Shown: in pieces, positions 1-36,964 of the stretch
Layout of the letters: every line of letters starts with the position of its first letter
How positions within the stretch are numbered: position 1 is the stretch's first letter
Source of the DNA: Candidatus Methanoperedens sp.
GTDB taxonomy: Archaea; Halobacteriota; Methanosarcinia; Methanosarcinales; Methanoperedenaceae
Assembly (NCBI GenBank): GCA_027460615.1
Contig: JAPZAO010000192.1
Coordinates: forward strand, 1 to 36,964
Direction of reading: 5' to 3'
Length of the DNA stretch: 36,964 nt
Translations under genes and position numbers: made by a program
The notes under the pieces: generated by a model
What the model saw: the letters and a program-made list of their open reading frames with translations, nothing else
Told to the model about the DNA's origin: nothing
Database searches by the model: none

Positions 1-1364
1 GGAATAAAAATATTATCCTGATAGATAATGATTCCGCAAAAATAGAAACATTAAAAGAGCAAAACCTGAATGCCCTTCTGGGAGATATCGGTGATGCCGG
101 GGTTCTTTCAAAACTCGATATCGGGAATCTCGAATCTGTTTTCATAATGAGTTCCGATATTGAGTCAAATAAAAAGGCTTTAATTTTTATAAAAAAGGCA
201 GCTCCTGGTGTCCATATTGTAGCAAGAGCGCATAATTATCAGCAGAAAGAAGAAATGGATACTGCGGGCGCGGACCTCGTTGTCCTGCCATCAAACCTTC
301 CCCTCAAAGCCATTGCCTCGGCTATTGTCCAGTACATCGAGAGGATAACTTCAGTAAAACTGGCTCAGGAATTAAAAAAACTGATAAGTTCGGTAGGAGA
401 GGGGAGATTAGCGATCGTAGTCCACGACAATCCCGACCCAGATGCAATTTCAAGCGCCATGGGCTTGAAAGAGATAGCTGGCAGCGTGGGTGTTAAAGCG
501 GAAATACTTTATAAAGGAAAGATAGGGCATCATGAAAACAAGGCGTTTATCAACCTTCTCGATATAGAACTGGACCAGCCAAAAGACTTTAAAGCATCCG
601 AATATAAGAAAATCGCGATGCTTGAATGTTCTGTGCCCGGGGTGAATAATATGTTGCCCCGGAATACTGAAATCAACGTTGTGATAGACCACCACCAGGC
701 AGATATCGAAGATGTAAAAGCGGAATATGTGGATATCAGGCCGAATATCGGTGCAACCGCCACCATAATGACAAAATACCTTCAGGATCTTGAAATACCG
801 ATAAAAATGGAGCTTGCAACCGCCCTTTTATACGGGATAAAAGTTGATACTGATGATTTCCGAAGGAATACCGACCCTGCAGATTTCATTGCAGCAGCGT
901 ACCTCTTTCCGCTTGCGAACCACGACATATTGGGCAGGATCGAAACCCCTTCCAAGTCCACAGAGTCGATTGATATTCTCGGCGAGGCAATCAAGAACAG
1001 GCAGATAAAAGGCAGTTATCTTATTTCAAACGTGGGGACTATCCGGGACAGGGATACTCTTGCACAGGCGGCTGATTATTTGTTGACCCTTGAGGGAATA
1101 ACCACCACGCTCGTATTCGGGCTCGGCGAAGACACGATATATATTTCAGGTAGAAGCAGGGATGACAGGGTTAATATAGGCAACGTGATGAAGGATGCCT
1201 TCGGGGAGGATAAAGCCGGGGGGCATGCAATGCTTGCAGGTGCGCAGATTCCCCTGGGAGTCTTCAGCGGCACAAAGGATAAGCAGACGCTCCTGAAACT
1301 TGCAGAAGAAGCTGTGGTAAAAAGATTCCTTTCAGTCGTAGGAATACAGAAAGAGCCAGGTTAA
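1..1364 (+). CDS. TrkA-N/DHH-DHHA1 phosphoesterase, 5' partial
   Basis: The reading frame is open from base 3, so the 5' end lies outside the window; the ATG at 147 is internal. Residues before and just after it (IILIDND, then a Rossmann-like stretch up to about position 340) look like the end of a TrkA-N nucleotide-binding domain. This is followed by a DHH phosphoesterase domain with HDNPDPDA (from about 423) and VVIDHH (about 680), and a DHHA1 domain with GRSRDD and GGHAMLAGA near the C terminus. The family hydrolyses phosphodiesters such as short oligonucleotides or cyclic dinucleotides; fusion of TrkA-N to DHH is known from methanogens, but the substrate is not clear. It probably acts in the cytosol. 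alaS follows 104 bases downstream on the same strand. Confidence 0.88.
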   Translation, partial: NKNIILIDNDSAKIETLKEQNLNALLGDIGDAGVLSKLDIGNLESVFIMSSDIESNKKALIFIKKAAPGVHIVARAHNYQQKEEMDTAGADLVVLPSNLPLKAIASAIVQYIERITSVKLAQELKKLISSVGEGRLAIVVHDNPDPDAISSAMGLKEIAGSVGVKAEILYKGKIGHHENKAFINLLDIELDQPKDFKASEYKKIAMLECSVPGVNNMLPRNTEINVVIDHHQADIEDVKAEYVDIRPNIGATATIMTKYLQDLEIPIKMELATALLYGIKVDTDDFRRNTDPADFIAAAYLFPLANHDILGRIETPSKSTESIDILGEAIKNRQIKGSYLISNVGTIRDRDTLAQAADYLLTLEGITTTLVFGLGEDTIYISGRSRDDRVNIGNVMKDAFGEDKAGGHAMLAGAQIPLGVFSGTKDKQTLLKLAEEAVVKRFLSVVGIQKEPG

Positions 1365-1468
1365 TCTTTTTTGGAATTTCCATCAGATAAAATCGCCGTG
1401 ATATCATTGATAAAGGATTATTTCCAGAATGATTATGTATCTCCTTTACAATTACTACCCCAGATAAT

Positions 1469-4210
1469 ATGCAAAATGACGAGTACCAGCTGGATTATTT
1501 CAAAGAGAATGGATTTGTGCGTAAACAGTGCCCGAAATGCGGCAAGAACTTCTGGACGCGGGATTCTGAAACAGAATTCTGCGGAGACCCGCCCTGTGTG
1601 TCCTATTCATTCATCGGCGCCCCGGTTTTTAAGAAAGAATACGACATATCTTCCATGCGTGAAGCATACTTATCTTTTTTTGAAAAGCATGGGCATACCC
1701 GCGTTAAAAGATATCCAGTAATCGCACGCTGGCGTGATGATATTTATCTTACGATAGCCTCAATTGCGGATTTCCAGCCATTTGTAACCTCCGGGCTTGT
1801 GCCGCCGCCTGCGAATCCCCTGACAATTTCACAGCCATGCATACGTCTTGATGACCTTGATGCCGTTGGACGGAGCGGACGCCACCTGACAACTTTTGAA
1901 ATGATGGCGCATCACTGCTTTAACAAACGCGGGCAGGAAATATACTGGAAGGACAGGACAGTGGAGCTGTGTGATTCTTTGCTTGCGAGCCTGGGCCTTG
2001 ACCTGAATGCCGTAACCTATAAGGAAGCACCGTGGGCAGGCGGTGGGAATGCCGGTCCCAGCGTGGAAGTGCTTGTCGGCGGGCTTGAACTTGCAACCCT
2101 TGTTTTCATGGACTTAAAACAAACAAAGGGCGGCTCGATTGAAATCAAGGGCGATACCTACGAGAAGATGGATAATTACATTGTGGATACCGGTTACGGC
2201 CTTGAGAGGTTCGTGTGGGCATCAAAAGGCTCACCCACGATTTACGATGCGGTGTTCCCGAAGATTGTAAATGAACTGATGGATCTTGCGGGCATCGAAC
2301 ACACGATAGAGAATCCGGAATATGCAAATATTTTCTCACAGAATGCAAGGTTCGCAGGCGTGATGGATATCAGCGGGCAGGCAAATCTCCTTCAGTTAAG
2401 AAAGAAGGTTGCAGACAGCATAGGCACCACGGTTGAGAAACTCCAGAAGCTCATGGCGCCAGTGGAGGCTGTTTATGCTATCACCGACCATTCAAGATCC
2501 CTGGCGTTCATGTTTGGGGACGGCATTATCCCTTCCAACGTGAAGGCGGGGTATCTTGCCAGGCTTGTACTGCGGCGCACGCTTCGCCTCATGAAGGAAC
2601 TGGATATAAGGGAGCCTCTTATAGAGATAATCGAGATGCAGATACGGAACTTCCCTGAATATCCCGAGTTCAGGGAACGCCTTGATACGATTCGTGAAAT
2701 TGTGGCGCTGGAAGAGGAAAAATACGCAGATACCATTGAACGCGGAACGAAACTTGTCAGGAAGACGGCTTCGCATTTCAGGGAGAAAAAACAGGCAATA
2801 CCGCTTGGTGAACTCATCCAATTATATGATACCCATGGCATCCCGCCTGAGATTACCCGCGAGGTTGCAAAAGAAGCGGGTGTTGAAGTAGAGCTTCCAG
2901 ACACGTTTTATTCGCTCGTGGCGAAAAAGCACAGCAAGGCGGAAGAGGAAGAATCAGAGGCGCTGCCGCTTGAACTTCCAGCAACGCGGAAACTTTATTA
3001 TGAATATCCCGAACAGACGGAATTTGAGGCGCAGGTGATTGAGGTAATCGAGAACAAAATTATCCTTGACCGGACATTATTCTATCCTGAAGGCGGCGGC
3101 CAGCCCGCAGACCACGGCACGCTGTCAGTGAATGATTATGTTGCCAATGTAGTGGATGCGCAGAGCATCAATGGCGTTATTGTGCATGAGACCGACTCCG
3201 ACTTCGGCTTTGCGAAAGGGGATACTGTAAAAGGAATAATCGACTGGGAGCGCCGCCTTGCACACATGCGCCACCACACAGCCACGCATATCGTGAATGA
3301 CTCAGCAAAAGCCGTGCTGGGGAAGCATATCTGGCAGACCGGCGCGCAGAAATCCACGGATAGAGCAAGGCTTGACCTCACACATTACAAACGCATTTCC
3401 GACTCCGAATTCAAAGAAATCGAGCTGCTTGCGAACAAAGCTGTGATGAAAAACCAGCCTGTATTCATTGACTGGATGGACAGGGTCGAGGCTGAAAAAC
3501 AATACGGATTTGTGTTGTACCAGGGCGGCGTGCCTCCGGGAAAGGAGATACGCATCCTGCGGGTGGGAAACGACGTGGAAGCCTGCGGCGGGACTCATGT
3601 TTCAAATACGGGGCTTATCGGGCCTATCAAGCTCATCAAGACCGAAAGGATTCAGGACGGCGTTGAACGCATCGAGTTCTCGGCAGGCGAGGCTGCAGTG
3701 AAGCGTGTCCAGGAAAGGGATGAACTGCTGAATAAGTCTTCAGAGGCACTTCGGGTGTCACCTGAACAGCTTCCCGATACTGTGAACAGGTTTTTTGAGG
3801 AATGGAAAGAATTCAAAAAAGAGAACGAGCGCCTGAAAGCAGAACTGGCTGAAGCGAGGGTGAAAGCGATGATGGGCGATGCCGTGGAAATAAACGGTTT
3901 GAAGGTGCTTGCCAAGAAGATTCCTCATGCAGATGTGGAGGAGCTTATCAAAGCTGCTACCGAATTCAGCAAGAATGATGATGTTGTGGCGCTCCTTGCA
4001 AGCGACGTCGGAGGCGTGAAGTTCGTGGTGGCTGCGGGAGAGCGGGCGCAGAAGATGGGCGTGAACTCAGGCGCTATCGTGCGCGAGATGTCAAAACTCG
4101 TGGGAGGCGGAGGCGGCGGGAAGCCGGGGATAGCGCAGGGGGGAGGGACTGATGCTACGAGGATTGAGGAAGCGCTGGAGAAGGGAGTGGAGATGGTGGG
4201 GAGAAGGTAG
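1469..4210 (+). CDS. alaS: Alanyl-tRNA synthetase, archaeal type
   Basis: Charges tRNA-Ala with alanine and hydrolyses mischarged Ser/Gly-tRNA. At 913 residues it has the length of archaeal AlaRS. The N terminus carries the archaeal Cys-rich element (CPKCG near residue 21, CGDPPC shortly after). The class II catalytic core follows (SQPCIRLDDLDAVG, TTFEMMAHHCF), then the editing domain with zinc ligands HHTATH (602-607) and CGGTH (706-710). A coiled-coil linker and a C-terminal DHHA1 domain with a run of glycines (KLVGGGGGGKPG) complete it. The ATG at 1469 puts the protein start where archaeal AlaRS begins; no clear Shine-Dalgarno is visible, so a leaderless or weak start is possible. A hairpin plus T-run follows directly after the stop. 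Confidence 0.98.
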   Translation: MQNDEYQLDYFKENGFVRKQCPKCGKNFWTRDSETEFCGDPPCVSYSFIGAPVFKKEYDISSMREAYLSFFEKHGHTRVKRYPVIARWRDDIYLTIASIADFQPFVTSGLVPPPANPLTISQPCIRLDDLDAVGRSGRHLTTFEMMAHHCFNKRGQEIYWKDRTVELCDSLLASLGLDLNAVTYKEAPWAGGGNAGPSVEVLVGGLELATLVFMDLKQTKGGSIEIKGDTYEKMDNYIVDTGYGLERFVWASKGSPTIYDAVFPKIVNELMDLAGIEHTIENPEYANIFSQNARFAGVMDISGQANLLQLRKKVADSIGTTVEKLQKLMAPVEAVYAITDHSRSLAFMFGDGIIPSNVKAGYLARLVLRRTLRLMKELDIREPLIEIIEMQIRNFPEYPEFRERLDTIREIVALEEEKYADTIERGTKLVRKTASHFREKKQAIPLGELIQLYDTHGIPPEITREVAKEAGVEVELPDTFYSLVAKKHSKAEEEESEALPLELPATRKLYYEYPEQTEFEAQVIEVIENKIILDRTLFYPEGGGQPADHGTLSVNDYVANVVDAQSINGVIVHETDSDFGFAKGDTVKGIIDWERRLAHMRHHTATHIVNDSAKAVLGKHIWQTGAQKSTDRARLDLTHYKRISDSEFKEIELLANKAVMKNQPVFIDWMDRVEAEKQYGFVLYQGGVPPGKEIRILRVGNDVEACGGTHVSNTGLIGPIKLIKTERIQDGVERIEFSAGEAAVKRVQERDELLNKSSEALRVSPEQLPDTVNRFFEEWKEFKKENERLKAELAEARVKAMMGDAVEINGLKVLAKKIPHADVEELIKAATEFSKNDDVVALLASDVGGVKFVVAAGERAQKMGVNSGAIVREMSKLVGGGGGGKPGIAQGGGTDATRIEEALEKGVEMVGRR

Positions 4211-4244
4211 GGTAGGTTGCGCAAGCGACTACCGAACCTTTTTT
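4211..4244 (+). terminator. Hairpin plus T6 after alaS
   Basis: Arms GGTA-GTTGC and GCGAC-TACC close a GCAA tetraloop (4211-4233), with one bulged G and one G-T pair. A run of six T follows at 4239-4244. It sits immediately after the alaS stop and before the convergent lipoprotein gene. Confidence 0.6.
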
Positions 4245-4256
4245 GTAATCAGTTCC

Positions 4257-4820
4257 CTAATTCGTGACTCCGTATTTGGTTAAATCAAAGCTGTATTCTT
4301 TACGTTCTCCATTAATCATTGCAGCTATTTTTAACATGGGAGTATCACTTTTATGGACTACAGGATAGCACATGCCAACGTTTTGATTCGCATTTGTATT
4401 CAGTTTAAATGCCAATCCTGCCTGCCGCACGCACAAATTACTCAATCCAACATCTCTATCGTATCTATCCCCGAGCAGTTTTCCACCACTAGAAACCATT
4501 TCCTCAGTAATTATTTGAAAATCAAGGCTGTTAACATTGTTATTCTTAACTTCCAGATTAACTAATGAACAGGGTTTTGTTTCGCCTGATACAATACAAT
4601 CCTGAAGAGTTCTGACTTCAGTGACCTGTACCTGATAGGGGCCAACAGGAGTCGCGGCAGGAGTTTCCGCTGCTGAAGTCTGCACAACAGCAGAGGTTTG
4701 TTCTGCTGGGGTTGGTTTGGCTGTTTCCGATACTTTGGTTTCCTGAGTTCCGGCACATCCCGAAAAGAGAACTGCCAGTCCTATAACTGTTATAAGTATA
4801 ATATTTTTAAATTTTATCAT
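4257..4820 (-). CDS. Secreted lipoprotein of unknown function
   Basis: A 187-residue protein with a charged N terminus, a hydrophobic segment and the lipobox LFSGC, predicting lipid attachment at Cys22. A Thr/Ala/Pro/Glu-rich linker (about residues 23-62) is followed by a compact beta-rich domain with several cysteines (DCIVSGETKPC, NLCVRQ, GMCYP) that may form disulfides outside the membrane. The domain resembles the general style of DUF4352/immunoglobulin-like lipoprotein domains, but I cannot assign a family. The start ATG has a good ribosome site (AGGTGAT about 5 bases upstream). It is convergent with alaS and divergent from hel308. Confidence 0.8.
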   Translation of the reverse strand: MIKFKNIILITVIGLAVLFSGCAGTQETKVSETAKPTPAEQTSAVVQTSAAETPAATPVGPYQVQVTEVRTLQDCIVSGETKPCSLVNLEVKNNNVNSLDFQIITEEMVSSGGKLLGDRYDRDVGLSNLCVRQAGLAFKLNTNANQNVGMCYPVVHKSDTPMLKIAAMINGERKEYSFDLTKYGVTN

Positions 4821-4850
4821 AACATCACCTGAAATTTAGATAACCTGTTC

Positions 4851-4860
4851 TAATATAAAA
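4851..4860 (-). promoter_or_regulatory. TATA box for the lipoprotein gene
   Basis: On the minus strand TTTTATATTA lies about 35 bases before the ATG, predicting transcription start near 4830 and a short leader holding the AGGTGAT ribosome site. Confidence 0.45.
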
Positions 4861-4926
4861 CTGTCGATTGGCGATTGACGAATATTTTGCTGACACTGGC
4901 AGATTTTATGCGAGTATTGAGAAATT

Positions 4927-4935
4927 CTTTTTAAG
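4927..4935 (+). promoter_or_regulatory. TATA-like box for hel308
   Basis: CTTTTTAAG is centred about 27 bases before the hel308 ATG, and no Shine-Dalgarno precedes the ATG. Together these suggest a leaderless transcript. Confidence 0.4.
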
Positions 4936-4958
4936 CATCATCACCTTTTAGCCCTGAA

Positions 4959-7157
4959 ATGAATATCAAAGACCTCGGCCTTCCCGGCACTGCAATCAAA
5001 TTCTATCAGGATTCGGGCATAACCCAGCTCTATCCACCCCAGGCCGAAGCCATCAAAGCAGGTCTCTTGGACGGCAAAAACATCGTAGCCGCAATTCCCA
5101 CAGCCTCGGGCAAAACACTGTTGGCTGAATTTGCCATGTTAAAATCAATACTGGATGAGAACAAACGTGGAAAAGCTCTGTATATCGTGCCCTTGCGGGC
5201 TCTCGCAAGCGAGAAATACGATAGGTTCCAGAGTTTTGATATCAGGAAAGGCAATGGCAGGGGCATATTAACAGGCATAGCGACAGGCGATTTCGATGCC
5301 AGCGGGGACTGGCTTGGGGATTATGACATCATAGTTGCCACTTCCGAAAAAGTGGACTCACTTTTGAGGTTCAAAACCAGATGGCTGGAAGAAATAACGG
5401 TTTTAATCGCTGATGAGATTCACCTTATCGATTCGCCTGACCGCGGTCCAACGCTTGAAATAGTTCTTGCAAAATTGCGGCAGATTAATCCTGATATGCA
5501 GATCATAGCACTTTCTGCGACTATTGGAAATGCGAACGAGATCGCAAAATGGCTCGATGCGAACCTCGTTGTCAGCAACTGGCGTCCAACTGAACTGAAA
5601 GAAGGGGTTTTCTTCGGGAATGCCATTACTTTTGCCAACAGAACCCAGCGCGTAATAGAAGAGTTCCATAAGGACAGCGCCATTTCACTGGTTGCAGATA
5701 CTATAAAAGAAGGCGGGCAATGTCTCATTTTTGAGAGCAGCCGGAAGAACAGCGAAGGTATGGCTGCGCGCGTTGGTACTTCGATATCGAAATTGATACC
5801 AGCCGAGGTAAAAGAAAAACTAAAGAATCTCGCGGCTGAAATCAATGAAACAAGTGAAGTGGAATCCACAAGAAAACTTGCCATGTGCGTGGAAAACGGA
5901 AGCGCATTCCATCATGCAGGACTTATTTCCGAGCAGCGAAAAATCGTGGAGGACGGCTTTCGGGCAGGCATAATAAAAGTAATATCTTCAACTCCCACGC
6001 TTGCGGCAGGACTTAATCTCCCGGCGCGCCGGGTCATAATCAAGGGCTACTGGCGCTATGATGTCAATTTCGGGCAGACCCTGATTCCTGTGCTTGAATA
6101 CAAGCAGATGGCCGGGCGCGCAGGACGCCCAAGACTTGACCCGTATGGCGAATCCGTCCTTGTCGCAAAGACATTTGATGATTTGGAAGAACTTATGAAG
6201 CAGTATGTCCTTGCCGACGTTGAGAAGATATGGTCAAAACTGGGAAGCGAGAACGCGCTGAGAACGCATATTCTTTCAACGATAGCTACCGGGTTTGCAC
6301 AAAGCATGGAAGAACTCCTTGAGTTCATGAGAGCGACATTCTATTCTACACAGCAGGAACCCTGGAGCCTGAAGGCTGTTATCGAAAAAGTGATTGACTT
6401 CCTTGTTGAAAAAAGGTTCATAAAAAAAGAGAATGGTCTTTTTGCCACGCATCTCGGGGAACTGGTATCACGGTTGTATATCGACCCGCTTTCTGCCTCG
6501 ATGATTCTTGAAGGAATGGAAAAGATAGAAGAAAAAGGCATCCAGTACACGGATTTAACGCTTCTTCATCTTGCATGCAGGACGCCGGATATGCGGCAGT
6601 TGTACCTGCGCACAAACGATTATGAATGGTTAAGCGACCTCGTTATGGAACACCATGCCGAATTTGTCCAGATACCGGCGCAGTTCAAGGTGGATTACGA
6701 GTGGTTCCTGTCTGAGGTAAAAACCGCATGCGTGATGCTTGACTGGATAAACGAGAAAAAAGAAGAAGATATAGTCAAGAAATTCGGAATAGGTGAAGGC
6801 GATATAAGGGCGCTTTCCGAAACCGCGCTCTGGCTTGTTCATTCAATGGCTGAACTTGGAAGGCATGAGAAACGCTCTTGTGGAAGTGCGGCAGCCGAAC
6901 TTGAAAAACGCGTGGAATACGGGGCAAGCCCTGAGCTTCTTGACCTTATCCAGATACGAGGGATAGGGCGTGTCCGCGCCCGGAAGCTCTTTAATGCGGG
7001 AATCCGGGATATGGAGACGCTTCGGATTTCTGACCTCCAGACTGTTTCTAATATAATCGGGCCGAAAGTTGCCGCGAAAATCCTGAAACAAATCGGGGCT
7101 TCGGTAATTATGGAAGAACGAACCGAAGAACAGCGAAGCCTCGAAGATTTTAGTTAA
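4959..7157 (+). CDS. hel308: Hel308 superfamily 2 DNA helicase
   Basis: ATP-dependent 3'-5' DNA helicase of the Hel308/HelQ family, which acts on stalled or forked replication intermediates. The 732-residue length is typical. Seen in order: a Q-motif-like YPPQ (25-28), Walker A PTASGKT (47-53), the DExH box DEIH (152-155), SAT motif LSATIGN, and motif VI QMAGRAGRP (383-391). A winged-helix/ratchet domain follows, with a C-terminal helix-hairpin-helix region (LIQIRGIGRVRARKLF) that acts as the brake domain in known structures. It is monocistronic or leads into uppS, which begins 41 bases later behind its own ribosome site. Confidence 0.97.
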   Translation: MNIKDLGLPGTAIKFYQDSGITQLYPPQAEAIKAGLLDGKNIVAAIPTASGKTLLAEFAMLKSILDENKRGKALYIVPLRALASEKYDRFQSFDIRKGNGRGILTGIATGDFDASGDWLGDYDIIVATSEKVDSLLRFKTRWLEEITVLIADEIHLIDSPDRGPTLEIVLAKLRQINPDMQIIALSATIGNANEIAKWLDANLVVSNWRPTELKEGVFFGNAITFANRTQRVIEEFHKDSAISLVADTIKEGGQCLIFESSRKNSEGMAARVGTSISKLIPAEVKEKLKNLAAEINETSEVESTRKLAMCVENGSAFHHAGLISEQRKIVEDGFRAGIIKVISSTPTLAAGLNLPARRVIIKGYWRYDVNFGQTLIPVLEYKQMAGRAGRPRLDPYGESVLVAKTFDDLEELMKQYVLADVEKIWSKLGSENALRTHILSTIATGFAQSMEELLEFMRATFYSTQQEPWSLKAVIEKVIDFLVEKRFIKKENGLFATHLGELVSRLYIDPLSASMILEGMEKIEEKGIQYTDLTLLHLACRTPDMRQLYLRTNDYEWLSDLVMEHHAEFVQIPAQFKVDYEWFLSEVKTACVMLDWINEKKEEDIVKKFGIGEGDIRALSETALWLVHSMAELGRHEKRSCGSAAAELEKRVEYGASPELLDLIQIRGIGRVRARKLFNAGIRDMETLRISDLQTVSNIIGPKVAAKILKQIGASVIMEERTEEQRSLEDFS

Positions 7158-7198
7158 ACTTTAATACTTCTTAAACTGTAAAAGAAGGGAGTGATAAA

Positions 7199-8143
7199 TT
7201 GAGTTTATCGGGAATTTTATATGGTGGCTATGAGGCTTTACTTGCCAATGAAATAAAAGATAAACCAGTTCCATCCCATGTTGCCATTATAATGGACGGT
7301 AACAGGCGATTTGCCAAAAAGAACGGGTTTAATTATTATTACGGTCATTTCAAGGGCGCGGACACGACTGAAAAAGTTCTTGACTGGAGTTTTGACCTCG
7401 GCATTAAACAGCTCACGGTTTACGCTTTTTCAACGGAGAATTTTGAAAGGACTGATGAAGAGAAGAACAGGATTTTTGAACTCATTGGTATAAAATTCGA
7501 TAAAATATGCGTCGATGAACGCACTCATAAGCGCCGAATGAGAGTGAGGGTAGTTGGAAATATTGATCTCCTTCCCCCGTCCCTGCGAACATCGGCAAAA
7601 CATGCAGAAGAAATCACAAAGAATTACGATGGCGTATATCTCAATGTTGCGCTTGCTTATGGCGGGAGGCAGGAACTTATTGACGCTGCGCGGAAAATGG
7701 CATGGAAAATCAGGACCGGTGAATTATCCTTAAAGGACATTAACGAAGATACGATATCGAATAACCTGTATCCTGCAAGCGGCTCTATGCCCGGTGTTGA
7801 CCTTATTATCAGGACCGGCGGCGATGAAAGGATATCCAATTTCCTCCCGTGGCAGGCCAACGGGAATGAATGCGCCGCATATTTCTGTGCCCCTTTCTGG
7901 CCTGAGTTCCGAAGAATTGACTTCCTGCGGGCTATACGCACATACCAGACAAGAGAGCATGAAAGGCAAAAAAACACGGTTATGCGGATAGTCAAACTTT
8001 TAAGCTATTATGGGCTGGTGGAAGTTGAAGATGTTATTTCCATCACCAGGAAATTTATTAAAATCCCGAAAGAAGAAGTCATAAAGATACTTCATGAACT
8101 TACGTACCATAATGCTGTGATGCATAACATGATTAAGTGGTAG
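7199..8143 (+). CDS. uppS: cis-prenyltransferase, catalytic-type subunit (UppS/DHDDS-like)
   Basis: Adds isopentenyl diphosphate in cis to an allylic primer to make the polyprenyl (dolichol-type) carrier of archaeal glycans. It starts with TTG at 7199, supported by GGAGTGA five bases upstream. The catalytic motif IIMDGNRRF places the essential Asp at residue 33; further family motifs are YAFSTENF and IIRTGGDERISNF (RTGG 205-208). The usual C-terminal RxRRFG of homodimeric bacterial and archaeal enzymes is replaced by REHERQKN, so the RxG motif that completes the active site is missing. The protein extends about 60 residues further (314 in total). The missing motif is supplied by the homologue at 13925-14578 (see findings). 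Confidence 0.93.
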   Translation: MSLSGILYGGYEALLANEIKDKPVPSHVAIIMDGNRRFAKKNGFNYYYGHFKGADTTEKVLDWSFDLGIKQLTVYAFSTENFERTDEEKNRIFELIGIKFDKICVDERTHKRRMRVRVVGNIDLLPPSLRTSAKHAEEITKNYDGVYLNVALAYGGRQELIDAARKMAWKIRTGELSLKDINEDTISNNLYPASGSMPGVDLIIRTGGDERISNFLPWQANGNECAAYFCAPFWPEFRRIDFLRAIRTYQTREHERQKNTVMRIVKLLSYYGLVEVEDVISITRKFIKIPKEEVIKILHELTYHNAVMHNMIKW

Positions 8144-8293
8144 TCTAAATCTAATATAAAATAGTCTGCTTCATCTAAGTCTTTTTATCCTTAGAATCAG
8201 CTGGGCTGAAGCTAACCTGCACTTCGGGAGTAAACGCAACCATCTGATAGAAGTGGATTAGATATCCCTGCAAGCCAGAATACTACCAATGAT

Positions 8294-8433
8294 TTCGTAG
8301 TTTAAGTAAATTTTTTATATGTCGAGAACAATAAAATGTATTTAATTGCGTTGATGGCGGCGCAGGATATGGTGGTATCATGAAATACGGCAATACGAAA
8401 GAAGGTATATCCGACAGGAAGAAGGTCGGCAGA
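8294..8433 (+). repeat. Promoter-plus-leader direct repeat, copy 1
   Basis: About 140 bases nearly identical to 9399-9542. It contains a TATA-like TTTTTTATATG (about 8311-8321), a conserved leader with GTTGATGGCGGCGCAGGAT, and the first 18 codons of the lipoprotein gene at 8380. The rest of the 8144-8379 gap holds only a T-rich stretch (near 8180) that may end the uppS transcript; I see no gene there. Confidence 0.85.
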
Positions 8434-9096
8434 AGGAAGAGCGCGTGGATATGGATAGCAATGGCGCTGATGGTTGTGGTGGTGGCAGGGTGTGTTTCTA
8501 AGCCCAGTGATATGACAAAGAACGAAACTGTGACCACGCCTACAGTACCTGCCTACAAAGAGACAAAAATAGCTATACCTGAGCCTACGACTGAACAAAT
8601 ATTACCTACCTACAATGAGACTAAACCCTTAAAAATCAATGATACATTCGAGACATGGTCGAGAGGTTATTTCGCCAATTACTATGAAGAGCATCCCCTT
8701 TTTAAAATAATTAATAATTATAGTGATTGGATCGCATTCTTAAATGAACAAAGAAAAGAAGAATCTGAGAGGTTAGAAGGCACACTATTTCCTGGACCGA
8801 CAGTAATACCAAGAACAATGGGACCAGTTGATTTTAATAATTATTTTATTATCTCCGCCATGATGGGATATAAAACTAAACTGAAACCTGAAATCGAAAT
8901 AAAAAATATTAATAGATTGAATAACGTAGTAAATGTCACTATCTGGCTGTATAATCCCAGCTTTGGAGAAGCATCTATGAGTTCGCCTTATCACATAGTT
9001 ATAGTTAAAAGGGAAGTGTTGCCTATAGGGAATTCCACATTTGTTTTTATTGATACTGAAAGCAAGGAACTTGGAAAGGTGGAGGTAAACGAATAA
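8380..9096 (+). CDS. Lipoprotein with one PrcB-like domain
   Basis: A 238-residue secreted lipoprotein. A charged N terminus (GISDRKKVGRRK) precedes a hydrophobic segment ending in the lipobox VVAGC. After a Thr/Pro/Glu-rich linker the folded part runs from about residue 80 and resembles the C-terminal domain of PrcB (PF14343): a DWIAFLNEQ helix, PVDFNNYFIISAMMG, then PSF...SPYHIVIVKRE. In Treponema denticola PrcB is an accessory lipoprotein needed for assembly of the subtilisin-type protease dentilisin. Here a paralogue (9591) and a subtilase (10961) follow on the same strand. The domain call is from sequence pattern alone; a role in protease maturation is inference. Confidence 0.75.
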   Translation: MKYGNTKEGISDRKKVGRRKSAWIWIAMALMVVVVAGCVSKPSDMTKNETVTTPTVPAYKETKIAIPEPTTEQILPTYNETKPLKINDTFETWSRGYFANYYEEHPLFKIINNYSDWIAFLNEQRKEESERLEGTLFPGPTVIPRTMGPVDFNNYFIISAMMGYKTKLKPEIEIKNINRLNNVVNVTIWLYNPSFGEASMSSPYHIVIVKREVLPIGNSTFVFIDTESKELGKVEVNE

Positions 9097-9398
9097 AAAG
9101 AGGGATAGCATACTGGGCGAATGCAATGCAGGCGGTGTAATGGCAAAAGCTATTGAACAGTAACATATATTGAAATATGCCGTGGATTTTCTCGGCGGTA
9201 TCTTTTTTATTTGATATAGACGCCGGATGACTGGAAATCTCTCTGGCAAAGCGGGGGGTGGGCAGGGAAAGAATTATTATTTTATATATGAGACGCGGTG
9301 CAAGGTTTTAGCTAGATGAGAGGGCGTTTAATGCGGGTAAGGATAGGGAAAGATTACAAATAAAATTGCAGAAAACAGGTATTATGACTTCGAAACAA

Positions 9399-9542
9399 TT
9401 CGTAGTTTAAGGATATTTTATATATGTCGAGAACAATAAGATCTGTTTAATTGCGTTGATGGCGGCGCAGGATGAACATGGTGGTATCATGAAATACGGC
9501 AATACGGAAGAAGGTATATCCGACAGGAAGAAGGTCGGCAGA
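9399..9542 (+). repeat. Promoter-plus-leader direct repeat, copy 2
   Basis: Second copy of 8294-8433, with a TATA-like ATTTTATATATG near 9413-9424 and the same leader, plus a few small insertions. The rest of the 9097-9590 gap (9097-9398) contains no convincing gene. Confidence 0.85.
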
Positions 9543-9563
9543 ATGAAGGAACATTTTAAATAA
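9489..9563 (+). pseudogene. Orphaned 5' end of a PrcB-like lipoprotein gene
   Basis: This 25-codon frame repeats the first 18 codons of the gene at 8380 almost exactly (MKYGNTEEGISDRKKVGR). It then diverges and stops at TAA before any hydrophobic segment. The functional paralogue begins 27 bases later with an unrelated signal peptide, so this is the leftover start of the duplicated gene. It could also act as an upstream ORF if the 9413 promoter is used. Confidence 0.7.
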
Positions 9564-9590
9564 AAAAAATGGAACTGGGGTACCTGGATT

Positions 9591-10901
9591 ATGAGTATTA
9601 TTAATAATGGAGTGAAGATAAGAAATAAATTAAAAATTCTTTTTTTGTTTTTTATAATCACAACAATATCTCTTGGATGTATAGAGTCTCAAAAACTACC
9701 AGTTCCTAATGAAACTGAAATCGCTACACCTTCTGTAACTGAACAAAAATTACCTACTTATAATGAGACTAAACCATTAAAAATCAATGATACATTCGAG
9801 ACGTGGTCGAGAGGTTATTACTCCAATTACTATGAAAAGCGTCCCTATTTTAAAGTGATTACTAATTATAGCGATTGGATTGCTTTCTTAAATGAGCAAG
9901 GGTCTAGCAAGTTAGAGGGAACATTATTTCCTGGACCGAATAAAATGCCGAAGACAATAGAACCTACCGATTTTGATAAGCATTTTATTATCGCTGCCAT
10001 GATGGGTTTAAAAGCAATTACAGAAGGCCCTGAAATTGAGATAAAAAATATCAGCAGAACAAATAATACACTGAATGTAATGGTTCGGAGATACGTACCT
10101 ACTGCTGGAGCATTGACTTCGAGTTCACCATACCACATTGTTATAGTTAAAAGGGAATTGATACCGGAAGAGAATACTACATTTAATTTTATAAATATTG
10201 AAAACGGCAGGCTAATGGCAAGGATTACAGGAGGAGATTACAGATCATTTTCACTATTGATCGAAGCCATTTCGTCTGATCATCCAGTCTTAAGAAATAA
10301 TGCTGGGGTGATGGAGATTTCAGAAAATTACTATTTCGGAGACTTCGGACAGGACTGTGCTGATCGCTGCGATGGCAAAGAGCTTAAAAATTACATAAGC
10401 GGATATCCAAAGCACTGGGTTGGGGTGGAGGATATCGTAATAACCCTTCAAAATGCCTTTACTGAGAACGAAAGGTTAAAAAATATAGATATAACTCCTA
10501 AAGAAGAGAAAACTGGAACTTTTAGAACTGTTGCGATTGGTAATTCTAGTGGATATACAAACCCGGCTTTTATTGTCATCAACAACAGAACAGAATGGGT
10601 TAATGTCTGGCAGAAGCATTCAAGTTACCTTGTTAACCAGAAACCTCAGGTGCCTGAGGTAAATTTTACCAATGAAACAATAGTTGCTGTTTTCTTTGGA
10701 GAAGCTCCTGCCTATGATGCCGGACTTATAGATATTACAAAAGCAGAGAAAAACGTTTTTATAAATCTGCAAAAGAAGTATCCAGCGAGCCGTTCTGCAG
10801 TCCAGCCGCATTTTATAATCAGGTTACCAAAAAGTATAGATAATATCATTCTCAGAACATTGAGATGGGAATACAAAAATGGGGATGAAACGGTTATCTG
10901 A
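9591..10901 (+). CDS. Lipoprotein with two PrcB-like domains
   Basis: 436 residues. The signal peptide ends at the lipobox ISLGC and is unrelated to that of the gene at 8380. From LPTYNETKPLKINDTF onward it is clearly homologous to that protein through the first PrcB-like domain (DWIAFLNEQ, PTDFDKHFIIAAMMG, SPYHIVIVKRE). A middle region with a Cys pair (DCADRC) leads to a second, diverged PrcB-like domain (EWVNVWQKHSS, PEVNFTNETIVAVFFGEAP, IIRLPKS). An AT-rich TATA-like TTTTAAATA at about 9553 would give a very short leader. It is probably anchored on the outer face of the membrane; the protease gene begins 59 bases downstream. Its function as protease partner is inferred from context. Confidence 0.78.
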   Translation: MSIINNGVKIRNKLKILFLFFIITTISLGCIESQKLPVPNETEIATPSVTEQKLPTYNETKPLKINDTFETWSRGYYSNYYEKRPYFKVITNYSDWIAFLNEQGSSKLEGTLFPGPNKMPKTIEPTDFDKHFIIAAMMGLKAITEGPEIEIKNISRTNNTLNVMVRRYVPTAGALTSSSPYHIVIVKRELIPEENTTFNFINIENGRLMARITGGDYRSFSLLIEAISSDHPVLRNNAGVMEISENYYFGDFGQDCADRCDGKELKNYISGYPKHWVGVEDIVITLQNAFTENERLKNIDITPKEEKTGTFRTVAIGNSSGYTNPAFIVINNRTEWVNVWQKHSSYLVNQKPQVPEVNFTNETIVAVFFGEAPAYDAGLIDITKAEKNVFINLQKKYPASRSAVQPHFIIRLPKSIDNIILRTLRWEYKNGDETVI

Positions 10902-10960
10902 AGGTATAATTATGCTGGTTTTGTCTCGTAGAGAAATCAAAAAATAAATGAGAAAATAAA

Positions 10961-13834
10961 ATGAAAATAAGTAAAAGAATTGGATTAGGGGCATTGCTGG
11001 TGGCGACGTTGCTGGTAGCAGTTGTATTTGTGCCATCCATAGGTGCAAATCCTGATGCGAATCAGAAAAAATCTGAAAAAGCTCTGGAATTTATATCGCA
11101 GAAGCATGCAATACCCAAAGAACAGCTAATGATTGTCAATGAAAAAGAGGCAAACTTCCCCTTATCTAACCAAAAAATTTGGAGTGTAAAAATTCTGGAT
11201 ACGAAAACCACAGAAGCGTACGGTGCGGATCTTGATGCGGCAGATAACATTGCAGATATTAAAGAAGCAAAGGCTTTAGAGGTTGCCAAGTATGTAGAAA
11301 AATACGGCAAGAAGGAAATAGAATTACATGAAAAACTCCAAAAAATGAATCCTGATGATACAGTGGAAGTCGGAATCTGGTTAAGTCCCATTATAAATGC
11401 ACCAAAGCCTGAGCGTGAAATCAGCGAGCAGGAATATAAGGAGATACTGGATGCAAAGAAAAAGGCTTATGCACAGAAAGAAAAACCAGTTCTCGATATA
11501 CTTAAGGCAAAGAACATCAACATACGATACACATCTCAGTATGCGCCCCTGATCTATGCAGAAGTACCTGCAAAATTAATGGCTGAGGTAGAGAACATTC
11601 CAGAGGTTGATGGAATATATCTCGCGAGGGAGTTCAAGCCATTGCTAGATAAAGTAGTTCAGACCGTAAAAGTACAGCCAGTGTGGAATGCTGGAATCAC
11701 TGGAAGTGGAATTAAAGTGGCAGTAGTTGAAGAGGGCGCTATAAACTTTTCCAATACCTACCTTATATCAGGAACTAACAACATGAGTGCATTACCTTCT
11801 AACCATGCAACCGAGGTTGCAGGAATAATTGCAAGCCAGCATCCCACATATAAAGGAATATCCTACGGGGTACCTGGATTATTAAGCGCAAATTTTGGGC
11901 CTTGGGACAATAGCGATCCTGCGATGGAATCGCGAATAATCCGAGCTTCAGAATGGGCGGTAAACAATGGTGCAAATATATTAAGCAACAGTTGGGGAAA
12001 TAATACCGACGGCACCATGAGTGGCATAGATAAATACTTTGACCATGTTGTCTGGGAAGATGGTAAAACAGTAACGGTAGCAGCAGGAAATAATGAAAGT
12101 GGCGAAAATGGAAATGTTACTTCGCCTGGATTGGGCTACAATGTGATTACCGTTGGCGGATTCGAAGATAAGGATACCTCTGCATGGTCAGACGATACTA
12201 TGTGGGGGATGGGACAGAGCCCGGGTTCAGCATGGCGGGATCCTGTATCACAACATGGCGATAGAGACAAACCAGAGGTTGCTGCTATGGCTACACATAT
12301 ATCCGAAAGTAATAAGATTATAACTACAAGGAGCCCGACTTTACACGACCCCTCTCCGATAGATCAGACAGTTGCTGCCGGAACAAGCTACGCAGCGCCA
12401 TCCGTTGCCGGAGAAGCAGCGCTGCTCATGCAGGCAAAGAGTTGGTTGACAGCCTGGCCCGAAACTGTAAAGGCCATTATCATGGCATCAGCGAATCATA
12501 ACATAGAAGGAGATAGCACGTTGAGCGAATATGATGGCGCCGGTGGAATAGACATATCAAGGGCATATGAGATTGCATATAATGACAATATGTCTGGAGA
12601 TGTGCTTTTTGCCAGTGATTTCCCCAAAAATTACACATTCACAGTAACATCAGTAAATCAAAAGATCAGAGTAGCTATAGCTTGGGATTCTCATCCCGAC
12701 TCGAATCATCCTCCAACAAGCGATACATTAGAATCAGATTTAGACTTATACATCCTTGATCCTAATGGAAATATAGTAGCTTCCTCAACAAGCTATGATA
12801 ACAGCTATGAAATAGTTGAGTTTACTCCACAAACCACCGGAACCTTCAAAGCAAGGGTCAGCGCAAACAGATTTGACGGAGCATATGAATACGTTGGGTT
12901 TGCTAAAACACTCCCCTATCTCTCAGGCTGGGACCACAGAAAGCTTAAAACCATCACCGGCACCACCGCAGGCGCGCAGACAAACTACCAGATGAAGCTC
13001 ACAGTCTATAAAGGCTCTGGAACCGATTCGCCCGGAGTGGTTTACCTCGGCGGTAATGTGAGGGACGATTTCGGCGACCTGAGATTCACCAAATCAGACG
13101 GCGTAACACTGCTGGACTACTGGATAGAATCCTACACATCGGGCGTAAGCGCCGTGGTATGGGTCGAGGTTGATTCGATACCGGCAAGCCCTGATACAGC
13201 CAACATCTATCTCCATTACGGCAATCCCTCAGCCACAAGCACAAGCGACGGCACAGCTACATTCAATTTCTTCGACCATTTTGATGGCTCATCCTTAGAC
13301 TCAGGTAAATGGGTAATCAATCTGCCGTCAGAGATATCTACGTCCCAGTCGGGCGGTATTCTTACCATTACCGGTACAGGCTCCTGGGGTAGTACAGAAG
13401 CACAGGTTTATAGTACTGCAGATGTCTCCAAAAGCTACACTTCTATGGTTATTCGCTGGAACCCTGGAAATTCGATTTACGGCCTCGTAGGTGGTTCTGG
13501 CTGGGATGCTAATGGTTTGAATGGGTATTGGCTTTATACATCAGCTTGGATCAGGAAAGATAGTACATTTTATACAGGCCAAGGAACCTCCTCGACGTAT
13601 TCGGGCGATACAATACCAACACCACCATCGGCGTATCAAATTACGGAAATTCAAAGAAATAGTCCAACCAACACAAAATATTTGTCAAACGGTTCTCTTA
13701 TAGATACCAAGACAACTTATGTACCAAACCAGGATATGAGACTTGCCTTCAGTCCGTATCAGCCAGGCAAGACTATTTATGTCGACTGGGCAGCAGTACG
13801 TAAATTTGTTTCCCCAGAACCTGCATGGGCTTAA
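10961..13834 (+). CDS. Secreted S8 subtilisin-like protease with DUF2341 tail
   Basis: 957 residues. A signal peptide (residues 1-29, no lipobox) is followed by a long propeptide region and the S8 catalytic domain (about 235-530). Oxyanion Asn343 (LSNSWG), His282 (NHATEVAGI) and Ser476 (GTSYAAPSVAG) are in place. The usual Asp is Glu257 (VAVVEEG), and HGTH is changed to HATE. Next come a beta-sandwich resembling pre-peptidase C-terminal domains (SDLDLYILDPNGNI), a DUF2341 domain (from WDHRKLKTI, about 660-770) and a final lectin-like beta domain ending in FVSPEPAWA. It is presumably extracellular and possibly surface-bound through the tail. The PrcB-like lipoproteins upstream suggest a complex. 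Activity with Glu in the triad is uncertain. Confidence 0.9.
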   Translation: MKISKRIGLGALLVATLLVAVVFVPSIGANPDANQKKSEKALEFISQKHAIPKEQLMIVNEKEANFPLSNQKIWSVKILDTKTTEAYGADLDAADNIADIKEAKALEVAKYVEKYGKKEIELHEKLQKMNPDDTVEVGIWLSPIINAPKPEREISEQEYKEILDAKKKAYAQKEKPVLDILKAKNINIRYTSQYAPLIYAEVPAKLMAEVENIPEVDGIYLAREFKPLLDKVVQTVKVQPVWNAGITGSGIKVAVVEEGAINFSNTYLISGTNNMSALPSNHATEVAGIIASQHPTYKGISYGVPGLLSANFGPWDNSDPAMESRIIRASEWAVNNGANILSNSWGNNTDGTMSGIDKYFDHVVWEDGKTVTVAAGNNESGENGNVTSPGLGYNVITVGGFEDKDTSAWSDDTMWGMGQSPGSAWRDPVSQHGDRDKPEVAAMATHISESNKIITTRSPTLHDPSPIDQTVAAGTSYAAPSVAGEAALLMQAKSWLTAWPETVKAIIMASANHNIEGDSTLSEYDGAGGIDISRAYEIAYNDNMSGDVLFASDFPKNYTFTVTSVNQKIRVAIAWDSHPDSNHPPTSDTLESDLDLYILDPNGNIVASSTSYDNSYEIVEFTPQTTGTFKARVSANRFDGAYEYVGFAKTLPYLSGWDHRKLKTITGTTAGAQTNYQMKLTVYKGSGTDSPGVVYLGGNVRDDFGDLRFTKSDGVTLLDYWIESYTSGVSAVVWVEVDSIPASPDTANIYLHYGNPSATSTSDGTATFNFFDHFDGSSLDSGKWVINLPSEISTSQSGGILTITGTGSWGSTEAQVYSTADVSKSYTSMVIRWNPGNSIYGLVGGSGWDANGLNGYWLYTSAWIRKDSTFYTGQGTSSTYSGDTIPTPPSAYQITEIQRNSPTNTKYLSNGSLIDTKTTYVPNQDMRLAFSPYQPGKTIYVDWAAVRKFVSPEPAWA

Positions 13835-13857
13835 GTGCTTGAATTACATACATCATG

Positions 13858-13909
13858 GAATAATCACGTATAAATACGGCACATTAGCCAGTATCATACG
13901 TGATTATTC
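13858..13909. terminator. Bidirectional hairpin between convergent genes
   Basis: A perfect 14-base inverted repeat (GAATAATCACGTAT at 13858-13871, its complement at 13896-13909) with a 24-base loop lies between the protease and the convergent cis-prenyltransferase homologue. T-runs are weak, so it may be a processing or termination structure. Confidence 0.5.
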
Positions 13910-13924
13910 AGGCGCCGTATAGAA

Positions 13925-14578
13925 TTATTTCCCGAACCTGCGCTGCCGCTTCTGGAAATCTCTTATCGCCCTCAGGAAATCAACCTTCCTGAAATCAAGC
14001 CAGTTCACATCAGTAAAATACAGCTCGGAATAAACTGACTGCCAGATAAGGAAATCGGTCAATCTCTTACCCCCTGCCCTGATTACAATATCAGGCTCGG
14101 ATTTAAATAATAGGTGGGATTCAATCACGTTTTCATTGATTTCATCGGGTGCCAGTTTTCCATTCTTCACCTGTGTCATTATTTCCTTGATTGCCCGCGT
14201 CAATTCATACTTCCCGCTGTACCCGAGAGAAATCTCGATATTCATTCCTGTTGAGGCGTGTTTTTTTATCTCCCTGTCCCCTCTTGTGATTACGGTAATA
14301 TTCGGAGTGATATTACAAAGCGCAGATGGGATTTCCCCTGACAGTATATTGCAGATTTTCCTGCCAAGTTTTGCGTCCACTTCGATAATGCTTATATAAA
14401 TTGTAACAGTACCTATTCCCGTTTCTTTGCACCAGGCTGCAAAGGAATTCAATTTGCCATAATTATCATCTGTCAGCAAATCACTTTCTGAAAGCGCAAG
14501 GACTATATGTTTCGGCACACCCTGTTTTTTTATCGCATTTTTGAGTTTCCATTCATATGTTTTCGAGATGAATCCCAT
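13925..14578 (-). CDS. Divergent cis-prenyltransferase homologue, NgBR-like subunit
   Basis: 217 residues homologous to UppS but degenerate at the N terminus. Where uppS at 7199 reads VPSHVAIIMDGN this protein reads VPKHIVLALSES, so the catalytic Asp is Ser30 and the diphosphate-binding motif is gone. The C-terminal half is well preserved (IVIRAGG, TDFLIWQ, ELYFTD, KVDFLRAIRDFQKRQ) and ends exactly in RRFGK, giving an RxG motif at 214-216. This is the pattern of NgBR/Nus1, the non-catalytic partner of eukaryotic DHDDS, and of a heteromeric enzyme I recall being reported from Methanosarcina mazei. Expected role: partner that completes the active site of the uppS product. It is divergent from the DUF92 gene by 57 bases. 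Confidence 0.88.
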   Translation of the reverse strand: MGFISKTYEWKLKNAIKKQGVPKHIVLALSESDLLTDDNYGKLNSFAAWCKETGIGTVTIYISIIEVDAKLGRKICNILSGEIPSALCNITPNITVITRGDREIKKHASTGMNIEISLGYSGKYELTRAIKEIMTQVKNGKLAPDEINENVIESHLLFKSEPDIVIRAGGKRLTDFLIWQSVYSELYFTDVNWLDFRKVDFLRAIRDFQKRQRRFGK

Positions 14579-14635
14579 CGTTCTTTTATTGGGATAGAAG
14601 GATAAAGTATTTGCCTATGAAATCCATCTCGGTGA

Positions 14636-15991
14636 ATGATGAAGTTGATACAGTGCTGTGAGAAACAGGGCATTTTTATTTTTATCGGCCTGATTGTGCT
14701 GCTTTTTCCTTTCATTAAGACATCGTATCTGGCGGCGGTTTTTGTCGGAGTTGCTTTGCTTTTTTCTGTCCTTTCCCCCAAGTCTTCTGCTTTCCATTTT
14801 TTTGCCCGTGAATCGGATATCAAAGCCGGTAAACTTATCAGCCTGATCCAGCTCTTTTTTACCATAGCCTTCCTTTTCATAATAAGCCTGGCAGTAGGAC
14901 AAAATAAATTCCCTTTATTTATTATCGGGGCGGCTTTTGCCATAACCACTTTCGGTGATGGTGTTGCAGATGCAGTTAATATTCTTGAAAAAGCAAAAGA
15001 GACCGGTAACACCCATAAAATAAAGTATTATTCTGCAAAATCAAGTATTATATTCCTGATTTCTGGGAGCCTTTATGCATTTGTTGCAGGAACATGGATA
15101 TCGGGCTTTAGCTTGAAAGTCCCCTATGGTATGATTTTTTTTCTTGCAGTTATCGGCGCTATTACAGGTGCGCTTCTTGAATCCATGATAACCACCGATG
15201 ATAATATCGTCATACCTTTTGGTTCGGCAATGGTAATGTGGCTTTTCTATACGTTCGGTTACAACGTCGATACTGCATATCTTATGCAGGCGCTTGTTTT
15301 TTCGTTTATTCTCGGGTATCTTGCCTACAGGGCACGTATCGCCGATATCTCGGCCATGCTGAGCGCTACACTGCTCGGAGTTGTTATTATCATATCCAGC
15401 AATATAACGTGGTTATTTATTCTTCTCGCCTTTTTTTTACTGGGAAGTCTCTTTACACGTTATAAATACGATTATAAATTGGCAAGGGGGATGGCAGAAG
15501 GAAAAGGAGGTGTCCGCGGATATAAGAACGTTTTCAGCAATTCATTGGCTGCCCTTGCCCTTGCTGTGGCTTATGGAATTTTTCCGGCGCACGGTCAAAT
15601 CTTATTAGCAGGGTATCTCGGCTCGGTAGCCACAGCCTGCGGCGACACGCTGGCAAGCGAAATAGGAGAAACGTACAAAGGAGAGCCGCGCATGATTACC
15701 ACGTTCAAAAAAACCAGGCCAGGTACAGACGGCGCAATTTCGCATCTTGGCGAAGCGGCGGCATTTTTCGGGGCATTTGCTATTGCGATTCTTGCATTCT
15801 TCCTGATACGAAATGATTTTATCCTCGTGATTGCGGTGGCTGCAGGAGGTTTTATCGGTACTAACATCGATAGTGTGCTTGGCGCCACGCTCCAGCAGAA
15901 AGGTTACCTTTCAAACAACGGGGTCAATCTTTTTGCAACTATTTCCGGGGCGATCATTGCCGGGTTACTTTATTATTCAATGGGTTTGTAG
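14636..15991 (+). CDS. DUF92 membrane protein, putative two-domain polyprenol/prenyl-phosphate kinase
   Basis: 451 residues, almost entirely hydrophobic with a dozen or so membrane spans. The C-terminal half is DUF92 (TIGR00297-like), with GVRGYKNVFSNSLAAL, ACGDTLASEIGE and GAISHLGEAAA. The plant DUF92 protein VTE6 phosphorylates phytyl phosphate. The N-terminal half, with TTFGDGVADAVN, resembles the dolichol kinase/VTE5/CTP-transferase fold. One polypeptide may therefore carry two successive prenyl kinase steps. The start ATG at 14636 directly abuts GGTGA, and the ATG three bases on is equally possible. Being divergent from the NgBR-like gene supports a role in polyprenyl carrier metabolism. 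Substrate and activity are inferred. Confidence 0.82.
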   Translation: MMKLIQCCEKQGIFIFIGLIVLLFPFIKTSYLAAVFVGVALLFSVLSPKSSAFHFFARESDIKAGKLISLIQLFFTIAFLFIISLAVGQNKFPLFIIGAAFAITTFGDGVADAVNILEKAKETGNTHKIKYYSAKSSIIFLISGSLYAFVAGTWISGFSLKVPYGMIFFLAVIGAITGALLESMITTDDNIVIPFGSAMVMWLFYTFGYNVDTAYLMQALVFSFILGYLAYRARIADISAMLSATLLGVVIIISSNITWLFILLAFFLLGSLFTRYKYDYKLARGMAEGKGGVRGYKNVFSNSLAALALAVAYGIFPAHGQILLAGYLGSVATACGDTLASEIGETYKGEPRMITTFKKTRPGTDGAISHLGEAAAFFGAFAIAILAFFLIRNDFILVIAVAAGGFIGTNIDSVLGATLQQKGYLSNNGVNLFATISGAIIAGLLYYSMGL

Positions 15992-16041
15992 ATACTATGG
16001 TAATAACAATAAACCGTTGAGTATTGCCATACCGTAGTATC
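15991..16041. terminator. Bidirectional hairpin after DUF92 gene
   Basis: GATACTATGG (15991-16000) pairs with CCGTAGTATC (16032-16041), a 10-base stem with one wobble, overlapping the end of the DUF92 gene. It lies between convergent genes. Confidence 0.45.
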
Positions 16042-16058
16042 CATACCGCTTCTTTCCA

Positions 16059-16670
16059 TTATCTATAAGGAATCTCCATCATACCCGGAACCGGACTCAT
16101 CGACCACATTACCTGTGCTGTTACTGCCCCGACGACCAAATAAACCACCAATGTTACAATTATAACCACGATTGTATAGCCCATTGCCTGTTCCTTAGGC
16201 GTTTCCATGAGCACTGGAATGCCAAGATAGAGGATGTACAACCCGTAAAGTGCAAACAGCAAAACAATGACGCTCAGTATCGGTATTATGTAGAATATTC
16301 CTCCAACCAGCCCTGCTGTAGCTGAATATGCCGCAAGCTTCATTGCCTGGTTCTCATCCTGCTTCGAGGAAAAATTCGGGGCAAGGGCATTAATCACGAT
16401 GCCTATCACATACACATCTACAATACTCAGTATGTACATCAATATACCACCCGCCACAGCGGTTCCTATTGGATACTTAAAGCTTCCAAGCATTCCTGCA
16501 TTGGCTCCAATAATGCCCATACCAATAATATAGGCTATCGCAGGTATCAGCGCAAGGATTGCGATGTACTGCTTTATTATATCGTTCTTGTTTATACCTT
16601 CAGACTTTACCTTTGTCAATTCGGCCAGCGGATTTTTCAGAATGCTGATCGCCCTATCTAATTGTTCCAT
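16059..16670 (-). CDS. YIP1-family integral membrane protein
   Basis: Short cytoplasmic N terminus (about 35 residues: EQLDRAISILKNPLAELTKVK), then about five hydrophobic spans typical of archaeal YIP1-domain proteins (KYPIGTAVAGGILMYILS; LAAYSATAGLVGGIFYIIP; YILYLGIPVLMETP). I place the start at the ATG at 16670 because GGAGG lies seven bases before it; a GTG six bases upstream falls inside that ribosome site. Archaeal members have no firmly known function; roles in membrane organisation are only by analogy to the eukaryotic proteins. It is convergent with the DUF92 gene. A 9-base inverted repeat (GATGGCACT, 16759-16767, with 16788-16796) lies in the probable leader. Confidence 0.8.
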   Translation of the reverse strand: MEQLDRAISILKNPLAELTKVKSEGINKNDIIKQYIAILALIPAIAYIIGMGIIGANAGMLGSFKYPIGTAVAGGILMYILSIVDVYVIGIVINALAPNFSSKQDENQAMKLAAYSATAGLVGGIFYIIPILSVIVLLFALYGLYILYLGIPVLMETPKEQAMGYTIVVIIVTLVVYLVVGAVTAQVMWSMSPVPGMMEIPYR

Positions 16671-16795
16671 ATTCACTCCTCCTCACGATATTCTTATTTT
16701 TCACACCATTCTTTTCGTCAGTGCAGCCCCCATGAGCGGCAAAACTGCATTGCAGCTCGATGGCACTCTCCTTATCCATAAATTTCAAGTGCCAT

Positions 16796-17024
16796 CTATA
16801 ATGCCCGATACTCCTCCTTGGAAACTGCCTGAATATTTATTAGTAACAATACTATAAAAAAGTTATGACCTAAATATAGAGGCTGGAAATTCCTGTCAAT
16901 TCCAATTTCTTCTGCAATATCAACATGTTTATTTACTGTGGAATCGCTTAGATTCTTTTTGCAGCATCAGAAATCTTGCGAACCCAGTAGCATCGATACG
17001 GGTTTTGCCCGCTTTTTCCAACGC
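16796..17024 (-). pseudogene. Decayed, frameshifted gene remnant next to tRNA-Arg
   Basis: The 16671-17029 gap is not empty. On the minus strand a frame from 17024 reads ALEKAGKTRIDATGFARFL and continues to MLQ. After an A-run (CAAAAAG, near 16956-16962) the next frame continues as KKNLSDSTVNKHVDIAEEIG and runs to a TAG at 16798-16796. The two read as one protein broken by a one-base frameshift. No start codon is visible; the 5' end abuts the tRNA. I do not recognise the family. It could be the N-terminal part of a DNA-binding or recombinase protein, but this is only a guess. Confidence 0.35.
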
Positions 17025-17029
17025 GGAAT

Positions 17030-17103
17030 GGGCTCGTAGTATAGTCCGGATAGTACATGGGCCTCCGGAGCCTATGACCTGGGTTCAAATCCCAGCGAGC
17101 CCG
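17030..17103 (+). tRNA. tRNA-Arg (anticodon CCG)
   Basis: Acceptor stem GGGCTCG/CGAGCCC, D stem GTAT/GTAC, anticodon stem TGGGC/GCCTA around loop CTCCGGA (anticodon CCG, reads CGG), T arm CTGGG-TTCAAAT-CCCAG, discriminator G. CCA is not encoded and no intron is seen. Confidence 0.93.
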
Positions 17104-17116
17104 TATATAGATTATC

Positions 17117-17935
17117 ATGAATCACAATCCAGCAACGAAAAGGACTTTAATTTTTTATTTAGTGATAACCCTCGTTATTGTAGTCTCAAGCATATCCGTC
17201 ATCTGGCTTCCCCAGGAAAATTCTGTTTCTAAAAGCACGGCGGATTCGGCCAAAACCCCGCCATTAATTGCATTTCTTCCTTTCATTGCTTATATTGTAA
17301 TGATATTGCTTCCAATTATTTATAAAAAACAGGAAAAAGAGCCATTCATCTGGGGGCACCGTTTTTTTAAGGGCGCATATCTTGGGTTTCTCCTGATGAC
17401 AATGATATTTTTGATAGAGCTTGCATCGGGTTTTATCCATATCGAGGAGTTAACCCCGGGTTACCGGGATGCATTAATTGGCGGGATAATATTGCAGGGA
17501 ATCGTGGCTATCGGTGAAGAATTGCCATTCAGGGGATACATACTCCCGGACATGGCGAAAAGATATGGGTCATGGAAGGCCGTATTTTTATCCTCAGCGT
17601 TCTTTTCAGTCCTTCATGTACCCTCAATCCTGACGCTGAATCTTAGCAAAGAAAATATTATAATCATGCTGTTGACCATAGCAGTAGCCGAAATACTCCT
17701 TGCTCTTTGTTACCTTTATGACGGGCTTTCAATGTCTATCGGGTTTCATTTCACATGGAACTTTTTCCAGTACCATGTATATTCATTGAGGCAGGATTTT
17801 GGCGGAATATTAAAAATAACCTCGGATAACCAGCTCATAACCGGCGGGTCTTTCGGTCCGGAAGCAGGTTTGCTTGGACTCGTTGTTGTGATTCTGGCCT
17901 TTATTGTAGTGTTCTGGTGGATGCAGTCCCGTTAA
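17117..17935 (+). CDS. CPBP-family intramembrane metalloprotease
   Basis: 272-residue multi-spanning membrane protein with the CPBP (Abi/CAAX protease, Rce1-type) motifs: EExxxR (E134, E135, R139 in EELPFRG), FxxxH ending at H167 (FFSVLHV) and HxxxN (H211, N215 in GFHFTWN). These form the metal site within the membrane. Archaeal substrates are unknown. It begins only 13 bases after tRNA-Arg, with no separate promoter or Shine-Dalgarno visible, so it may be co-transcribed with the tRNA and released by tRNA 3' processing. The short gap to MC1 (17936-18074) holds no gene. Confidence 0.88.
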   Translation: MNHNPATKRTLIFYLVITLVIVVSSISVIWLPQENSVSKSTADSAKTPPLIAFLPFIAYIVMILLPIIYKKQEKEPFIWGHRFFKGAYLGFLLMTMIFLIELASGFIHIEELTPGYRDALIGGIILQGIVAIGEELPFRGYILPDMAKRYGSWKAVFLSSAFFSVLHVPSILTLNLSKENIIIMLLTIAVAEILLALCYLYDGLSMSIGFHFTWNFFQYHVYSLRQDFGGILKITSDNQLITGGSFGPEAGLLGLVVVILAFIVVFWWMQSR

Positions 17936-18050
17936 ACTAATGTTTTTATGAACTCCGGTATAAGAACCAGTGTTAAGAATATACCGGCAGCGGCTGCACA
18001 TGCCCAGAAAATATAACCTAAAAATAACTTAGAAACCTTCATGAGTTTCC

Positions 18051-18087
18051 AAAAAAATGAAAAAAGGGTAAAATTTAAATCTTACCC
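18051..18087 (-). terminator. MC1 terminator
   Basis: An inverted repeat (GGGTAAAATTT with AAATCTTACCC, 18066-18087) that includes the MC1 stop codon is followed, on the minus strand, by six T and then a second T-run (18051-18065). Confidence 0.55.
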
Positions 18088-18365
18088 AGCAGCTCAACGC
18101 CTACTTTCTTTACATTCGGCTTGTTAATCTTTGAAGGCATCCATTTTGGTTTGTTCTTGGGGGCTGCAACTGTTTCTGTCCATCCCTTGTATACATGGAT
18201 CTTCTTAGTTCCTCTTTCCCTGAGCCTTAATTCAACAGGTTTTGACTTGGTTCCTTTGCTGCGATTGGCTGCTTTCAATGCTGCCTGGCGCGGCTGATGA
18301 CCAGTGAATACTCCAGTCTCGTTTCCGTTCTTTTCCCTTAATACAAAATTTCTTATATCTACCAT
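18075..18365 (-). CDS. Chromosomal protein MC1
   Basis: Small basic DNA-binding protein (96 residues) of the MC1 family, which bends and compacts DNA in Methanosarcinales and some haloarchaea. Family motifs are RNFVLREKNG, TGVFTGHQPRQAALKAANR, LRLRERGTKKIHVYKGW and APKNKPKWMP. I take the start at MVDIRNF (18365), where known MC1 proteins begin, with a GGGG-type site nine bases upstream. A longer frame beginning at 18413 adds residues unlike the family. It is monocistronic, with its own promoter and terminator. It is a strong taxonomic marker for this window. Confidence 0.95.
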   Translation of the reverse strand: MVDIRNFVLREKNGNETGVFTGHQPRQAALKAANRSKGTKSKPVELRLRERGTKKIHVYKGWTETVAAPKNKPKWMPSKINKPNVKKVGVELLGKI

Positions 18366-18418
18366 ATTTTTCATACCCCGACAACGATTTGTTGTCTTAC
18401 CATAGAATGGCACCTCAT

Positions 18419-18430
18419 ACTATTTAAAGC
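18419..18430 (-). promoter_or_regulatory. TATA box for MC1
   Basis: On the minus strand GCTTTAAATAGT lies about 60 bases before the MC1 start, predicting transcription start near 18397 and a leader of about 30 bases. The rest of 18431-18690 holds no gene that I can support. Confidence 0.5.
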
Positions 18431-18623
18431 TATTTGTGAAATATGTGGCTAAGCATACCGTTTTATCATAATAGAGCCTACCGATATTGGTATTTCAAAA
18501 TCCAGAAAAACCAAATCTATAGACTTATTATTTGAGTTGTCTGGGTTAAAAACATGATGCTTGGAAATACCTGATGTTCCCGTGATAACTAAAATCAGAT
18601 GCCTGTGGCATTTACAGGAGAAG

Positions 18624-18638
18624 TTTTTAATTTATACC
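18624..18638 (+). promoter_or_regulatory. TATA-like box for the cob operon
   Basis: TTTTTAATTTATACC lies about 55-65 bases before the GTG start of cobD and is the best archaeal promoter match ahead of the operon. Confidence 0.4.
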
Positions 18639-18690
18639 ATTATCTTTTCTTTACGGCACTTTAATATTCTTTCCAGACAAAACAGGGTTT

Positions 18691-20100
18691 GTGCCTCTTA
18701 TTAACAGAGTTAAAAAAACCGCTGTTGGATTGGTGCCCTGCGTTCACGGCGCCAGATTATCAGAAAATGCACTTATATCGGGAAAGAACGCAGACGACCT
18801 GCTGGATTTCAGCGTCAACCTGAATCCTCTCGGTCCGCCAAAATCAAAGAAATTATTGAACGGGGTTTTTCAACACATCAGCAATTATCCTGACAACGGA
18901 TATCCGGCATTTAAAAAGGCGGCAGCAGACAGCCTCAATGTCCTGCCTGAAAATATCATTCCCGGGAACGGTTCATCGGAATTGATCAGGCTTTTTGCAG
19001 AAACCGTTATTGAGCCCGGCGATAAAGTCATGATACCATCCCCGACTTTCGGGGAATACGAATTCCAGTGCAGATTATTCGGGGCAGAAATAGAATACAT
19101 TGATTACCTAAATATTACAAAAGTGAATCCCGGTGGTTACAAAGCTGTTTTTCTCTGCAATCCGAATAATCCCACAGGCAACCTTCTGCGGCGCGGTGAG
19201 GTTATCGAGATGGCAAAAACATGCGCCCAGTCTGAAACTTTTTTATTCGTTGATGAAGCATTTATTGAGCTTTCAGAGCCGCGTGAAAGTATTGCTGACA
19301 TGGCAGCATCCTGCGATTTTATCTTTGTACTGCGTTCTCTTACCAAAACGTATGCCGTGGCCGGATTGAGGATTGGTTTTGCAGTAGCTTCTCCTGATTT
19401 TGCAGGACTCCTGAATAATGCCCGCCTTCACTGGAATATGAACTCTGCCGCATCTCTGGTCGGCGAGCGGCTTCTCAGGAAAAACCAGGATTATATAGAA
19501 AAATCACTTGGATTGATCAGGAAAGAGCGGGAATGGCTGGCATCCCGCCTGGGTGGGATACGCGGTTTTAAACCAATCCCAAGCGATACGAATTTCATTC
19601 TCATCGACGCAGGGGATTTCGGTATCAATTCCAGGGAACTGACTGCAAGAATGCTAAAGCGCGGTATTATTATCCGGGATTGCGCTTCTTTTGGTCTTGA
19701 AAATCATATCAGGGTCGCAGTCCGCAAAAGAAGCGAAAATAGAAAGCTGGTTGAAGCTTTTTCAAAGGTCATCGCAGAATGGGGAAATGAACTTGCAAAA
19801 AAAGAGATCGGAAAGGCTCTGGAAAAAGGAGTTACTGCAAGGAGCAGGATTGACTGCGAATATTATCCCTGCCACTTTGAAGGACAGGACTGCACTTTTT
19901 GTTTCTGTCCATTTTATCCCTGCGAAGATGTAAGGACAGGCGGAGAACTTATCCGCAAATCAACAGGGGGAACGGTATGGAGCTGCGCCGGCTGCAACCT
20001 TATCCACAGGGGTGACATAGCTGAGAAGGTGCTCGGGGCTTTGATGGAAGGAAAGAAGCTCAAAGATATCTGGAAGCTTGAAATGGAGCCGTCCTTGTGA
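18691..20100 (+). CDS. cobD: L-threonine-O-3-phosphate decarboxylase with C-terminal Cys-rich domain
   Basis: PLP enzyme making (R)-1-amino-2-propanol phosphate for the cobamide nucleotide loop. The aminotransferase fold spans about residues 15-365: SVNLNPLGPP, PGNGSSELI, NPNNPTGN, DEAFIE and SLTKTYAVAG with PLP-binding Lys219. The last 90 residues form a Cys-rich domain (CEYYPC, DCTFCFCPFYPC, CAGC), the cysteine-rich small domain of archaeal CobD. From memory, the Methanosarcina mazei enzyme with this tail is a combined threonine kinase/decarboxylase; no separate PduX-like kinase is seen here. The GTG start at 18691 is uncertain; an in-frame GTG at 18733 is an alternative. It overlaps cbiB by four bases (GTGA). 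Confidence 0.93.
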   Translation: MPLINRVKKTAVGLVPCVHGARLSENALISGKNADDLLDFSVNLNPLGPPKSKKLLNGVFQHISNYPDNGYPAFKKAAADSLNVLPENIIPGNGSSELIRLFAETVIEPGDKVMIPSPTFGEYEFQCRLFGAEIEYIDYLNITKVNPGGYKAVFLCNPNNPTGNLLRRGEVIEMAKTCAQSETFLFVDEAFIELSEPRESIADMAASCDFIFVLRSLTKTYAVAGLRIGFAVASPDFAGLLNNARLHWNMNSAASLVGERLLRKNQDYIEKSLGLIRKEREWLASRLGGIRGFKPIPSDTNFILIDAGDFGINSRELTARMLKRGIIIRDCASFGLENHIRVAVRKRSENRKLVEAFSKVIAEWGNELAKKEIGKALEKGVTARSRIDCEYYPCHFEGQDCTFCFCPFYPCEDVRTGGELIRKSTGGTVWSCAGCNLIHRGDIAEKVLGALMEGKKLKDIWKLEMEPSL

Positions 20101-21020
20101 TAATTATTGATTTCTGGCTTCGGGTTTTGCTCCTTGCAGTATTATTCGATATTCTATTCGGGGAGCCGCCCGCATTTATTCATCCCGTGGTGTGGATGGG
20201 GAAAATAATAAATGTGTTCACGCGAGGCGCCCCTCTTCGCCACAGGAAGATTTGTGGATTGTTCGTGGTGATTTCCTGCGCCGGGATTGCGGTTCTTGCC
20301 GGTCTTTTGATAATCTCGCTGGGCACCGGTCTTTTCGGTTTAATCATCGCCGCATATTTCTTAAAATCCAGCTTTTCGATTCGCATGTTACTGGTCTCGG
20401 CTCTCGGGATAAAAAAAGACCTTGAAGCGGGCAACATCGGGAAGGCAAGAAGTGAATTGAAAACATTCGTAGGAAGGGACACATCTTTACTTAACGAATC
20501 ACAATCGGCCTCAGCAGTAATAGAATCGCTGGCAGAAAGCTTTGTTGACGGTATCCTATCGCCGCTTTTTTATTTTCTGGTTTTCGGCCTGCCCGGCGCC
20601 CTGGCTTACCGCATGATAAATACACTTGATTCCATGGTCGGGTACAAAAAAGAGCCTTTCATCGACCTTGGTTATGCGTCGGCGCGGCTCGATGATATTG
20701 CAAACTGGGTGCCTGCGCGCTTGTCTGTTGCGTTTATTTTTATTGCCTCGGTTTTTGTTGGAAAACCCGCCGACGCCATCAGGACGTGCATTAAAGACCA
20801 TAACATGACCGCTTCGCCAAATTCCGGCTGGTCGATGGCTGCGGTTTCAGGCGCCCTGAATGTGAGGCTTGAAAAAGTGGGTTTCCATGTGCTGGGAGGG
20901 CAATTTAGTGAACCACAGCCGTTCCAGATTAAAAGAGCGGTTAATATCGTGGGTTTTTCATCTTTGTTGGTGATTGCGGGAATATTTTTTGTTGGTAATG
21001 TGCCCTTGGTGCGAATTTAA
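20097..21020 (+). CDS. cbiB: Adenosylcobinamide-phosphate synthase
   Basis: Membrane enzyme joining adenosylcobyric acid to aminopropanol (phosphate). 307 residues with several membrane spans and the family signatures GEPPAFIHPVVWMGK near the N terminus, NTLDSMVGYK, and SPNSGWSMAAVSGAL. The GTG start overlaps the cobD stop (GTGA), indicating translational coupling. The next cob gene, cobZ, is displaced by the GxxExxY gene and its repeats. Confidence 0.95.
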   Translation: MIIIDFWLRVLLLAVLFDILFGEPPAFIHPVVWMGKIINVFTRGAPLRHRKICGLFVVISCAGIAVLAGLLIISLGTGLFGLIIAAYFLKSSFSIRMLLVSALGIKKDLEAGNIGKARSELKTFVGRDTSLLNESQSASAVIESLAESFVDGILSPLFYFLVFGLPGALAYRMINTLDSMVGYKKEPFIDLGYASARLDDIANWVPARLSVAFIFIASVFVGKPADAIRTCIKDHNMTASPNSGWSMAAVSGALNVRLEKVGFHVLGGQFSEPQPFQIKRAVNIVGFSSLLVIAGIFFVGNVPLVRI

Positions 21021-21160
21021 CCGCAGATAAACGCAGATTTAATGAATTAGTAGATTGTTGTATGAAGAGAATGATACAACTTATCCAGGAATTATTGTCA
21101 GTGATAAGTTTTGAAAAACAAACCGCAGATAAACGCGGATGAACGCAGATTTAATGAATG
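21019..21160 (+). repeat. ACCGCAGATAAACGCAGAT-type repeats, direct copies
   Basis: Two copies of a short AT-rich repeat, at 21019-21047 and 21106-21160. The second, with its flank TTTTGAAAA, aligns over about 55 bases with 21188-21248, which is the 5' end of the GxxExxY gene itself. No other gene is seen in 21021-21205. Confidence 0.8.
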
Positions 21161-21205
21161 GGATTAGCATGGAAAAAGGTTGCATCGGATTAAGGTTTTG
21201 AAAAT

Positions 21206-21610
21206 ATGGAACTCCAGATAAATGCTGATGAGGTCAGATTGAATGAATTATCAGAGAAGATTATTGGCGCAGCATTTGAAGTAAGTAATGTTCTCGGAGC
21301 AGGTTTTCTTGAAAAAGTCTATGAGAACGCCTTGAACGTTGAACTTAACTTAAGAGGGGTAAAAATCTTTCAACAGGCGCCTTTAAAAGTATATTATAAA
21401 AATGAATTAGTGGGTGACTATATAGCGGATATTTTAGTAGAGAACAAAGTTATAATCGAATTAAAAACAGTCAAAGAATTCGATGATATCCATCTTGCAC
21501 AGTGTTTGAATTATCTTAGAATCACAGGGCTGAAACTCTGCCTGCTGATAAATTTCAGCAAACCAAGAGTGGAAATCAAGAGGATAGTGAATGGCATTGG
21601 TAAAATATAA
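21206..21610 (+). CDS. GxxExxY protein (PD-(D/E)XK-like fold)
   Basis: 134-residue protein of the GxxExxY family, named for the motif seen here as G33-F-L-E36-K-V-Y39. The following DYIADILVENKVIIELKTV has the Asp...Glu-x-Lys arrangement of PD-(D/E)XK nucleases. Function in prokaryotes is unknown; a nuclease or DNA-associated role is plausible. Its first 14 codons (LQINADEVRLNEL) are encoded by a copy of the surrounding repeat. It interrupts the cob operon in the same orientation and so need not stop transcription to cobZ. Likely a mobile or repeat-associated gene. Confidence 0.9.
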   Translation: MELQINADEVRLNELSEKIIGAAFEVSNVLGAGFLEKVYENALNVELNLRGVKIFQQAPLKVYYKNELVGDYIADILVENKVIIELKTVKEFDDIHLAQCLNYLRITGLKLCLLINFSKPRVEIKRIVNGIGKI

Positions 21611-21624
21611 AAATTCTCCATTAC

Positions 21625-21874
21625 ACACCGATAAGCATAGATTTTTGTATCTGTGTTTATCTGCGTTAATCTGCGGCTTAAATCCGTTTCATAGCGTAAA
21701 TCAGCGGTTGAAATTAAAATGCAATATAAAAAAGCGCAGGTTTGCCAATCGTATATCTGCGTTTATCTGCGTTCATCTGCGGTTAAAAAATATACAAGAC
21801 AACTTCTGTTATCAGCATTTTTCTGCGCCCATCTGCGATATAAACACATTTTCAATCATTAATCTGCGGTAAAG
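21625..21874 (-). repeat. Inverted copies of the GxxExxY-associated repeat
   Basis: Downstream of the gene the same repeat recurs mainly in inverted orientation: 21647-21680 (CTGCGTTAATCTGCGG), 21751-21786 (CTGCGTTTATCTGCG, then GTTCATCTGCGG), short pieces at about 21826 and 21858, and a decayed direct copy at 21625-21642. No gene lies in 21611-21882. Confidence 0.75.
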
Positions 21875-21882
21875 GTAAAATC

Positions 21883-22491
21883 ATGAAACTATCAACCATA
21901 AAAAAAGAAAAAAAGAAAAAGAACCAGCCAAAAGAAGTCAAAGAGAAGGATGCAAGAAGCATAATGAAAATCCTTGAAGAGGCAGGGCTTTCCGAAGAAG
22001 TGCTGGTATCAGCGGCTATGGAACTATACGTTCCCCATCCCGGCGTTGAGAACAGGGAAATAGCAGAGCGGGTGTTCAAAAGGGAATTGAAGCATGCGCT
22101 TTCCGATCCCAACCTGAGCATGTTGTTATACGCAGGTATGCTTCTTGAAAAAGCCGGTGAGAATGGTGAACTTCCAGGCATGAGTAAAGAAACCTTTAAA
22201 AAAGACCTGACCTTCCTCATCGTTGATGAGGTAATCGGGATGAGCATAGCGAAATATATCAGCGGAGACAAGGGAATATTCGAATATGTGAGGTTTGATA
22301 AACTAAAACCCGGCATCCTCTCCAAACTCGGTCCTTTCATGGACGATGTGATTGCAGGACTCATCGGCGGCGCATCAGCCAATATGTATTCACGAGGAAA
22401 AGGTAACGGCAGGAAAACAAAAGCGGCAAAGACAAAGGTAAAGGCAACAAAGAAAAAACCTGAAATATTACAGGGCGGATTTGCGGGATGA
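21883..22491 (+). CDS. cobZ: alpha-ribazole-5'-phosphate phosphatase CobZ
   Basis: Removes phosphate from alpha-ribazole phosphate (or adenosylcobalamin phosphate) in archaeal cobamide assembly, replacing bacterial CobC. It belongs to the PgpA-like fold seen in FLIVDEVIGMSIAKYISG and GPFMDDVIAGLIGGASA. The core spans about residues 25-170. A Lys-rich N terminus and a Lys/Ala-rich C-terminal tail (about 172-202) look disordered. Assignment is reinforced by the position between cbiB and cobS. PgpA-type phosphatidylglycerophosphatase is the alternative, but the neighbours argue against it. Confidence 0.88.
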   Translation: MKLSTIKKEKKKKNQPKEVKEKDARSIMKILEEAGLSEEVLVSAAMELYVPHPGVENREIAERVFKRELKHALSDPNLSMLLYAGMLLEKAGENGELPGMSKETFKKDLTFLIVDEVIGMSIAKYISGDKGIFEYVRFDKLKPGILSKLGPFMDDVIAGLIGGASANMYSRGKGNGRKTKAAKTKVKATKKKPEILQGGFAG

Positions 22492-22519
22492 AAAACTTTA
22501 GGAAAGTTTTATCAAAAGG

Positions 22520-22572
22520 AGGGTATGCTTCGCATACCCTATACCTCATAAAGCGAGGTATCGCTTTATGAG
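22520..22572 (+). promoter_or_regulatory. Twin hairpins over the cobS ribosome site and start codon
   Basis: Hairpin 1: AGGGTATGC-TTC-GCATACCCT (22520-22540). Hairpin 2: CTCATAAAGCGA-GGTA-TCGCTTTATGAG (22545-22572), a perfect 12-base stem whose 3' arm contains the cobS ATG (22568). The Shine-Dalgarno GAGGT (22555-22559) can instead pair with ACCTC (22543-22547). Either fold hides initiation signals. Confidence 0.55.
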
Positions 22573-23335
22573 AGACTTTCTAAGCGCCCTACGTAACGGT
22601 TTTGGTTTCTTAACCACCATACCGGTGGGTATCACCATGGAAGGCATCGAGAACCTGATGAAACATATCTATCTCTTCCCAATCGTCGGCGCAGTTCTGG
22701 GTATCATCTTTGCAGTGATTGGTCTAGTATCAGCCGCGATTTTCCCGCCGGTTATTGCCTCGCTTGTGATTATTATTTCTATTTACTACTTTACAGGATT
22801 CAACCATATTGACGGGCTTGCTGATTTTGGTGACGGCATAGCCGCGCATGGCACTAAAGAGAAAAAAATAGCAGCTATGCGCGATACCGCAATAGGCACA
22901 GGCGGCCTGGTGTTTTGCATTCTGGCAATTCTTGGAATTTTCTCGATACTTTTTTTCATTGCTGAAATAAATTCCCAGCCCCTGTTTCTCCCTCTTGCAT
23001 TAATTGTTGCAGAAACTGGCGCAAAGCAGTCCATGGTCACAGTCGCAGCTTTTGGCAGGCGGCTGCATGAGGGTTTCGGTGCAATGACAGTGGATAACAC
23101 AAAAAAATCCGATTTTATTATCGGAATGGTTTTTTCTGGCGCGGTTGGTTATGTTCTTATGGGGGTCTTTGGTATTGAAGCAATAATAATATCGCAGTTA
23201 GCGGGATTGCTTGTCCTCAATACCGCTAACCGCCATTTCGGGGGCGTGAGCGGCGATGTCGTGGGCGCATCGAATGAGATAGGGCGACTTTCGGCTTTGT
23301 TTTTCATGGGAGGATTCGCTTGGATGCTATTGTGA
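22568..23335 (+). CDS. cobS: Adenosylcobinamide-GDP ribazoletransferase
   Basis: Polytopic membrane enzyme joining AdoCbi-GDP with alpha-ribazole (phosphate), the last condensation of cobamide synthesis. 255 residues, with the polar signature DGLADFGDGIAAHG near residue 80, typical of CobS, and hydrophobic spans throughout. The conserved C-terminal region reads GGVSGDVVGASNEIGR. The N terminus (RNGFGFLTTIPVG) matches the family. The start is the ATG at 22568 inside hairpin 2, with GAGGT eight bases upstream. It overlaps cobY by 16 bases. Confidence 0.95.
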   Translation: MRDFLSALRNGFGFLTTIPVGITMEGIENLMKHIYLFPIVGAVLGIIFAVIGLVSAAIFPPVIASLVIIISIYYFTGFNHIDGLADFGDGIAAHGTKEKKIAAMRDTAIGTGGLVFCILAILGIFSILFFIAEINSQPLFLPLALIVAETGAKQSMVTVAAFGRRLHEGFGAMTVDNTKKSDFIIGMVFSGAVGYVLMGVFGIEAIIISQLAGLLVLNTANRHFGGVSGDVVGASNEIGRLSALFFMGGFAWMLL

Positions 23336-23934
23336 TGGCCGGCGGGATGGGAAAACGCCTCGGGAAGGATGAAAAACCTCTAACACCGCTTCTTGGCAAA
23401 TCGCTTATCCATTATGTGTTAGATGCTCTCCTTGGCTCGCAGAATATCGACCGCATCTTCGTGGCAACTTCGCCGAGGGTGAAAAGAACTACTGACTGGA
23501 TTTGTGATTTTAAAAAAGAACATGAAAAGGTGGGGATAATCGAGACCGGTGGAGAGGGTTTTGTCCATGATATGGTCATGGCAGTTGAAAAAGCGGGCAG
23601 CAAAGGACCTATTCTTATAATGATGGCAGACCTTCCACTTGTTACGTCAGGACTAATAGACAGGATAATAGAAAAATACAACGAGGCAGGCACGCCGGCG
23701 CTCTCAGTTCACATGAACCTTGATGTTTTCACACGGCTTGGTCTTCGCCCCGATACTGTTTTTCATAAGAATTCAAGCTTCATAGTTCCATGCGGGATAA
23801 ATATCCTTGATGCTGACAAAATAAAGGAAGAGCAGGAGGATTATAATCTTATCCTGGATGATGAAGAGCTGGCGCTGAACGTTAATACTCGGGCTGACCT
23901 TGCGGTCTGCGAGAGATTTCTCTCTGGCCCTTGA
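23320..23934 (+). CDS. cobY: Adenosylcobinamide-phosphate guanylyltransferase CobY
   Basis: Archaeal replacement for the CobU guanylyltransferase; transfers GMP from GTP to AdoCbi-phosphate. 204 residues with the nucleotidyltransferase signature IVMAGGMGKRLG...EKPL at the N terminus and LIMMADLPLVT for metal binding. It starts with TTG at 23320, supported by GGGAGG six bases upstream inside cobS; translation is probably coupled to cobS. It is the last gene of the cob operon, and the convergent DUF72 gene ends two bases beyond its stop. Confidence 0.93.
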   Translation: MDAIVMAGGMGKRLGKDEKPLTPLLGKSLIHYVLDALLGSQNIDRIFVATSPRVKRTTDWICDFKKEHEKVGIIETGGEGFVHDMVMAVEKAGSKGPILIMMADLPLVTSGLIDRIIEKYNEAGTPALSVHMNLDVFTRLGLRPDTVFHKNSSFIVPCGINILDADKIKEEQEDYNLILDDEELALNVNTRADLAVCERFLSGP

Positions 23935-23936
23935 TT

Positions 23937-24686
23937 TTAGGAAGAGTCTTTATTAACATGACCCAGCAGCATCCTCACGTCCCCGGGCGGATAACCTGAA
24001 TAATACTTACTGAAATAACCAAAAACTTCTATAGAATCATCAAGAAAACCTTTGATCTTCATCCCCCAATTTTTTATATCCTCACTTCTATCTCTTTCAA
24101 CAATTCCTGTGGTTCCCTTAATTTTCCTCCTGTCCCCTTCCCATCTGATGTATGTGAAATCTGCTGTTATCGTGCTCATTTCGGGCATCCACGGATGGTC
24201 TATCAATGCAAGTGCGACTCCATTTTCTCTCAGCAGGTCATAGAAATTCTCATCCAGCCACTTTTTATTCTTTACCTCCACTGCAAACCTGCGTCCTTTT
24301 GGAAGACCAGCCAGGAAATCCTTCAATATCCCGGACTTCTCTGGCTTAAAGCCGGGTGGTAATTGAATAAGCAAAGGACCGAGTTTATTTCCCAGCAATG
24401 AAATATGTTCAACAAAGACCTCCATATCTTCTTTACAATCCTCAAGCATTTTGATATGCGTAATTTTGCGCGGAAATTTGGCTGAAAAAATAAAATCATC
24501 CGGCACCTCATCTTTCCATTTCATTACAGTATCCTTTGATGGTATCCGGTAAAATGTGTTGTCGATTTCAACGGTGCCAAAATTCTTTGCATATTCGGCC
24601 AGCAGGTTTTCTGAACCCTCAGGATAAAAATTCCCCACCCAGAAATCATAACTCCATCCCATAGTGCCTATATGGATTTTTTTCAT
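23937..24686 (-). CDS. DUF72 family protein
   Basis: 249-residue TIM-barrel-like protein of the DUF72 (YecE) family: IHIGTMGWSYDFWVGNFYP at the N terminus, VEIDNTFYRIP, FSAKFPRKITH, LLIQLPPGF, and a late YFSKYYSGY. No biochemical function is established; the family has been proposed to act on nucleic acids or to be a nuclease-like barrel. It is the last gene of the minus-strand NHEJ operon, one base after the ligase gene, so a link to DNA repair is inferred from context. Confidence 0.88.
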   Translation of the reverse strand: MKKIHIGTMGWSYDFWVGNFYPEGSENLLAEYAKNFGTVEIDNTFYRIPSKDTVMKWKDEVPDDFIFSAKFPRKITHIKMLEDCKEDMEVFVEHISLLGNKLGPLLIQLPPGFKPEKSGILKDFLAGLPKGRRFAVEVKNKKWLDENFYDLLRENGVALALIDHPWMPEMSTITADFTYIRWEGDRRKIKGTTGIVERDRSEDIKNWGMKIKGFLDDSIEVFGYFSKYYSGYPPGDVRMLLGHVNKDSS

Positions 24687-24687
24687 C

Positions 24688-26076
24688 TCAATCGCTCCCT
24701 TTGAATAGCAGCCAGTTGTTCTTATCGGCTTTTTTGAACTTTACGAGAACATACATCCCTTCCATCTTTTCTCCTTTGACAATGAACTCGATCTTGTTCT
24801 CCTCCCACACAACAGGTTCGTATAGGCCTTTATCCCAAATTTTCACAGTCCCGGCGCCGTACTGCCCTTCAGGGATCGTCCCTTCGAATTTAGCGTAATC
24901 CAGAGGATGGTCTTCCACCTGCACGGCAAGCCTCCTCTCACTGCTTATTTCCGGAATACCTTTAGGAACTGCCCAGCTTTTAAGCACTCCATCCTTTTCC
25001 AGCCTTAAATCGTAATGGAGCCTGCGGGCATGATGCTCCTGGACTACAAAGGATTTCCCGGAACCCATTTCCTTTGACATTGGAGGCTCAGTTGTCCTCA
25101 TGAAATCCCTTTTGGCATTGTAATCCGAAAGAGCAGGCCGTATCTGGTCAATAGTGCATTCAAGCGGGTCTTTATCTTCCCTGAATCTTTTGAATACTGG
25201 AATACGGAGTTTACCGTCTTCCGTTGTGGACTGATAACCGACTTCACACACAACATCGGGTCTTAACCAGGTTATTTCCCTATCCATATCCACTCCTTGC
25301 AGTGTTTCTTCGTCCACTTTATATTCATCCAGAAGCCGTTTCATATTCTCCATATCTTCCTGTGAAAAACCTGTGCCGACTTTGCCAATAAAAACCGGCC
25401 CTGCCGAATCGTATAATCCCAGTATCAATGATCCAAAAGTGTTTTCCCTGTTACCTTCACCTCTGGTATAACCGAAAATGACACAATCACATGTCTTTAC
25501 CTGCTTTATTTTCAGCCAGTTGTTGCTCCTTTTTCCGGGTTCGTATGAACTTTGCTTCTTTTTGGCCATTATGCCTTCAAGGCCTTTTTCCAGAACCGCC
25601 TGGTAATAAACAACTCCTGTCTCTTCAACAAATAAAGAAAGGACGATGGATTTTCCCTCTTTTACACTATTTTTCAATGTCCTCTTTCTCTCCATGAGAG
25701 GAATATCAAGCAGCTCCGCCCCATCCTTTTCCAGGATATCAAATATTATATAAGTGGCAGGGAATTTGCCTGACATATATCTTATATCTCCCGGTTTGGT
25801 GTTTTGCATCCTCTGGATGAGGGTCTGGAAGTCAGGTTTTCCATCCTTCATAACAATTATTTCACCGTCAAGGACAGCATCATGGGTCAGGTCTTTCAGT
25901 TCGGAAAGCTCCGGGAAATTACCTGTCAGTTCCTTCTGGTTTCGGCTCCTGATGCTGAGTCCTTCCTTAACGTAGCTGATAGCCCTTATGCCATCCCATT
26001 TTACTTCAAATATCCAGTCAGCAGAAGAAAACGGCGCTTCTGCCGGACGGGCAAGCATCGGTTTATATTGCTTCAT
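24688..26076 (-). CDS. ligD: ATP-dependent DNA ligase with C-terminal 3'-phosphoesterase (LigD-like)
   Basis: 462 residues. The N-terminal adenylation domain has nucleophile Lys26 in EVKWDGIRA, then LDGEIIV, EGIMAKK and WLKIK. An OB fold follows (ENTFGSLILGLYD...FIGKVGTGF), ending in VVCEVGYQS and LRIPVFKRFREDK. The C-terminal part from about residue 345 is a LigD 3'-phosphoesterase domain: VQEHHARRLHYDLRLE, WAVPKG, VQVEDHPLDYAKFEG and IPEGQYGAG. The domain order LIG-PE differs from the common bacterial POL-PE-LIG and PE-LIG-POL proteins. The start overlaps the Ku stop (ATGA). It seals double-strand breaks and heals 3' ends. Confidence 0.95.
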   Translation of the reverse strand: MKQYKPMLARPAEAPFSSADWIFEVKWDGIRAISYVKEGLSIRSRNQKELTGNFPELSELKDLTHDAVLDGEIIVMKDGKPDFQTLIQRMQNTKPGDIRYMSGKFPATYIIFDILEKDGAELLDIPLMERKRTLKNSVKEGKSIVLSLFVEETGVVYYQAVLEKGLEGIMAKKKQSSYEPGKRSNNWLKIKQVKTCDCVIFGYTRGEGNRENTFGSLILGLYDSAGPVFIGKVGTGFSQEDMENMKRLLDEYKVDEETLQGVDMDREITWLRPDVVCEVGYQSTTEDGKLRIPVFKRFREDKDPLECTIDQIRPALSDYNAKRDFMRTTEPPMSKEMGSGKSFVVQEHHARRLHYDLRLEKDGVLKSWAVPKGIPEISSERRLAVQVEDHPLDYAKFEGTIPEGQYGAGTVKIWDKGLYEPVVWEENKIEFIVKGEKMEGMYVLVKFKKADKNNWLLFKGSD

Positions 26077-26870
26077 TTGCCCAGTTTCTTGATAGTCTCT
26101 TGAAGGGCCACCATCAATTCCCTGACTTCCTCTTTCTTGGGAACTTCTGCAACAATGACCTCACCCTTCATCTTCATTTCTATGAGCTTTTCAATCTTTT
26201 CCCTGTAACCATCCCTGTACTCGGTGATATCAAATTCCCCGGACAGTTCTTTAATGATCTTCTCAGCCAGTTCCAGTTCACTTTTTTGGGGCTTTTTGAG
26301 TTTCGTGAGTTCTTCAATATCCCCGGGATTTGTAACCTCATTGGCATAACGCAGGGTTGTCAATACCAGGGCACCTTTATATTCATACACAATTACAGGA
26401 TATTCCTTGGTTCTCAGAGTGATCTTCCCCATTCCCGCTTTTCCCTCCTGCCGGATTACTGTCATCAAGAGGCTGTAGGCTTCTTCGCTCCGATCAGGAA
26501 CAAGCACATATGACTTTTCAAAATATATGGGGTCGATGGAGAGTAAACTGATGAATTTTTCAAGCCTTATCCTCTGGTCAGATTCTGGTCTTATCGCGTC
26601 CAGTTCCTCTTTTTTAAAAACTATGAACTCATTCTTTCGTATTTCATATCCCTTTACCGTGTCTTTCCAGTCAATGACCTTATTATCCCTGCTGCATACC
26701 CTTTCATATTTCAACGGCTGCCCGTCCTCATTGTGTAAGAACCTGAATGAAAACGCCTGGTCACGTATCATAGTATAAAGTTTAACCGGCACATTCACAA
26801 GCCCGATAGTGATGCTGCCGCTCCAGATTGGCCTGTTGGACGGTTTTGCTGAGTCTTGATCCTTTGCCAT
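26073..26870 (-). CDS. ku: Prokaryotic Ku
   Basis: 265-residue Ku homologue; the homodimer rings DNA ends and recruits LigD. Family signatures: RPIWSGSITIGLVNVPVKLYT at the start, RVCSRDNKVIDW, KGYEIRKNEFIVF, FEKSYVLVPD, and a C-terminal helical region (SGEFDITEYRDGYREKIEKL). It lies between the polymerase and ligase genes with an adjacent (0-base) and an overlapping (4-base) junction, so the three are co-transcribed. Ku is rare in archaea; lateral origin from bacteria is likely. Confidence 0.97.
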   Translation of the reverse strand: MAKDQDSAKPSNRPIWSGSITIGLVNVPVKLYTMIRDQAFSFRFLHNEDGQPLKYERVCSRDNKVIDWKDTVKGYEIRKNEFIVFKKEELDAIRPESDQRIRLEKFISLLSIDPIYFEKSYVLVPDRSEEAYSLLMTVIRQEGKAGMGKITLRTKEYPVIVYEYKGALVLTTLRYANEVTNPGDIEELTKLKKPQKSELELAEKIIKELSGEFDITEYRDGYREKIEKLIEMKMKGEVIVAEVPKKEEVRELMVALQETIKKLGK

Positions 26871-27731
26871 TTATTCCACCTCAAGCGCCTGTCTATTTTC
26901 CAGTAACCCCTCCCAGGGATCGTTCTTCCTTTTCAGGATAGTATTTATGTTGAACTCCTCAGGTCTTAATCCTTTCTTGAGTTCCTTCCATTCAAGAGGC
27001 GTAGATACTGTAGCTTTCGGTTCGGCTCTCAGGCTATATGGGGCTATCATGGTCTTTCCGCGGGTATTTTGCAGGTAATCTATAAAGATAGTTCCGGGGT
27101 CTCTGGAGTTCCTGAACTCTGATACAACAAGGTCAGATTCTCTTGCCAGGAACTTTCCGAATTGATGAACGAATTCCCTGGTCTGCCTGAAATTATAACT
27201 TTTAATAACGGGCAGGACAACATGCAGTCCCTTTTTCCCTGAGGTTTTGACAAATGACCTGAAGTTGAGTTCATCCAGCTTTTCTTTCAATAAAAGAGCG
27301 ACATTAATGACATCGTCAAAGGAACATGGAGGTTCGGGATCTATATCAAACAACACAAGGTCAGGCGTATCATAATCATCAATTGTTGAAAGAGTGATGT
27401 TTATCTCAATGGATGCCAGATTCGCCATCCAGATAAGGGTATCCAGGTCATTGCATATAACGTAGTTTATTTCCCGTTGTGCAGTCTCCGAGTATTTTTT
27501 GAAGGTTTTAACCCAGTCCGGTATGCCCATTGGCCTATCCTTCTCATAAAATCCTTCGCTGTCAACGCCATCAGGGTACCTGTTCATGACTATGGGCCTG
27601 TTCTCCAGGAATCCCAGCATCCGCGGGGCAATCCTGATATAGTATTCAATGACCCGGGATTTTTTCAAACCCTGCTCAGGAAAGAGGATTTTCTCCAGAT
27701 TGGTGAATGATACTTTAGTGAGTTGGTCCAT
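26871..27731 (-). CDS. LigD-type NHEJ primase-polymerase
   Basis: Stand-alone LigD polymerase (archaeo-eukaryotic primase fold) that fills gaps at broken ends. I take the start at the ATG at 27731 (286 residues), where the homology begins (KVSFTNLEKILFPEQGLKKS). The frame also stays open to 27824, but that extension is unlike the family. Catalytic D129-I-D131 lies in LVLFDIDPEPP; other motifs are KTSGKKGLHVVLP and FIDYLQNTRGKTMIAPYS. A TATA box 25 bases upstream and no ribosome site suggest a leaderless transcript. First gene of the operon POL-Ku-LIG/PE-DUF72. Confidence 0.94.
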   Translation of the reverse strand: MDQLTKVSFTNLEKILFPEQGLKKSRVIEYYIRIAPRMLGFLENRPIVMNRYPDGVDSEGFYEKDRPMGIPDWVKTFKKYSETAQREINYVICNDLDTLIWMANLASIEINITLSTIDDYDTPDLVLFDIDPEPPCSFDDVINVALLLKEKLDELNFRSFVKTSGKKGLHVVLPVIKSYNFRQTREFVHQFGKFLARESDLVVSEFRNSRDPGTIFIDYLQNTRGKTMIAPYSLRAEPKATVSTPLEWKELKKGLRPEEFNINTILKRKNDPWEGLLENRQALEVE

Positions 27732-27750
27732 ATTTATAATATCAATAGGG

Positions 27751-27761
27751 TTAATAAATAA
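27751..27761 (-). promoter_or_regulatory. TATA box for the NHEJ operon
   Basis: Minus-strand TTATTTATTAA is centred about 25 bases before the ATG at 27731. That spacing fits leaderless initiation and supports the shorter polymerase start. Confidence 0.5.
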
Positions 27762-27808
27762 CTCTTGGGGATGTAAATTTCGTCTTAAAGTAACTTTGCT
27801 CTCCTGGG

Positions 27809-28377
27809 GTTCTTTGCGGTGCATGATTTTTCACCGCAGAGTCGGCTATGAATCCACGATTCGTAGGCATCAATGAAAAACAACAAAATGAACATTTAAC
27901 AGTGAACTAATACGAACTCGTACGAACTCAGATTTAAATATTTTCAACTGTGAGGCGCGCCAATAGAAACCGATGCAGCTTTCATACGTCATCGATTAAA
28001 AGAAAAAATTGGGTGGAACACGGATTCCACGGATAACACGGGTTGGCACGGATGATAAAATATCCGTGGGTATCCGTCAAATCCGTGCCATCCGTGTTCT
28101 ATTTCAACAAGATCAAGAATCATAACTATCTTTCACATTTCGAAAAATGATATGCATTAAATCAATCAGACTCCTAAATCGATGACCAATGATGCAGCTT
28201 TAGCATATCGAATTTATAAACCGCAGATGAACGCGGATGAACGCAGATACCACTTGCTCTGGGCAATTTTTGTGATTTTAGTAACGTAATGCAACGTAAC
28301 AAAAGAGTGAGTTCGTATCAGTTCGTACGAGTTAGTTGTTTATTTTTTCATACCAAGGCGCAAAGTACGCAAAGAAT
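27809..28377. repeat. Cluster of decayed short intergenic repeats
   Basis: The 27762-28455 gap has no gene. It contains: a hairpin TGCGGTG/CACCGCA near 27816-27839; an ACGAACTCGTACGAACT unit at 27904-27929 with an inverted counterpart at 28309-28337; an imperfect palindrome of CACGGAT units (28016-28099, outer arms GAACACGGAT/ATCCGTGTTC); direct copies of GATGCAGCTTT near 27972 and 28191; an ACCGCAGATGAACGCGGAT copy at 28218-28250, as around the GxxExxY gene; and AAGGCGCAAAGTACGCAAAG near 28355. Confidence 0.7.
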
Positions 28378-28455
28378 TCGCTCAACACCAAACTTTTTTA
28401 CAGTCCCTTCTTTTCCTCGGAAAATCTAAATACTCATAAAAGCCGTTTGTAAACT

Positions 28456-29265
28456 ATGAAAATCGCCGTAGTGTTTGACAGCGCAGGAACACTGCTTCGC
28501 ATGTATCGCGTGGCAAAGAACATACATACCGGAGAATATCTGGATGAGGTAGTATCAACCGAGCTTGTAGGAAAAAAACCAAATTGCGCTCTTCTCGTCA
28601 TGCAGGTCGATTCTAATAAACTGGTTAACTGCCCGCCCGAAATGCTGGTCTCGGATTTTATCAGGAAATACAAAATCGATATAGAGGTCGGATGTTCGAG
28701 GGCACATGTGGATAAAGCAACTGCTGTATCCGTGGTTGAAAATGACACGGAAGCTAAAATGTCCGATTTACAGGATGTTATGGCTTCTGTGAAACGGCGA
28801 TGCAAGAATATTTTTTATATGGGCGTGGGATTGGTTATTGATGTGGACTCGAAAAACATCCCTTATGTTATTTGCACAGGCGGGAAAATTTATTCCAATA
28901 CGCCATATGTGATTAAGACCCTTAATGAAAGAAATATTGGCGTATATATCGCATCGGGAGATAGTATGCGGAATCTTTCGCCCCTGGCAAAGAATGTGTG
29001 TGTACCCCAGAGCTGCGTATTTGAAATATCAACGCCAAAGAAAAAAGAAGAAATAGTGATAAAGTTAAAGCAGGAATACGATATGGTGATAATGGTGGGA
29101 GATGGTATCAATGATATTCTTGCGATGCGCGCTGCCGACATGAGTGTGCTTTCGATACAGCAGACAGGGAAGTGCCCGAAGCTTCTGTGCGAGGAGGCGG
29201 ATGTGGTGATAAAGGATATTAAGGAGATAGTTGGGGTTATTGAAGAGAGGGTTCTTAAGGATTAA
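28456..29265 (+). CDS. HAD-superfamily phosphatase, soluble P-type ATPase-like
   Basis: 269 residues. N-terminal HAD motif I is FDSAGTLLR (Asp8), with the D-x-x-G-T form of P-type ATPases rather than DxDGT. The C-terminal motif is MVGDGINDILAMRAADMSVL (GDGIND 215-220). No membrane segments are present, so it is like the archaeal 'soluble P-type ATPase' group (COG4087-like). Phosphatase activity is likely but the substrate is unknown. A cysteine-containing tail (GKCPKLLCEEADVVI) is retained in a duplicated fragment downstream at 30119. It is followed by a convergent toxin-antitoxin pair. Confidence 0.8.
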   Translation: MKIAVVFDSAGTLLRMYRVAKNIHTGEYLDEVVSTELVGKKPNCALLVMQVDSNKLVNCPPEMLVSDFIRKYKIDIEVGCSRAHVDKATAVSVVENDTEAKMSDLQDVMASVKRRCKNIFYMGVGLVIDVDSKNIPYVICTGGKIYSNTPYVIKTLNERNIGVYIASGDSMRNLSPLAKNVCVPQSCVFEISTPKKKEEIVIKLKQEYDMVIMVGDGINDILAMRAADMSVLSIQQTGKCPKLLCEEADVVIKDIKEIVGVIEERVLKD

Positions 29266-29336
29266 TTTTCCATTCAAACCACACGCCTTATGCGATGGCT
29301 GTAAAATTCTTCTATTAAATCTCTTTTAGCCTGAAT

Positions 29337-29711
29337 TTAAGATATTTTATCCATGAGCATATCAATAATAGTTTTTAAATTCATGCCCTTTGATGCATAT
29401 ACTCCTTTCTCATCGTGCATGTGATGCGGAAAAGTATCGATCTCTTGATGATGCGGCACATTATCCCACCGTGCTATCAAATCACCTGTTTCCGACTGCC
29501 ACTGGTATTTGTACTTGAGGCGATTTGCCTTATTGCCTTTGATCTCAACAAATTCAATAAAATAGAGAATCGAGCCGTCTATTAACTCAAGCCTGCCCTT
29601 TAGATATCCGATTTCAACATCAATTTCGTCAAAGTCAATTGAGAAATGGGTAACGATAGGACAGTCCCTGACAATCGTTTCAATTTGAGAGCAATACTCC
29701 CGGGAGTTCAT
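29337..29711 (-). CDS. TumE-like toxin (DUF6516 family)
   Basis: 124 residues: SIDFDEIDVEIGYLKGRLELIDGS, YFIEFVEIKGNKANRLKYKYQW and a His-rich RWDNVPHHQEIDTFPHHMHD. This pattern matches the DUF6516/TumE family, the toxin half of TumE/TumA-type modules. The mode of action is not known to me; the clustered histidines may be catalytic or metal-binding. The ATG overlaps the stop of the upstream antitoxin gene (ATGA). Family assignment is from memory of the pattern. Confidence 0.7.
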   Translation of the reverse strand: MNSREYCSQIETIVRDCPIVTHFSIDFDEIDVEIGYLKGRLELIDGSILYFIEFVEIKGNKANRLKYKYQWQSETGDLIARWDNVPHHQEIDTFPHHMHDEKGVYASKGMNLKTIIDMLMDKIS

Positions 29712-29998
29712 ACACTGATTCCGGATAATACATTCAGTTTCTTACTCCACGTGTCGAGTCCTTTTTTTGCGGCATACCAGTCAAAAAAGTCATCCCTATC
29801 GTCAAGTTCTCCAGAGTCGAATTTCTTCATGAAAACGCCTGAATTCATCTTGTATTTTTTCTCAAAGATTTTACAGGTTTCGGCATATTTGGTTTTTTTA
29901 TGCTTTGCTATCCGCCCATCGAGGGCTAATGCAGAGCGGATTACGCTGCTTACTTCCTGTATGGAAAAATCTTTTTTTATGTTAACGGTTAGGGGCAT
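29708..29998 (-). CDS. TumA-like antitoxin partner
   Basis: 96-residue basic protein taken from the ATG at 29998, which has AGGAG about ten bases upstream; the frame extends further upstream without support. Sequence: MPLTVNIKKDFSIQEVSSVI..., a helical middle, and a C-terminal DDRDDFFDWYAAKKGLDTW. It is translationally coupled to the toxin gene, the usual order for such modules. Assigned as antitoxin mainly by size, position and pairing with a DUF6516 gene. Confidence 0.62.
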   Translation of the reverse strand: MPLTVNIKKDFSIQEVSSVIRSALALDGRIAKHKKTKYAETCKIFEKKYKMNSGVFMKKFDSGELDDRDDFFDWYAAKKGLDTWSKKLNVLSGISV

Positions 29999-30118
29999 GA
30001 TTTTTTTTCTCCTGGCGTTATTATTAGATACGCGTGAATATACAAATAAATAACGATTGATAATATTACGTTGGAGGTGGGGCACTTCATGGGTTACTTT
30101 TCCAACTTAGTAACCCAT

Positions 30119-30274
30119 GGGATTAATGACTTGCTTTCGATGCGCGCAGCAGGGGTGCTTTCGATTCAGCAGACCGGGAAGTGCCCGAAGCTACTGTGCG
30201 AGGAGGCGGATGTGGTGATAAAAGATATTAAGGAGATAGTTGGGGTTATTGAAGAGAGGGTTCTCAAGAGTTGA
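30119..30274 (+). pseudogene. Duplicated 3' fragment of the HAD gene
   Basis: About 155 bases closely match 29104-29265 of the HAD gene. The fragment reads GINDLLSMRAAGVLSIQQTG and keeps the tail through GVIEERVLK. It lacks three codons (ADMSV becomes AGV), and other changes are mostly silent. The 5' three quarters of the gene are absent. An inverted repeat (CATGGGTTAC, 30088-30097 with 30110-30119) abuts the junction. The toxin-antitoxin pair lies between this fragment and the intact gene. Confidence 0.8.
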
Positions 30275-30648
30275 TTTACAGGTGACTTTTTAAGAGGGAA
30301 ATAAAGTTAGAAATCCTCTGTGCGTTGAACAAAAAATAACTTCAGTCTGGAACTGCGGCGCTGCTTTGCATTGGTGATGACTATCGCCTTCATCGACCTC
30401 GGTTTGAAAAACGACGTAGTCCGACGTGGGTGCATTAGTACATCAATCTTTTTTGGTTGATTTTGCATTTGTCAATAGGGGCAAGAAAATCAGAAAGATT
30501 GCGTAAAAATCTTTTACTAATACTTCCCATTATTTTCTGAACTTTGAAAACTTCAGTCATTTTCGTTAGGTTTATATCATATACTTTCAATAATGATGAC
30601 CCTTAGGTATATACAATTGTTTAATCATATAAATGACTATAGAAATTT
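30275..30648. other. Intergenic stretch without a supported gene
   Basis: It begins as ordinary sequence and turns AT-rich after about 30460. An open stretch at 30353-30460 (ALVMTIAFIDLGLKNDVV) could be a gene remnant but has no recognisable family. A TATA-like TTAATCATATAAAT at about 30620-30633 probably serves the gene at 30649. Confidence 0.4.
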
Positions 30649-30906
30649 ATGGTTGAATCGAAAATCTTAAAATATTTATGGGAAAATAACGTACCCTTCA
30701 TTACACATTTAATAGATGGTATTATAAAAATTTTTGCAACTTTGGGAGCATTAAAACTTATAATATTCGCTACTAACTTGCTCTTTACAAAAGAACCCCC
30801 CATTATATTAAGTATGGAACTCGCAGCACATATTGGTGTATTAATAATTTTTATAATATATATATCATCTGATGTTATAAATCTTTATAAAGAAAAATTC
30901 AAATGA
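30649..30906 (+). CDS. Small two-span membrane protein, unknown
   Basis: 85 residues with two hydrophobic segments (FATLGALKLIIFATNLLF and IGVLIIFIIYISSDV) and short charged ends. No family recognised. A TATA-like box about 22 bases upstream and no ribosome site suggest a leaderless start. It is markedly more AT-rich than the surrounding operons and is followed 15 bases later by the larger membrane/HEAT gene, with which it is probably co-transcribed. Confidence 0.6.
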   Translation: MVESKILKYLWENNVPFITHLIDGIIKIFATLGALKLIIFATNLLFTKEPPIILSMELAAHIGVLIIFIIYISSDVINLYKEKFK

Positions 30907-30921
30907 GGCAATCAAAATAAT

Positions 30922-32106
30922 ATGACTAATAATAAATTCATTAAAAATATTTATAATAATGTTTTTTCATTAAATTTTCTTTATGAAATTATTAGAAATA
31001 TATTTACAATCGTGGCGATAGGAGTAGTATTTTACTTTATTTTTTATAAATACCCACTCAATACTGAATACCTTTCATTTTCAATATTATTATTTATCGG
31101 TATTGCATCATATTTTGGCTTTCCAGTCTTATCTAAATATATAAATAAAATTGGAATGTCAGTTAACAGAATTTATTATAATATAAATTTTTTCCTTCAC
31201 AAGAAACAAGCTCGGAAAGACTTAAATTCATTAATGAAAAATACAAAAAATTTTAATCAACGGAATATAATTGAAGCATTAGGAACTGCCTTCCTTTCCT
31301 TACCAGATAAGGAACAAGTCTGGAAGGATTTGTTTTTGATAGCAAAAAATTCAGATGGCTTCCTTCAGATTAGTGCAATTGAATTAATGGGTGTTGTATT
31401 TCCATATATACCTGATAGAAAACAAGCATGGTGTGATTTACTGACGCTAACGCAAGACAATAATGTCAATTTAAGACAACTTTCAATAAATGTAATTGGA
31501 ACTACCTTTCCGAATCTTCCCAACAAAAAACTAGCATGGTCTGTTCTAATTCGACTAATACAAGACAAAGAAATCATTAAACAAAATAAATCTCTATATG
31601 CATTTTTATCGGAAGCTCCTAAAGAAAAGCCAGAGGAGAAATCATTTTATGATCGGTTTATTGAACTCACAGAAAAGCAACAAAAAACGAAATCTTCAGT
31701 TGATGAAAAAAATATGCCTTTTCTTTTCAATATTGACTATATTGATTCTTTAGGACAAGATTGGTCAGCAGAGCTAACAAAAAATCTAGGAATAAAGCCA
31801 GAAGAAAACCAAAATAATTATTGGAAAATTCGCTTACCTGAAGATAAATACCCTAGAAATTTATCTTATATTTCAGGTCATGCAGGTCAAGGAAAAACAG
31901 ACAAAATCAATAGATATTTTTCAAAAATGTGGGGATTACCCCAAATTGAAAGAGTACCTCTTAAATTGTTTATAAGTCATTGTTTAAAAGAAGAACCCCT
32001 AATTTTCAAAGCAGGTCACTCTTATTTAGTATGCCAGCCAGAGTCTGAGGCGGAAGAATTCAGAGAGCTTAAAAAAATTTTAGAACATCTGTATGAAACT
32101 AAATAG
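30922..32106 (+). CDS. Membrane protein with HEAT-like repeats and a C-terminal P-loop-like motif
   Basis: 394 residues, AT-rich codons. Two membrane spans near the N terminus (IVAIGVVFYFIFYKY; FSILLFIGIASYFGFPVL) are followed by at least three roughly 36-residue helical repeats with the theme LP(D/N)K...AW.DLL.L....N..LR (about residues 95-215), like HEAT repeats common in Methanosarcinales proteins. A charged linker leads to a C-terminal domain with GHAGQGKT (319-326), which fits Walker A (GxxxxGKT). Only about 70 residues follow and no Walker B is obvious, so ATP binding is doubtful. Function unknown; possibly a defence or sensing protein of an acquired island. Confidence 0.7.
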   Translation: MTNNKFIKNIYNNVFSLNFLYEIIRNIFTIVAIGVVFYFIFYKYPLNTEYLSFSILLFIGIASYFGFPVLSKYINKIGMSVNRIYYNINFFLHKKQARKDLNSLMKNTKNFNQRNIIEALGTAFLSLPDKEQVWKDLFLIAKNSDGFLQISAIELMGVVFPYIPDRKQAWCDLLTLTQDNNVNLRQLSINVIGTTFPNLPNKKLAWSVLIRLIQDKEIIKQNKSLYAFLSEAPKEKPEEKSFYDRFIELTEKQQKTKSSVDEKNMPFLFNIDYIDSLGQDWSAELTKNLGIKPEENQNNYWKIRLPEDKYPRNLSYISGHAGQGKTDKINRYFSKMWGLPQIERVPLKLFISHCLKEEPLIFKAGHSYLVCQPESEAEEFRELKKILEHLYETK

Positions 32107-32323
32107 CACAACCTTTATTTTTATCCATGCCCTATATTTAATGCAACGTCTGTTATTCAGGTTCAAATAGCCCAATGGAAGCACTTATCTCCAATCGTCT
32201 GCAGTCACAAACCCATTACGATATACGAGGCCTGTGTATGACGATTTCAGGATTATCTGTCATAGTAATACATACTATGCGATGCGTGCCTACCCATTCC
32301 GAACCATGACACAGCATCCACAT

Positions 32324-33429
<1,106 letters not shown>

Positions 33430-33430
<1 letters not shown>

Positions 33431-34032
33431 CACTCAAAAACCGTATGCCTTTTCTTCAATTCCGCTTCGCTTGCCCCTGTCCTGACCATCAACTCGGATA
33501 CGACTGCATCAAGAAAAACAAGCGCGGTTATTTCAAAAATAGTCCCAAGAGGCGCAAGCTCGGGATACCCAACCATCCGCCGTTCATGATAATCCTCGTA
33601 AATGACATCTTCTTTAGGTCTCCCGGGGACTATCACGACTATATCAGAAATCTTCCCGAGGGTAGAATCCTTATTTGAGGTTATGACCGCCAGTTTTGAA
33701 CCTATTTTTTTAGCGATTCCGCCAAGGTTTGCAATGGAAGGCGTTTCACCCGAGCCGGAAACCGCAATCACCAGGTCATCGGGCTGTACTGCCGGGGTTG
33801 TTGTCTCGCCAACCACGAAAACATTAAATCCCATATGCATAAGCCGCATCGCAAAAGCCTTTGCTGCAAGACCCGACCTTCCCGCCCCCATCAGGAATAT
33901 TCGCTTTGAGCCTATAATTTCATCGACAAGTCTTTTTACCGAACCGGTGTCGAGTTTTGAAGAAACTTTTTGAATGTGTTTTGCAATGAGGTTCATCGAG
34001 GCGATTGTAGCTTTGCATTCTTTTCTTACCAT
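33430..34032 (-). CDS. 6-phospho-3-hexuloisomerase-like SIS protein
   Basis: 200-residue single SIS domain, the size of archaeal 6-phospho-3-hexuloisomerase (PHI/HxlB): IFLMGAGRSGLAAKAFAMRLMHMGF, VGETTTPAV, DLVIAVSGSGETPS, AVITSN, and a C-terminal GTIFEITALVFLDAVV. PHI interconverts fructose 6-phosphate and arabino-hexulose 6-phosphate in the reverse ribulose monophosphate route to ribulose 5-phosphate. No hexulose-phosphate synthase gene is in this window. The start has GGTG about five bases upstream. It sits directly after the unknown gene and overlaps the aminotransferase. Confidence 0.88.
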
Positions 34033-34536
34033 TTAAACACCTTTTTCTTCTTCTTTATATTCAATCCGCTTTAATTCCCATCCATCGAGTTTCTTCAACT
34101 CGTTGAATATTAAAATTATCCTGTCAAAGCTTCCATCCCAGAAAAGTGTTTTTCTCACATCCTTTTCACGAAGCTGGCTGACGATGGATTTTACGAAATG
34201 CGCGAGGGCAGATTTCTTTGAAAACGGCACATTGAAAATCGCCCTGTACCCGCCTTTTGTTCTTGCATATGATGTCAATACATATCCCATATTCTCATAC
34301 TCCGGGATTGTACTGAAATCACATATTACTTCCTGTTCATGATTTACAGAAGCATCTATCCCGGAAATTCCGAAAATGACGTCACGGATCAATGATTCGC
34401 TTACCTGCCTCCCAAACCATAATATGATTTTGCCGGGGGTCAATGATACGGTTACGTCATCTCGCCCTAACTCCACCATCGTTATATCGCGCGAATCATT
34501 GAAAAAAATTGCCTTACCCGGATCCTCAATTACCAC
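34033..34536 (-). CDS. Conserved-looking protein of unknown function
   Basis: 167 residues, predicted soluble, starting with GTG. No family recognised. It has a beta-rich N terminus (DITMVELGRDDVTVSLTPGK, IILWFGRQV), a middle FSTIPEYENMGYVLTSY, and a C-terminal RKTLFWDGSFDRIILIFNEL, ending in a charged tail. The tight junction with the SIS gene (adjacent) and its place in the operon show that it is a real gene. A ligand-binding or regulatory role in the operon's sugar-phosphate or purine metabolism is possible but unsupported. Confidence 0.75.
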   Translation of the reverse strand: MVIEDPGKAIFFNDSRDITMVELGRDDVTVSLTPGKIILWFGRQVSESLIRDVIFGISGIDASVNHEQEVICDFSTIPEYENMGYVLTSYARTKGGYRAIFNVPFSKKSALAHFVKSIVSQLREKDVRKTLFWDGSFDRIILIFNELKKLDGWELKRIEYKEEEKGV

Positions 34537-34579
34537 ACTTGTTCATCTACCTGAAACCATATAACATTTTTGAGAAAAA

Positions 34580-35440
34580 TTATAGATATTTCCCCACGAG
34601 ATCATTCAATTTTCTCCTCGTCTCCACAGGAATCTTATCTGGCGCCGTGACTATCGCGCCGGATAATGCATTGGCACAGATACATTTCCTCTCAAGTGAT
34701 ATTCTCGGGATAGCCTCTTTTATGATATTCCTGACCGCTTCTTCGTTCTTCACTGCATTTGCGATCACAGTTTCGATAGTGACATCCTCTTCATGCCAGA
34801 CATCATAGTCAGTCACCGTCGCAATCATGCTGTAACATATCTCGGCTTCACGCGCAAGTTTTGCTTCAGGAAGCGCGGTCATCCCTATTATGTCAAACCC
34901 GAGACTTTGATAAACCCTTGATTCGGCGCGCGTTGAGAACTGCGGTCCTTCCATGCATACATATGTTCCTTTTTCCTGTACTGAATATCCAAGTTCGCTT
35001 GTAATATCGCCAAGGAGGGACGACATCTCGGGGCAGAAAGGGTCTGCAAAACCCATATGAACAACGAGCCCTTCATCGAAGAATGTGCTCTCGCGCGTCC
35101 TTGTCCTGTCAAAAATCTGGTCAGGGATAACGATATCAAGGGGCTTGAGTTCAAGCTTCAGGCTTCCCACGGCAGAAGCGGAAATTATCCTTTTAACTCC
35201 AAGTTTCTTGAGAGCCAGGATATTGGCGCGGGAATTCAGTTTGCTCGGGGATATCCTGTGCCCTTTGCCGTGCCTGGGAAGAAATGCAACATTAGTTTCC
35301 CCGAATGACCCTATGGTGATGGCATCAGACGGTTTTCCGAAAGGCGTATCGATTTCAACTTCCTTTACGTTGTCCAGCATCGAGGTATCATAAACGCCGC
35401 TGCCCCCGATTATTGCAATATCCGCCTGCACGATTTTCAC
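34580..35440 (-). CDS. mtnP: S-methyl-5'-thioadenosine phosphorylase family
   Basis: 286 residues, PNP/MTAP type. Phosphate site IIGGSGVYD at the N terminus, PRHGKGHRISPSKLNSRANI, then MEGPQFSTRAES, IGMTALPEAKLAREAEICY and TVTDYDVW. The two Asp of the TDYD motif are those that favour 6-amino purines in MTAP, so methylthioadenosine is the expected substrate, although some archaeal members act on methylthioinosine. It splits MTA into adenine and methylthioribose 1-phosphate. The GTG start overlaps the upstream stop (GTGA), so translation is coupled. Confidence 0.92.
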   Translation of the reverse strand: MKIVQADIAIIGGSGVYDTSMLDNVKEVEIDTPFGKPSDAITIGSFGETNVAFLPRHGKGHRISPSKLNSRANILALKKLGVKRIISASAVGSLKLELKPLDIVIPDQIFDRTRTRESTFFDEGLVVHMGFADPFCPEMSSLLGDITSELGYSVQEKGTYVCMEGPQFSTRAESRVYQSLGFDIIGMTALPEAKLAREAEICYSMIATVTDYDVWHEEDVTIETVIANAVKNEEAVRNIIKEAIPRISLERKCICANALSGAIVTAPDKIPVETRRKLNDLVGKYL

Positions 35441-36141
35441 GCCCCGGTATATTCCCAGGTTTTTTTGCCTGAAACGGATTTTGTCTGGAGCATCCCTCTT
35501 CTTGTCATCTCATCGAGTACCTCTTCCATCCGGTCAGGCTGCGCGATTTCAAAGTTGATGGGGTCGATATTATGATATTTTAAAAGTCCGGACCTGATTT
35601 TTTCGATATCCCATTCATTGAGTTTTTCCTTTGCCATAAGGCGCGATATGATGTCTATCATATCCTCTATGAAATTCCACGGATATACGATCCAGCCCCA
35701 TTCCTGCACAACCTCGCCGCAATAATCAGGCTTGATTTCAGAAGTGTATAGATACTGGAGGACTGCGGTCCTTACCTCTTTCGGTTTCTGCTTGAGGACG
35801 TATTCTTTGGCATGGGCGATACTTTTGCCGGTATCCGTAATATCATCCACGATTAATACTCTCTTTCCTGCCACGGCATTATCAGCCAACGGATATTTGA
35901 TAGCGGGTCCGCTGCCTGCGTTTGCAGTACCTACATAATGTTCGATTTTAAGGCTTGTCAGGTCGTTAAGACCTAGGAAATCACACAGCACCCTGCCTGC
36001 AAACCAGCCCCCCCGTGCCAGCGCGATTATCGTATCGGGCTTATATCCGGATTTCTTGACTTCGTTTGCGACATGCCTGCACAGGTCATAAATATAGTCC
36101 CAGTTTGTTATTACACACTTGAATTTATCTGGAAGAACCAT
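35437..36141 (-). CDS. Purine-type phosphoribosyltransferase with C-terminal extension
   Basis: 234 residues. The type I PRTase fold carries the PRPP motif VLIVDDITDTGKS and an N-terminal IIALARGGWFAGRVL loop, as in COG2236-like hypoxanthine/xanthine phosphoribosyltransferases. The last 70 residues (from about MAKEKLNEWDIEKI) form a helical, winged-helix-like extension. It would salvage a free base with PRPP; coupling with the phosphorylase downstream suggests recovery of the purine released there. Start ATG at 36141 with GGTGG four bases upstream. First gene of the five-gene operon. Confidence 0.88.
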   Translation of the reverse strand: MVLPDKFKCVITNWDYIYDLCRHVANEVKKSGYKPDTIIALARGGWFAGRVLCDFLGLNDLTSLKIEHYVGTANAGSGPAIKYPLADNAVAGKRVLIVDDITDTGKSIAHAKEYVLKQKPKEVRTAVLQYLYTSEIKPDYCGEVVQEWGWIVYPWNFIEDMIDIISRLMAKEKLNEWDIEKIRSGLLKYHNIDPINFEIAQPDRMEEVLDEMTRRGMLQTKSVSGKKTWEYTGA

Positions 36142-36172
36142 TATTCCACCGCATCGGAAATGTATTACAGGG

Positions 36173-36184
36173 ACATATATTTTT
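36173..36184 (-). promoter_or_regulatory. TATA box for the PRTase-MTAP operon
   Basis: Minus-strand AAAAATATATGT lies about 37 bases before the ATG at 36141, predicting a short leader that contains the GGTGG ribosome site. Confidence 0.45.
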
Positions 36185-36236
36185 TGTAATCATTTAGAAC
36201 CTCATAATAATCAGAAACATTATGAACATAAATAAG

Positions 36237-36245
36237 TATTTATAA
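36237..36245 (+). promoter_or_regulatory. TATA box for the KaiC-like gene
   Basis: TATTTATAA is centred about 38 bases before the ATG at 36279, predicting a leader of about a dozen bases. Confidence 0.45.
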
Positions 36246-36278
36246 GTAAAAGATTACTATTATTCAGGTTGAATACCA

Positions 36279-36964
36279 ATGGCTGAAAAAAAGCAGATTA
36301 AAACAGAAAAAATTGACCCAAAACGGGTTCCTACCGGAATCGCGGGGTTTGATGAATTGTGCGGCGGGGGACTGCTAAGAAACAGGACATATCTCGTGTC
36401 CGGGCCGGCAGGAGCAGGGAAAACCATTTTCGGGCTTCAATATGTTTATAATGGGATTACAAAGTACGGGGAAAATGGCATAATTATAGCGACAGAAGAG
36501 CGCCCCGAACAAATAAGGGAAAATGTGAAAATGTTCGGGTGGGATTTTGAGGCTCTTGAGGACGAAGGAAAATTAGCGATAGTAGATGCGTGTTCTACAA
36601 AAATCGGCATACCCTCTCACGAAAAATATGTTGATGTCAGGCCGTTCGACATGCGTTCGATGATGGACCAGATAATCGCGATACAGGATGAGATCGATGC
36701 AAAAAGAGCGGTAGTTGACGGGACTACATCTATCGGTTTTTACCTCCAGGACCCTGCAAAGATAAGAGTTGAGCTTCTGAAATTAAGTACCACTCTTGAA
36801 ATCCTGGGATTGACTTCAATCATGACATGCGAAATAGTCGATGAGAACATGCCGAGCAGGTTCGGGGTGGAAACTTTCGTTACCGAAGGAACTATTTTGA
36901 TGTATTATAAGCGCACGGACAGCGTAAGGGTACGCAGTATAGAGATATTCAAGATGAGAGGGTC
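36279..36964 (+). CDS. KaiC/RadA-like ATPase, 3' partial
   Basis: The frame runs from the ATG at 36279 to the window edge (228 codons seen). RVPTGIAGFDELCGGGL opens the KaiC-type domain, followed by Walker A GPAGAGKT (42-49), the paired Glu of ATEER, a Walker B-like AVVDGTTSIG, and the C-terminal RSIEIFKMRG typical of archaeal KaiC-like proteins. Such proteins are ATPases/kinases often linked to signalling, including motility regulation (FlaH is a relative); the specific role here is unknown. It is divergent from the PRTase operon. Confidence 0.92.
   Translation, partial: MAEKKQIKTEKIDPKRVPTGIAGFDELCGGGLLRNRTYLVSGPAGAGKTIFGLQYVYNGITKYGENGIIIATEERPEQIRENVKMFGWDFEALEDEGKLAIVDACSTKIGIPSHEKYVDVRPFDMRSMMDQIIAIQDEIDAKRAVVDGTTSIGFYLQDPAKIRVELLKLSTTLEILGLTSIMTCEIVDENMPSRFGVETFVTEGTILMYYKRTDSVRVRSIEIFKMRG

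Follow-up and report, generated by a model that had tools for sequence, protein, structure and literature searches.

The window analysed here (contig JAPZAO010000192.1 of a Candidatus Methanoperedens assembly, 36,964 nucleotides) carries two genes of the cis-prenyltransferase (cis-PT) family, designated A and B, which converge towards each other and are separated by a set of lipoprotein and protease genes. A helicase gene lies upstream of A, and a DUF92 membrane protein gene lies head-to-head with B (Table 1). The first-pass annotation had read the two cis-PT genes as the parts of one DHDDS/NgBR-like heteromeric enzyme; it has to be corrected in that the gene of B is on the minus strand.

Table 1. 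Features of the locus; positions are those of the window.
Feature	Position	Strand	Evidence
Hel308 helicase, upstream of A; syntenic-block marker, outside the enzyme	4959..7157	+	NF002654 above cut-off; same neighbour in Methanoperedens relatives
Subunit A, DHDDS-like catalytic cis-prenyltransferase	7199..8143	+	PF01255, motifs, AlphaFold, PDB matches
C-terminal extension of A	7955..8140	+	predicted long helix plus small helical/strand unit
5.77-kb insertion between the convergent stops, absent from close relatives	8148..13917	.	blastn, junctions read
Putative lipoprotein 1; duplicates N-terminal part of lipoprotein 2	8380..9096	+	repeats D1-D6; hydrophobic N-terminus then Cys
Putative lipoprotein 2, weak PrcB-like stretch	9591..10901	+	NF033596 3e-4, below cut-off
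Secreted S8 subtilase with PPC and DUF2341 domains	10961..13834	+	PF00082 6e-28, PF04151, PF10102
Subunit B, NgBR-like non-catalytic cis-prenyltransferase paralogue	13925..14578	-	PF01255, NUS1 match, cis-PT fold
DUF92/TIGR00297 integral membrane protein, head-to-head with B	14636..15991	+	PF01940 1e-65

Subunit A is read from a TTG start and is 314 aa long. It matched PF01255 with 236 bits (4.5e-70) over profile positions 1-216 of 219, and its Asp33 sits in the sequence IMDGNRR. At the RxG position it reads REHERQKN (residues 252-259), with which RERRFGG of E. coli UppS was aligned, and about 55 further residues follow to the C-terminus. The claim that A keeps the catalytic Asp and is without RxG was thus confirmed by reading and by the alignment with E. 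coli UppS. The AlphaFold model of A, made with the panel alignment described below, had a mean pLDDT of 90 and matched cis-PT structures; in the fold search against the PDB, ranks 1-8 were all human DHDDS chains. DHDDS was also the best match of the A profile in the PDB, with 249 bits against 230 bits for E. coli UppS. The C-terminal extension (about 55 residues in Methanoperedens) showed little conservation beyond the family and was missing in several, whereas the rest of A was conserved. A second A-type gene was seen on plasmid pMETEV01 of Methanohalobium evestigatum (NC_014254.1, L306, 3998-4852), where its neighbours are a TnpB-family gene and the gene of a PGF-pre-PGF domain protein, with no B partner within the stretch seen.

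Subunit B, a protein of 217 aa, is most similar among named relatives to sequences on Candidatus Methanoperedens (ANME-2d) contigs, with up to 94% identity. In the alignment, Ser30 (in LSESDL) occupied the column of Asp33 of A, and the C-terminus read QRRFGK, both in agreement with the first-pass annotation. That annotation had taken the loss of the catalytic Asp as the mark of B; the replacement by Ser30 holds, but the defining loss is that of the whole P-loop, because the entire DGNRR-x-GHxxG phosphate-binding segment is missing. PF01255 accordingly matched B over profile positions 110-219, the C-terminal half (115 bits, 5.6e-33); the matches of A and B both exceed the cut-off of the profile. 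The AlphaFold model, again with the panel alignment, had a mean pLDDT of 85 and a cis-PT fold, to which bacterial and plant enzymes came nearest. The profile match to NUS1/NgBR covered the full domain and reached the last residue (1.6e-11), and hhalign gave 97% with an identity of 20%. When residues 10-110 of B were used in a phmmer search against the PDB, no match was obtained, and NUS1 was reached only by full-length comparisons. Since bacterial UppS gave B better scores than NgBR did, both by sequence and by fold, orthology of B to NgBR does not follow. No N-terminal transmembrane anchor was found in B, in which no 19-residue window exceeded a hydropathy of 1.1. The residues G122, E125, W179, Q180, E185, W193, R203, R211, R213 and G216 are invariant in B.

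In Methanoperedens the usual gene order is hel308, A and then, in the opposite orientation, B and DUF92, and the convergent stop codons of A and B are 8-50 bp apart. In the window this distance is 5787 bp. When the region was compared by blastn with five relatives (L032, L034, L171, L172 and L176), the flanks aligned at 82-92% and abutted directly, and in the relatives 8-15 bp separated the two stop codons at this site. As the flanking DNA is continuous in the relatives, 8148-13917 is an insertion, which bears out the earlier remark that a protease cassette now separates the pair. No target-site duplication was evident at its junctions. Putative lipoprotein 1 had no Pfam match, and the two lipoprotein genes share duplicated segments, e.g., 8590-8751 and 9738-9899 at 89%, and others. 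There is no ground for assigning the genes of the insert to the enzyme. Inserts of 2.2 or 8 kb were also seen in the same A-B gap in other genomes of the phylum (L144, L153, L154 and L156).

To place the pair in the phylum, A and B genes were collected from each of 89 genomes of 21 families and aligned. The panel took only genomes with both genes among the matches listed; low-scoring matches were left out of that list, which under-represents B proteins of the greatest divergence. It is clear from the alignment that the two proteins divide the motifs of the family between them. All 89 A proteins had (M/Q)DGNRR and none had RxG; D33, R36, R37, R84, R205, R211 and S213 were invariant, N81 was likewise kept in 89 and E80 in 88. 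Conversely, DGNRR was found in no B protein, and the C-terminal RxG was present in 87 of them, with KxG in the other two. The G/H of the phosphate-binding loop was gapped in 88 of the 89 B proteins, and an Asp stood in the aligned catalytic column in nine, never within a DGNRR context. Chance or misalignment as the source of this pattern was ruled out by its recurrence in 89/89 genomes.

The number of PF01255 genes agrees with a two-gene system. In a sample of 246 genomes of the phylum, nearly all had exactly two matches, and among 78 sampled genomes the second of these usually started late in the profile and ran to its last position. Two genomes of one family (G045 and G053, family f12, 91% completeness) had no PF01255 match, the sole such cases among the 246. 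The assembly from which the window comes (2.39 Mb, 82% complete, 5% contaminated) has A and B as its only PF01255 genes, and neither of them joins DGN and RxG in one chain as a complete homodimeric UppS does. A third, complete UppS, named by the first-pass annotation as what would speak against its reading, was found neither in this draft nor in the 99%-complete genome of a close relative (G006); as the latter also has exactly two PF01255 genes, the missing third copy is probably no assembly gap. Third copies of another kind, with PDGNRR and a terminal LGG as in the homodimeric MM_0014 of Methanosarcina mazei, were found in three genomes of the panel (G007, G009 and G035) as well as in G280 and in Methanosarcina sp. 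2.H.T.1A.6.

The same alignments bear on whether A could work without B. As A has every substrate-binding residue of a cis-PT, it might form a homodimer in which some other element of the C-terminus replaces RxG, with B as a regulator or a decaying paralogue. The RxG motif does vary among known enzymes, yeast Nus1 having Asn instead (PMC7573591), and the LGG end of the MM_0014-type enzymes is an example of such an element. However, 43 different triplets occurred at the RxG position of A in the 89 genomes, and no conserved motif followed its last helix. A decaying B would be expected to have been lost somewhere, yet it is retained under clear constraint, RxG included, in all 89 genomes of the panel, which comprises genomes with both genes. 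We therefore regard a self-sufficient A as improbable. That B is a pseudogene was ruled out by the same conservation and retention.

The history of the two genes was examined in a careful tree computed without NgBR, whose end branch of 5.1 made it too divergent for placement. In this tree A formed one clade (support 99/91) and B another (100/99), so the A/B split is older than the radiation of this archaeal phylum. The patristic distances of A and B were strongly correlated (Mantel r = 0.83, with 0 of 2000 permutations as high). Human DHDDS grouped with A (97/93); forcing it to group with bacterial UppS was 7.5 log units worse, with an AU p of 0.166, so that this alternative is not rejected. 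A common origin with the eukaryotic pair is thus suggested by the tree for the catalytic subunit only. In a published Z-IPTase tree the main eukaryotic clade stood near archaeal sequences, and distant euryarchaeal paralogues were mentioned (PMC5088576).

The motifs, the folds, the co-occurrence and co-inheritance of the two genes, their neighbourhood and DHDDS as the closest solved relative of A together point to A and B as two different subunits of one heteromeric cis-PT. We consider this reading very likely (a probability of about 0.9), including a product that would be the polyprenyl diphosphate precursor of a glycosyl carrier lipid (archaeal dolichyl phosphate) and a tail of B acting in the active site of A. 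The proposal of a DHDDS/NgBR-like heteromer is well supported, by phylum-wide motifs, clades, co-inheritance and adjacency as well as by the DHDDS match. By this analysis A and B would form a complex in which neither subunit is expected to work well alone, and the product named is the probable one. Against the heteromer it can be held that the genes are often unlinked and that convergent genes are not co-transcribed: A and B were convergent with stops less than 900 bp apart in 38 of the 89 genomes, convergent but farther apart in five more, this window included, and unlinked in 46.

A mechanism can be modelled on the human enzyme, in the structure of which the NgBR tail R290-L-G-K293 is reported to interact with R37, K84, N82 and R85 of DHDDS and to bind phosphate at the second site, E81 of DHDDS belonging to the same network (PMC7573591). 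Residues R37, R38, E81, N82 and R85 of DHDDS, each of which touches the diphosphate or the NgBR tail in that structure, correspond to R36, R37, E80, N81 and R84 of A, and none of these is missing in more than one of the 89 genomes. As A keeps R36, E80, N81 and R84 (DHDDS R37, E81, N82 and R85) and B ends in R-F-G-K, the tail could act in trans. In the proposed scheme the active site would lie in A, where Asp33 would bind Mg2+, Arg36/Arg37 and Arg84 would bind the allylic diphosphate, and the region of Asn81, Arg205, Arg211 and Ser213 would form part of the site. B itself would bind no substrate; its RRFGK tail would enter the active site of A and aid the binding of isopentenyl diphosphate, in the role of the RLGK tail of NgBR in DHDDS.

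Of the 79 genomes that could be evaluated, 55 had the DUF92 gene next to B in divergent orientation, and this adjacency held also where A is elsewhere (families f2, f6, f9 and f14); each of 78 genomes sampled had one copy. B is thereby linked more tightly to DUF92 than to A, which lies within 900 bp in 38/89, and this could favour B as an independent protein with another function, such as holding the lipid product or serving as its chaperone, perhaps together with DUF92, and without dimerising with A. Such a protein would have lost the entire substrate-binding P-loop and kept an RxG tail, a feature known solely for completing an active site across a dimer, and in M. mazei the two paralogues other than MM_0014 are the ones that form a heteromer. 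An independent B therefore appears very improbable, even more so than a self-sufficient A, and the two-subunit enzyme is preferred. As for DUF92 itself, its plant member VTE6 is a phytyl-phosphate kinase. No remote link to the dolichol-kinase-type families was found in Pfam at E up to 10, nor any relative in the PDB, and we put forward a role of DUF92 in archaeal polyprenyl-phosphate metabolism purely as a hypothesis. In a wider and rather doubtful scenario, the split enzyme would be ancestral to the phylum, A and DHDDS would share an origin, the heteromeric dolichol synthase of eukaryotes would have been inherited from the archaeal one instead of being invented separately, and DUF92, by acting on the product, would close a gap in the dolichyl-phosphate metabolism of archaea.

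The split enzyme is far less special to this window than the first-pass annotation suggests. The system as such is known already from M. mazei and humans, and what the present analysis adds is its generality in the phylum and the link to DUF92; neither the phylum-wide census nor this link was described in the literature searched, which was mostly without subscription papers. A heteromeric carrier-lipid synthase, so far known from eukaryotes and one Methanosarcina, would then be the standard in almost all of an archaeal phylum to which haloarchaea, methanogens and anaerobic methane oxidisers belong. In this phylum, single 'uppS' annotations are probably half-enzymes, and neither expression nor modelling of one half by itself is advisable. 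The A and B sequences also provide a concrete set for testing an archaeal origin of human DHDDS/NgBR, and DUF92 becomes a candidate for the same pathway.

Among known systems, the homodimeric bacterial UppS has DGN and RxG in one chain, whereas A and B have one each. E. coli UppS is 35% identical to A and 27% to B; it shares the fold with both and with A also the active-site residues. The MM_0014-type enzymes, short-chain archaeal cis-PTs with C25-40 products (PMC8131916), belong to the same family and phylum and occur as a third copy in few genomes; unlike A or B they have PDGNRR and the terminal LGG in one chain, and they are absent from the draft genome of the window. The human DHDDS/NgBR enzyme resembles the pair in having one subunit with the Asp and without RxG and an Asp-less one ending in RxGK, both with cis-PT folds, and in that helical structure extends the C-terminus of the catalytic subunit. 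It differs in the N-terminal membrane segment of NgBR, which B is without.

The nearest counterpart is in Methanosarcina, of the same order as Methanoperedens. The heteromeric M. mazei enzyme mentioned in the first-pass annotation is real: in PMC8131916, which cites Emi et al. 2019, MM_0618 and MM_1083 are reported as a heteromeric cis-PT with C45-50 products. In one Methanosarcina genome, A, B and an MM_0014-like copy each occurred exactly once. Since Methanosarcina genomes have A and B once each, some with an MM_0014-like copy in addition, the published pair by elimination probably corresponds to A and B. The A-type and B-type proteins of Methanosarcina have the same complementary motifs as those of Methanoperedens, but their genes are far apart, B does not adjoin DUF92, and the C-terminal extension of A is longer in Methanoperedens.
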